Assembly (NCBI GenBank): GCA_025677815.1
Contig: JAIXMP010000005.1
Span: 1 to 64,000, forward strand
DNA length: 64,000 bases
Source of the DNA: Phascolomyces articulosus
Lineage: Eukaryota > Mucoromycota > Mucoromycetes > Mucorales > Lichtheimiaceae
Reading direction: 5' to 3'
Of the stretch, positions 1 through 64,000 are shown one piece after another (position 1 is the stretch's first letter; the number at the start of each line of letters is the position of its first letter). Made by a program: the position numbers and the translations under genes. The notes beneath the pieces were generated by a model, which ran no database searches, was not told where the DNA came from, and worked only from the letters and a program-made list of their open reading frames with translations.

Positions 1-1639
1 TAGGTGTTATAAATGACCTGTTTGCTCTGGTGTCCAAGATACCTAAGACTTGTTCAGTCTGTAATGTTAAAGGTAAGAGAAGAGAATCAGTATTTTGTTG
101 ATTTTTATGAAGTGTTTTTATGGTGCGAATACTATAAGGGATTTTTTGGTTTTTACCTGTAAGGTCCATACCATCCATCTTGGCAGGCAGCAAGATTTCA
201 TCAAGAATGTCTTGACTGTGTTGCGAGGGTGTGTGTTGGGTGTTTAATGTTGAGGATGAGGATGATGGTGTATGATGAACAACGTGTAAAGAACAGTTGT
301 GGAAGGTGCAGTGGTTGCTATTTTTATTACTATTATTATTTTTTTTGAATTCATAGAATTCCTGGCATTTGTGTCCAGGCTTATACAGAACTTTCTTACA
401 GAACTTGCATAAGTTGTTGTTGTTATTAGTGGCCTATTTTAATTGTTGACTGACAATTTCTTTTTGTTTTTTTAAAACACTGCATTCAGTACTGGAATGG
501 CTACCCTTAGGATGGACAGGGCAATTGCTGTACTTTCTTTTGGATTTGGAGGGAGCAGAGGGTTCCTCAGAAGAAGGAGAAAAATGATGTTTTTTATTGG
601 ATGATGGTGAGGAAGAGGATATAATATCCTGTTTATTATCAATCTGTTCACCAATGGTTGTAATGATGAGTTGGGCAACCTCCATGACCTCAGTTGGCCA
701 TTCAATGCCATAAACGCGGGCCAGGACAGGGTATACCTTTTCATGGATAGATGAAGACAACGAAGAAATGAAGTCAAAGGTGAGGTCTACGCTGCCCTTT
801 CTACTAGCATCATGGGCAAGTGCGACCTATCTTTCTGTGTACGCATGGATAGATTCACCTTCCTTAGGACGAGCAGCAAACAATTCATGTCTTTTAATAA
901 AAATATGGAAAGGGTTTCTATATTCTTTCTTAATTCTAGCACAAGCAGTTTCCTATAAACAATTCTTATCAAGCAACTCATGACGGAACCAATGGATTTG
1001 GTCATTATTCAAACAGACCCAGAAAAGACGTTCCCAATGATCATCGAGAGGTAAATTATGACTTTTCAGTTGATGCTCAAAGGCAGAGATGAATGAATCA
1101 AGAGAATTATAGATGGGTTTGGATGAATCGCGGACAACACCACCCTGTATCTGTAACATGGGCATATTTTTAGGAACGATATTTTTAAGATTATCAGCTT
1201 TTGGTTGTTGTTTGAGTGCTTCCTGTGTTTTTCTATATAGGGTGTATCGTTTTAACGCCTCTTCATGTTTGCTCTCCAAAATCGCCAGTTCTTCTTGAGT
1301 CTTATCAGTCGCACTAAAGAATTCATTTGCTGCTGCTTCAAGACATGCTTGAAGCAAGCTACTAGTGTTTGCTGGTGTAAGAATTCTCTCAGCATGATAG
1401 TTAGAAGGTGTGAGTACCTTTTTTGTTAGTGCCTCCTGCATAGCAGGTAAGCTATCTGGTTTATCAGATGTAGTTTTTTCATTTTCATTATTTATAATTT
1501 AGGTGTCATTCCTATCTACCATTACTACATCTTCTTGAGACGTGTTTGTAATAGCAGGAGCAGGTTGACCAGTAAGGTTAGGTGAAGTTTGCACTTCATT
1601 GTTGTTAGAAGGTTGTTCAGTAATTTCTTTTGGTGACAT
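1..1639 (-). pseudogene. Decayed Ty3/Gypsy retrotransposon gag-protease, cut by left edge
   Basis: A single reading frame runs leftwards from an ATG at 1639-1637 to the window edge with no frameshift, but with four in-frame stops: TAA at 1501-1499 and TAG at 955-953, 829-827 and 436-434. The gag part has a helical capsid-like region, then a Cys-His-rich segment (CPVHPKGSHSSTEC), then a zinc knuckle of the fungal Gypsy kind (CKFC...PGHKC, about 415-365). After that comes a retropepsin-like stretch (GILDTRANRSFITP, about 42-1), where the catalytic DTG triplet reads DTR. Reverse transcriptase and integrase would lie beyond the left edge. The element is dead as read. Its LTR follows at 1738-2113. 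Confidence 0.85.
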
Positions 1640-1737
1640 ATTTAAATAGGGTGAGGATAGACAATTCAACTATAAAAATAAGGTGAAATGACAATAAGAC
1701 GAATGAAAAAAATAAAATGTGTGAAAAGTAGGACTAA

Positions 1738-2113
1738 AAGAATATAGTTGAGAATCTTTTATTATTTAAAAATGTTGGTCTTTATATATGGTTCTATTAT
1801 CTACGGAGATGGTGTCCAGTTAATTATGATTAATAATCTATATTCAATGAGCTGAGATGAAGGATCTCTTACTTCTTAAATTACATATAATCATATGTGT
1901 ATATATAGTTGAGTTATAGACTAGTATACTGATCTTCTCCGATGTCTACACTTCTTTACTATTTATTTCTTTATATAGTATTCTTACACCGTGTTTATTA
2001 GTAGTAAGAATTTAACTTGGTATAATGTGTTAATGGTCATATCATATATATGAGAATGATGTTTAACTGATGAATGAATGGACATAATTGAACCATTGTT
2101 GTGGTTCATCACA
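1738..2113 (-). repeat. 5' LTR of the Gypsy-like element
   Basis: This segment resembles 4323-4702. Both begin on the plus strand with AAGAATATAGTTGAGAATC and end with a GTGGTTCA(T/C)CACA motif, and the interior similarity is patchy. Read on the minus strand it starts TGTGATGAACCAC, and it lies about 100 bp before the gag start, where a 5' LTR belongs. The 3' boundary is approximate because no clean CA end is visible. Confidence 0.7.
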
Positions 2114-2961
2114 GGCTCCATTAAGTTATCATATTTGTTCATTGTTTCTCGTTTATGTGATTACAAAAATCGAATTTCCAAAATGAAAAATGTGGCCGTG
2201 CTCAGCAAAGGTTGTGGTGTTGCAAAGAGGGACAGATTGCCAAAACAAGAACGGTTTCTTTGAGTGAAAAAAAAATATCCCTAAGTTGACGATCAGAAAG
2301 TTGATATGAATGACGTTCCAATTAGCTTGTCTTTGTTATTGTTATTGTCGATCAAAGTGTCTTAAAGGTGCCAAAATAAACCAATAATATTAATACAGTC
2401 AGAAGGTCAATATGAATGTGTTGTAAAATACATCTCGTGCTGGCTTTCTGGCTGTTTTGCTAATTAGGACGATTAAAAAGTTATTTATCTGTTTTTGTTG
2501 AATAATCATAATGATGTTGAAATTCTCTTATAAAAAAACTTTTTCAACTGTAAATAATGTCATTACTGTGCTGTAAAATAGGTGTTTTTCAAAAATAATG
2601 TAACAATTGTGTTGATTGAAATGTAAACAATTATTTTTGTTGCATCTTGTTGATTGTGTTTATTCCCAAAAAGAAAAAAAGATCTGTGTTGAATTTGTTT
2701 ATAAATCGAGTCTCGCAAAAAAGTTTTCGATACAAAGAAAGTATCCCTATAGGAAAGAACATAAAAGGGTACATTGCTATATCATAAAAGACAGAGTTTC
2801 CAAAATAAAAAAGTAGCCGATTGTTTGAATGGGTTGTGAAAGAGAATGTGTAGAAAAAATGATTGTTTAAAAAAAAAAGGAACTACTTTTGAATTCTCAA
2901 CCGACTTGCCAATTTAAGGCCAATATCCTCTTAACTATCCCATTAAGGTTATTAATAGGCC

Positions 2962-2992
<31 letters not shown>

Positions 2993-3420
2993 AACCATCA
3001 TCCCTTCAGTTGACAATAAGCTTAGGCAATGATTCAAAGAGTTTATTGTTATTGTTATCATCAATAGAATATATATCAAAAAGTATATATATAGGCTTTA
3101 TTTTTTTTCTAAATTATTTATTGATTATCTTTTTTTTAACATACCTTTTGTTCTTACTACTGCCATTACTTTTTTTTTTTTGCGTCAATTACATTTTATA
3201 ACAATGCCTTTCCAACATGGTTCCTCATCCGGAAATCCCCTTGGCTCTCTTCATGACGATGATGTGGTAATGATGAATATATATTCTATTCTATATCCTA
3301 TATGTTTTCTGGCATATCATACAAACCCATCTGTTGAAATAGATTTTATGCTTATAATTACCTTTTTCTTTTCTTTTTTAACAGACAATGCCTTCTCCCA
3401 TCTAACGTCAACTTTCAGCA
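2114..3420. other. Intergenic, probable transposon flank
   Basis: No convincing gene. Short reading frames here (2616-2816, 3010-3201, 3180-3431) are AT-driven and lack recognisable domains. A long poly-T/poly-A palindrome sits near 2960-2995. The 5' end of the hAT element probably lies in this interval, but I could not identify a terminal inverted repeat. Confidence 0.5.
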
Positions 3421-6153
3421 ATGTCTACTGACCTTACTGATACTGAAGTTTAATCCATTGCTGATTCCAGTGCTGAACCCATTGCTAATTCCCAGGAAAC
3501 ACGACCTAAAAGAAAAGAAAAAAGTTAGGTTTTCCAACATAGATATAGTGATCGCATTCAGGACAGCCATGGTGTAGACAAAATCAAGTGCATATATCGT
3601 AAATGTGGTGATCTTCTTTGGCAGCTGGTAGATCAACTACTGCTATGATCAAGCATTTAAAAAGGCAACATGGTATTACTGCTGCAAAAGGTCCCCATAC
3701 TGGTAAGAAACGAGCTGGTGGTCCAATTCATTCCTTTCTTATGGAAAAGTGTGCTCATGTCTTTTCAACCGACCAATTTATTAACGCGTTTATCAAGTTC
3801 ATTGTCAAAGGTAAATTACCATTCACCATGGCAGGTAATATCGAATTACAAGAACTATTAAACATTGTGCAATCAGCACCTGCAATGGAAGAGGTGCAGC
3901 TTCCTAGTGCAGAGACAATTATAAGAAAGGTATTATTGGCTTCCCCCCCCCTTTTTTATATTTGAATAATCAGAAATACCAAGAATATTAATTTTTTTTA
4001 CCTTTTATATATAGACCAAAGAAGTTTTTGAATCTCATAAGAAGCAGCTGCTTCACTTATTAAAGGATGTCCCAATGATTTCTTGTATACTTGACAGTTG
4101 GACCAGCCTGTATAATGATGCCTTCCTTGCTATCACTTGTCATTGGATCTGCAATACTACTTGGTCAATAAAAGAAGTTATTATAGGCTTCGAGCCATTG
4201 AACGGTCCCCACTCATCAGAAAACTTGGCAAAAGCATTCTTAGGTGTTATCGAGGAATTTGGTCTTGGTTCCAAGTGGGATGAAATGGTAATAAAATCAA
4301 ATGTAAAAATAAAGAGATGGATAAGAATATAGTTGAGAATCTTTTTATTGTTCAAATTTGCTCATATTTATATGTTTTGTCTATCTAATGTAATGATGTT
4401 GTTCACTAGATCATTCTAGTACTATGTTTCACTAACTTTGATTAAAGGATGATTGATATCCAATTGTTCAAGTGTGTATATACTTAGTTCTAGATATTTC
4501 TTTATATACCTAGCAATAGGTGTATTATCCTGTTTAGTAATCATTCTTCATCTTTCTTCTGTATTCTAGATTATTAGTAATGAGGAACGAATCAAGAGTG
4601 ATATAGTGTGTTATTGGTTATATCATGTTTTATTATGGAATGGTGTTTAACCAGTTATTTATGAATGAGTGAATCTATCATGTATTAGTGTGGTTCACCA
4701 CACCAAGCTTTTTACAATTACCACTGATAACGCATCTAATATGACAAAAACGGCTCGTATTATCGAGCAATATTGCATGGAAAAAGGATAGTAAGTTGAA
4801 TTTATAGAAATATATTTTATATTGGAATTATGAACATATGAACTGAAGCGCTAATATAAATAAACATACCCTGTTTTTAGGCCATTCCATGTAAAACATC
4901 ATCATATCCCATGCCTTGGGCATATCCTTAACTTGGCCATCCAAGATATCTTGTGGTGGGGTACCAAAGCTCCAGATACTGAAGATGAAGACGATTCTGA
5001 TACTGAAAATGAAGAAACTGGAAATGATGTTGTGGATGAAAGTGCTGGTATTACTTTGCTTGAAACCAATACTGGTGATCTAGACCGTGAGCTTATGAGT
5101 TCTATTAATAAGCTGCAAAAAGGGATCACTAAAATAAGGTATGTTACTTCCTTTTTGTTTAACAATAAAAGAAAAGAAAAGAAAAGAAAAAGTACCCATT
5201 TGATAAAAAAAAAGCAATAAAATAACCATCCCAATTTTCAATATATAAACAGATCCTCACCTCAACAAACAGAGAGGTTTATGCATCAACAAATGCTAGA
5301 ATTAGGTTCTGACTTGAAGCTTCTACTTGATGTACCAACAAGATGGAATTCTACATATACGATGTTGGCATGCGCAACCATGTTGAAGGCACCATATAAC
5401 ATCATGTGTGCATCTATTTAGGAGTTACAGTCATTCTAGTTGGATGATAATGAGTAGACATGTATTGAGCAAATCAAGAGCTTGCTCATCAAGTTCTGGG
5501 AAGCAACAGTTGCGCTTTCAGCAAGCAAAGGTCATACAACAATTAACTAGGCAGTTATATATTACAATTTGGTTATAGATTCCTTGGAAGATGATGTGAT
5601 TGATGGTTATCCTCCAGAATTACAAATTGCAGCCAGGCATGGGTTGGCGAAGCTCAAAAAATACTACTGCAAGGTGGATGACATGCATATTTATGCTGTT
5701 GCAATGGCAATGGACCCCCATTTGAAGTACACCTGGTGGGCAAGAAGTAATTGGGAGCATTATTACCAAATGGAAAACCAAAGGATGGTATGAGAAACTT
5801 AGGAAGCATTTCCTAGATCGACATCTGAAATGGTGCAGACTAATGAGGATTACCAACAGCTACTCAATGTTTATCAGGCTATACCTCAGGGCAATAAACC
5901 GGAGGCTTACATTGCTGAAAATGTAAGAACACTGGTACTAAGACTACCTGGTGTAAAACCAGCAGAACTTTCATATTGGGAAGCTCAATTATAGTAGCTG
6001 AACTTATTACAAATAGTAGCCCAATATTTGGCAATACTAGTTATATCTACTCCCTCTGAATGTGCATTTTCGCAGACCCACCTCCTATTACCACATACAC
6101 ATAACCAATTAAAGCCAGAGACTATCCAAAGGCTTATGCTTTTGGATTCTTAG
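3421..6153 (+). pseudogene. hAT-family (Ac-like) transposase, decayed
   Basis: The domain order is that of a hAT transposase. A BED zinc finger lies at about 3500-3680 (Cys pair, then HLKRQH), shifted by one frame near 3615. A central RNase H-like part follows (SWTSLYNDAFLAITCHW, then TDNASNM, then HIPCLGHILNLA, then RWNSTYTML). The C-terminal dimerisation domain is at about 5970-6110 (SYWEAQ ... QYLAI ... TPSECAFS). Introns are visible near 3931-4013, 4289-4708 and 4790-4880, and after 5137. The last exon, from about 5281, is one frame for 870 nt apart from stops at 5419, 5437, 5455, 5548, 5791 (TGA), 5800, 5992 and 5995. The first exon carries TAA at 3451 and TAG at 3526. The copy cannot encode active transposase as read. 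Confidence 0.88.
4323..4702 (-). repeat. Solo LTR of the Gypsy-like family, inside a hAT intron
   Basis: This segment resembles the LTR at 1738-2113, with the same two end motifs and orientation. It lies inside the transposase intron that starts GTAATAAAATC after the codons for SKWDEM and ends CACACCAAG before the TDNASNM exon. No internal retrotransposon sequence accompanies it, so it is a solo LTR left by recombination. No convincing target-site duplication is visible, and the left boundary is approximate. Confidence 0.7.
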
Positions 6154-8073
6154 TGCTCAATAGGCTTTGATGCATAATTTCTTTCTTTTTTTATTATTAT
6201 TTTATATCTTTTTATATCACTTTTATTTATACCACATATTATTTCTATATTATTATCTCTTTTTTTTTACTTACCTATATTTTACTCTTTTTTCAGTAAT
6301 TACTATTATATTCAATAAATATATCTATTTGATTATTTTGAAGTATACATATTTTTTTATATCAATAACAGATCATTACTTTCTAGATTTACTTTTTATT
6401 TATAGAATCATAGTCTTTGAATTATAATGTTACTATTACATCACTTCTCTAAATTACTTAGTCAGTTCTATAGTTCTCTTATGTAGAACTGATTCTAGTA
6501 CAGTATGGCTCCTTGTAAGAACTATACTATATTTCACAGTTTAGTTCCAGTTTAGTTCCAGTTCTTTGGTTCTTATGGGGAACCCTAGTATATAATACTT
6601 ACTAAGTACCTACACCAGAATTATCTTCTTTTACAATCCAATACACATATGGTATAGAACTGGATTATTAAAGATAAAGGCTATAATGTTTGCTTTTTTA
6701 GCATTTAATACTATATATATAATATATAATATGATTTAAAATATTATTCATAATAAAGATATCAATTTCAAAATATTTTTTATTCTATTTTATAGTAGTG
6801 TAATCCTTAGTTTTAAGATAGGACTTAGGTGGATTACAGGTAATAGGTAGTTTAATATAGTGAGCACCAGTAGTAATTAATATATACTATAATGATATAT
6901 TTAATAAAATAGTCTTCAATTATTGTAGAAATTAGAAGACTTATATGTAAATTGATTAGATCAAGTAGTTAGATAAAATAAGGCTTTTTAATAAGCAATT
7001 GGATAGATATAAATTGTATCAAGAATATAAAACAAATATGATTATTCAATATTTGAGTAATCAAGGGATAAGGATGTTAATTTATTCTTTTAGTAAAATG
7101 TTTGATGATTATTTCAGTTCAAAAATCCTAGCCTTTTATACTTTTTCTAAAGCAGTACAGCAACCAATTATTCTTAGTAGAAGACAACTTGGCAAGGAAT
7201 AATATCTAATTATATTGCATATATAAATGAGACAGAAGGTTATTAGTTGGCCAAGATCCTTAGATGCATTACCAAGATAATACTAAGATCCTTGGATGCA
7301 TTACCAAGATAACACTAAGATCCTTAGTAATAGAGAATAATGTTAAAAGTAATAGAATAAACAAGAAGGTTGAGTAGGACCAAGAAGTAACTATCATATT
7401 CTAACACTATACTCTATAATAAATACTGATATTACACAAAAGGCACAGCCTGAGCACATATACAAATAAGGAAACTCAAATAATCCTTGTGTAAAAAAGG
7501 AAATTAGTATAATCGCATAATGATGTACTACCTTCATATAACTCTCTAAAAAGAAAATATCAAAGAAGATGTCAAAGATAAAAGGCACAGCCTTAGACCT
7601 ATCCTTATAACTACTCTTATAAACAATAATAATTATCATATCCCAAAGGTCCCAATTCATCTATCCAGAATATATAATAGTATAAAATAAGTAACTAAGC
7701 CCACATCTTTCACAGAATAGAAAAAGTATAAATAAGCCATTGTAAACGTAATTGTAGAAAAGTAATTCAACTTTTATTGTAAAAATCTTTCTCTTTATTA
7801 AAAAACCTATAACAAAGTCTCAAAGGATTTATATCATCCATTTTTATCTTTTATTCTAATCTAAAATTAACCAAATTCCATAGTAACATCATTTTATAAT
7901 TAAAAATTTCAATATTAGATATCAAGGCTAGATTTAGGAATAATATGCAGGTTATATAATTATAGATAGATATATGATCAATAAGTTGGTTACATAAGTG
8001 GAAAAAAAGGCCTTTGGCTTTATAGATTTCACTACTATTTCTAATACAAAATAATAATAAAAATAAAAGGTAC
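6154..8073. other. Very AT-rich intergenic block, no gene seen
   Basis: Reading frames here (6167-6427, 6999-7202, 7394-7660, 7952-8152) are AT-biased and show no domain. The segment 6440-6600 carries repeated TTTAGTTCCAG units and a TTCTTATGGGGAACC end resembling hAT subterminal DNA, so it may be the 3' end of the transposon. A 32-bp tandem repeat lies at 7253-7327. Confidence 0.5.
7253..7327. repeat. 32-bp tandem repeat, about 2.3 copies
   Basis: Units begin AAGATCCTT(A/G)GATGC at 7253, 7285 and 7317, exactly 32 bp apart. The first two full units differ at two positions, and the third is cut after AAGATCCTTAG. Confidence 0.85.
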
Positions 8074-8514
8074 TATTGTATCCAACATACAATAGCTTCA
8101 TAATAAATAATAATTCTTTATTATTATTTTTATTATTACTGTCATCATTCACTCTATATCTTACTTATTGTGTGGTGATTCTATTTAGATAATTACTTAT
8201 ATTACATATAGTATTGCACCATCCTCTTTTACATATTATTAATTATGCTGGATCATTCAATCCTTCTAATGATATTATTCATAGTCTACTTAAATATACT
8301 GTCCTTATAATATGCAATCTAAATGATGCAATCTATATTCTAATATTATACCATAATGTGCAAGTTGTGATAGTCTATCTATGATGAGCACTTTCTTATA
8401 AATAGAGAGATTATTTTTTATCTTAATAAACTTCAGTTGATTATTTTTGGGTCTCATTGACTTATCTTGTCTCCTTTTATTCTTTTTATTAATTGATTTC
8501 TCTCTAATATAATA
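8074..8514. repeat. Decayed solo LTR, copy 1 of a 440-bp family
   Basis: Flanked by a 5-bp direct repeat GGTAC at 8069-8073 and 8515-8519. It aligns with the LTR at 9939-10755 at both ends and inside, for example TTGTATCCAACATACAAT near the left end, ATAAATAGAGAGATTATTTT in the middle and GGGTCTC(A/G)TTGACTTAT near the right. Its termini have changed from TG...CA to TA...TA. No internal retrotransposon DNA lies between it and the second copy, so both are solo LTRs. Confidence 0.75.
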
Positions 8515-8767
8515 GGTACTAATAATGATAATAATAATATAACTAATATAAATAATAATAATATGGGAAAGATATAAAAATAAAATAAATTGAAATAAAA
8601 ATATATAAAAAGAAAGAGGAGAGTGGTAATTATTAAGGATTATAGTAGTCTATAATAATTATTACCTTTATTAATTTGAATATATAGGTTTTATTTATAT
8701 ATTTATATCTATTTATATATATTTAAATTCTTAGTTTTTAGTTCTTAGTTCTGCCTATAGTTCCTTA

Positions 8768-8859
8768 GTTCCTTTATAGTTTGGTTTAGTTCAATTCTTT
8801 TAAATTATAGTTTAGTTTAATTCCTTAGAAGAATTGAACTAAACTAAACTATAAGGAAC
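8768..8859. repeat. Near-perfect inverted repeat (about 31-bp arms)
   Basis: The left arm 8768-8799 (starting GTTCCTTTATAGTTTGG) and the right arm 8829-8859 (ending ATAAGGAAC) are reverse complements apart from one mismatch and one indel, around a spacer of about 29 bp. The TAGTTCC/TTTAGTTC words recur at 6500-6590 near the hAT end. It may be a foldback or MITE end, or hAT subterminal sequence. Confidence 0.6.
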
Positions 8860-9106
8860 CTTATTATATTTAATTTCCTACTATAATACTAAAGGGGAGA
8901 AAATAATATAGAAAATAAAAATATAAAGATAATAGATTAATATAATGTATCCTAATAGATGAAAAAGGAATTGACATAATTAACCTTAAAAGAAATAATC
9001 ATCTGCCTAAGTTAATAATATTGAAGGAGTAGACTTTTGGTCTAGACCCTCATTGTCAAATGAGTGAGGTCAGAAGATATACTATGCAACACATTAGACC
9101 ACAAGG

Positions 9107-9179
9107 GGTCTTGTGGCCTAATGGATAAGGCGTCTGACTTCGAATCAGGAGATTGTGGGTTCGAGTCCCATCAAGATCG
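9107..9179 (+). tRNA. tRNA-Arg (anticodon UCG)
   Basis: A 73-nt cloverleaf with no intron. The acceptor arms GGTCTTG/CAAGATC include one G-U pair. The D arm is GCCT/AGGC and the anticodon stem is closed by CTGA/TCAG around loop CTTCGAA, giving anticodon TCG, which reads CGA. The T arm is GTGGG-TTCGAGT-CCCAT and the discriminator base is G. A short T-run follows downstream, as expected for Pol III termination. CCA is not encoded, as usual in eukaryotes. Confidence 0.95.
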
Positions 9180-9938
9180 CATCTGATCTTTCTTTTCATC
9201 TGAACAAGAATTCAATTTTTTATTTTTTTTTAATTTATTATCAAAGAAAACTTTTTTTGACAGTTTTTTTTTTACACGAATCGTTGGCGATAATGTTTTT
9301 TTTTTGTTATGATTTTCCATAAAAAATGATGATTATTATCCATTATTACTACAAATGTATTTTAGAGAAAGATAATGCTGTTTTATATAATGATAGGGAA
9401 AAAACTAACTAACTATTATACATGCAAGGCTTGTTTTTATTTACATTTCAAGACTCTTTGTTGTGTTGTTAACTTTATTAATTGATATGATATATGACCT
9501 GAAAGAATTACAAGTTGAATAAAGTAGTATGAAAATTTGTTTGCTGCATTATTTAGTAAAATGTAAATAATAACCTATAAATCCAAACATGGTTATTTAA
9601 TATAAAAATAAAGATATGATATATAATAAAAAGCAAATTAAAAGAGAAAAATAGCTTATTTGTATACTGAAACCACTATAATACCCATGAAATTAATGAC
9701 AATTAAAGAAAAATAATGCTTTTGTATCACTTAAGTTAAAGACAATGTTTACTAAATTATTTTTTTTAAATTGTTTATACTACTAATAGCGAAATAATTA
9801 ATGTACTAACTGGTATAGCTACACTGAATAAATGAATATTGCTAAGTTTCTTTTGATCTTAAAAACAAAGATTATTTTGTGGTACCTTTTATAAATGTTG
9901 CATCTCAATTGCTTTAGAAACGACATAATATTAATACA
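9180..9938. other. Intergenic, no gene seen
   Basis: AT-rich spacer between the tRNA and the next LTR. It has several T- and A-runs and no coding frame of interest. Confidence 0.5.
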
Positions 9939-10755
9939 TGTTGTATCCAACATACAATGGCTTCTTAATTATTATTATTATTCATAATAGAAAACGCTAT
10001 TCACCCTTTGCCTCACTTGTGTGGTAATTATATTTGAAGCACAGCTACTGTGACACGGATTATGCTTTTCTCCTAGGCATATCGTTCATTATGCAAATGC
10101 GTAATTCACTTCTTGATTCCCACCATCATCATTCACACGTTCTATAACTTCCGTTATTCACACAGTTTTATAGCATACATAATTTAAATGATGTGGTCCA
10201 TAAGAAATATGATACTGTAATACACATGTAGTGGCAGTCCATCCATGATGAGCAAATTAGTATAAATAGAGAGATTATTTTTGAATCATGTCGTGATAAT
10301 TATGGCGGATCAATACCAAGCCAATAGAAATGGAGACAACAGAAGAGTAGTGATAAAATAAAGAGTAACGTGACAGATGTCGTTTATTGTTTTAATGGTC
10401 AGGGGTATTTATATGTTTTCTAACTACTTGTGATTATAATAAATTATATAATAAAACTAATGATAATAATATGTATACGTGGAATAATGGAGGATGCGAT
10501 ATGTGTTCATGACTGTCAATTGAATACGTGTTCGAATAATTAATAAGATGATAGATGATAAATACGTGGCATAATAAAATGCAAATACGATAGCAGCGAT
10601 AAGGTGTTACAAAAATAAATTAAAAAAGGAAATGGTAGTAACCCTTATTTTTAGTTACGACAATCATAATAAAACTACACTGAATTATTTTGGGTCTCGT
10701 TGACTTATAACATCTCCTGCTTATTTCTTTTATTTTTGATCTTATTGATACAACA
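9939..10755. repeat. Solo LTR, copy 2 of the 440-bp family, carrying a nested LTR
   Basis: Starts TGTTGTATC and ends GATACAACA, a perfect 9-bp inverted terminus of TG...CA type. It is flanked by the 5-bp target duplication ATACA at 9934-9938 and 10756-10760. Removing the inserted 10289-10662 segment and one 4-bp duplication leaves about 439 bp, close to the 441 bp of the related copy at 8074-8514, and the two then align through the insertion point. Confidence 0.85.
10289..10662. repeat. Nested solo LTR of a second family
   Basis: Starts TGTCGTGATAA and ends TTACGACA, an inverted TG...CA terminus. It is flanked by a direct repeat ATCA at 10285-10288 and 10663-10666 (AATCAT if the terminal T/A pair is assigned to the target). 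It interrupts the older LTR at a point where the uninterrupted relative at 8074-8514 reads straight through. It is 374 bp long with no coding content. Confidence 0.8.
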
Positions 10756-10760
10756 ATACA

Positions 10761-12084
10761 TAATAATAGCTATATAGTAGTTATTATTTTCTGTAGTATG
10801 CATCATAAAAAATTGCTATGGTTCTTCCTTAAAAAAATCATATTTGATATACTAATCTTCTTGCTCAAACAACATCTAGTATTTACCTACAGAGAAACAT
10901 ATTACATATTACCTATCAATAATTTTTAGACCAAAGTTGAATTAGTAGTTATCAGCATATTGTATTTTAGTATTTAATAAGTGTTCAATAAAAGCATAAC
11001 TAAAATAATAAACCGTTTTTACTAATAGGAGTATGTTATCAATATTTGCTGCATTAGATCATGGTAGGATAAGCTTTTTTTTTTTTCTGATAAAAAAAGA
11101 ACCCGCCAAAAAAAAAAAAACTGTACTTGTTGTGATTATGTACTACCTGAGGATTGAGGAGAGTATCTATTATAATAATTTATTTTTTCTCTCTCTTAAA
11201 TCAGGAATCAAAAATATGTCATGTTCCTGATACTTAATCTGTCATATCCAGAGGATCGGCATATCAACATCATTATTTATGTGTAGCGATTTATTTCAAA
11301 TACTAGTGTGAGATAGGTATTATGTTCCCTCTCTTTCTTTTGTAGTAAAAGCTATTATATTAAGAGTCTCACGAATCCTTTTGTCTATTTTTCTATTTCG
11401 CATTCTATCGAACACTACATAATCAATAATAAATAATACACCAAAAAATGAAACGAAAAGATATATCAAGTCATATTACATCGCGAAAAAAGTGTCATTC
11501 GAGTGATCTTCAACATATTTACATTATATAATGCTGCAATATGTTATTCATTTTACACCATATTCAAAACAAGACATAACAAATGAGTTAGTAGATCCAG
11601 CATTAATCGAAAATAACATGCTTTTATTATATAACCTCTGTCTAACAATGATAAAAAAAATAACAAGGTGCTACGTAGAGGTTTGATGTATATGTATACA
11701 GGTAATCCAAAGCTTCTTAATGCTCAAACTTTATTCGCTTTTTCATTTATATAAATATGGTGATACAAGACAAAGATCGTACCCCATTGTAGTTATTGAT
11801 CATTGTCCTGTAATTTTTTTTTTTTTACCAATAAAGTTACACCATATAATTTAATAACAAAATAACCATGGTCCATAACGTCAAAAATAATAACGTAAAA
11901 AATATACAGCAATCTATTTACCATTTCATTATATAAACTAGTTCAACAGTAATAAATAAATAAAATGATCAAATGTAAAATAATAATAATAAAAATAAAG
12001 TAATTGAGGTAGACAAATTATATATAAGCTATATATAGTATGTAGAAAAAACTAATTAAATATGGGAATTGGAGGAGAGATATT
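10761..12084. other. Intergenic, no gene seen
   Basis: AT-rich spacer. The frame at 11033-11230 has a low-complexity Phe/Lys run and no domain. The right end is the 3' flank of the aspartyl protease gene. Confidence 0.5.
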
Positions 12085-13608
12085 TTAAGAAAGGATATTG
12101 AAACCTGTAGCAAGGACAACGGTCATTACTACAATAGTATAAGCCAGGTTGGACCCTGCGGCAGCACCTTCAGGGGATTCATCATCTCCATTACTACTTC
12201 CACCATTATTACTAGTATCACTTGGAATAGCGGGTGCGATGCCAATGGTTTGGGTACCCATATTATGAACGACATAAAATGAACGCATGACTGATTGTCC
12301 CAGAATAAAGTTGACATTGGATCCAATCAATGCTGTTTGAGGGAAAGGGGCAATGCCAAAGGCACACTGAGAGGCTTTTTCTGGAGTTTCTGCATCATCA
12401 ATAGGGACAATCAATTCTCGCAAGGAAATGGTAAGGTTGAGTTGATTTTCAGGTAATGTTGCTTGTTGGGATGTAGCGACAATAAATTCAACTGTTTGAT
12501 CTGTTTGAGATGCTAACGAACAATCCACACGATAGATACCATTGAAAACATCGTAAATCGATCGAGGATCCTTTTTCGTAACACTTTGGATCAAATCATG
12601 CGCGACCTGGTCAGGTACATAGGTGAATGTTGTACCTGTATCTAATACAAAACCTTGTGCTGAATTAAAATTGGCGCGATAGCCAGATGATGATCGAATA
12701 TCCACACCAGCCAATGTCCAATAAATATAGGCAGCATCAAGCACTTGACCTGTGATATCAGTCATCGTATAGGCAACGACGGGAGCATATCGTAATTCGC
12801 CTGAATATTTTGTTTCATCAATACCACCAAAAGTCACTTCACCTGAATAGCCATAATGGAAAGCGCTGTTGAGATAGACTGAAAAAATAGGTTGAGGAAT
12901 CAAGTTGTTGTTGGCAAGGTTGAAAACAAAAGGAACGTCTGAACTATATCCACGTAATGCGTTCATGGATGGAAATCCAAAACCCATAATTCCATTACTG
13001 TAGCCTGCTGAAGTAGCACCCAGCAAATCATTGGTTTCATTGGCTAAGCCAACTGCTTGTCCAGGTACCGCTAATCCACCCACACTGACTGTGTCCAAAA
13101 CATAGGTACCATTGGCCATACCAATACCATATTCGATCTGAAATGCTGCGCCGGTTTGGTTCAATGACGTTGATTGAGATGCATCAAATCTTTCATAAGG
13201 GCACTTTAAACTGGAACAATTCGTGGATGGTACCCATAAGGTAGCACTATGTACACAGCAAAACAGTGGAACGTTGCTCAGCACAAATGATATTCATCAA
13301 CTTTTTTTAATTGCATTCTTCTTTTTTCTTCCCAACAATGAATTAATTAAAAAAAAGGTCTACCTTCCAGTATCCATTGTGACATTGAATTTTTGAGGTG
13401 GCGTTCCTATATCGACTTCAAGAAAGAATTCACGGCCTGCCAAATTAAAAAGAGGTTCACTGCTTCCTTGGCGTTTTTCTTTTACAGATCGTCTGATTTG
13501 AGCAAGGTGACCTTCTCGATTTCGCACTAACGGAACTGTCACTGGTTTGATCTCCGAGGCGGTCGTTATAGCAGCAAATAGCGCAAGTCCTATACCTGAT
13601 ATTAGCAT
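12085..13608 (-). CDS. GPI-anchored pepsin-like aspartyl protease (yapsin-like)
   Basis: Two exons, 13608-13364 and 13246-12085, give 468 aa. The splice rebuilds the first active-site motif as DTG|S followed by ATLWVPS. Catalytic Asp residues are D79 (MDTGS) and D284 (VLDTGTTF), and the flap Tyr is in IEYG near residue 121. I chose the ATG at 13608 because it opens a short hydrophobic signal peptide; the longer upstream frame is Phe-rich UTR. A dibasic KR near residue 45 could be the propeptide cleavage site. The C-terminus is a Ser/Gly/Asn-rich stretch followed by a hydrophobic tail, which suggests a GPI anchor and a cell-surface enzyme. A Cys pair follows the first catalytic loop. Other secreted A1 proteases cannot be excluded. 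Confidence 0.9.
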
Positions 13609-13977
13609 GAGGCAGGAAATAGAAATATAAAAAAAGGAGTGGTGGGTGCGTAAAAAATTGGGTAAAAAAAAAAAAGAAAAAGAAAAAACGAAAGAAAGTG
13701 AAAAAAAACCCCAAGAAAAAAAAGGAAAAATCAATTAAATAAAAAAGCTGATGATGGTGTTACGATGAAAGAGTGAGTCGAAGGTAAAGAATAGTAACAC
13801 TTATATCTTTCTTCGGAGTTCTTAAAGCTAAACCTACAAAGTAAATTTTATGTAACCAACAAATGCAGTATCAAATCATGAATTTTACCCAAGAGAATTT
13901 ATTCAGTGATAATAGGATTTGGATGTTGTGTAATAAGGCTTATGAAAATTCAATACAGTTTTATCCATTTTATTATT
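13609..13977. other. 5' flank of the protease gene and 3' flank of the peroxin gene
   Basis: Contains a purine-rich run at 13660-13735 (CT-rich on the coding strand of the protease), typical of fungal promoters and leaders. No gene. Confidence 0.5.
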
Positions 13978-15022
13978 TTATTCTTCTTCTACGACGGTAA
14001 ATCCAAGTTCATTTCCAATCGATGTTTCCAATAATTTCTCAGCTAATTCTACATTAGCACCGATAATTCCTTGATCTGATTCTTTCAAACGTGCTTGATT
14101 GAAAGAGCTGCGCCTCCGTCTTGTAATTACCCAAATGAGTCTGGAAACAAAAGGCCGCAATTTACGAACAATGTCTTCCCCGTCATCCAATTCCCAGCCA
14201 CCTTCAATATGGACAGCAGGTTCAATATGTCGGATCATATGTATTTTGCCTTCTTCTGTAGCACACCAAAGGATCTTACGAGGATCAAGTAACCCCTTTT
14301 CCAATAATCCTGCGTTTTGTAATAAACGATTGATTTGCTCCCGTTCATCATCCGAACTCACGTGAATAATGACATGTACATCATACAGTTGTGTCAAACG
14401 ATTCAAAGCAATGGCAGCATTTTCATGGAATGCATGATTAGGAGTATCCACGTCGGATGATGGATTCCATAATACAGTCTATAAAAATAATGCAAAATTA
14501 TATTAGTTAAATTTAGGTTATTCATTCTCTCATATATTTATATGTATGCACTCATTTCTCTCATATATAAACTTAAAGCTATGTCAAAAAGAAACTTACA
14601 TTCTTTAATGAAAGTGTAAGTACACGTTTCTTTTTGCTACTTCCTAAAAGTCGAGATCCCCATCCACTACTGTTATTACTGTTTGTTGTTGATGGACCTG
14701 CTGGTGATCTTGACTATATAATCATCCCATGAAAAAAAATAAAAATAAAAAATTAGATATATCAGAAACAAAGTTAAAGAGTTTATCCTTTTATTATTCT
14801 TCATTACTAATCCCAAAGTTACTATTGTTTGAATTTTACCTGTTGGTTGTTTCCTTGACTAGAAAGGTTGGAACGACGTGCACCAGAAGAAGGTGGGAAA
14901 CGTTTATACCAATATACAATAAGACTAATGAGAGCAGCAGCTAATGAAGAATATCCAAGTAAACGAAGAACCCAACGGGGTAAGACTGAGGTTTGCTTTT
15001 GTACAATTGCGTTTGTAGCCAT
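13978..15022 (-). CDS. PEX22: Peroxin-22-like membrane protein
   Basis: Three exons, 15022-14840, 14713-14600 and 14478-13978, give 265 aa, all with clean GT...AG introns. One N-terminal membrane segment lies at about residues 17-37, followed by a positively charged Ser/Asn-rich linker and a soluble C-terminal domain (VLTLSLKN, TVLWNPSSDVD, VHVIIHVSSDDE, LLDPRKILWCATEEGK, HIEGGWELDD, VSRLIWVITR). This architecture matches Pex22, the peroxisomal membrane anchor that recruits and activates the ubiquitin-conjugating enzyme Pex4 for receptor recycling. The assignment rests on topology and motif recall and is not certain. Confidence 0.7.
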
Positions 15023-16083
15023 AATGGTGTCTTTTTTTTTTTTTTTGTTTTTCTAAAACAGATTAATTTAAATTAAATGTATATAAAATAATAATAATAA
15101 TAGTAATAAGAAATGGTATAAATCTATAGACACATGTACAAGAAGATAGGAAAAAAAAGAAGTATATAAAAAATATAGAAGAAAGAGGGAAAAAGTACCA
15201 TTTTTTTTCTTCATATGAAAATCATCGGTAAAACAATTGTCCCCATTCATTCTCGTGGAGGAATTTATATTTTACTTCTATTCTTGAAAACTATTACCTA
15301 ATGCATTATATAATTGTATATTTCTAATTGGTACTTGTTTATTAATCACTTATATCTATTCCTTATTACTACTTGTTTTTAAGCATTATGATCATAAATA
15401 TTAACAACAATTCTATTGTAAGTTTCATTTTATTTATCATCGAAATATACACACGCCTGGAGATTGATGATATAAATTTCAACTGTCATCTATCTTATGA
15501 ATGGTGTTACATTCAATAGTGCATGGGAACATATCATTTGTGTTTCCTAAAATACGACAGCATGAATTATAAATTGCTTTTAATATATTCTAGTTACAAC
15601 ATTCTCACCTAAACACTAATATCAATAAGAAGAATTATCTATTACTGCACGCATACATGAAAATGCATAGCTTCATTTCCATCTTTGTTTTTATTCAAAA
15701 AAGTATCAATAGATAACAACAATAGAAAAGAAATACTATTGTTATTTAAACTATAGTTGTTGTTGTTGGGTATAAAGGTTACCTTGTATATATTGAGGGA
15801 CTTGTATAAGGATGAGAATGAAGCCAAATAGACATTTTATTGTATTACGGATGAAAGATGATTTACAATTAGATAATTATCTGATAAATCGACCAAATGA
15901 AAACTTTAATTATAATGCTACTGGCAATACCTTCATATTGCAAGAATATTCTAGATGATTATGAAATAAAAAGAATCCTACAAATGTCACTTTGTACCTT
16001 ATCTCCTGTGTCATTATAATAATGTAATAGTAGTAACCCGAACAACTGATTGCTATCATTCGTTACTAATATAATGTACTATA
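15023..16083. other. Intergenic, no gene seen
   Basis: AT-rich spacer between the divergently oriented peroxin and carotenoid oxygenase genes. Small frames at 15068-15250 and 15642-15827 lack support. Confidence 0.5.
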
Positions 16084-16310
16084 GTTTCCTTTCCCAACAA
16101 GAATTACTTAAGTTTCATAGCCATGTAGGTATCAATTATTTCAATTTATAATGCTTAATACTCCAGGCTTAGCCAAGATAAAGTTTCTGCTTGGCACGAT
16201 ATATTTTTATGTAAAATTCCACAAAGCAGGAACAAAGCAACAAAAAAAAAATCTTTTGCATCAATCTCGATAAATAAATAAGGACCCTAACACTGACACA
16301 TTATTTCCAT

Positions 16311-16400
16311 TTATGGGGCCAACTGGCCGGTCAAAGTGAATCACGTTACGTATCCAATTTGGGTGGAAACTCCCCATATCACGTATAAATAATATAAATA
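16311..16400 (+). promoter_or_regulatory. Promoter of carotenoid oxygenase copy A
   Basis: TATAAAT at 16384-16390 lies about 75 bp before the ATG. Upstream, the block CAACTGGCCGGTCAAAGTGA followed by CACGTTACG and CCAATTTGGG is kept almost unchanged in copy B (47740-47790), whereas the sequence further upstream differs by indels. The near-palindromic TGGCCGGTCA core is a candidate factor-binding site. The function is inferred from conservation only. Confidence 0.5.
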
Positions 16401-16462
16401 TTTCACAGAAAAAAAAAAGTCAATTTACTAAAAACTTTCAGACCCTTCCACAACAACGAATA

Positions 16463-18395
16463 ATGGGTTTCTTTGAATATATCAATTTAAACAATCAAAT
16501 TCGTTCATTCCAAAGTCTCAACAAGTTCGGCAACACACCACAAGTGGCAGATCCAATTTGGTGTCCCATTGAAGGTTCTATTCCACCATGGGTCAATGGG
16601 ATTTTATATCGTACAGGTAAAAACACATATTTATAATCAATCCCATAGGAGGATGAAGTATATTGACGGATTCTACGATATTATTTAGGACCTGGAAAAT
16701 ATAATCTTGGAGACGATGAAAAACAATATGTAATTCAACACGCGTTTGACGGTCTACCTTTTGTCCATCGCTTTGAGCTTTCGGCTGAAAAGCAAGCTGT
16801 TCGTTATAACAACCGAATGATTGCAGAAGAGGTAGAAAGTAAACTCGTCAAGAACCCTAATTCAAATCAACTATTCTTTGGACATGTACCGAGTTGGTCC
16901 AATTGGCGTGGATTCATTAATATGCTTACTCGACTTGGTAGTATTGCGGTTGCTCCAAGCAAAAATGAAAGAGATCGTTCTAACAAGATGGTTGGCGTTA
17001 CAGTAACTCCTAATTTCCCATTACCCTCCAAATTCAGTCTTGCTCCTAATGATGATCATGTTTTGGTGACAAAGACTGATGCCAATATTTTACAACACGT
17101 CCATTCGACTACTTTGGGTAAGTCTATACTACGTACATGTATAAAATATCAAAAATAAAAATTATATATATTATACATGAGATTAACAAGAAAGAAAAAT
17201 GGGTTTATTTGCTTCTTGGATAAATATTATCTATATAGAACCTGAACGACTGTTTGATTATAGTGATTATGATGAAAACTTTGCTGGTGTACTTTCAGCA
17301 GCTCACCACCAAAGAGATCCAAACACAAACGAAACATTCAATTTTTCTATTAACTTTGGACGTGAAACATCCATGACCGTGTTTTCAATCGATGCTAAAG
17401 GAAACAATAAAGTATTGGCCAAAATCACTCAACGCCTTTTACCCAATGGTAAACAATCCAGCATCCTTCCTGCTTATATCCACTCGTTCTGGCTTACCGA
17501 AAATTATGTAATTATTCCTGAATCTCCTCTCCATTACGCAAATAACGGTCTGGATGTTCTGGTCCATGGTGTCATTTCCACTGCCATGGCATGGAAAGAA
17601 GACAGTCCAACGTATTTACATGTTATTAGTCGCGATCCAAGTGTCGGTCATGTTGTGTCTTTACCTGTGGATAATCCTTTCTTTACTTTTCATACTGGTA
17701 ATGCTTGGGATTATGTGGATAAAGATGGTAATCCAGTGTTGGAATTGGAATGTTGTGCAGTGGATAGCGGTGATATTTTATATCAAGTGGCTCGCTATGG
17801 TGGTATGGAACGTTACGAAGGAGAAAACAAACAGAAGCACCTTACGCCTATGAATCAAGGCAAACAACGTGGCATGACTATTCCACCATCGCCCACCACT
17901 GAGTTCGGTGATTTCCATCGTTACCGTGCCACATGGAATAAAAAAGCAAAAACAGGCCAAGTTTCTTATAATGTCATTGCCAAGAACGTTGAGTTCCCAC
18001 GGTTTGCGCCTCAATTGGCATGTCAAAAAACAAGATATGTTTGGGGATGTCAACATGAATCTGCTACAGCTAATAACAGTGAAAGATTCAGTTTGATCAA
18101 ACTGGATACAGAAACTGGTAAAATCACCAAAATCGATCAAGGATGCACCATGTTTTCGGAACCTGTGTTTGTACCCAATCCAGATAGCAAGACGGGTGAT
18201 GAAGATGATGGTGCTTTATTAAGTTTTGCCAATTTTATTGATCCTCGTGGTTCTCATCATGATCGTTGTATTCTTTCTGTTGTGGATGCTAAGACGATGA
18301 AGGAAATGGGTCGTTGTGATATTGGACAATTTGTTGCAACTACGTTCCATGGTTCGTTTGTGGATGTTGACTTTGTTAGTGTTTCTATCAGTTAA
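16463..18395 (+). CDS. Carotenoid cleavage dioxygenase, copy A
   Basis: Three exons, 16463-16616, 16689-17117 and 17239-18395, give 579 aa. The Met at 17199 is intronic; splicing to 17239 restores STTLEPERLFDY. Family signatures are all present: YRTGPGKY (residue 49 on), FDG...HRF, and four candidate iron-binding His in the usual contexts, H217 (SAAHHQRD), H276 (YIHSFWLTENY), H346 (FHTGNAWD) and H565 (TFHGSF). The RPE65/CCD family oxidatively cuts carotenoid or apocarotenoid double bonds with a non-haem Fe(II). In zygomycetes such enzymes start trisporoid pheromone synthesis from beta-carotene, but which bond this one cuts cannot be told from sequence. It is near-identical to copy B and is followed by a P450 remnant. 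Confidence 0.93.
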
Positions 18396-18842
18396 TAGCC
18401 ATTTTTATATATCCTATTTTTGCAACCCTTTTCTCCATAGTTTGTTATATTAATACCATAAATATATTTTATACCTTTACTTTGCAAGTTTCTATTTTTT
18501 CGATATAAATTTGGTGTATGGTGGTTGTCAGTTTACTACTTGTATTATTCTTTCAAAATTAATATCATCTTGGCCATGTTAGAAAAAGTGTAGATTCAAA
18601 TGAGATTTTATACCTTTTATTTTTTTTATTTTTTATTTTTTATTTTTTTGAAATGGCATGTCCGATTCTTTGACCTTGTTTAACAAGATTGGAATCATCC
18701 TAAATTAAAAATGTTCAGCCAGTCGTTTTGGCGGAGAAGACTCAGTTTTTACCAAAAGGAATAATGAGCTATGAAACTGTATTGTAAACTATATAATCAT
18801 ATTAGCCATTATTTTTTTAATATATACTACAATAGTAAATAG

Positions 18843-19145
18843 ACGTGCTTGACCAGGAATTTATATGGTAGGGTTATTATGGGACACTTTAATATAGAGT
18901 GCGATTAGGTTAATGATTTGTTGGCCTTTTTTTTTTACGCTATATTTTTATAGGTTTAAGTGGATATATACAATGTTTTGGTACTGTTATTGGCAAAGGC
19001 AGCTATTGATCCAATAATCGATAATGATGGAGATCCTGTACACGCAGGTATTGACAATGATGAGGATGATGATGCTGGTGTCGTTATTCTATCAAAAGAC
19101 AAAGTTCTTTGCATAGCTAAACGAACTGGTATTTTTACCGTATAA
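18843..19145 (+). pseudogene. Cytochrome P450 remnant (last two exons only)
   Basis: Homologous to the two final exons of the P450 at 50547-52865. The haem-binding exon (18843-18867) reads RRA-stop-PG, with the haem-ligand Cys codon TGT changed to TGA. The last exon (18954-19145) has GAG changed to TAA near its start, then encodes VDIYNVLVLLLAKAAIDP...GVVILSKDKVLCIAKRT. The rest of the gene has been deleted. Its position 450 bp after the oxygenase matches the gene order in copy B. Confidence 0.85.
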
Positions 19146-19270
19146 TCTAATAATGTAGATCAAGCAAATATTTAGATAAAATAAAAGATGGAATTCTATT
19201 TCAATAAGCCGATAATAACAAATATCACTACATTAACAGGTTGTAATAAAAAATAAACATCTAATAATCC

Positions 19271-22186
19271 CGGATCTTTACCAAGCATAATATGTACTAG
19301 TTTCGTTTTGTGATCGCTAAGTTACATACAAGAGCTGTCACCTAGACACCCAATTTACAATTGTCTTTCATTCAGAACCGTAAGGAAATAACAATATGTC
19401 TAATAACGGCAAATGTTGACCAATCTTTCGTTCAAAAAGAATAAGTTGTTACCTATTAATACTCTTAATTATACTATATTGATAGCGTAAAGCTATTAAC
19501 AACACCAGTCAGAATGTTGCATTTTTTACCGGCTGTACCGTCTATTATATTGCAGTTAATTCAAAATGTAAGCATCAACAACATATTTATATAAAGAAAA
19601 AGCAATTCATAGTACACATGTATAAAAGGCTATTGCATTAATAAAGTTCATTGTAGAGAAAAAAAAATGATTATTAGAACATATATAACAATAAGAACAT
19701 GGTTCCTTGAGTTACTTTTTACGTTATAAAGTTCCTAGAGGGTTGTTTATTATATGTATATATCGTGGTAACCACAGTTCCCTCGCTCCCCTGAAATACT
19801 ATGCCGTTCTTACACGCTATCTGAATTCGAGAAAAGAAAAGCTTTATGGCCAAGTATATATTTTACTTTAGTAAGTACCCTGGAAAAAAGATGTTGTAAT
19901 AGGATGGAATATTGTGATCTGGTCCTGGGAATTGAAGGAAAAAGCATACTCATGCCTTATTCATTTATTGTACTACTACTATTATTACTACAATACTTTT
20001 TGATTCCACCTAATTTTTTCTCTATTTATTCGACAAAAAACAAGAATATAAATTATTTATAAATTAACTAATTCGTAAAATAGCACAAATAAAAAACAAT
20101 GGCACCAACACATATCAACATATTGTAATTATATACTTAAATATGAAGATCAACTATAATTATAGAATTTAGAATTGGTCAAATCATAAACAGTGGCCAA
20201 GAAAGTCATAAAAATGTCATGTTCTTAAATACAAGCTGCATGCATGTAAAGTTATATCACGCGTATCAGATGTATTGTTAACTTTTTTTTTTTTGACGAT
20301 GGATGATAAAGTAATGATCTCTTCGAAATATATGCATCGATATATTATAGTTTATATATATATATAATAGAATACCGTGGGGAGGAACTTTCTTTTGCAT
20401 ATATTATAAACTGTTCCTTCCGTAATGTTATAATAATATAAATGCATTCCGGTATCAAATGAACAAACGCGGGTAATCGCCCGTACTTGATTCCCATCAT
20501 AATAATAATAGGTCAGTTTTAACTTTTAAATACTTTGCCACATAAATAGAATGATTCAGTAAAATAAATAAATTTATGCGGACAAAATCTTCACATTCTG
20601 GACCTTCTTTTTTTAGTTATTTGTTGTAGAGTCAACAAACCAATGATCATTAAAGTCTAATGTTGGATGGTGCCATGGGAAAAAAATTAACCTTTTTGCT
20701 ATGCTTTATATAATAGCTCATTACTCACAATGATATATTTTTTTTAAAGATATATACAACATGTAAAAAAAAAGATTCATCAATGATTGTCATTTTGATA
20801 TATATTCAACCAGCGATGATTGTTGTGGGAATAGATATAAAAAGTAATTTTCATTGTTTTTGAATTTGTACAGTATCTGATTGCTTACTAATTATTTTAT
20901 CTAAGGTGGCGTTATCTAAAATTCTATATCCGGTCTGATGCATAAAAGGGACCATATTTGTATTTCATTATATGACGAAATTGACTCATTTGGATCCCTT
21001 ATGCAAAATAATAAGGATTGGATGGTTTGTTTATTGCTGCGGTTACAGTTACCATAACAATACAAGAAATGTTTGTATGACCCTTACCACTTACGTTGTA
21101 GTTTGTAGTACAATAAACTGTCGTAATAAGCCAGGCTACGTCAGTGATTTTGCGCCCCAGTATTCTATATCAAATTCCAACTTTATTAAAAAAAAGTGCA
21201 AACAGATTGGTACAGAACTTTTTTTTTCAAGGCAAGCATCAAAAAATGAATGCGCGTGCTTGATCTATCCAATAATAGTACAGTAGCCCTTTTGTACTTG
21301 TTTAACTGCTTCAGTTATTCCTAGAGTCAATTGATCATATTCAGTCAAAATTTTATTTATAAATCAATGTGTGGAGAAAAAGAAGAGAGGAGAGGTCAAT
21401 ATGTCTTGTTTTGGTAATAAAAAGGTTTTTTTTTCCAAAGGTAGATCAAGGGACCATTTTATTATTATTATTATTATTTGACCGAAGCACGGAGTTGGAC
21501 CGATGGCACGGACAATGTTTTTATTGGTGTAAACAGTTAATAATAACAGCAAAAACATATTTTTAATAAATGCAACATTCACATCATCATCATCCTGATC
21601 TATCATCTACCCCATAACATATATGCAGCCAAATAGTGTATGGAGTATGTGTACAGAAAGAAGAAAACTATTACCCGAGAAACGAGCTGTGATGATGTGT
21701 TCTTATTATATTTATTATAATCATGAGTAATAATTGTATATATGACCAGTAATGAATGGGTAGCCGATGCAAAAAGAAAGGGAGAAAGTTAAGGGGAAGG
21801 GGTGAAGTGTTTTTATGATCCAACGAGAGAGAATAAGGAGATAGATTGGCCACACAAATTTTTTTTTTTGAGTTTGCTGAGTAAGGGACTCATCATTTGT
21901 TATTGGATTTGTCTTACACAGCGACCTGAAAATATAAAGAATAACCACGTGCCCTCCCTTTTTTTTTTACTATTTATTTTTCAAATTGAATATAAAAAGG
22001 GAATCAGCTTGTTCATTTATTTTTCCCTCTTTTTCTCTTTCTTCTTTTTCTTCTTTACCCCACCTTTTCCCCATCAAATCTCTTTTTGTTTTCAACCTAT
22101 TGGTTCTATCATCATCATCATCATCATCATCAAACTCCTTGATTAAATCGCCAACAAGAAATCGGTCTACATTATAAAAAAGAAAT
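19271..22186. other. Long intergenic region, no gene supported
   Basis: AT-rich, with scattered TATATA runs. A 104-aa frame at 20972-21286 has no recognisable domain or close splice partners. The last 200 bp before the transporter ATG are strongly CT-rich with a (CAT)n run at about 22107-22132, a typical leader. Confidence 0.5.
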
Positions 22187-24872
22187 ATGAATCAGGATGT
22201 GTTATCCAGAAGTTATACAGATAGTCTCAATAGTTATTTGAGTCAACGCCAACAAGAAGAAGATCATATGAACCACTATGGAATGTCAAATAATCGACGA
22301 CCCTCTTACACAAATGCATCAGTTCATTCAAACTTGAGTAATATGATTATTTCACAAACACCATCAATGACAGATTATTATCAATCCATGACAGGATCGT
22401 CCTCAGCAGATGCTGTACCACCTCCTTACCATTCAGTGAAAAGGGAATCTGTAAGTGAATTTTTGCCAGAAAATGCCATTCTTTCCCGTTCAAATACAAT
22501 CACGACTGCGGCATCCATTCCATACCATGGTGGCGATGACGGAGATAGTAATTATGATGCAGAAGCTATTGCAGCTTATGATGATGATGAACCAACACCG
22601 CTACCTCGATTACAAATGTTTATCGTTTGTATTATTCTTTTCAGTGAACCATTGACATCGACCATTTTGTTCCCTTTTATTTACTTTATGGTAAATATAT
22701 ATAAAACTTTTCTTTTTTTCAAAGAAAATGAGTTGACTGAGTTTATCACTGCCTCAATTTATTGATCGATAATATTTACATTCTATTATTATTATTATTT
22801 TTTTTATATATATAGCTCAAAGATTTTAATCTGTCAGATGATGAAACAGAGATTGGTGCCTATGCAGGATGGATTAGTGAGTTTTTTTTTTTTTTTTTCG
22901 ATCAGTGTAGCAGCGTGATGATCATAGTTCCGGGAGCAACAAAAGGGGAGAGACAGCATCAAAGTAGTATATGATCTAATTTCATCTCTAACGTCTTTTT
23001 TTTTTTTTAGCTTCAATTTTCTTTTTTGCCCAACTTTGTACTGCTATGCAATTTGGAAAATATTCTGATAAACATGGTAGAAGACCTGTTTTATTACTTG
23101 GATTAATTGGAAATTCAATTTCTGCTTGTTCTTTTGGTTTAAGCAAAAGTATTTGGTGGGCTATGGGTTCGCGTGCATTCTGTGGATTAGTCAATGGTAA
23201 TATTTCATGAAACATTTATATTGCGAGAAACATGTCATCAATAATAAAGAAAAACATTGTTGTATTATTAGGAAACGCGGGTGTTGCAAGAAGTATGCTT
23301 ACTGAAATAACTGATGCAACAAATCGTGCTACAGCCTTTTCATTATTTGGATTTTGTTGGGGAATTGGTATTATCGGTAAGAAAATAGTATACGTATTTT
23401 TTTTGGTCAATCTATCATTTATTTTTGAAAAAAATGATTCACTCACAAAACAAAATTTCATTCAATTTGATATATTTTTATTATAGCTGGTAAGTGTACA
23501 TCGATATATTTCAACTAGTTGTATATTCATATGGAAGAGTCAATAACGTTATACATATTATCCATATATTATTATATAGGCCCTGCATTAGGGGGGTATC
23601 TCTGTAATCCAGTTGAACGTTTCCCTGGATTGTTTGGTGGAAATGCTTTCCTTAAAGAATACCCATACTTTTTACCATGCTTTGTATCATCATTAGGTTC
23701 ACTTTTTGGATTTTTTATTGGTTATTTTTATCTTAAAGAATCAAATCCTGCAGTTCTTGCTCGTAGAGAAGCCCAAGAACAAGGAGAACGTCAAGCATTA
23801 TTAGGACCAGGATCATCCGGTGAAACTGGTTATTCAAATGATGATGATCTCGATCATCTTAAACATCAGCAGCAGCAAGCACAAGACATAACCCCACCAA
23901 CATTATCAGCTGTCACTAAAACATCCTATATTGCTATTTTTGGTTATGCGTAAGTTATTAATTGCTTCTTTTTTTTTTTAAAAAAAATTAATTAGTTTTC
24001 AGAGGACGAGCAAACTTTTGATTGACCTATTTATAAATACATATTCTATATAGTGTTTTTGCATTCCATGCTATGGTCTTTGATGAAGTACTTCCATTAT
24101 ACTTTTCGACCCCGCGTTATGCTGGTGGTCTTGGTACTGATGCAACTGAAATTGCCAAAGCTCTTTCCATTGCTGGATTGCAACAGTTGGTTGCTCAGTT
24201 TGCTATCTATCCACGTCTTAATCGGTATATTCCAACATTAGCCATGGCACGACTTGCTTTGTGTCTATTCTTTCCTGTTTATATATTATTCCCTGAATTA
24301 ACAACTCTTCGTAACTGGCTTGAAACCATACTTCCATCAGCCACTTCTCAAATATGGGCTTTCCGTGCAGCTTATATGATTTTGATCAGCGTCCGTTATT
24401 TTGGTTGTTGCCTCGCATTCACTAGTATGATGGTTTTGGTCAGTAATTCAGCTGACCCAAGTGTTCTTGGCTTCGTTAATGGGTAAGTTTTATATTTCAT
24501 CACACACTGTAATATATATCAATCATATATATGTCAAAAAACCTAACATACTCAATTATGCATCTCTATATGATCCTTTTCTTAATAGACTTTGTCAATC
24601 ATGCTTGTCTCTTGTTCGTGGATTTGGTAAATATAATAGATCTTTTTTATAGCAGCGTATCTTAAAAGACTAACTTATTTCTATTATCTAATATTAATAT
24701 AGGACCTACAATTGGTGGTACTTTGTGGTCGATATCCTTGAGAGAAGGAAATCCATTCCCATTCGATCGACATTTAGTTTATTATTTGATTGGAGCTTTG
24801 ACATTCTTTGGCATAGTACAAAGTTATCAAATTCCCAATTCACTTTCCATTGGTGGTCGCAAAAGAAAATAG
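22187..24872 (+). CDS. MFS transporter (ZIF1/YCR023C-like)
   Basis: Nine exons: 22187-22690, 22816-22876, 23011-23196, 23272-23376, 23487-23489, 23580-23949, 24054-24482, 24589-24626 and 24703-24872, giving 621 aa. The N-terminal 140 residues are polar and Ser-rich (cytosolic), followed by about 12 membrane segments. MFS motif A is clear (GKYSDKHGRRPVLLLG). The central GIGIIAGPALGG motif and a long acidic, Gln-rich loop after transmembrane segment 6 fit the drug/zinc-facilitator-like MFS group. The substrate cannot be told; vacuolar or plasma-membrane export of a small molecule is likely. The 3-nt fifth exon (CTG) is unusual; skipping it also keeps the frame but gives a motif one residue short. 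Confidence 0.88.
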
Positions 24873-27793
24873 CTTTTTTTATAAAACATTTTAAATGTCA
24901 TTATTTTGTACATATTATAAATCCATTTTTTTTTATATTTGAAAATACCAAAAACACAAACAAAAACTTACATAATACCCATACAAATCATGAATTTATA
25001 TAGACATTTTATCCCTATCTTTGAAGTTATTACTATTATTATTATTAGTACATTTCATTAAAAAAAAATAAAAAATTACTGTTGTTGTGGACATAATCTA
25101 TTTTTGATTATTTTGTTATCCTGTGATTTGCTTCGGATATATCGGAGCGGTGTTCCGAACGTATGGGCGATTGGGGTCTTATCTTTTTTTTTCTTTTTTC
25201 TGCTTTTAACTGAGTTTAATGTTGTATGAGTTGGGAGAGTTTAAAAATGATAATATGAATATATGTATGCTCTATTCAAATACTTGTGAAATCTGTGCTG
25301 TATCTGTAGGGAGAGATTCAAGCCGCACTTGGATAAATTTGCACTCTTCCTGTGTCTTTTTTTTTTTTTTTGGTAATTATTGATTGAAACAATGAATCCT
25401 CAACACCCAACAATGACAAAAATGATGTGCTCTAGAAGCCATATTTGATTTTTTTTATTTGGAGATAATGGCGAAGGTAGTATGTTTTGAAATGGGGTAG
25501 AGTATTGTAGTTTGCTGTAGCGAATAGCTCAATGCATTAATTGTTCGTGAGGAAAAGCTTATGTATATTTTACAGATGACAGGCTATTTTCTAACATAAT
25601 TTTGAATCAGAAACAAAACAATCATCATCTTACTTTATCAATATTCTTTGTTGTTACCACAATTCATAATGCCTTATTGACAACTGTGGCCAATAAAAAA
25701 ATATAAATACGTACCATTATTTTTTCTTTTGTTGATTTTTTTACATGTACTCAAGCCTTGCTATTCCCATCGTTATCAACATACCTATTACTACAACCTG
25801 TACTGTAACTCTAAGACTATTATGGTTCAAGAGAACTTTCTTCCTGTTTCCTATCCTTGTAACCCAGGAAATATTGTTCCTACTATTCCAAGAAAGCCTG
25901 GTCCTACCCCTCGTAGATAATAACATGGAAAAATGGGTAGAGCAATTACTTCCATACTACTAACTATTATCAAACAAAATAACAACAACAATGTTACAAT
26001 ATATGTAGACAATAATTCGTTTTGTTCCGGGAATACGGCAGAAGTATTTTTTATCAAATAAACCAGTTGCAGTAGTACTTTTTTTTATTACAGCTAAATG
26101 TCCATGTGTTACTTGATTCAATTTATAATTATTAAGTGATTTGGATATATAAATATAGTCATCCTTCCAGATAAAGCAAAGAAGCTTCATTCAAGAATGT
26201 CGTCAACATATGTCTCTACATCTAATTCTTGATCACCATCTTCTTCACTCTCAATATCATTGTCTCCCTCTTCTTTTTCAGCTTCAGTATTCTCAGCGTC
26301 CAGAACCTGCAAAAGGGTTATATCTACTTGCTAAACTATTTAAAGAGTACAATCCACTTTTTTTAATCAATCTTTGATCTGACCTAAAGACTTGGTTACT
26401 ATAGGTTGGTTTTTTGCTTCTTAAAATATCCGTTCCTATATATGACCATTGTTATTATGTGTCAAAGAGTAAAATAGATTCATTCTTATTCTATTCAAGA
26501 TCCAAAGGGAATGTTACTCCACTGATTTGGATTGCTAAATCAAGAATAAATTGGTTTATATTTTACTTTCATTGGTCAAGCACAGTCTTGTATATTTTGA
26601 CAGAAAGGCTAGAAACCTACTTGTTGGCTCCATCTCCATTTGTTTAGATTATTTATTAAAAAGACCGGTTTGACTGTGCGAGTTTCTTTTGTCCTTTGCA
26701 GTTTATATGGTGGGTTTTAATTTTGCATAATGTTACCCAAAATAGATATTTATACTGTAATGATGGTTATATAATCGAATTACTACAGGGGCTTATTATT
26801 ACAATATATTAATCATCGCCACCTTGTCCAATATTGGTGTTAAATGGTGAATTTGTTGGCTAAGAGTTATTTCTTTTTCCATTCAACCACCAAAACGTAA
26901 GGCAGCAGTTCTATTATTTCTATTGAGGTTGAGGAAAGCCATCATAATATAAATAAATAAATTTGTATCTAGTTACAACGACATGAATATAATTTTGTGC
27001 TTATATTCAGTATAATAATACAGTTATCTATACGACATTCGGCTGTTCTATCGCTCCAAAGCATGGTTTGATCCTTGAAAGTGGAGTGGGCTTTGATTCA
27101 TTCAAGCTGTAATACTGGAGAACAAAAAGGCAGAATCTGGCTATGTACGCAAAAAACAGAAAGTGCATACTATTTATATTATATAAAAGAGGCATACTTT
27201 AATGGTGCAACACGTTTTTTTTTCATCATCACGCATTCTAAAAGGCTAATGCTTAGCAAGATAGTTCTAACAAAATTATGCATCAAATATGAATAGTCAA
27301 ATTTCATCTATAAATAGTGTTATAGCGTATTATGATATACAATGTGAAGTTTTAATTTGGTGAATGATATGGTAAATAAGATGCCACTATAGTAAAGATG
27401 TATGGGTACTTTGAATTGACCCGATAATGCAAAGTTTATCACTCTATGGAATAATGACCAAGAATTTTTCTGTATAGCTATTATCCATAAAAGGTGCTAA
27501 TTCATAGCGAATATGGGTCAAGTAATGTCATCATCACTCAATAGTATTTGTAAACCAGCCAATCCTTCTTCGCACCACAGGATTTAAATCGCCATCGTGA
27601 CTCATATCAGTGTTATGCGCTGTGTAACCTTTCTCCAAGCCCACGAAAATTTACTTGACACTTTAATTTGGAGAGCTTTTTGCTCCTTTTTTTTTTTTTT
27701 TTTTTTTCACTTTGCATACAGCATTCATATTTCATTTATAAACATCTCATACATTCTATTTTTTCTCATAAACTCTATAAATATTCAGAAAAC
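24873..27793. other. Long intergenic region with possible gene debris
   Basis: Mostly AT-rich. A CCAAT plus TATAAATA pair near 25690-25706 precedes a small frame at 25729-25920, whose last 32 codons look coding-like (Pro-rich, MVQENFLPVSYPC...), but nothing identifies it. A decayed chromodomain-like stretch lies on the minus strand at 25960-26310. A hairpin (TTCGGA/TCCGAA) sits at 25132-25159. Confidence 0.45.
25960..26310 (-). pseudogene. Possible chromodomain-like exon remnant
   Basis: After a splice-acceptor-like TTTTGCAG, the minus strand reads VLDAENTEAEKEEGD...GDQELDVETYVDDILE and then stops. In another frame it continues CFIWKDDYIYISKSLNNYKLNQVTHG. The acidic lead-in, YVxxIL and IWKDDY spacing recall the start of an HP1-type or retrotransposon chromodomain, frame-broken. 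No upstream exons were found. This is a weak call that could be chance. Confidence 0.25.
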
Positions 27794-29704
27794 ATGTCAT
27801 TAAATTTGAAACCAACACTCGAAGAAGTTCAAGAAATGGTCCGACAGGACAAAGGAAACACTATTCCTATTTATGCTGAATTAGATGCTGATTTCTTAAC
27901 ACCTGTATCAGCATACCTCAAAGTAGCCGACCGTTGCGATTATTCATTTTTATTTGAATCGGTTGCTGGTGGTGAAACGATTGGTCGATATTCATTCATT
28001 GGTGCTGGTAAGTATTTTTTTTCGGAGGGTCCGAGGGAATGAACAATTTAATATCGTTATTTCTTTATTCAGGCAAATATATATGATATTCATTTATATG
28101 TAGATCCATATAAAATCGTTAAAGTGGGTCCAAAAGAAGCTGTCAATGGTGATCCATTGATTGCTGTTGAAAAAGAACTTGAACCTATCAGATATGTCAA
28201 AATACCGGGTCTTCCATCATTTACTGGTAAAATATTCCCCTCCACCTAAATATATATATATATATAAATAGGTTATGATCGATGATGAATAGAAACGATA
28301 GTAATTATACAATAATAATAATAATAATAGGCGGTGCTGTTGGATATATTGGTTTTGATTGTTATCAATATTTCGAACCTACAATTGAAGGCGATTTACC
28401 TGATCCAATCGGTATTCCCGATGCGATTTTCATGCTCTGCGACACACTCGTGGTTTTTGATCGTGTACGACATGTTGCGAATGTAGTATCGCATTTCCGT
28501 AGCGATACCAAGGACCCCGAAACAATTAAGCGTGAATACTTGAAAGCAGCTGAAGAAATTGAATGTACAATGGCTTTATTGAATGAACCTCAAGTTCCCA
28601 GTGTACCTCAACCACCTATTCAATTGGACCAAAAGGCAACATCCAATGTGGGTAAAGAAGGTTATGAAGGATTCGTGACCAACTTGAAACATCATATCAA
28701 AGAAGGAGATATTTTCCAAGCTGTTCCCTCACAACGTTTAGCAAGACCTACCAACTTACATCCCTTCAACGTCTATCGTCACTTGCGTTCTTTGAACCCT
28801 TCACCTTATATGTTTTATGTCAACATGAAAGATTTCACAGTAGTAGGTGCTTCTCCTGAAATGTTGACCAAGGTACAAGATCGTGTTGCGTATACACACC
28901 CTATTGCGGGTACACGTAAACGTGGTAAAAATGAACAAGAGGATGCGGCATTGGCAAGAGATTTATTGTCGGATCCAAAGGAACGAGCAGAACATGTCAT
29001 GTTGGTTGATTTGGGTCGTAATGATATCAATCGTGTCTGTAAACCAGAATCAGTCTCTGTGGATAAGTTAATGCAAATTGAATATTATTCACATGTCATG
29101 CATATTGTCTCCAATGTGTCTGGTACACTCCGTGATGATAAGACTCCTTTCGATGCATTCCGTGCCATTTTCCCTGCTGGCACAGTTTCGGGTGCCCCCA
29201 AGATCCGTGCAGTTGAATTAATCCGTGGTTTAGAAAAGGAAAAGCGTGGCATTTATGCAGGGTAGGTCTGGGAAAAAAGATGAAGAATAAGAGAGTCTCT
29301 AAAGAAACAAGAGTGGATTTGATGAACCGATCTCTTTTTTTAAAAAAATTAAGCAAATGATTGATCTGGATACTATATAATCTCTGATTTCTATAGATCT
29401 GTGGGTCACTTTGATTATTCTGGTGATTTGGATACTTGTATTGCTATTCGTACCATGGTATTCAAGGATGGTGTAGCTTATCTTCAAGGTAAGAAAAAAA
29501 AATACGAAATGAAATGATGGTTGTGGTAAAATCGATTTTTTTTATACTAATGATGGGTCCTACTTTATATTAGCTGGTGGTGGTATTGTATATGACTCTG
29601 TAGAAGAAGATGAATATCAAGAAACCATGAACAAGATGGGATCCAACCTTGCCACATTAGAACAGTGTGAACGAAAAATTTGGGAAAGACAACAACAACA
29701 GTAA
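27794..29704 (+). CDS. TRP2: Anthranilate synthase component I
   Basis: Five exons, 27794-28007, 28104-28226, 28331-29261, 29397-29488 and 29574-29704, give 496 aa. It converts chorismate plus ammonia (from the glutaminase subunit) to anthranilate, the first step of tryptophan synthesis. The N-terminal TrpE domain includes the FLFES motif, the region that binds feedback tryptophan in homologues. The chorismate-binding domain shows [15 protein letters not shown]...[49 protein letters not shown] and [17 protein letters not shown], all intact. No glutamine amidotransferase domain is fused, so the partner (TRP3-type) is elsewhere. The ATG at 27794 follows a long T-rich leader. Confidence 0.96.
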
Positions 29705-29914
29705 ATAATTATTTCAAGGATCTTCATTGTTTTGATTTTTTTTATTTAATTTGATATACATAAAAAAAACAAAAAGCTGGTTATTTTCCATCCTATTTCG
29801 AATATTATTTATATAGAAAAAAAAAGGCAATGTGTACTATGTGTTGTGAGTTAAGAATAGGGAAATAAGGCAGAACGATCTTAAAATGAATATGTTTTTT
29901 ATTGCTTTTTTTTT

Positions 29915-32900
29915 CTATACAGCAGCAGGTGGTGATCTGGGTGGTTGTTGTGGAGTTCCTGGTGATAGAGGTCGAGGAGATGTTGCTTGCTGATCTGATG
30001 TAGTATTATTACTATTACCCCCAACTATTTGTTGTTTGATTTGGAATAATTTGACTTGCGTACCACCCCAAGGGCAGTAATCTGTCATGGAAGCAACATA
30101 CGCTTGACCCCACAACATACTACGGAACCAGATAACCAATGCTTCACCCCATCGGAATTTACGGATAAAGATGGGTTGTGGTGCAGGAAGAATACCCACC
30201 AATGTAATACCTCGTAAAAAGTCGAGTACTTGTGCATCCGATGTCAACGATTGGGTGGAACATAACGTTTGAACTTGAGGTACCAAATGTTCCAACAAGA
30301 CCAAAATGGGATGCAAAGGTAATTGTGAATGCCATTGAGATACCCAATCTTCTGTTGCCACAAAGCCATTTTTGGCACCTGGTAATTGGACTGTGGATGT
30401 GCTAGTGGTGGATGTAAGAGAAGATGTGCTACCTTGTCGTTGAGGTTCTGGAGTTGCTAAAGGTGCAGCGAGACCATTGCTTGTATTGCTATTGCTACTA
30501 CTACTACCTTCGGTAGTAGATTCAGGTAATTTACCACGTGCTTTTTCTGACAAACCATCCTGTTTTTGTTGTTGCTGTTGTTGATTTAGTTCCTCTTGGG
30601 GCTGGTCTTGTTTTTGTTGTTCTGTTTGATCCTCGGTTTTGTTATCTTCGGCAGATGTAGTTGTTACTGCTGTTACTGCTGTTACTGTTGTTGCATCATT
30701 GCTTGTAACGCTCTTGCTATCTTCTGATCCAGAAACACGTGGTGTTTGTTGACTATTAGGACGTAGTTTTTCTTCTTTGAGTTGACGTATACGTTCGATT
30801 TCGGCGATGGCCTTCTCTAAAGAAAAGTCGCGTAATTTTTCAAATTTGTTGTTCGTTCTAACAAGAGCGTAGAGCATATTGGGATTATCTATTATATAAT
30901 TATTAGTTTTTTGTTTTTTCATATGTCAATCAAATTATATTTATGCATCCAGTTTCTTCTCGCATCCATCCACAATTCTAGCCATCTCATATATCCAAAA
31001 AAAGAGAGGTATAGCCATCGTTCATCTAATATATTACCTGAGAATTGATATTGAATAATATTGTTGAAAGATTCAAGCAAATATCCTACGAGACGATGGT
31101 TTGCTTCATCTGCAAGCAAAAAGCCAGGAGCTGACATAGAACCAAATAATGCCATTAGTTTGCTTGCTGATGTGACAGAAAGGTTCTTAAGATAAGGAGA
31201 AATATTGGTGATAGTAAGGATTAATGCTGGATAAAGTGTTGAAAGTGATCCACGGGATGTTGCAATCAACGTGAAAATAGACTATTGATTGCCAAGTATA
31301 TATATAAGTATTGCAGATTAGGGTTATATTTTTTGCTCTGTATTTTTAAAAAATCAATATTGATAAAACTTACAATGATAAGGAAATCAGCATAGCTTCC
31401 ATGGAATGCAGGTATCCGAACAGCAGCAGGTAAAGATGAATGACCATCAAATGGTCGATTCAATTTGACACCAAAGGTGCGATCCGATGAAAGTGTTTGC
31501 AAGATAAACGCACACATACGAACCAAACCAACTTGAGCTGGATCCAATTTGTTCTCCATGGCATAATAAACTAACACAACCATCAAATCCAATGCTCGTT
31601 CTGTTTCCATCAAATAACTTCGGAATCGCTAAGTAATATATATGATCTCAATCAGTTGAACACAAATTTACATATACATCTTTTTGTCTCTATTTGTTTT
31701 CCAAATTATATAAAAGTTAAATAAACATATATTTGTACCTGATTAATTTCCAACAATTTCCAGCAAAGCATCATCATTTCCACATGACATCGAACACGTT
31801 TTGTTGATCCAGGCAAATAAGTGTTATTGGCTTGCATTGGATTACTCAAGATACGATATATGCCATCAATCAAAAATTGAAAATCTTGGGCTCGATGTAA
31901 CTTGGAAAGATAATGGCGGAAAGAATTATCGCTCGTTTCATCCAATTCCAATTCAGGTGCTGTGCTTGTGACAACAATATTACCATTATTCGTACTGGAT
32001 GCTTCTGCTGCACTGACACCATGTTGTTGTTGAATTTCGGCAGCCTGTTTTTCGGCCAAAGCCCGCTTCTCCGGATCCTGAATCAAGAGATCTGCGCCCG
32101 ATACGATTTCAGCGGGCGGTGTGGTGACACGTTGATCGATTTGGCGCATTGTATGAGCTACCCGGGGAGAATGGTAATCCAAAATGACCAACAGGACACG
32201 TAAGCACATGGCTACCAATTGTTCTCGCGTATCGGTAAACACGACATGGTTGTAAGGAACACCCCAACCTTGAGGATTGTATTTACATGCGGTATTTAAT
32301 AAACTGCACAATAAGGCCAAGACCACTTTTCTTTCCGTTTTAGCGACGACACAATGAAGCCAACGATCTTCTTTGGAAAGGACTTGGGAAGGCGATACAT
32401 ACATTGAACGTGATAAAAGAACAATCAATAATCGTAAAACTTCGATCCGATGCATATCGTTTTCTCGTGATGAACCGATCGGTGTGCTTGATCCAACACC
32501 CGATTCCCAAATAACGTGATTGACTTTCCCACCTTCAGCCATAGCCATTGTCGGTGGTAATGTAAATCCTGCCAAGAACAAACATTTAAGGGTCACTATA
32601 GAAGAATAAGACCAATTCTTACGTTAATGAAATGTATTTTCTCTTTTTCTTTACGACAACCCCAAATAGTGTTTAATCTCCACTGCATTCTGTTTGTGGA
32701 AACATATCCTCTCCTATTGTTATTTGATATTTACAATCCATAATCACTTCTCCTCTGGGTGGTAAGGTATCATATTGTGGCTGCGATTTCTAAGTAGTTA
32801 ACAAGTCAATACAATTCGAATGTTTCTCCATTAATAGTTAAAAAAACAAACAAAGAAATAATATGAATTTATACCGGTTGTTCATCGCCTTCTTGGGTTG

Positions 32901-33645
32901 TATTATTTGTTGTTGATGATGGTGGTTCAGGGATACGTTCTACAGATCGTGGTACCCAAAACAATTTATCTTCCCATTCTGAACACTCTGGACTTTCAAA
33001 AATATAGGGTATCAATCGAGATAAGACGCGGAAACAATTGAGTAGTTGTGGAATACTTGTTGTTGTTGCTGGGAAATTAGGTGCTGTAGCAATTGCATTC
33101 ATCTGATTCAATAACTAATATTATTATAAAATTATAAAATGAATAACATTAGTGTCTTTGTTATTTTCTAGCCAAACCTCTTTTTTCCAATCTTTTTTTT
33201 TTTATTTTCCATGTAATAAAGAACATATATATATATATATATATATATGCTTTTACCTTGTCAATGAGTGTTTCCAAGTTTTCTCGACTCGAATCTCGAG
33301 CGCGACGAATATCACTAGCGCCAATAAGTGAATAAACATCATCCACAGATTCAGGTAACGTCCAAAACTAACAAATACAAACAAACTCTCATGAGTTTCC
33401 AACATTAGCTTTTTTTTTTTTATAAAAAAAGCTATACTAGTTATCTTACCAGGGACCAATAGTCGTCGGCTGTATATGGAATGTTCTATTAATGAATAAA
33501 AAAAGTTGGCAGGAATCTTAGCCTATTTTATTATCCCATCAACGATAAAAAAAGAAATTGACGTAGGCAAAATAATAGTTACCTGTTCTTCAAAAAGACG
33601 AAACACGCCTTTTCGAAAGGCAAGTTTACTATCGGTCGCACCCAT
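29915..33645 (-). CDS. HID1: HID1 family protein (Golgi/secretory trafficking)
   Basis: Nine exons, 33645-33583, 33485-33450, 33367-33257, 33114-32875, 32789-32735, 32595-31739, 31628-31374, 31281-31038 and 30888-29915, give 944 aa in one continuous frame. The N-terminus MGATDSKLAFRKGVFRL is the hallmark of HID1 (Ftp105 in fission yeast, Ecm30-related), with Gly2 available for myristoylation. Family blocks follow: RLIPYIFE, LFLAGFTLPP, HVIWESGVG, SLLNTACKYNPQGWGVPYNHVVFTD and, near the C-terminus, FRWGEALVIWFRSMLWGQAYV. A Gln/Thr/Ser-rich low-complexity insert of about 150 residues lies at about 30400-30760. HID1 proteins act at the Golgi in protein sorting. The fifth exon (55 nt) was placed by frame and motif fit and is the least certain. 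Confidence 0.93.
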
Positions 33646-35075
33646 GGAGGAGTATTCGCGTAAAAAAAAAAAAGAGAGAGAAAAGAGAAGAGAAAGAAAA
33701 GAGATAACCTAGAAATTACGGAAACGGATCATTGAATCCGGGCTGCCAAGCCCTGTGTGCCAGCTGGCGTGGGTTTTTTTATTGTGGAGATGGAAAGTGA
33801 AACGACGTTTTTACCCTGAAAATGATTATAAGACCTATTATTGACTTATATATCTTACGGGTATTGCAATTACTAAACTTTTGGAAATAACGAAGAAGAA
33901 GCTATTATATGGGTATACATCCCTCTGTTGTTAGGTATTACATACAGGGAATCGCTTGTGTGAGCTATACCGGTGAATTAACAAAAAATTATAGTTTATA
34001 ACATAGTTTATTAATATGTTGACATTTCGTCGTACCAGGTGTATATTAGAATATTTCGATATATACAACATAATTTTTCTGCGTACCAAGTTAGTATTAT
34101 AAAGATATTTACCAATCGTATACTAATATAGAAGCATCGGAACAGATGGTTTCTTTTTTTTTTTTTTTTTTTTTTTGGCATGAACTGCATTATTATATAT
34201 CAAAAATCGAATCTGAGTCCAAGCGTTGGATCAAGTGTATTTGAGAGCAAATAACTGACTTTTGTCAAATAAGGTATATATAATGCTTTTATCATTGGAT
34301 GAGTATTTTGATATATGAAGTAAAAAAAGAGAGATTGTTAAATTTTATTTTAGACATGTGGATCTAACTTCTGTTCCATTTTACATATACAAGCCATTAC
34401 AACAAAAATTTTCATGTGAAATGTTTTTGACAATATGAACGAATGAGCACCAGAACAATAACAAGATATATATATATCTTGCATAAACAATGAGGTAATG
34501 GATATATTTCCATCATATTGACGTATTCACGTAATGACATTATTATTTTTTGAAGGGTTTTTAAAAAGTAGTTATAAAAGTGATAATAATAATATGTCGG
34601 CCTACATATATATGAAACCACAAGTTGCACATGGTTACGGTATTTCAACAAAATTATCTGAATTTGACGAAAGTATGAAGTTCTTTACTCATTTACGGGC
34701 ATCTATTGTAGCTGCTCTACTTAATTTATATTTACTGATTGCAGCTCTATCATTGTATCCAAGACTGAAAAAAATTCACAATAAAAAAGTTTTATCATAT
34801 AAAAAAGATAATGAATTCGTCATTTTTATTTTTTTTAAGCTTTTTTTTGGGAAACATTATTTATCCGAATCAATCGATTTGATTTTTTATATTTTAATTT
34901 ATCACATAAAAATGATCTTTTTTTTTGATGTAAAATATCATTATCATCATCACCACCACCATCCAAAAGTATAATAAAATATAATGAAAATGGACTCTTT
35001 TTTTTTCTTAATTGATTCATTCCTCTTCCTTCTTCTTTTCCACTTTTTTTTTAAATAATAATAACGAAAAGAATA
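33646..35075. other. Divergent intergenic region between HID1 and the homeobox gene
   Basis: Holds both promoters. Close to the HID1 ATG is a purine-rich tract (33660-33710), then a GC-rich structured patch (33727-33775). The rest is AT-rich. A 146-aa frame at 34534-34974 ends in a His run made by a CAT repeat and has no domain, so I do not call it. Confidence 0.5.
33727..33782 (+). other. GC-rich triple-hairpin patch ending in a T-run
   Basis: Three short inverted repeats in a row: CGGAT-cattga-ATCCG, GGGCT-gcca-AGCCC and the perfect palindrome GCCAGCTGGC. They are followed within 6 bp by TTTTTTT. It stands out from the AT-rich flanks. It could be a small structured RNA or part of the HID1 promoter; the sequence does not decide. 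Confidence 0.3.
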
Positions 35076-36662
35076 ATGATGCAGCAATCACCTTCTCCGC
35101 CGCATCAACAACAACAACCACCTCATCAGCTACAATCAGAACATGCACATTATCAATCTCCACCACCGGATATTAACTTGTCCACTCGAGCACGGCGTCG
35201 ATCACGTACTACACCTGCTCAAGTAGCTATTTTGGAAGATTATTTCCGTAATGTGACAAATAAACCTTCACGAGAAGTATGCAGAGACCAGCTTGCACCC
35301 AGAGTGAATATCAGTGGTGATAGTGTTTATTTTTGGTAAGCAAGGCAACCCCCCTTTTTTCCTCTCGGTTTCAAGTATCGAAAAAAACTAAGCAACACCT
35401 TTTTTTGATGATATCCACTTTTTACTTCTTGTTCTATGCCTGCTTTTTCTTGGCATCTATCCAATAACGACGACAACAATTTATTGTGGTATCCCGGACC
35501 CGTTTCTTTATATATACTATTTTGTCTCATAATTATAAATATCTATCTATCTATTCTTCCTTTTCTCTCTTTTATTTATCCATTTTTTTATTATTTTTTT
35601 TATTTAACAAGGTTTCAAAACCGTCGATCAAAAATGTCTCGAGAGCAAAGATATCAACGACGACGTCGATCAGAATCACCACCAAGACGAAATCGAGGTC
35701 GTCGAAGTAATAGTACATCAGCTCTTATTTCTCGTCGTGGTACTACAACAACAACAACAACATCAGCTATTGCTACGCCTATTACAAGAGAAGTTTCATC
35801 AAAATTTCAACAACTTCAATTACAATCGACTGATATACAACAAAATCTAGGACAACAACAACATATGACTTTTTACCCGTCGTCTTCATCCAATACACTT
35901 TCAAATGTTGTTATTACTGATCATTTACAATCTATTTCTTCTCCCTCTTCATCAATAGATCATATTACTCCTGTAACTACTACAAGTACTACGATTCCCG
36001 GTACTACTACAAATCAGCAAACAATACATATTATTTCTTCATCTTCTAGTACTTCTCCAACTATTGCTACTGAAGATAATTCATTCATGATGTCTCGTAT
36101 GCAACAACAGCAACAACGACATACTCGTTTACCTCCCTTATCAAGTCTAGTCTCTTCTTCTGGAAGTGGTACAGGAGGTCAAACCCATTCAGGTGCAGGT
36201 TCTGCTTTCACTCCTACAGCAGCCGCAGTTACTTCTTCTTCCTCTTCGACCATGCCAACAATAGGGATTACTACTACATCTACTACGGGTGGTGGCGATG
36301 ATAATACTTCTAGTGTAATGACGGCACATCCATCTGCCGTGAGGGAAACACCTCAGCGATCTCATTCTTCTCATCAACAAAGACAACGACGGGAATCACA
36401 AGAATCAACAATGACCACGGGTAGTAATACAAGTAGTCATCATACAGTCGTTGTACCTTCTTTACCTCAACAAATCAGTATTCAGATGCCAGGCACAGCT
36501 GAAATACCACCCGTACCATTTTATTTTCATCATCCAGAATTTGGTACAGAAGCTAATATGTTGCATTATCTTTTTAATCGTCAACAACAGCAACTTCATG
36601 AACAACAACATCCACAACGGCAACATCATTACCAAGGCCCTCCTCCAGAATCTCATTCATAA
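35076..36662 (+). CDS. Homeodomain transcription factor
   Basis: Two exons, 35076-35335 and 35612-36662, give 436 aa. The homeodomain spans about residues 39-98. Helix 1 is in PAQVAILEDYFRN and helix 3 is VYFWFQNRRSKM, with the intron splitting the invariant Trp codon. Residue 50 of the domain is Gln and Asn51 is kept, so sequence-specific DNA binding is expected. An Arg-rich basic patch directly after it is a likely nuclear signal. The remaining 300 residues are low-complexity Ser/Thr/Gln-rich with poly-Thr and poly-Gln tracts, typical of an activation or scaffold region. The target genes are unknown. The N-terminus is Pro/Gln/His-rich. Confidence 0.93.
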
Positions 36663-37348
36663 TTGGAGGTCTTTTTTGTCTTCTCTCTTCTTGACATATC
36701 CTCAAATTTCTTTGTATTAAGCACTTATATTTTTTACTACTCTTTGTCAAACAAAATATGAATATCAGCATATATTTTAATCCTATTGCGTACATACACT
36801 TCTTTTTTTTTTTTTTTTATCTTATTCAAAACTTATCTTCCATCTTATAATTTTTGCTTAGCTACACTATTTCCTGTTTTATACAATGAAAAAAAACCTG
36901 TTTTCTAGCTGTACATTTTTTTTCTTTCTCTGGCGTAAATATATTTGTCATTTGACAACAATGAATAAAAAACAGATTTTTTCGTTCATATTAATATGAA
37001 AATTATTGGATACGATAGTTAAAAAGTGATTAAATGATAGAATTATTGAAATCAAATTATATTTGTAAAATGAATACAAGTGGGATGTAATAATAAACCT
37101 GGATTATGTTTATAGTATTGTCTGCATGGATACCTGTTGATATGCAGTCTGTCATTGATATAGTAACCATCACCGGTATGTGTATATATACAGCATGGTA
37201 CCATATCTTTCTATTATTTAAATCCTTTATTTATATATCATTCATGACAAGGGAATTATTATAGATATATAAAAAGCACTCTTTATTATGATAAACAAAA
37301 GAAACATACGCATGCACACACACATATATATAAAGAGGAATAATATTA
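36663..37348. other. Convergent 3' flanks, no gene seen
   Basis: T-rich 3' UTR of the homeobox gene, then AT-rich DNA with a (CA)n/(TA)n run near 37310-37335, then the 3' UTR of the lipase gene. Confidence 0.5.
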
Positions 37349-39813
37349 TTAGAAACTTAATCGTCTATCAGTCGAATTAAACTCATCTGGTTCATTGTTA
37401 TGAAGTGTAATGATATCCGTTGTATGGTGCTGATGCTGATGGATGCTCTTATTGTTGCCACTATTATTAATATTATTATCGTTGTTGTTGGGGTATCTTT
37501 TGGACAAGTTATTCGTTTGATCATCCTCCTCACTACAATCACTTTCTGCATGTACATCTTTTTCACCACCTTGTAATCCTGCTGTACCCATGACAACCCG
37601 GCGTGCTCTTCCATGACGCAAGGCACCACAATAATCCGATGGAAAATGGTCGTTGAGAAAAAATGGAAATACCAGTCGAAATAGGATACGTATTAAATTT
37701 TCATGGACCATACGCCGGATCACAAAACGATTCAATACACCGGATAGATGAAGAAATGAAATACGTCGAATAGGGACAGGGCAATTTGTCAATGGATCAG
37801 GTGGATAAAGTGTTATATCATAATCGGAACCAATATATACTAACGTTCCTGGAGGCGAACTTTTGAAAAATACATCCGTTTTATAATAATAATAATAATA
37901 ATTAAAAATAAGGTTATCTATCATCCTTTATACGCCCTCAAATTTGAAAAAATAAAAACTTACTCATAAGGAGCCCATAATGGTATCCGAGTAACAATGT
38001 CTATATAAATAAAAGTGGTCAATTATCAATATATATATATATATTTACTATGACAACCATGATTACTTTTATTCTTACATTAATAATCATCCCAACCCAC
38101 AACTTCCCAATGCAAATAAAAAATAAAATAAAATAAAAACAAACCATTATTATATGCATGATGAAAAATCTTGTTCGACATGTGTCTATCAAACGATCTA
38201 GCAAAGTCTATATTCCCGATTTTTGGATGACCAAAAGTATATAATCCTCCAAAATGTTCTAATACAGGACTCCTAGATTGTACCATTTTTGCCAGAAAAA
38301 CTAATAATCATAAAGATGAGTGCTTTATTCCTTCCAACTTTTGTATTATTATGATAAACAGAAATATAATAACATTACTTGTACCGAGAGCACCTCCTAA
38401 GCTGTGACCTGTAATAAATAACCGTCGGTGTTTACTATCATGTCTATTATGTCGCAATAATTCCATGATATGTTTTTCGGCTTGTGAAAACATGGTGTTG
38501 GTTCGTACATCTACATCGGGTCCTGTCCAACTGGAATCCACTGGATCAGATACGTAATGAAATACATTTAATGTTAAAAACTGTAGGACTTGAATCACAG
38601 CTTGGACGGCAGAGGCAATAGTGCGGTATAGTGATGTATTATTCAGTACAATTTGAACACGAGAAGTACTGTTGTCATGGATATGTGTCATATTGCCGTC
38701 GTCAAGATTTGATGTTCCATGTTGTTCTTGATGGTACTGATACGCATGTTGCCGTATGGGTGGATCCCCCATGGCTTTCCAAAACCCTTTATGCACTTTA
38801 CCCATATTGGATCCATTACGTCCACGTACTTGACATAATCCCGTATTGACATTTGTAATATAATTTTGTATATTGAGTGGATTTGTCCTGAATACAAATG
38901 GAGGGAAATGTTTTTTATAAGTAGGTGTATATTTTGATGCATTCTCTCTCATCCAAGCATGGATAAAATGAATTGGTCATTTATATATTACCCTCGAAAT
39001 ACCAACAGAATATCGTTGTCCTTTTCAACAATAAATGCACAAATATTCTAAAGATAGCAAAAGAAAAACGATAAGAATATTGGGGACATAAAGAAAGAGT
39101 AATGGTAATTTTTCATTGTTACGTTTTTTTTTTACCTGATAAGCAATTGGATGAAATGATTTTACAACATCAAACCCAGCCTTTTCCAATTCATAACGAA
39201 TGACAGCAACATCCTCATAAACCAATTTTGAAGCAACACTAAGTGTATAAGCCAGAGGTAAAGAATAACGAGGCCGTTGAACCAACCGGTTACCCGCTGC
39301 ACCTGATTCAGATTTTCTTCGTTGAAATAAACGATTATCCTGTAAATCCTTGGTGACGGGGATAGTTTCATCGAACAATTCAAAAGTTGTATCCATTGCG
39401 TTGATGACAGACAAGCTATGACCAGTTGGATGTTGACCCACGAAACGCCTCAATACCCAACGGATCGCGTGATCACTCATGAGTAGGACCATGAACCATA
39501 TGAAAAATGTGCTTCGGATACAAACAGAAAGGATGGGACCTACGATCCGGGTCCTTGATAGACCTCTTGCAACAGGCCATAAGATACCACTAATGATGCT
39601 CAATGATTTTGATAATAGAGGAACACCATGCTTGATCGTTTTATAACCTACAAATAATAATGTCGATATTCCCATGCAAATCATGGAAAATGCAATCAAG
39701 AGAATACTAAGAGTGGTACGATTATGGACCATGCAATAAATGCCTGCCCAAGCAGGTATGGAAGACACAAGAAATGAAATGCCAAAATAGAGCCTGTTTC
39801 TTCCTTGTCCCAT
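37349..39813 (-). CDS. Class 3 lipase, sn1-diacylglycerol-lipase-like membrane protein
   Basis: Six exons, 39813-39136, 39047-38992, 38887-38379, 38300-38145, 38000-37964 and 37859-37349, give 648 aa. The N-terminus has about four membrane segments within the first 130 residues. The lipase-3 domain then shows VFRGTNPLNIQNYITN (oxyanion region), the nucleophile elbow GHSLGG (S407), FGHPKIGN, D467 in DIVTRIPLWAP and H550 in NDHFPSDY, so the Ser-Asp-His triad is complete. A polar Asn/His-rich tail ends the protein. The N-terminal membrane bundle plus lipase-3 domain is the plan of sn1-specific diacylglycerol lipases, which release 2-acylglycerol at membranes. The substrate is inferred by family only. 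Confidence 0.88.
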
Positions 39814-40580
39814 AATGAAGCATGTTTAATCGAGAAGAAAAAGAAAAAAAAAGAAAAAACAAAAAGTAATGTTTTTTATGCAATGAAGGAAAAAGAAGAA
39901 ATATTTTCTTTGATTTAAAAATTCATGCTTCTTAATAAATCCCATGTTTAATGATACTTCATTGGTCGGATAAATTATCTCCATTCTTCTTATTGTTGTG
40001 CATAAGTCCACGACCATGACCAATTGAAAGAAATTCTCTCTCCTCTTTTTATTCTTTTGGACTAGCCGTAAGCTGCTGAATCCCTATCGATTGTTTTATT
40101 CTTACATCTCTCATATTCTATTAATTCATCTGTCAAATATCGGTGGATATTTTTTTTTTTTGTTCTTCAGTTCTCCGACACTATCACCCATATACAACAA
40201 TAGTCTCTGAAGTCCCATGTCTTTTTATATCATCTTGTGATATTCAGCAATTTGGATCAACTGATTACTTTGTAGGATTCCATCATCTTCTTCTACAACT
40301 ATTGATGATATTTAACGATTACCAGTACAATTATTAAAGTTACTCTCAAGTGTGGTAACAGTTTGTTGGTAACGTTACTAAAAGAATAATGTATAAATTC
40401 TTTCAAAATCGGTTGCTTTCATCATTATCTGATAGCCTATGGCGATGATGTGACGACGAGAGTTACACCAAAAATGTGCCGGGGATATAAAACCCAAATT
40501 GCTTGTTATCAGATCCTATTTTTCTTTTCTTTCTCCTTTTTTTACACATCTTTATCACTATCCAACATATATATAACGTT
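39814..40580. other. Divergent promoter region, lipase / small membrane protein
   Basis: T-rich leaders on both sides. The frame at 40143-40337 has no domain. No other gene seen. Confidence 0.5.
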
Positions 40581-40952
40581 ATGTATTCTTCTTCTTGGAT
40601 TGTTATTACTATCTTTACCATTGTTTATTATATTTCTTGGCATCCAATCGACGCAGCGACGGAATACCAACAGCAGCAACAATTACATTTACAACAAGAT
40701 TCTTTTCCATCCATTGTTGCTGGTGATAATGATAATGGTTCAATCCATATAACTTATTGGGTTGAAATGTTTCACGCTTTCCCGTGGTTAGTCAATACAT
40801 CCCTTCTTTATGTTACTGGTACTATTTCTGTCTTTCTATGGTGTTCAGGATATGTCATTGATTATTTAATGGATCGTCAAGAAGACATGGCAATGGAGTT
40901 GGCCAAAAGAAGAAAACAACCTTGCACTTTCTATGGTGCAACAGACGCTTAA
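40581..40952 (+). CDS. Small predicted membrane/secretory protein, unknown
   Basis: 123 aa if started at 40581; an in-frame upstream Met at 40503 would add 26 hydrophobic residues. The N-terminus is hydrophobic (signal peptide or anchor), then comes a Gln-rich polar stretch, then a second hydrophobic segment (VNTSLLYVTGTISVFLWCSGYVIDYL), then a charged end (DRQEDMAMELAKRRKQ). Codon use looks genuine and the leader is CT-rich. I do not recognise the family. A two-pass or signal-plus-anchor membrane protein is the most that can be said. Confidence 0.55.
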   Translation: MYSSSWIVITIFTIVYYISWHPIDAATEYQQQQQLHLQQDSFPSIVAGDNDNGSIHITYWVEMFHAFPWLVNTSLLYVTGTISVFLWCSGYVIDYLMDRQEDMAMELAKRRKQPCTFYGATDA

Positions 40953-41406
40953 AAAGAAATCAAAACTGGGATTACACGTGCTTCCACAAGATGATTTAAT
41001 CATTGATTATTTTTTTTTACATAACAAATCCGTCGTCATTTGAATTAGACCTTGTGGTATTATCATAAATCATTATGAGGTTGTGATAGTTAGATTATAT
41101 ATTTATTATATGTATATATATACCCCTTTTAAACATATACCCATCATAATTTGACAACAAGATAAATCATTACCATTGTTATTATCAGTATTATTATTAT
41201 TAGGCTATGTATGCACTTTTATTATTATTATAATTTTGATTCAAAGCAATGTAGTTACCTATTATAAGTTTCTACTCTAGACTGGTAGAAAACACAATCG
41301 AAAATTGTTCTCTTGGTTTTAATGAATTTTTAGATTTTGTTTCTGGTATATTTTTAATGGTAATAGATATAAATATATAGGTTATTCATGATTGATAAAA
41401 TGCACA
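40953..41406. other. Convergent 3' flanks, no gene seen
   Basis: AT-rich with TATATATATA near 41110 and a run of TTA triplets near 41185-41230. Confidence 0.5.
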
Positions 41407-42912
41407 TTAAATATGATAAATAAACTCCATACCTTCAAATAGATCAATTAATTTTCCATTGGGTATTGTCTTCAACATCAAAGATTTGTTGCTGGGTATA
41501 GGTTGTGATATAACAGTTAAGATAGCTGGAGGTAATTCCATTTCATGAATTTCTTCAAAATGCTGAAACATAGTATAAAGGGTAAAACATCGCATTTTGC
41601 AATCGATAAACGGGCAATATACCATTGTTACTGTATTATCATTATTAATATCAGTTCAATCCATCACTTTATATTAAAGAACCTCCATTTCTTTACCTTT
41701 TTCTTTTTTTGGATTTTTATCTCGATACCACATTTCATAAGCTACAAAGAGATGTTCTCCATCATTTAATGAATTCCTTGAATTTTCTATCAAATTCAAG
41801 CCAAGAAAAAAAAAAGAAAAGTTCCTCACGTTACAATTAAAGGTATGATTATGAAACAAATAATAATAGAGGAAACCGTATATATTACGCCCTTCATTCC
41901 ACTAATAATATGCAATAATAAAAACATACCATCGAATAGAATGAATTGATCATTTTGGTTTTTAAAAATATATTTGTATTGTTTTGCTGTCCTTAATGTT
42001 GGAAAATCTTGGTCATGTATTTTTCGAATATGTTGATATAAAGGAGTCAGCTTATATTGAAAATTTGTACATCCTTTGTAAGGGCAATGAAAAAATTGAC
42101 CTTCAACAACTTTTTAAAAAAAGAATTACATATTATTAGCAGCAAATTAGTGGATAATATATTTATCAAAAAAAAAAGAAAAAAAAAGTAATTAATCCAA
42201 TCTTCCAAATTTCCTATAGTATATGCACTTACTTTGACGTTCTTGGGTATATGTGGTTGATGATGCAATGTTTGAATAAGATCGATAGAATTTTTTTTTC
42301 AAAGGTACATCATAACAATTCAAATAGTACCTGTCATCCATATTCTTTTTAATCTTCTTTTTTTTGACATCAGCGCAAGATAAATCTTTTGAATATAAAT
42401 ATAAAATATACATTATTTTAAAGTGAATTCATATAGACTGCGTAAGCGGATATGTAAAAAAAAAACACCCATCCATCCAGAGAGTTTTTTTTTTTTACCT
42501 GTTAGTGGCATATAGGTGAAGTCACTTTCATATTTATCATCTTCATCGTTTGCCTTTTTACGTTTCAAATACGGGCGTTTTTGTTGTTGTTACTGACATG
42601 TACATCGTTGTTGTTCCGCACTTTTTATTTCTATATAGGAAACGATTGATACAAAGGATGATCGTGAATAAAGTTACTTTTAATGGTTTGATGATACTGA
42701 TTATAATCTTCGCTCATAATATTACCTTTTTTTGAATTTTTTGACACGACAAGTGGTATGGCAGGTGGATTAGTATTATCGTCCGGTCCAACAGCTAAAG
42801 AATGTTTTTGTAATGATAATGATGGCGACGATGATGAAGATGAGGTAGTATACGTCTTTTCAAAAATAGCATCTTTTACACCCTTTATTATATTCCATAG
42901 AGAAGGTATCAT
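41407..42912 (-). pseudogene. Two-finger C2H2-like gene with one premature stop
   Basis: Six exons, 42912-42726, 42630-42499, 42385-42233, 42109-41930, 41786-41697 and 41630-41407, keep one frame of 322 codons through five good GT...AG introns. The only defect is TAA at 42592-42590 (codon 76) inside a Gln run (CAG TAA CAA CAA CAA). The product has two unusual fingers with CX4C and HX4H spacing: CPYKGC...HIRKIH and CPFIDC...HFEEIH, each followed by 50-60 residues ending in an LFDG/LFEG motif. This looks like a repeated module, with the second copy at the C-terminus. It may be a young pseudogene, a null allele or a base error. I do not recognise a named family. Confidence 0.65.
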
Positions 42913-44134
42913 TTTTTTTTTTTGGGGAAGAAAGAAAAGAAGTGATCAAGATTTAACTCAGGTAAAATTTTGCACTTTAAATGAAAGGACAATCCATCCA
43001 CATGATTTCAGAACGCCAACAAATATGCAGTCTAGTATAAAGCTTGTATTTTTTTTTCTTTTCTCCAATCAAACATTCTATACATTATAAACTTAAACTT
43101 CCTTTTAATATGTAATGTTGTGTATGGTGGTATAATGTTATTATAGATTCATTTTCTTGACTAGTGATTGTTTATTTGATGAAAACGGCCAACGTGGTAG
43201 CGATAGATCAAGAAGAACCAACCATATTAAAGCATATAGTGATATACTGACGCGATACTTTTATTCTATCATTTAATATTGTATATATTTCAAACCACCA
43301 TACTTCTAATTTACTCGATATGGGGTATAATATTTTAGGTAGATAATGTTAGAACGATGGAGGATTGTAGATAATATACATTGTGAACAAAAGCTGATGA
43401 ACACTATTTTACGAATAAATATATTTTAATAGATACTACTATCCTCGACGAATTATATCCTGGAAAGAGAAAAGCTTTTGGTTCATAATACGATCAAATG
43501 ATAAAGTGTCATTTTCATTGTTTATTCCAAAATCTTAATAGAGTGGATTAATATTATAATAGGAAAGCACAAAACTGCTGTAACCAATTCTATATAAATC
43601 TATATAAAATCATATTTGTTAACTTTCAACATTTGGAAATATAATAAGCATTCTGTTGTAATTGTATTGACTGCGCATTATATAGAAAAATTATTGAGGT
43701 TAAATGCACAACTATGGCTTAATAGAACTTGTGAACATATAAAACTTGTAAAAGGATCTTGGAGCGCTGTATTCAAATCGAAAACGCTACTCCTACTGCA
43801 TGAAGCAATCAAAGGATATAGGTGGCTGCATATAAACATAACATAACATTTCCGTGTTTGTGACGTATTTCTCCCATTTTTTATGAATTATTTGTGGATG
43901 AGTTTCGTGAGAATTTTTGACATTCAAGATCAAGAAAACATTTCTTTTGGTTTTTGTGTGTCACCATGAAATTATTCCACAGATCCAAACCTTTCGTGTA
44001 ACAATATAGTTTTCTTATAATAAAAAAATATATAGTTTATTGAGGATGGAGGATGAATCAATGTGATACAATGAAAAGGCAGATAGAGCCGAGAATAGAT
44101 AGCACCACTGGGATAGAGAATACTTTTTCCTTCA
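42913..44134. other. Intergenic, no gene supported
   Basis: The 110-aa frame at 42758-43090 overlaps the C2H2 gene antisense and is a shadow. The frame at 43616-43846 has no domain. The right part is the 3' UTR of the next gene. Confidence 0.5.
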
Positions 44135-44896
44135 TCAGTAGGTTTCGATATGGAAAACAGTTTCACCTGCTCGCTTGATTAGGTTATATCGTTCCAATTT
44201 ATATGATTCAAAGAATAATTTGGATGCATGTCCAGATGCCTTTCGATGAAAAGGTTGTCGGCGTGTTCCGTTTAAAGCATGCTCACGGTCTACCCAAATG
44301 GAAACAGTAAGCGATTCTCGATCTTCATTCATTTTACCAGACCAGAGCTATAATATAAATAAAGCGTTAGAGCTGACTATTAGAATGTAGTTACATCTTT
44401 TATATACTGTGATGATTACAATATTTACCTGTAAAAGACCACCACTCTTTTTTGCTAATTCATGAATATAATCATCTTCTTCAATCAACTGTTTTGTTTC
44501 ACAATCTACTTTGCGTTTACTGTAAAATGCAACCATATACCATTTTCCTTCTACTTCTTTTCCTAACCGTTCCGCCATATCGTTCCAATTAAATACATCA
44601 GAAAGTGGGACCTTGATCAAACCATCCGAAATTTGTTTAAAATGAGGCACAGCCTTGTCAAAAAAGAGTCTGTCTTCAGGACGCAAACTATTGATAAAGT
44701 TTTTGTTATTAGGATAAGGTGCATCGTCCTCTTCTTCATCCTTTTTATCCGTTGTTTCTGTCGCCGATGACTTGATGACACCATTTTTATCGTTAAGATT
44801 TAGGAGTTGCAGATCTCGCATGATTTCTTGCTCCTTCTTGTTAGCTGTTGTTTGTGCAATAGTAGCAGGAGTAGAGGTAGCTGTATCAAGAACCAT
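44135..44896 (-). CDS. Conserved fungal protein, UPF0643-like
   Basis: Two exons, 44896-44429 and 44347-44135, give 226 aa with a clean intron. The N-terminal 60 residues are polar and acidic (DKKDEEEDDAPYP). The folded part reads SLRPEDRLFFDKAVPHF, VFNWNDMAERLGKEVEGKWYMVAFYSKR, LLQLWSGKM, VSIWVDREHALNGTRRQPFHRKA and ESYKLERYNLIKR. The pattern of Trp-Ser-Gly, then a (C/I)-Trp...Arg-Glu-His-Ala block, then a Tyr-x-Leu-Glu-x-Tyr block recalls the fungal UPF0643 family of unknown function. No catalytic motif is evident, and the family link is from memory. Confidence 0.7.
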
Positions 44897-47496
44897 TATT
44901 AGTAAAAATAAAAAAGAATAGGTAGTATATAATTTTTAATTGAAGATGCGATGGAAAGAGAAGGTATGTTTTTTCGTTTGTTTATTCTCGATTTAAATAG
45001 GCGGAATGAAAAAGACAAAGAAGGCAAAATGAAATGCTGCGGATAAAGCTTAAAATATTGAAAAAGAAAATGGTGATTTTATGGCTGTGTTGTTTTAGTT
45101 AAAATAATAAAAATTACAATAACATGAATGATCAGCAGGTTCCCGTAATTTCAATCCATAACACAATAGTCATTTAATTTTTAAAAGGATACTATTTACA
45201 TTTATGTAACAGTACCCTCCTAACCAGCATCATTTTCTATCATTTTCTTGCTATTAATTACATGGTTTCATTTAGTGGAGTCTGAAGTTTTGTTTGGAAG
45301 GCATCATGCACCACATTCAATGAGTCAGCATGACAAACTTACTCATAACAGTTTTATCGTTATTACGAAAAAATAGTGTTTTGCTATTGAAAATTATATG
45401 AGGCACCATATGCATATTTAAACCTTTGCGAAGGGCATTATAAAATTGAATTATAACGATACATATGGGATGCTCTCTCATGTTACATGGCGCTATATAT
45501 TGCTCAGTACTGCTGCGTGCAATGGTCAGATAACGGGGACAAAATGATAGTCTAGTAAATAGTCCGTTATTCCCCGGTTTTTACTTTGTTTAAATTACTA
45601 CCAGTAATAACATTGGTTCTTTTGAACTTATAGCCTACTGAACACAATATCCATAATTTTGGGTTAAGAAAAAAACACACCCGCACTCTGGTTATGCACA
45701 TTTTAGAGAGAGCTAATAAATAAACGTTATTGTTTGATCTAAAACCCTTTCGATTTTCAGATTATGTATTAGGGTATTTCTCAAGTAAAGCACTGATTTG
45801 TCAGCAACCCTTTGTCTAATTTATTAAAAAAACGGGGATCTAACAAATCGGCATCATGTCCCCAGCATATTGACTTTCTTAAAAAGAGTGTGGGTTTATT
45901 TACAGCCATGACTAGGAGAAGTATAATTTTATAAGGTAGATGTTTATAGTACTGTGGTTTATTTTAAGCCTATGTGATAGTAAAATATAACTAACTTCCT
46001 GGTCTAGCAGTGAAAGGTAAATGTACCTCTTAGCGAAGACAAATTTTGAACAACCACGATCAGGGAACATAATAAATACAATGACGAATCTTTGCTTAGG
46101 AAGATTGATCACTTGAGAGAAAAATATTCATGGTGCTTTTTATTATATGTACGGTAGACTATTCCCAAAATTAATCATGCTTGATCATAAAAAGGAACTG
46201 CTCGTTTAATGTTACGATTCTTAAGATTAAACGCTGCATTTCTACCAATAAGAGCAACTTTAATAGAAGAACCAATAATAAATAGTGATCGAAGATACAT
46301 TTATAAATAAAAATAAGAGATATTAGAGGAAATCTCTTGAAAATATCTGTAGAATTTTTATATTATTACGCGTTATAATCGCTATGTATAATGTTTTGAT
46401 AAAAAATTCTGAGAATGCCAGTGGTAGTTGTCTAGTTTCCCGCTATATATCTTTTTTTTTTTCAAGTGCATGTAATTAGATAATGATTATATTAGAAGGA
46501 TCAATGTATTTTTCGCTTATTTTGATATTCGTAACCTATATGAGATTTTATATAGCACGTCCAAATTTTTGTGACCCAACAGGTTTACACAGGAACATGC
46601 TTATTGGTGAATAGCAGTTTTCTCCATAGAAAAGGATGCAAAATTTTATACCCATAATAATATTGGATATCACACTATATTTGGTAAAATCTGCTCAGTA
46701 ATAATAAATACTTTCAAACAAATTATTGAAATCCCACTTGTTCACCTTTCAGTTATTGGGAAGAAGAGATAAAGCTTGTCGAATAATGATCACATGGTAT
46801 GATATATTGTACTTGTAACAGTGACTATGTAAGTAGTTTCTTATATAAAAGTATTCGCACCTGTTTATGATAGTCAATGTGATAATAGTATATTTGAATG
46901 TTTACTATTATAGTAAAAGGAAATCAGATAAAACGGTGTAGAGAATTATATCAAGAATATAAAGGACCTTAGAGAAATCTATTAAGAACCTCTCAACATC
47001 TTTATTTACCAGTAGAAAGAGCCAAGAAGAATAAAGGATATCATAAAAAGTTAAAAGAAGCTACGATTCTCAAAAAAAAAAAAAAAACCAGATATAGTAT
47101 TATACATCAACATTTTAATAATAATAATTTATAAGTAACGGACTGGTTGAAGACTTTTTAATAATAGAGAAGAATCTATTATATATTTTCACATTCAAAG
47201 ATGCATTTGATTAAACTACTGATTGGTAACACACTGTTATCACAGATTAAAGTTTATACTTTTATGCATGCAAACATTATTGGCAATAATCTAATCAAGG
47301 TATTTTTTATTTTATTATATTCGCTTACCTGTGCACTTACTATGCCGATATTCATTGGTGGAGGAAGTAACAATAGCTGAATTCAAAAACAATAACTTTG
47401 CACTAAGTTTAATACTACTAAATAGTGTATGATCAGTTACATTCCTTGGTTCGTTTTTTTTTACTAAAGGAATAAAGTATAAAACGTATTATTATT
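44897..47496. other. Long intergenic region, no gene seen
   Basis: AT-rich, with no supported coding frame (45912-46112 is AT-driven). The stretch 46920-47095 is Lys-rich in translation and could be old transposon debris, but nothing identifies it. Confidence 0.45.
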
Positions 47497-47730
47497 GTTT
47501 CCTTTCCTGACAAAAATTATTTGGTCTTATAGCCATATAGGTATCAATTATATCGATTAATAATACAATCATTTCAATTTATAATGCTTAATACTCCAGG
47601 CTTAGCCAAGAGAAAGTTCTGCTTGGCACGATATATTATGTAAAATTCCAAAAAGCAGCAAAAAAAAAAAATCTTTTGCATCAATATCGATAAACAAATA
47701 AGGACCCTAACACTGACACATCATTTCCAT

Positions 47731-47820
47731 TTATGGGATCAACTGGCCGGTCAAAGTGAACCACGTTACGTTTCCAATTTGGGCGGAAACTCCCCATATC
47801 ACGTATAAATAATATAAATA
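47731..47820 (+). promoter_or_regulatory. Promoter of carotenoid oxygenase copy B
   Basis: TATAAAT at 47804-47810, about 75 bp before the ATG, as in copy A. The CAACTGGCCGGTCAAAGTGA block is unchanged. Differences in the surrounding 90 bp are a few single bases (for example ACGTTTCC for ACGTATCC and GGGCGG for GGGTGG). Confidence 0.5.
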
Positions 47821-47882
47821 TTTCACAGAAAAAAAAAAGTCAATTTACTAAAAACTTTCAGACCCTTCCACAACAACGAATA

Positions 47883-49815
47883 ATGGGTTTCTTTGAATAT
47901 ATCAATTTAAACAATCGAATTCGTTCATTCCAAAGTCTCAACAAGTTCCGCAACACACCACAAGTGGCAGATCCAATTTGGTGTCCCATTGAAGGTTCTA
48001 TTCCACCATGGGTCAATGGGATTTTATATCGTACAGGTAAAAACACATATTTATAATCAATCCCATAGGAGGATGAAGTATATTGACGGATTCTACGATA
48101 TTATTTAGGACCTGGAAAATATAATCTTGGAGACGATGAAAAACAATACGTAATTCAACACGCGTTTGACGGTCTACCTTTTGTCCATCGCTTTGAGCTT
48201 TCGGCTGAAAAGCAAGCTGTTCGCTATAACAACCGAATGATTGCAGAAGATGTTGAAAGTAATCTCGTCAAGAACCCTAACTCAAATCAAATATTCTTTG
48301 GACATGTACCGACTTGGTCCAATTGGCGCGGATTCATTAATATGCTTGCTCGACTTGGTAGTATTGCGGTTGCTCCAAGCAAGAATGAAAGAGGTCGTTC
48401 TAATGAGATGGTTGGCGTTACAGTGACCCCTAATTTCCCACTACCCTCCAAATTCAGTCTTGCTCCTAATGATGATCATGTTTTGGTGACAAAGACTGAT
48501 GCCAATATTTTACAACACGTCCATTCGACTACTTTGGGTAAGTCTATACTACGTACATGTATAAAATATCAAAAATAAAAATTATATATATTATACATGA
48601 GATTAACAAGAAAGAAAAATGGGTTTATTTGCTTCTTGGATAAATATTATCTATATAGAACCTGAACGACTGTTTGATTATAGTGATTATGATGAAAACT
48701 TTGCTGGTGTACTTTCAGCAGCTCACCACCAAAGAGATCCAAACACAAACGAAACATTCAATTTTTCTATTAACTTTGGACGTGAAACATCCATGACCGT
48801 GTTTTCAATCGATGCTAAAGGAAACAATAAAGTATTGGCCAAAATCACTCAACGCCTTTTACCCAATGGTAAACAATCCAGCATCCTTCCTGCTTATATC
48901 CACTCGTTCTGGCTTACCGAAAATTATGTAATTATTCCTGAATCTCCTCTCCATTACGCAAATAACGGTCTGGATGTTCTGGTCCATGGTGTCATTTCCA
49001 CTGCCATGGCATGGAAAGAAGACAGTCCAACGTATTTACATGTTATTAGTCGCGATCCAAGTGTCGGTCATGTTGTGTCTTTACCTGTGGATAATCCTTT
49101 CTTTACTTTTCATACTGGTAATGCTTGGGATTATGTGGATAAAGATGGTAATCCAGTGTTGGAATTGGAATGTTGTGCAGTGGATAGCGGTGATATTTTA
49201 TATCAAGTGGCTCGCTATGGTGGTATGGAACGTTACGAAGGAGAAAACAAACAGAAGCACCTTACGCCTATGAATCAAGGCAAACAACGTGGCATGACTA
49301 TTCCACCATCGCCCACCACTGAGTTCGGTGATTTCCATCGTTACCGTGCCACATGGAATAAAAAAGCAAAAACAGGCCAAGTTTCTTATAATGTCATTGC
49401 CAAGAACGTTGAGTTCCCACGGTTTGCGCCTCAATTGGCATGTCAAAAAACAAGATATGTTTGGGGATGTCAACATGAATCTGCTACAGCTAATAACAGT
49501 GAAAGATTCAGTTTGATCAAACTGGATACAGAAACTGGTAAAATCACCAAAATCGATCAAGGATGCACCATGTTTTCGGAACCTGTGTTTGTACCCAATC
49601 CAGATAGCAAGACGGGTGATGAAGATGATGGTGCTTTATTAAGTTTTGCCAATTTTATTGATCCTCGTGGTTCTCATCATGATCGTTGTATTCTTTCTGT
49701 TGTGGATGCTAAGACGATGAAGGAAATGGGTCGTTGTGATATTGGACAATTTGTTGCAACTACGTTCCATGGTTCGTTTGTGGATGTTGACTTTGTTAGT
49801 GTTTCTATCAGTTAA
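47883..49815 (+). CDS. Carotenoid cleavage dioxygenase, copy B
   Basis: Exons 47883-48036, 48109-48537 and 48659-49815, 579 aa, with the same intron positions as copy A. All four iron-His contexts and the RTGPGKY motif are kept, so it should be active. Against copy A it carries nine amino-acid changes, all in the first 190 residues (for example Q12R and G23R), and none in exon 3. It sits 730 bp upstream of the P450 pseudogene, on the same strand. A role in apocarotenoid (trisporoid-type) synthesis is inferred from the family and likely organism; the substrate is unknown. Confidence 0.93.
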
Positions 49816-50546
49816 TAGCCATTTTTATATATCCTATTTTTGCAACCCTTTTCTCCATAGTTTGTTATATTAATACCATAAATATATTTTATACCTTTAC
49901 AAGTTTCTATTTTTTTCGATATTAATTTGGTGTATGGTGGTTGTCAGTTTACTACTTGTATTATTCTTTCAAAATTAATATCATCTTGGCCATGTTAGAA
50001 AAAGTGTAGATTCAAATGAGATTTTATACTTTTTTTTTTTTTTTTCGAAATGGCATGTCCGATTCTTTGACCTTATTGAACAAGATTGGAGTTTTTTTTT
50101 TTTTTTTGGATGAAACAAATAAAAAAAACTAGTTATTATTTGTTGGGCATGTGACATGTATTCAAACATCACAGTTCGACTCTTTCACGAGAGGCGCGAG
50201 TTTCCAAAAAAGGGGGGAAAGCATCAGATGCATTTGAGGAGTAAAAGGGTTCATTCTACGCTGCTGATATTTTTTTATTAGTATCAACACCGGGATATAG
50301 TTCAAGGATGCAAAAGATGTATAGTTATTGATTATCCTTGCCGTTACCTTCACTGATTCTTTTGCTGGTTTGTTTTTAATGTTGTTTATCCATCAATTAC
50401 CAATAAAAGTGATTTCATTTTCAAACACGTGCAGGAGCCTATTCCTGATTTGGATTGGATAAAAATCTTAGAAATGCACATTTAGAATTAATGAGGGTTA
50501 GCCCGTCTTCTTTTTCTTTATTTTTCCTTTTTTTTTTTTCGTATCA
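49816..50546. other. Spacer between oxygenase copy B and the P450
   Basis: The first 85 bp match the 3' flank of copy A exactly. The sequence then diverges by small indels up to about 50090. The rest is unique to copy B and contains the P450 leader (CT-rich at 50500-50540). No gene. Confidence 0.5.
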
Positions 50547-52865
50547 ATGTCAAGCAATATTGACCAACCTGTTATTATCCGTTTTTTCCTTACTACTGAC
50601 GGATTAGTAGCAGCGCATTATTATTATTATTATTACTATGGTACACATTATTCGTCGTTGGTGTCATCCACGCAAAAGTTAAAAAAAATCCCCATCCCAA
50701 AAGGACGAATTCCATATTTAGGTACTTGTATAAATATTTATTGAACGTTTTATATATGAATGATTGAATTTCCAGTGCTAATACATAAAAAATATATTCA
50801 GGTCATTTATTCGTCTTAACAAATTCACCATCAAACCAATTAGCGCAGTGGCAAAAGGAATTAGGTAAAGGAAGAAGAAAGCATTTTATAGAAAAAGAGG
50901 TTTCAAGTAGAAAAACAAAATAATGGTATCAAAAAAAAAGTCCAATCATGTGTGTTTCTATGGGAATCAAGCCATGGATCTTTCTAGCAGACCCAGACCT
51001 GGCGCATGACATACTTTCTAGAAACAGTGGAGTTACGTCAAATCATCCATTCCAAACATATACGCATCATTATTATTCAAAGAATAAGGGAATCGTATTT
51101 AATAATCCTTCCCCCGAGTGAAATAAAACAAGGGCCGCAGGTAATAATAGCATCTATCATCCTTTCTTTTCTTTGATTATGTATAAGAACAGAAGAAACA
51201 TCCAAGCAGCTATTTTTTTTTTACTTATAATCTGATTTTGTTTTCTTGATGCATTGTTATAAATGTAATTATCTCTATATAATGGACAGTTTTTCAATTT
51301 ATTTCACCAAAAATAGTTTCTGGATTAAACCATATTCTTGAACCTGAAGCTGATATTTTGGTACAAAATTTATTGGATGCATCATCATCAACTGACAAAG
51401 GTCAACAGCAGCAGGTCGATATTCTTAAGCCACTACAGCTTGCTGCAATGAATATTATCTTGAATATTGGATTTAGAAAACGCGCAGTATCTGTGGATGA
51501 TCCATTGTTTCAGTCCGTATTGAGTAATTTAGAAAAAGCAGTCGGGCACGCAAATATGGTACGTGACATGAGAACGTTTTTACCAGCTTTTTCGATTTTG
51601 ATTACTTTTTTCGACCAGGAATGAAAAGCTTTATTGAAGAGGAAACAAACCCATTATATCGTCAACTAGTCAAAGAAGCTCTCGAAAGTAACTCGGATTG
51701 TCTTGTAAAAAAATTAAGCCAGTTAGATCATATGGATGAAAAGCCATTATGGTTACAATGAGTAAGATATAATATATGTAACGTTTATTTTTTTTTCATC
51801 ATGAAACTGTAATACATATTACATATAGTTAGAAACTAACATTATCTTATGGGGAATAATATTATGTGTTATACATAAAAAATAGATGATGTGATTGCAG
51901 GTGGAAGTGGTACTACTGCAATTACAGCTGCATGGGCTTTGGTTATCTTATGTCGCTACCAGGATACACAGAGGGCAATTCGAAATGAAGTGGATCAATT
52001 TATTGCAACACAAGGCCGATTGCCTACATTTGCCGACAGACTATCTACCTTTGTTAATTTCTGTACAAAAGGAATGCATGCGATTTCGAGTAACAAGTTC
52101 TTTTGGTTTGCTTCACGAAACAACAAAAGATGGTAAAGTAGAAATTATTTAAATAAAACCGTGGATTTTTGAATCTTTTTTGTTGACACATTCATTTTTT
52201 CTTATGTAAATGGAAATGAAACAATTTTCTAATTATTAATTCCTTTTTTTTTTTTTTTTTGGTTCAACTATCATAGTGACTTGTCGTGGATATTTTATAC
52301 CCAAGGGTACTACAATATGCTAGCAATATGCTAGCTATTCATATGAATCCAGACGTGTATGATAACCCTGAAAAATTTATTCCTGATCGTTTTATGAATC
52401 GTTTAAAGCCCATGGCAGCATGTGCTCATGCAAATATTTCAGAGCGGGATCATTTTGTATTTGGATGGGGCCGGTAAATAATATATTGAGAATCCAAAGA
52501 TTGTATTATAAACACTATAATCGTATTAACCACTATTATATATATATATATACCACAACAATAAATAGACGTGCTTGTCCAGGAATACATATGGTAGGAT
52601 TATTATGGGACACTTTTATATAGAGTGGAGTTAGGTTAATGACATTGCTGAACTTTTTTTTTACGCATTTTGTTTATAGGCTGAGGTGGAAATATACAAT
52701 ATCTTGGTGCGGTTGTTGGCAAAGGCAACTATTAATCCAATAACTGATAGCAATGGAAATCCCGTATACCCAGATATTGACAATATAGATGATGCTGGTG
52801 TCGTTATTCTACCAAAAGACAGAATTCTTTGTATAACTAAACGAACTGATATTTCTACCGTATAA
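50547..52865 (+). pseudogene. Cytochrome P450, full length but disrupted
   Basis: P450 landmarks appear in order: an N-terminal anchor region with a poly-Tyr run, the Pro-rich hinge (KKIPIPKGRIPYLG), the B-C region (KPWIFLADPDLAHDILS), an I-helix AGGSGTT motif (the acidic residue replaced by Gly), PERF-like FIPDRF and the haem loop FGWGRRACPGIHM rebuilt by splicing 52473 to 52569, with the last exon at 52680-52865. Lesions include a TGA for Trp at 51119-51121, a frameshift near 51594, a stop near 51759, a frame change near 52055, an 11-bp tandem duplication at 52314-52335 and a frame loss at the third exon. It should not make enzyme. By position it was the oxygenase's partner, perhaps hydroxylating an apocarotenoid. 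Confidence 0.85.
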
Positions 52866-53112
52866 TTTAATAGATAAAATAAAAAATGTCAATAATAACA
52901 AATATCACTACCTTTACAGGTATAATACAAGTAAACATTCAATAGTCTCATATTTTTAACAAAATAAGTTTCTCCTTGGACAGTTAGCGTAAGAGAATGC
53001 TGAACGATTTATATAGCTATTTGTTTAAATATAAATAAAAATGTATAAGTGTAGCTTTGGTACTTAATAAATTATATGGGTACCAACAGGTTATATTGTA
53101 ATTCTTTCATTA

Positions 53113-56100
53113 TTAAAGTGAAAAAGGAGCGGATGCACGGATATCACGACTACTTGCACCAATATGCAAAGTGTATTGTCCCGGCGAAGGTATAATCCAT
53201 GTATGAGTATTCGTATCCCAAATACTAAGTTCAGTTTTTAAAAGTTGAAATGATACTATCTTTTCCTCATCCTGCTCGAGAAACACCTTTTCAAAACCGC
53301 GCAAGACTTTGGGAGGTTCTCCTGCATTTTCTGGGAATGAGAGATAGGCCTGCACCACTTCTGCACCACTGGTTTGTCCTATATTGCGGACTGATATCAG
53401 AGCTTCCACATGTTCTTTGTCAAGGACTTGTACTTGAAGATCGTTGTAACTAAAAGTGGTATATGACAATCCAAATCCAAATTCAAACAGTGGGTCGATT
53501 CCTTTGGCATCGAACCATCGATATCCAAGCAACAACTTTTCCTTATACGAAACCTGTCATTTTTTTTATGTTATAAGTTCCGTTAATTCAATATTAAATA
53601 TACTACGAAATAAGGATAGTGTACGTTGAATATTTTATTCTTTTATCCTTACCTCATGTTCAAATAATGATATGTCAGATGGATAATCATCATAGTTCTT
53701 TGCGATCGTAAATGGAAGGCGCGCAGACGGGTTTATATCACCAAATAGAATATCGGCTAATGCATGGCCTGATTCTTGACCAGGATAGCCCGCCCATACA
53801 ATTGCTTTTACATTTGGATGATTTGCAAATGGAAGATCAATAGGTGCACCTGAATGAATGACAACAATTGTATTTTCACAAACGTTTGAGATATGGTTGA
53901 TCTATGTAATAAAAGTAATTATTATAGAATAGTTAGTTTCCATCGTATTCACTATATCGTATCATTAAACTTAAAATACTGTTCTTTTTGTAAATGTTTT
54001 TTACATACAATAAGAAGATGTTGTGGGTCAACCCCATAGAAAGGACGATCAATTCCCTCAGCAGCAAATGCACTTCCAAATACAATACATGTATCTGGTG
54101 CTGATACAGTCGTTGATACAATTGTAAGAACATCTGAAACCAGGCTTGTATCTTGTAAAATGGCCTTTACTTCTATGAACTCATTCTTGGCACGTTCTGT
54201 AATTCCTTCTAAAGGCTATAATATCTCCGCGAAAATAAGATGATGAATAGCACAATCAATTACTGCATAGAATATTATAATGCCTAAGAAAAAGAGAGAA
54301 TATCATTTACAGTAATAAGATAAGGGTAATGCGCTGAACCTGAACCACCACCCATTGCAATAGAACCATCTGGACACATATTTAATGGGCAGGAATTTGG
54401 TGGTCTATTCGTATATGCATCCAAATATGAATTTTTTGTTCCTCAGCAATAAACATACAATTTTTACTTTATGATTACAACTTACAATACTCCTGCCCCA
54501 GCATCACTTCCTGCAACTACAATTTGTCGTTCATGTAGTTTATCCCCTCGAATTGGTAAGATGTTGTTCCTGTTTCGTAACAAGATAGTAGATGCAGCAC
54601 CCATTTTTCGAATACCTTCTTTGTGATTTCTTTGTACATCCACACCAGGATCCAACAGTGCCCCACTTATCACGGGGATATTTGTATTAACTTGAACTTC
54701 TGGAAAATTCTGTAATTTATTAAGTTCTTACTACAGAACTGTATTTGTTTGTAGCTAAAAAAAAGTTTATTTGCGTATATGGACTTACTTGATCTTGGCC
54801 AACCTAAAATATATTTTTATATATACCATTTTAATTAATTTACTTAATCTGTCAATAAATGTGTCTAAATATTACCTTGTAAAAAGTAGCCACAATGCGC
54901 TCCACCATGTTATTAAGCTATCATTTGATGTACAGTAAATTTAATAATAATTGAGTAACCATAGCATTTCCAAATCCGATAGATTGCTTTACCGTTTGTA
55001 GTGAGACTTGTCCACGTTCAACCGCTGTCTTCAGTTTATCACCATAATAATTTCCTCGACCAAGATTCATTTCCATATCTAATCCTGCATTGGCAGCTTT
55101 TGCTGTAGAGTGGGTAGCTCCCCAATCGCTCATGACCCATCCCTTGAACCCCATTTCTTCACGAAGATCATGTGTTAATAACTCTTCGTTCTCACATGCA
55201 TAAACGTCATTCACTTTGTTGTAACCACACATGATAGCACCCACTTCAGCTTCAACAGCTCTTTGAAATGGCCACAAATACAATTCATGTAATGTACGCT
55301 CATCAATATTACTCGACATCTAAAAAAAAAAGTCATTTTAAAGGGTGGTTCATAAAAACAGAGACGTCTGTAGGCTGATTTCCCCTGAATAAAAATAGCA
55401 CCTTGGTAAGCAACAAAAGTTTTGAAAAACCTACATGTTTTCGATATGTTTCTTGGTTATTCGCTGTATAATGTTTTACTGTAGCAATCTAATTGTATCA
55501 TGTCAGAGAATCATACATGTCTCAAGAAAGAGAGAAGCAAAAAAAAAAAAAAAAGATCAAAACTTACAACACCTTGGCTTTGGGCACCTTTAATTGTTTC
55601 AACTGTTGTTATGCCACTCAATACTGGATCCTAAAAGTAAAAATCGAAAACAGGTTCAATCTCATTTGGCCATAAATAATGCTTAGGGGAAAAGCAAAAA
55701 ATAACATATTTACTTCACCAAATGCTTCCCAGTTTCTTCCTGCACGAGGATTACGAAGTAAATCATTTGCTGGACCTAACCAAACATTAATGCCTTTATC
55801 ATAAAACTCCTGAGCGATATTAACACCTCTTTGATAGATTAATTCTCGATCAAAGGAAGCAGCAGCATTAATCCCAGAAGTAAAGACACTTGTTTTCTTC
55901 GAACCTCGTACACCCATTGGACCATCATTTAAACAAAGCGCAGGAAAGCGGGATGTTTTGGCTGTATTACCCGTACATGGTCCATTAGTACTAATCGTCA
56001 ATTGGACTTTTTCATCGATAGTCATTGTTTCGACTATAGAACGTGCTATCTCGTAAGATTCAATCCATGAACGTTCATCTACTGCAATTGTTACTATTAC

Positions 56101-56154
56101 ATTATTTACAAGTAATAGTATCCAACACGTCACCAAGATTCCATATTGTTGCAT
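53113..56154 (-). CDS. GH3 family beta-glucosidase, secreted
   Basis: Eleven exons: 56154-55714, 55630-55568, 55488-55435, 55319-54960, 54917-54876, 54803-54789, 54709-54486, 54404-54311, 54215-54009, 53901-53653 and 53553-53113, giving 729 aa. A signal peptide (LVTCWILLLVNNVIVTIAVD) opens the protein. GH3 N-terminal blocks are LNDGPMGVRG, NVWLGPANDLLRNPRAGRNWE and KHYTANNQE, then the nucleophile D251 in VMSDWGAT. The C-terminal domain has LLRNRNNILPI, MGGGSGSAHYPY, a glucosidase-type VWAGYPGQESGHALADILFGD and a fibronectin-III-like end (EFGFGLSYTTF). It hydrolyses terminal beta-glucosides (cellobiose or glycosylated metabolites). The exon 4 donor (GTTACT) and the 15-nt exon 6 are the least certain. 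It is tail-to-tail with the P450 pseudogene. Confidence 0.9.
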
Positions 56155-58971
56155 TATATTGTGTGAATTGAAACAATCAGTAGTTAAATGAAGAAAAAAA
56201 TAGGGAAGAAGAAAAAGGATGGCGATGGCGATGATAATGCATATTAAATGGTTTCTTATACGCCAACTGATCTGTTCCTCTATTCTCTCCTTAAGGTATC
56301 CTTTTCCTCCTGTTTTTCTTCTCCTTCTTCTCTTTTTTTCCCCTCCTAGATAGTATTATATATTGTAGAGTTATCTTAGAAGCCATTTCCGACCTTAAAA
56401 TCTGATTATATAAAAGACACTGTTTTTCTTCTAGGGGAAACGCAAAAAACTGTGGTGGTAGTTTAGTATGACAAGTAATACCCATCATTTTTTTTTTCGA
56501 ATGCCAACAATTACTTATTACTTTTGTTGAGAGACCCGTTACAAATGCTGCGGTACATTTTTTTTTCTAAAGTATATAAACTATTTCTTTTTCTTGGGTA
56601 TCGCATTTTTTTTTAAAAAAGAAGGGTATGCGCAGAATAATGTTGTTAAGGTTAGCAGAAATAATTGGACTTTAGAAAAAAAGAGGTGTTTCACTAGTTA
56701 TATCAAACAGTTTTCTTTTTTAAAAAGGCAATGGAGATTTTTACTGGATATAGTACTACCACTATTTTTCATGACAGCTCTTCTTGTAAGTATCCATCTA
56801 CACTTGTCAAATTAGAAAAAAAACAATATTTACGGTTTTTTTTTTCATTAACACATATCCAATGTCTGCTGGAAAAAAATAAACTTTATTTACCAAGTAT
56901 GGACATCCTCTCCGGAATTAATATTATTCTTGATTTCCTTTACAGCAGAAAAAAACCTATGATTTATATGAAGTGTGATCGCGTTGTTGATATTATCACA
57001 TATTGCATAGGCTAGCGTCTAAATAGGTCTGTGTTTGTAATTTTTCACTACACTGGTAAATTTCCGTTTCCAGTAAAAGAATTATATTTTTACGGTTAAT
57101 ATTATTCTAGTAGTAATTCAAAATAGAAGAAGTAATCAGAATTATTATAACGTATCATAAACTATCGAGTAATCCTTCTTGATTTTGGATGGCTTGAATA
57201 TATTGGAGGAGGTATATATTATAGTCGGTTAAACATTACACACTAATAATTCATTTATTGTCACATTACAGCAAGCAGAGCACTTTTGTTTTTGTCATTC
57301 ACTATGTATGTAAAAGAAAAAAAAATCATTGAACCTGCATAAAATAATCATGGGAAATATAATAATGCTTTAAAGACAAAAAACAAGTCTTCTTGACAAT
57401 AATCGTCAAGATGGACCATTGTAAAATTTGATTGCGTTTGAACTAATCCAAATGTGGTAATTCCAATTTGGTACAACAGATCCGTTCCTCGGCATACTTC
57501 GGAACTATTCATACCATTCCATTCATCTTTTTTTTTTTTCCTTCATTCACTATTCCTCCATTTAATAATAGGATAATAAGAATAAGTGTTTTTAATTTTG
57601 AACAAAAAAAGAAAACCATTGTTATTTATCAAATAAATAAGAAGAGAATTTAGGTGATGATGAACGGACCAACAAATTGATTGTAACACGAATGTTATCA
57701 TATTTATTATATTTGCTCAACAAGAACAAGTCAGGATATTATTTGGAGTTATATATAATACGTAGTTACATAGCAACGCTATATAAATAATAAAAATATG
57801 GATTGTATTTTTATTTTTACTATGGTGACTATTTCACATGGTGACCGTGTAAATCATCAATCACGAGTTGCTTGATACAATTGTAAAGTGATTATATAAC
57901 AAAAACTATATAACGTTTCAGACGACTCTTTTTTTTTTATAAACATACGCCATATTCTTTCAATGTCGCTTGTGGTGATGAAAAGTGAACACATACCCCC
58001 TTATTATACTATTATTAGCAACAATAGTATCCATATATCCTATATACCATAATGTAATCCAACAGCGAGGGTTACAATGAATTTATATGGTTAAATAAGC
58101 TAACACACTTCTTTGTTATTCGAGCATATAAATAAAGAAAGATAAGGCTGAGTTTATTAGTGATGAACAGATGATGGTGAGGATGTTAAATAATGATGGA
58201 TGATCATCTTTTATAATATCGTTCAGTAGTATTCTAACATCATCGTCTATTATTGTTTTATTTTTTCATTATTATTATGACTCCTCCTCCTCCTCCTCCT
58301 CCCCCCCAAGTCGGAGACGATCCGAAAAAAGTTTATAAAATGTAATTATAAATTAGTTACATCTAAAAAAAGAAGAAGTTAGCAATAATCAAATTATATT
58401 TAACAATAAAAATATTCAAACTAGTTCGTCCGATATAGACATCCGTGAGAAAAGAATGGAATCGTTTTCTCATTAAAGGTTATATATATATATGTTACAA
58501 TGTAATCTATCATTTAAAACAATATATTTCTGTATGTAATAAAATTTCAATAGTAATATTATATAAATGTGAAACTCTAACGTAAAGAAAAGTTTCTTGT
58601 CGTCATGAAAGTAATTTTACCGCCATTTTTTAGGGGTTAAAATAAGGGAGAAGCATGAGCCACCATCCCATCCGTACATCCATACTCACACACATCCCCC
58701 ATCCATTATCACCATTACACCCAAAACATTACTTTCCACACATAACACGAACGTTATTTTATTATTATTATTTATTATTTACAATTATTATTACTATATA
58801 ACAATAATAGCCACCTATATTTTCTCTTCTTTTCTTTCTTTCTCTCTTTTTTTTTTTTTTTTTCTTCTTTGGTTTTACATAAACATATTTTTATATATAA
58901 CATTTTTAATATACATATTAATTATCTATTTAAACAATAAATCAAACTAGCATCATCATCATCATACGGTA
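56155..58971. other. Long intergenic region, no gene seen
   Basis: AT-rich spacer holding the promoters of the divergent GH3 and cyclin genes. It includes a (TCC)n run at 58280-58305, a long pyrimidine tract at 58800-58870 and a (CAT)n run just before the cyclin ATG. Small frames at 56594-56815 and 56731-57015 have no domain. Confidence 0.5.
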
Positions 58972-59693
58972 ATGCATCAGCAAGAACGATTATCAGACTT
59001 TATGGAACGACCTCTTAGTCTATCATTTCTAAAATATATCAGTGACCAAGCATCCCTTGTCATACCATGCCATACAACCACCAAAACGACACATACAGTT
59101 GTACCTCCATTATCTAATTTCATCAATTTCTTGGTGCGTCGTTCAACTGTAGGTCCTGGAACATTATTAGCTGTATTAGTTTTACTCGATCGTTTACGGA
59201 ATCGTTTAGCTCCTATTGCAAAAGGAATGCCATGTACGCGACAACGCATCTTTCTTGCCACATTGATCGTTACTTGTAAACTTTTAAATGACACAGCTCC
59301 CAAAAATCGTCATTGGACACACTATGCTCATTATTTTACAGTGGAAGAAATTAACCTTATGGAAAAGCAACTCTTGGCACTTTTGGTAAAGTTTCTTATT
59401 ATCAATAAATCTGAAATAGTAATTGTTTGATTTGTTATTATTAACAGGAAAGCAACACATTTTTTTTTGTACAATAGGATTTCGAACTATCTATTTCACT
59501 CAATGATCTTTATACAATGTTGATTCGATTTGAACTTAGTCATACGAGTACATCATCCATGATAACAGCGAGTTCATGTAAGAAGACACTGGTGAATGCA
59601 ACGAATAGTATGATCATTGGTACAAGTTCTATCCATCAACATATTCCCGGTGTCTGTGGTAATCAACGATCACTACGCCGTCTTCCCCCTTAA
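58972..59693 (+). CDS. Pcl/Pho80-type cyclin
   Basis: Two exons, 58972-59385 and 59478-59693, give 209 aa. The cyclin box covers about residues 40-155: FINFLVRRSTVGPGTLLAVLVLLDRLR, then CTRQRIFLATLIVTCKLLNDTAPKNRHWTHYA, then FTVEEINLMEKQLLALLDFELSIS. The phrase KLLND...NRHW and the ending MEKQLLALLDF are typical of the Pcl1/2-like group that binds Pho85-type kinases in cell-cycle and morphogenesis control. The kinase partner is inferred. The long 5' flank and trinucleotide-rich leader suggest a regulated gene. Confidence 0.88.
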
Positions 59694-60295
59694 AAAAAAC
59701 TTAACCCTGTGTATTTACTTTTTTTTTCCCTAAACACATAAACATAAAAACACACATCCTCTCCCACCCACTTATATAAATACTGATATACATAATTACC
59801 AGCAATCACTCAATCATTCTATTTATCCATCCATCTAAATCGTCCTTTTTTTTTACCAACTTTACCTATTACCCTATTCTATAATATTTCTCAATTTCCA
59901 TACGCATTTGTTTTATTACATATTTCTTTTACGCAAGAACAACATTCATCATCATCTTCCACATACTATTGCAATACTTCTTCCTTTTTATTACGTCAAA
60001 ACCACATATATATTACTGTTTATAACTTATGGCATTCTTCTATCCCTTTTCCTCTTCATCCCATCATTGTTTTTCATTTTTTGCATTCTCCCTTTATATA
60101 TACAAACACAATTTTAGATAGTTAATTATGAGCTATATGTATATGACATGGCCCCCTCCATTTATTTCTTCTTAGTAACAACAATTATAATTTATATCAT
60201 TACTTTTTATGTTGCATTGTTGTAATGACAACAACATCATAATACGCTGTATATATAAATACATAAACATTTAACCCATCTTCTTTTCTTTGTGT
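59694..60295. other. Convergent 3' flanks, no gene seen
   Basis: C/T-rich 3' UTR of the cyclin, then AT-rich DNA. The hydrophobic frame at 59908-60117 is a composition artefact. Confidence 0.5.
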
Positions 60296-60532
60296 CTACC
60301 AAGTGTTTGAAAATCCTCCTTCGTTCCAACCTCCGTCACTACTGTTAGTAGAGTTCCATGCAGGTTCAACCTCAGGTTCATCCCCCCATCCTTCTACTAC
60401 AACATCGTCGAATGGATCTTGCTTAGTAATGTCTTTAGGTACTTCTATGACAGTTGGTTCTTTTGTTTTTTCCCATTGTTGTTTTGGTAACCATTTCGGA
60501 TTTCCTGGGTGACTTGGTGGTTCAGTTGCCAT
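60296..60532 (-). CDS. Small acidic Trp-rich protein, unknown
   Basis: Intact 78-aa single-exon frame with good codon use. It starts MATEPPSHPGNPKWLPKQQW and has an acidic, Trp-rich C-terminal half with repeated Trp-centred motifs (EGWGDE, EPAWN, GGWNEGG) ending in SNTW. It has no membrane segment. Such W-in-acidic-context motifs are often short linear binding sites, as in adaptor-binding or coat-associated proteins, but I do not recognise a family. It is head-to-tail with the long OB-fold gene. Confidence 0.65.
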   Translation of the reverse strand: MATEPPSHPGNPKWLPKQQWEKTKEPTVIEVPKDITKQDPFDDVVVEGWGDEPEVEPAWNSTNSSDGGWNEGGFSNTW

Positions 60533-60725
60533 TTCAGAATGGGTTCCAGTTTTTTTTTCTTAAAAAAAAAGAGGAGAAGGAAGTAGGTTTTGAGCGCGGA
60601 GAAAAAGAAAAAAAAAACCTGTCTGTCGCATTAATATAATAATAATCTCAGGTTCCTTTTTCATACATTTAGTTTTAACCCAACATGTTGATGAAAATCA
60701 TAATACATTAGAATATTTTTTATTA

Positions 60726-63700
60726 TTATTCTTTTGGTTCATTTGTACAAAGTTTATCTAACCGCATAGCAAGATCCCATGCACGTTCTGCAGGATCCAC
60801 CAAATCTAGATCAACAACCACAATATGGGGTTGTTCAACTACTGCAACAGGTTGGCCACCTTCCGTTGATATTGTCTGTATTTTTAATTGTTGCATGATG
60901 GTTGCATCCTTTTTCAACTTTTCTGCACGTTCACGAGCAAACATTGTATACACTTTGCCTGTCGTTAAGACGCGCCGACATAATTTTGGTAATGTCACTC
61001 CACTTTTTGTTAATTCTTGATCTTGTAACGTATCTCCTGTATCTCCTTCTTCTTCCATCATTTCTTCAACTTCCATCATGTTTTGATCATCATAGCTTTG
61101 ATAAGTCACTCTTCCATGTTCTAACACTGCCGTCTTGATCCCATCCATTAGATTTTCTTGTACATTCAACAACTTGAACACAAGTTGATCTCCATCGAAA
61201 TGAGCACGTGCTTGTGATGTCCCATCATTTACCACAGCTAATGCATTCGCCATAAACACACGATTAGCTTGTTTACACAATCGATAACACTTGTTATTTT
61301 TTACATTTGTTCCACAAGTACCACATTTCCATCCCAAACTAACTTGAATGATAGATTTTACTGCACATTGTATTTTAAAGACGGTGGGATCACTGTTGTT
61401 ATGGCCTTGTTTTCCAAGTTTTCGGATTGGTATACCAATATCCACCAAATTCTTGCACGGAATTTGTTCCGTTAAAATTTCTTCGGCTTGCGGATTGCGT
61501 AGTTCCGAGACTTCCGCCCAGCTGCATGGTAACATTTGGCATGTTACTGAACCAAAATCAGACTTTTTTCGTACAAGGCGATGAAATGTGACCAATGCTC
61601 CCGGAACCAAGCCGAGTGGATATGTTCGATTCCATACATCCATATAAATATCCACTGTATCCAATCCATTCGTTTGTCGTACTCGAAAAAATAATTGATT
61701 ACGTCCTGGTTGTCCCGTACCCACACCGAATTCTTCAAATATCTGTCTTGCATGACTATCAATGGTTGCTTTGGCTCGTGTTTGTTGTTCTCGAAATCCT
61801 TTACCCACAATTACTCCTTGTACGCTTACAGTATCTTGAAAAAACCGATTTCCAATTTCAATCATACTTGGTCGATCATCGTCGTTGTTCCCATTTTTAT
61901 TATTAACAAGTAAAGTGGTTGTTGACGATGCCATTATTTGTATAATATCCTTTACTTGAAATATTTTTTGCTTCCCTTTCAATGTTGTCGTTGCAAAGAT
62001 TTGTTTGATGGATGGTGCTAAAGAAACTCCAGCAATAGTTATTGGTATAAAGTCCAACATATGCTGCTGTGGAAGCGTTGTAAACAGATGGTGTCGTTTT
62101 GGGTCCAGTATTAATTTAGGCGGAATGATAGGTAAGTTCATGTTTTTTGGAAGATACTTGGCAGTTTCCACCACTTTGAATTCATCTTCGTCCTCTGTCG
62201 CCAGTCCCATCCAGCATCCAGGATAAAGTTGTGGTAAAAACTGTAAACTTTTTGTTCGAGAGCTAAATATGATTTCAATTTCTTCTGGTCGTTCATCTTT
62301 GTTATTTTCGTTTTTCTTCTTGGTGCTACTATTGTTGTTTGCAATAACTGGGTATCGAATCGCACGTACATGACTGGTTAATTCAAATGTGTTTTCTTCT
62401 CGATGAGTTAAGATAGGTGGTTGAATGTCCAAAATACATAATATATATCGTGGAGTAACTTTGTTATTTTTGGATATTTCACAATCGTCTTCTTCATTCT
62501 CCTCTATCTGTTGCTCTTCACGCTTTCGTTTAAACCCTGTCACTGTTTTAGTATCTACTGCTTTTTTGATGGCTATCGATTTTTGATTTCCTGATCCAAT
62601 AGAAGCTACGCGTTTTAAATCATGTATAGAACAAACAATATAGCTACAATCCAACAACACACGCGATCCTTTTTCTTCTTGATAACCCAAATCTTCCCTT
62701 ATCAATAGAAACCGTCGAATCGTATATAAATCTCCCATATGAATTGGATGATCTGGGCGATTCTCTTCGGGTAACACAACTAAGGGTAATTTCCCCGTAT
62801 CATCCATGAGGTACAGCCGACCATCTGGCATGGCACCCACAATTCCCATTATCATAATATTGATTTCCATTTGGTCATACGTAGCCATTTTCAAATTAAC
62901 ACGTAAGTCATCTCTTGAGCTTCCTCGTTCACCCGCATGCCTTGATATCTGTACTCTGCGTTCCTCATCATCAAATAACATCTTGGCTATATCACATACT
63001 GCTGGCATCTTGACTAAAGTCACTGTACTTTTTCGCGTCTTCACTGCTGTACAGGCGTTTTCATGCTGAAAAATATCTTGGAATATGTCATCACCAAATA
63101 AGGGTAGCCTTGATTTAATTTTTCCAGTATATTGGTTACAAAATAAGTGTAACCGAGTGGCTGGAACAATTGATTTTTTAAATTTGTGAATTAGGGACGC
63201 TTGAAATTCTAATTTTTGGATCAATGTATCAAAATCTGCTTTGGTTCGTATACAATCCTTGTAGATGGGTCCATGGAGTGATAATAATGCTATCGTTTTC
63301 GGAGTAGATTTAAATGATGGACATTGGGTATGTTTTGGAAATTCAACAATTTCTACATGCGTTTTCAGACAACCCACAAGTACAACATGAGCTTTATAGT
63401 CGCCATGTTCAGTAGTTGGTGCTGCCCAGATTTGCATGATAGAGGAACCAGAGTCAACAGCTAACATGTGTGCGCAAGATATTCGAATACGCGTTCCTGG
63501 CCGGTAGGGGTAAATAAGCGCATAGTCAATGTAATGGAATAAGCAGGTTATGAGCTGGTGATTCAATTCGTAAATTCCAAAAGCACGGTCGATCACACGC
63601 GTTATAGTCCCTTCATAACTTGTCATACTAGTTGATTCAGCTGATTTGAGAATGCCCGGTGGTGGTAGTACTATTTGTGGTTCTCCATCTTTCTCTTTCT

Positions 63701-64000
63701 CTTCTATTTCTTCCATATTATAATCCACAAAGGAGCCTGTTTTGAACTGCTTGAGTTGATCCTTATCCATGCGATAGCATCGAGATTGGCCTGGGACAAA
63801 TCGAAGTACACCTCGTGCTGGAATTCCTTCGATTACGATTGCTGCCGTTTCAAGGTACGTGAAAACATACCATTCGTTCGTCTTGAACGTGTGGTACCAA
63901 ATTAACAAGTCATCCCCTTCAAATACCATTGTGGCCGTTGTATTCCCTCCAAGTCCTGTCAGTTCAATATAAAATTCTGCCTCTTCCCCTGGTTGAAGAT
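60726..64000 (-). CDS. Large OB-fold protein resembling CTC1 (CST complex), 5' end beyond window
   Basis: One open frame of at least 1,090 codons with no intron seen. It runs through the right edge (open upstream of the Met at 63929), so the start is missing. Scattered beta-rich blocks fit multiple OB folds. Near the C-terminus is a zinc-ribbon OB fold: GWKCGTCG...NKCYRLC, then ANRVFMANALAVVNDGTSQARAHFDGDQLVFKLL. This pattern, together with RGVLRFVPGQSRCYRMD, recalls CTC1, the large subunit of the CST complex that binds telomeric single-stranded DNA and supports lagging-strand fill-in; an RPA1-like relative is the alternative. Low-complexity Glu/Asn-rich inserts occur near 62300 and 62500. 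Confidence 0.6.
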   Translation of the reverse strand, partial: LQPGEEAEFYIELTGLGGNTTATMVFEGDDLLIWYHTFKTNEWYVFTYLETAAIVIEGIPARGVLRFVPGQSRCYRMDKDQLKQFKTGSFVDYNMEEIEEKEKDGEPQIVLPPPGILKSAESTSMTSYEGTITRVIDRAFGIYELNHQLITCLFHYIDYALIYPYRPGTRIRISCAHMLAVDSGSSIMQIWAAPTTEHGDYKAHVVLVGCLKTHVEIVEFPKHTQCPSFKSTPKTIALLSLHGPIYKDCIRTKADFDTLIQKLEFQASLIHKFKKSIVPATRLHLFCNQYTGKIKSRLPLFGDDIFQDIFQHENACTAVKTRKSTVTLVKMPAVCDIAKMLFDDEERRVQISRHAGERGSSRDDLRVNLKMATYDQMEINIMIMGIVGAMPDGRLYLMDDTGKLPLVVLPEENRPDHPIHMGDLYTIRRFLLIREDLGYQEEKGSRVLLDCSYIVCSIHDLKRVASIGSGNQKSIAIKKAVDTKTVTGFKRKREEQQIEENEEDDCEISKNNKVTPRYILCILDIQPPILTHREENTFELTSHVRAIRYPVIANNNSSTKKKNENNKDERPEEIEIIFSSRTKSLQFLPQLYPGCWMGLATEDEDEFKVVETAKYLPKNMNLPIIPPKLILDPKRHHLFTTLPQQHMLDFIPITIAGVSLAPSIKQIFATTTLKGKQKIFQVKDIIQIMASSTTTLLVNNKNGNNDDDRPSMIEIGNRFFQDTVSVQGVIVGKGFREQQTRAKATIDSHARQIFEEFGVGTGQPGRNQLFFRVRQTNGLDTVDIYMDVWNRTYPLGLVPGALVTFHRLVRKKSDFGSVTCQMLPCSWAEVSELRNPQAEEILTEQIPCKNLVDIGIPIRKLGKQGHNNSDPTVFKIQCAVKSIIQVSLGWKCGTCGTNVKNNKCYRLCKQANRVFMANALAVVNDGTSQARAHFDGDQLVFKLLNVQENLMDGIKTAVLEHGRVTYQSYDDQNMMEVEEMMEEEGDTGDTLQDQELTKSGVTLPKLCRRVLTTGKVYTMFARERAEKLKKDATIMQQLKIQTISTEGGQPVAVVEQPHIVVVDLDLVDPAERAWDLAMRLDKLCTNEPKE

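What the first reader, a model, noticed from the sequence alone, without database searches (positions are those of the whole stretch)
16498..18480. Gene-conversion footprint between two carotenoid oxygenase genes 31 kb apart
Seen: copies A and B differ at 19 single positions between 16498 and 17021 (exons 1-2), then I find no difference from 17022 to 18480 (48442-49900 in copy B), about 1.46 kb that includes intron 2 and 85 bp of 3' UTR. Divergence with indels resumes right after 18480 and is also clear upstream of the gene. A sharp identity block including non-coding DNA, inside older divergent flanks, is the classic mark of recent conversion. Of the 19 differences, nine change amino acids, so the N-terminal part may be diverging while the catalytic exon is homogenised.
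Basis: seen in the sequence. Interest (0 to 1): 0.75.

Follow-up and report, generated by a model that had tools for sequence, protein, structure and literature searches.

The report
Recent copying between twin carotenoid-cleaving genes
Two copies of a predicted carotenoid-cutting enzyme gene, 31 kb apart in the mould Phascolomyces articulosus, are identical over 1,458 bases although the matching DNA further out on either side differs by 11-18 percent, so one copy has likely overwritten part of the other recently; this is a known process, and here it probably spared a short island in the second exon.

Summary
Copies A (16463-18395) and B (47883-49815) have 19 coding differences (9 amino-acid, 10 silent), then none over 17022-18479 (1458 bp, including intron 2 and 84 bp after the stop codon). 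Random placement of the 36 aligned differences never gave so long a run in 20,000 permutations. The organism is Phascolomyces articulosus (Mucorales). At that rate the tract should hold about 85 silent or non-coding differences and holds none, so ectopic gene conversion is well supported.

The stretch before the start codon, exon 1 and intron 1 (16365-16728) are also homogenised (0 of about 202 silent sites). The differences sit in a 293-bp island (16729-17021) whose silent divergence (13.8%) fits the old duplication and whose pN/pS (0.20) indicates purifying selection. It is probably unconverted residue. An assembly artefact could not be tested on reads. Verdict: a real but ordinary example of a known process.

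The parts
16463..18395 (+). Carotenoid oxygenase gene copy A; exons 16463-16616, 16689-17117, 17239-18395; predicted protein 579 aa
   Evidence: Spliced open reading frame; PF03055 hits in the search of the own genome
47883..49815 (+). Carotenoid oxygenase gene copy B; exons 47883-48036, 48109-48537, 48659-49815; predicted protein 579 aa
   Evidence: Spliced open reading frame; identical to the named record P0001; Pfam RPE65 E = 1.3e-88
17022..18479 (+). Recent conversion tract, copy A side: 1458 bp with no difference (end of exon 2, intron 2, exon 3, 84 bp after the stop codon)
48442..49899 (+). Recent conversion tract, copy B side
16729..17021 (+). Divergence island in exon 2, copy A: 17 differences in 293 bp
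   Evidence: silent divergence 13.8%, counted over 16689-17023
48149..48441 (+). Divergence island in exon 2, copy B
16365..16728 (+). Second homogenised stretch, copy A (98 bp before the start codon, exon 1, intron 1, start of exon 2): 2 differences in 364 bp, both amino-acid changing; 0 of about 202 silent or non-coding sites
47785..48148 (+). Second homogenised stretch, copy B
18480..18613 (+). Near-identical 3' extension, copy A: 1 substitution in 129 aligned sites plus two small indels; probably an older homogenised layer
18778..19152 (+). 3' remnant of a cytochrome P450 beside copy A; the codon at the place of the heme cysteine (motif recalled) reads TGA; old divergent flank used as yardstick
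   Evidence: 66 of 369 sites differ from the copy B side; frames; its last-exon peptide matches P450 exons on contig C30; that peptide alone has no Pfam match
50804..52862 (+). Frame-broken cytochrome P450 beside copy B (probable pseudogene)
   Evidence: PF00067 matches in 4 of 8 pieces from the B side, two of them above the curated cut-off; open frames change twice where the relative on C30 reads on in one frame
16077..16139 (+). Old divergent left flank, copy A
   Evidence: 10 of 62 sites differ from 47490-47551
47490..47551 (+). Old divergent left flank, copy B

Best explanation
The 1458-bp identical block is likely the footprint of a recent non-crossover ectopic gene conversion between two directly repeated carotenoid oxygenase genes 31.4 kb apart, in an older duplication whose homologous flanks differ by 11-18%. 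Shown: the block, its sharp left end, the divergent flanks, and the larger duplicated unit (oxygenase plus P450). Inferred: a double-strand break in one copy was repaired from the other by synthesis-dependent strand annealing without crossover, since a crossover between direct repeats would have deleted or duplicated the 31 kb between them. Inferred: at least one further, probably older, conversion or a patchily repaired part of the same event homogenised 16365-16728, leaving exon 2 positions 16729-17021 as residue of the original divergence. The direction of copying cannot be told.
For: Zero differences in 1458 bp. The run of 1480 substitution-free sites exceeds all 20,000 permutations. Of about 474 silent or non-coding sites in the block none differ, where the P450-relic rate of 17.9% predicts 85 (P = 2.5e-41). 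Silent coding sites: 0 of 268.7 in the block against 10 of 72.7 in exon 2 up to 17023 (Fisher P = 1.2e-7 on rounded counts). Silent sites in the block are free to change: against the C58 paralogue 62 of 106 comparable fourfold sites differ. The island's silent divergence matches the relic (Fisher P = 0.50). The 5' stretch has 0 of about 202 silent or non-coding differences where 36 are expected. No third close copy was found in the assembly as a donor: the other two DNA matches are 66% over about 1.18 kb (C58) and 75% over about 120 bases (C23). The right-hand homology ends at a P450 deletion in A just beyond the near-identical zone.
Against: No raw reads, second strain or close outgroup DNA was available, so an assembly error is not excluded and the event cannot be polarised. 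BIC prefers three segments (16138-17021, 17022-18613, 18614-18693; BIC 351.6) over finer mosaics (355.4 and higher), so the separate 5' homogenised stretch and the island rest on the silent-site yardstick and on clustering tests of modest strength, chosen after looking (P = 0.017 and 0.012). The yardstick assumes that the P450 relics evolved at about the silent rate of the oxygenase; a second small piece of the right flank differs less (5 of 47 sites).
Confidence: 0.88

Rival explanations
1. Assembly or polishing artefact: one consensus was used for both copies over the block.
For: Reads were not available, and the block is short enough to be mis-corrected.
Against: Both copies lie on one 1.73-Mb contig with distinct flanks, and the window holds no N. 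If the block were truly 14-18% diverged, reads would usually carry several differences and be told apart, so polishing alone should not flatten it; a true collapse would be needed (argument, not tested). The island and flank differences of the same gene were kept apart.
Confidence: 0.07
2. Selection for divergence guards the exon-2 island while conversion homogenises the rest, as in the primate red and green opsins: the two enzymes would share a catalytic barrel but differ in a helical region. This is an addition to the conversion account, not an alternative to it.
For: The island codes for residues 65-163, including predicted helices 98-106 and 123-138; residues 89-163 are the part that diverges most between species among the five segments compared (45-56% identity to the three nearest orthologues, against 69-75% in 195-579). 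A local peak of divergence is the published signature (PMC3924837, passages).
Against: pN/pS is 0.20, silent changes outnumber amino-acid changes (10 to 7), and the silent level is just what unconverted sequence predicts. One genome cannot show persistence.
Confidence: 0.12
3. Extreme purifying selection on the DNA of the block, with no conversion.
For: The block holds most of the predicted catalytic domain, with the invariant histidines H217/H218, H276, H346 and H565.
Against: Intron 2, the stretch after the stop codon and the silent sites are identical, yet silent sites there differ freely from the C58 paralogue (62 of 106).
Confidence: 0.01
4. The island was imported into one copy from a third gene or another lineage, in an otherwise young duplication.
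For: Clustered differences can arise by import; 11 of 14 A/T versus G/C differences in the island have G/C in copy B (P = 0.057).
Against: No third close copy was found in the assembly; the flanking P450 relic shows that the duplication is old, so no import is needed.
Confidence: 0.04

Closest known systems
Primate red and green opsin genes under gene conversion (PMC3924837, passages read)
   Same: Duplicates about 24 kb apart, homogenised by conversion, with a local peak of divergence in one exon.
   Different: In opsins the peak holds known function-changing residues; here no functional difference is known, and the peak looks like unconverted residue.
GOT1p1/GOT1p2 of the copepod Tigriopus californicus (PMC3728101, abstract and one results section read)
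   Same: Mosaic of low-divergence and high-divergence regions within one pair of enzyme genes, low Ka/Ks.
   Different: There four populations and GENECONV show repeated events; here a single genome, and GENECONV itself was not run.
CarS/Tsp3 and AcaA carotenoid oxygenases of Mucorales, in trisporic acid biosynthesis (PMC5133782 and PMC5238444, passages read)
   Same: Same enzyme family and order of fungi; Tsp3 is reported as single copy in the Mucorales genomes compared in PMC5238444, except two copies in Rhizopus microsporus.
   Different: Whether A and B belong to the CarS, the AcaA or another subfamily was not settled; no activity is known.

Membership tests
Ectopic (interlocus) gene conversion | Paralogues with homologous but clearly diverged flanks | tested here: met
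   Left flank 10 of 62, right flank 66 of 369 and 5 of 47 sites differ
Ectopic (interlocus) gene conversion | Sharply bounded identical tract that includes silent and non-coding sites, longer than chance | tested here: met
   1458 bp, permutation P = 5e-5; 0 of about 474 silent or non-coding sites. The right end is less sharp than the left: 1 substitution in the next 129 aligned sites
Ectopic (interlocus) gene conversion | Tract differs between strains or species, or shares derived variants within a genome | not testable with these tools
   No DNA of another strain or close species was at hand; only proteins of other species
Ectopic (interlocus) gene conversion | Not an assembly collapse | not testable with these tools
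   No reads; only indirect arguments
Carotenoid cleavage oxygenase (PF03055) | Family profile, iron-ligand histidines (ligand role recalled) and fold | tested here: met
   E = 1.3e-88; H217/H218, H276, H346, H565 invariant in 39 aligned sequences; model of copy B, pLDDT 91.5, matches NinaB, RPE65 and ACO structures
CarS/Tsp3 or AcaA subfamily | Orthology to characterised Phycomyces or Blakeslea enzymes | tested here: inconclusive
   Phycomyces homologues were listed (P0075-P0077) but none is labelled CarS or AcaA; no tree was built
Selection-guarded divergence peak (opsin type) | Local peak of divergence flanked by homogenised sequence | tested here: met
   17 of 19 coding differences in 293 bp; scan P = 0.017, longest-run P = 0.012 within 16138-17021; BIC does not favour the finer split
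Selection-guarded divergence peak (opsin type) | Excess of amino-acid change in the peak | tested here: not met
   pN 0.027 against pS 0.138
Selection-guarded divergence peak (opsin type) | Peak persists across strains or species | not testable with these tools
   One genome only

The most novel reading that the evidence does not exclude
Conversion keeps the catalytic barrel of two fungal carotenoid oxygenases identical while selection protects a 293-bp island coding for a fast-evolving helical region, so that one genome holds two enzymes with the same engine and different substrate entrances, possibly making different apocarotenoid signals.
Probability: 0.1. Interest if true: 0.55.

Novelty: new member of a known kind. 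Interest (0 to 1): 0.27.

Why it matters
It is a clean, internally calibrated case of gene conversion between paralogues in Mucorales: a dead P450 duplicated with the gene serves as a clock, so the event falls in about the last 3-4% of the duplication's age (95% bound from silent sites under a steady rate). It warns that whole-gene identity would date this duplication far too young. If the pair acts in apocarotenoid (sex-hormone) synthesis, which is untested, the nine residues named here are the only ones in which the two predicted enzymes differ.

Tried and rejected
DNA-level constraint was rejected by the silent-site comparison with the C58 paralogue. Import of the island from a third paralogue was rejected for want of a donor. 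A subtelomeric cause was looked for because the window starts at a contig end: no TTAGGG array at up to one mismatch, and the end reads to the eye as a retroelement-like coding stretch (no family search was made). A P450 next to other oxygenase paralogues was looked for in C58:98000-117000 and C23:281000-287500 (loci L005, L006, L031, L032): only two matches of 8 and 7 residues at E 0.20 and 0.53 came up there; the other paralogues (C89, C2, C67) were not looked at, so the oxygenase-P450 pairing is seen only at this locus so far. Polarising the nine amino-acid changes with 11 of the 73 other proteins: at site 12 the three nearest orthologues have R, at site 23 two of three have R and one P, so copy A (Q, G) looks derived there; most of the other sites gave no clear answer. 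GC bias in the island (11 to 3) was not significant (P = 0.057) and absent in the relic flank (26 to 23). Assignment to CarS or AcaA was tried by a second homologue search and left open. Novelty searches: gene conversion with Mucorales (12 papers), with carotenoid cleavage (3), with paralogs, fungi and GENECONV (19, of which 15 listed), and interlocus gene conversion with fungal genomes (1) listed no title or abstract start that reports this. The name Phascolomyces articulosus is in no paper of the library; Phascolomyces is in 6, none on its genome by title. Only listings were seen there.

Full report
What is there. The window lies at the start of a 1.73-Mb contig (C56) of a 47.4-Mb genome in 110 contigs. 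A protein search matched copy B at 100% over its full length to a record named carotenoid oxygenase of Phascolomyces articulosus on a contig of the same length, and the record stands for two member sequences; this fungus is placed in Mucorales, Lichtheimiaceae. Both copies are three-exon genes on the + strand with open frames for 579 residues, 31,420 bases apart. Copy B's Pfam family is PF03055, the histidines expected of the family are invariant in an alignment of 39 sequences (their role as iron ligands is recalled), and an AlphaFold2 model of copy B (pLDDT 91.5) matches solved structures of NinaB, RPE65 and ACO.

Alignment gives 19 coding differences, nine of them amino-acid changing, from 16497 to 17021, then none from 17022 to 18479. 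The longest substitution-free run is 1480 aligned sites; 20,000 random placements of the 36 differences in the 2519 aligned sites gave at most 970. The three A/T homopolymers of six or more bases between 16365 and 18479, the longest being ten A at 16409, are identical in both copies.

The duplicated unit is larger than one gene. Downstream of copy B lies a cytochrome P450: four of eight pieces from its open frames match PF00067, two of them above the curated cut-off and two below (protein 9 of that call was copy A's remnant, without a match, and protein 10 the oxygenase). Its open frame changes at two places where a related P450 on contig C30 reads on in one frame; a sequencing error or a tiny intron at either place is not excluded. 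Beside copy A only the 3' end of this P450 remains, at 18778-19152, and the codon at the place of the heme cysteine (motif recalled) reads TGA. The two relics differ at 66 of 369 sites (a BLAST alignment of the same stretch counted 50 mismatches in 380 columns). A further short piece on the right differs at 5 of 47 sites and the left flank at 10 of 62. The original duplication therefore carried an oxygenase and a P450 and is old by this yardstick.

The yardstick shows what was homogenised. At the relic rate the block should carry about 85 differences at its roughly 474 silent or non-coding sites and carries none. Such sites are not frozen: 62 of 106 comparable fourfold sites in this part differ from the C58 paralogue. 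The stretch 16365-16728 (98 bp before the start codon, exon 1, intron 1 and the start of exon 2) should carry about 36 differences at about 202 silent or non-coding sites and carries none; its two differences both change amino acids, and in both copy A departs from the nearest orthologues. The stretch 18480-18613 has 1 substitution in 129 sites where 23 are expected. Only exon 2 up to 17021 looks unconverted: its silent divergence, 10 of 72.7 sites (counted over 16689-17023), does not differ from the relic (Fisher P = 0.50). The upstream stretch 16138-16364 is intermediate (11 of 214), from an older conversion or promoter constraint; the short stretch 18614-18693 (5 of 61) is not clearly below the relic rate.

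How strong is the mosaic. A change-point fit by BIC prefers three segments, with breaks at 17021/17022 and 18613/18614; splitting 16138-17021 further is not favoured. Within 16138-17021 the differences are clustered by two permutation statistics (P = 0.017 and 0.012), chosen after looking. The island as unconverted residue is thus likely, not certain.

No sign of adaptive divergence. In exon 2 up to 17023 pN is 0.027 and pS 0.138 (Fisher P = 8e-4), so the copies have been under purifying selection. Residues 89-163, the larger part of the island, are the least conserved of five segments between species too: 45-56% identity to the three nearest orthologues, against 69-75% in residues 195-579. 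They contain two predicted helices, 98-106 and 123-138; that such helices border the substrate entrance in related enzymes is recalled, not tested.

Mechanism. A crossover between direct repeats would remove or double the 31 kb between the copies, which the self-comparison shows once in the window; conversion without crossover, most simply synthesis-dependent strand annealing after a break in one copy, fits best (inferred). The 95% upper bound on silent divergence in the block, 0.63%, places the event in the last 3-4% of the duplication's age under a steady rate. Direction cannot be told because the block is identical and no close outgroup DNA was at hand.

Age of the duplication. Even in residues 89-163, A and B agree at 68 of 75 places while the nearest orthologues agree at 45-56%, so the duplication looks younger than the split from Circinella, Zychaea and Fennellomyces, and this does not rest on the converted part.

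What is known. Local divergence peaks within converted duplicates are described for opsins (PMC3924837, passages) and for GOT1 in a copepod (PMC3728101, abstract and one section). Carotenoid oxygenases of Mucorales act in trisporic acid synthesis as CarS/Tsp3 and AcaA (PMC5133782 and PMC5238444, passages). The subfamily of A and B was not settled. This is a new example of a known process. The main gap is the lack of reads and of a second strain.

Noticed in passing
18778-19152 and 50804-52862: A cytochrome P450 was duplicated with the oxygenase; it is frame-broken beside copy B and only a 3' remnant beside copy A. Its closest relative in the genome search is on contig C30 (61% in a 92-residue piece).
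   Followed up: yes
L005 (C58 paralogue): The C58 oxygenase has an extra intron at the codons matching V157/T158 of copies A and B, some 14 bp before the start of the identical block; A and B lack it.
   Followed up: no
16729-17021: Of 14 island differences that exchange A/T for G/C, 11 have G/C in copy B (P = 0.057); the relic flank shows no such skew (26 to 23).
   Followed up: partly
search listings: Relatives come in pairs with the same longest-contig length in Mucor mucedo, Benjaminiella poitrasii, Cokeromyces recurvatus and Phycomyces nitens, which suggests linked duplicates in this family more than once.
   Followed up: no
1-1600: The contig end reads, on the - strand, like a retroelement gag stretch to the eye (an open frame at 953-1498); no telomere repeat was found.
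   Followed up: partly
G000 contigs C56, C58, C89, C23, C2, C67: The genome holds seven carotenoid oxygenase loci by PF03055 (15 exon matches). The C58 and C23 proteins are 55% and 45% identical to copy B; the C89, C2 and C67 genes gave no DNA match to copy A.
   Followed up: partly
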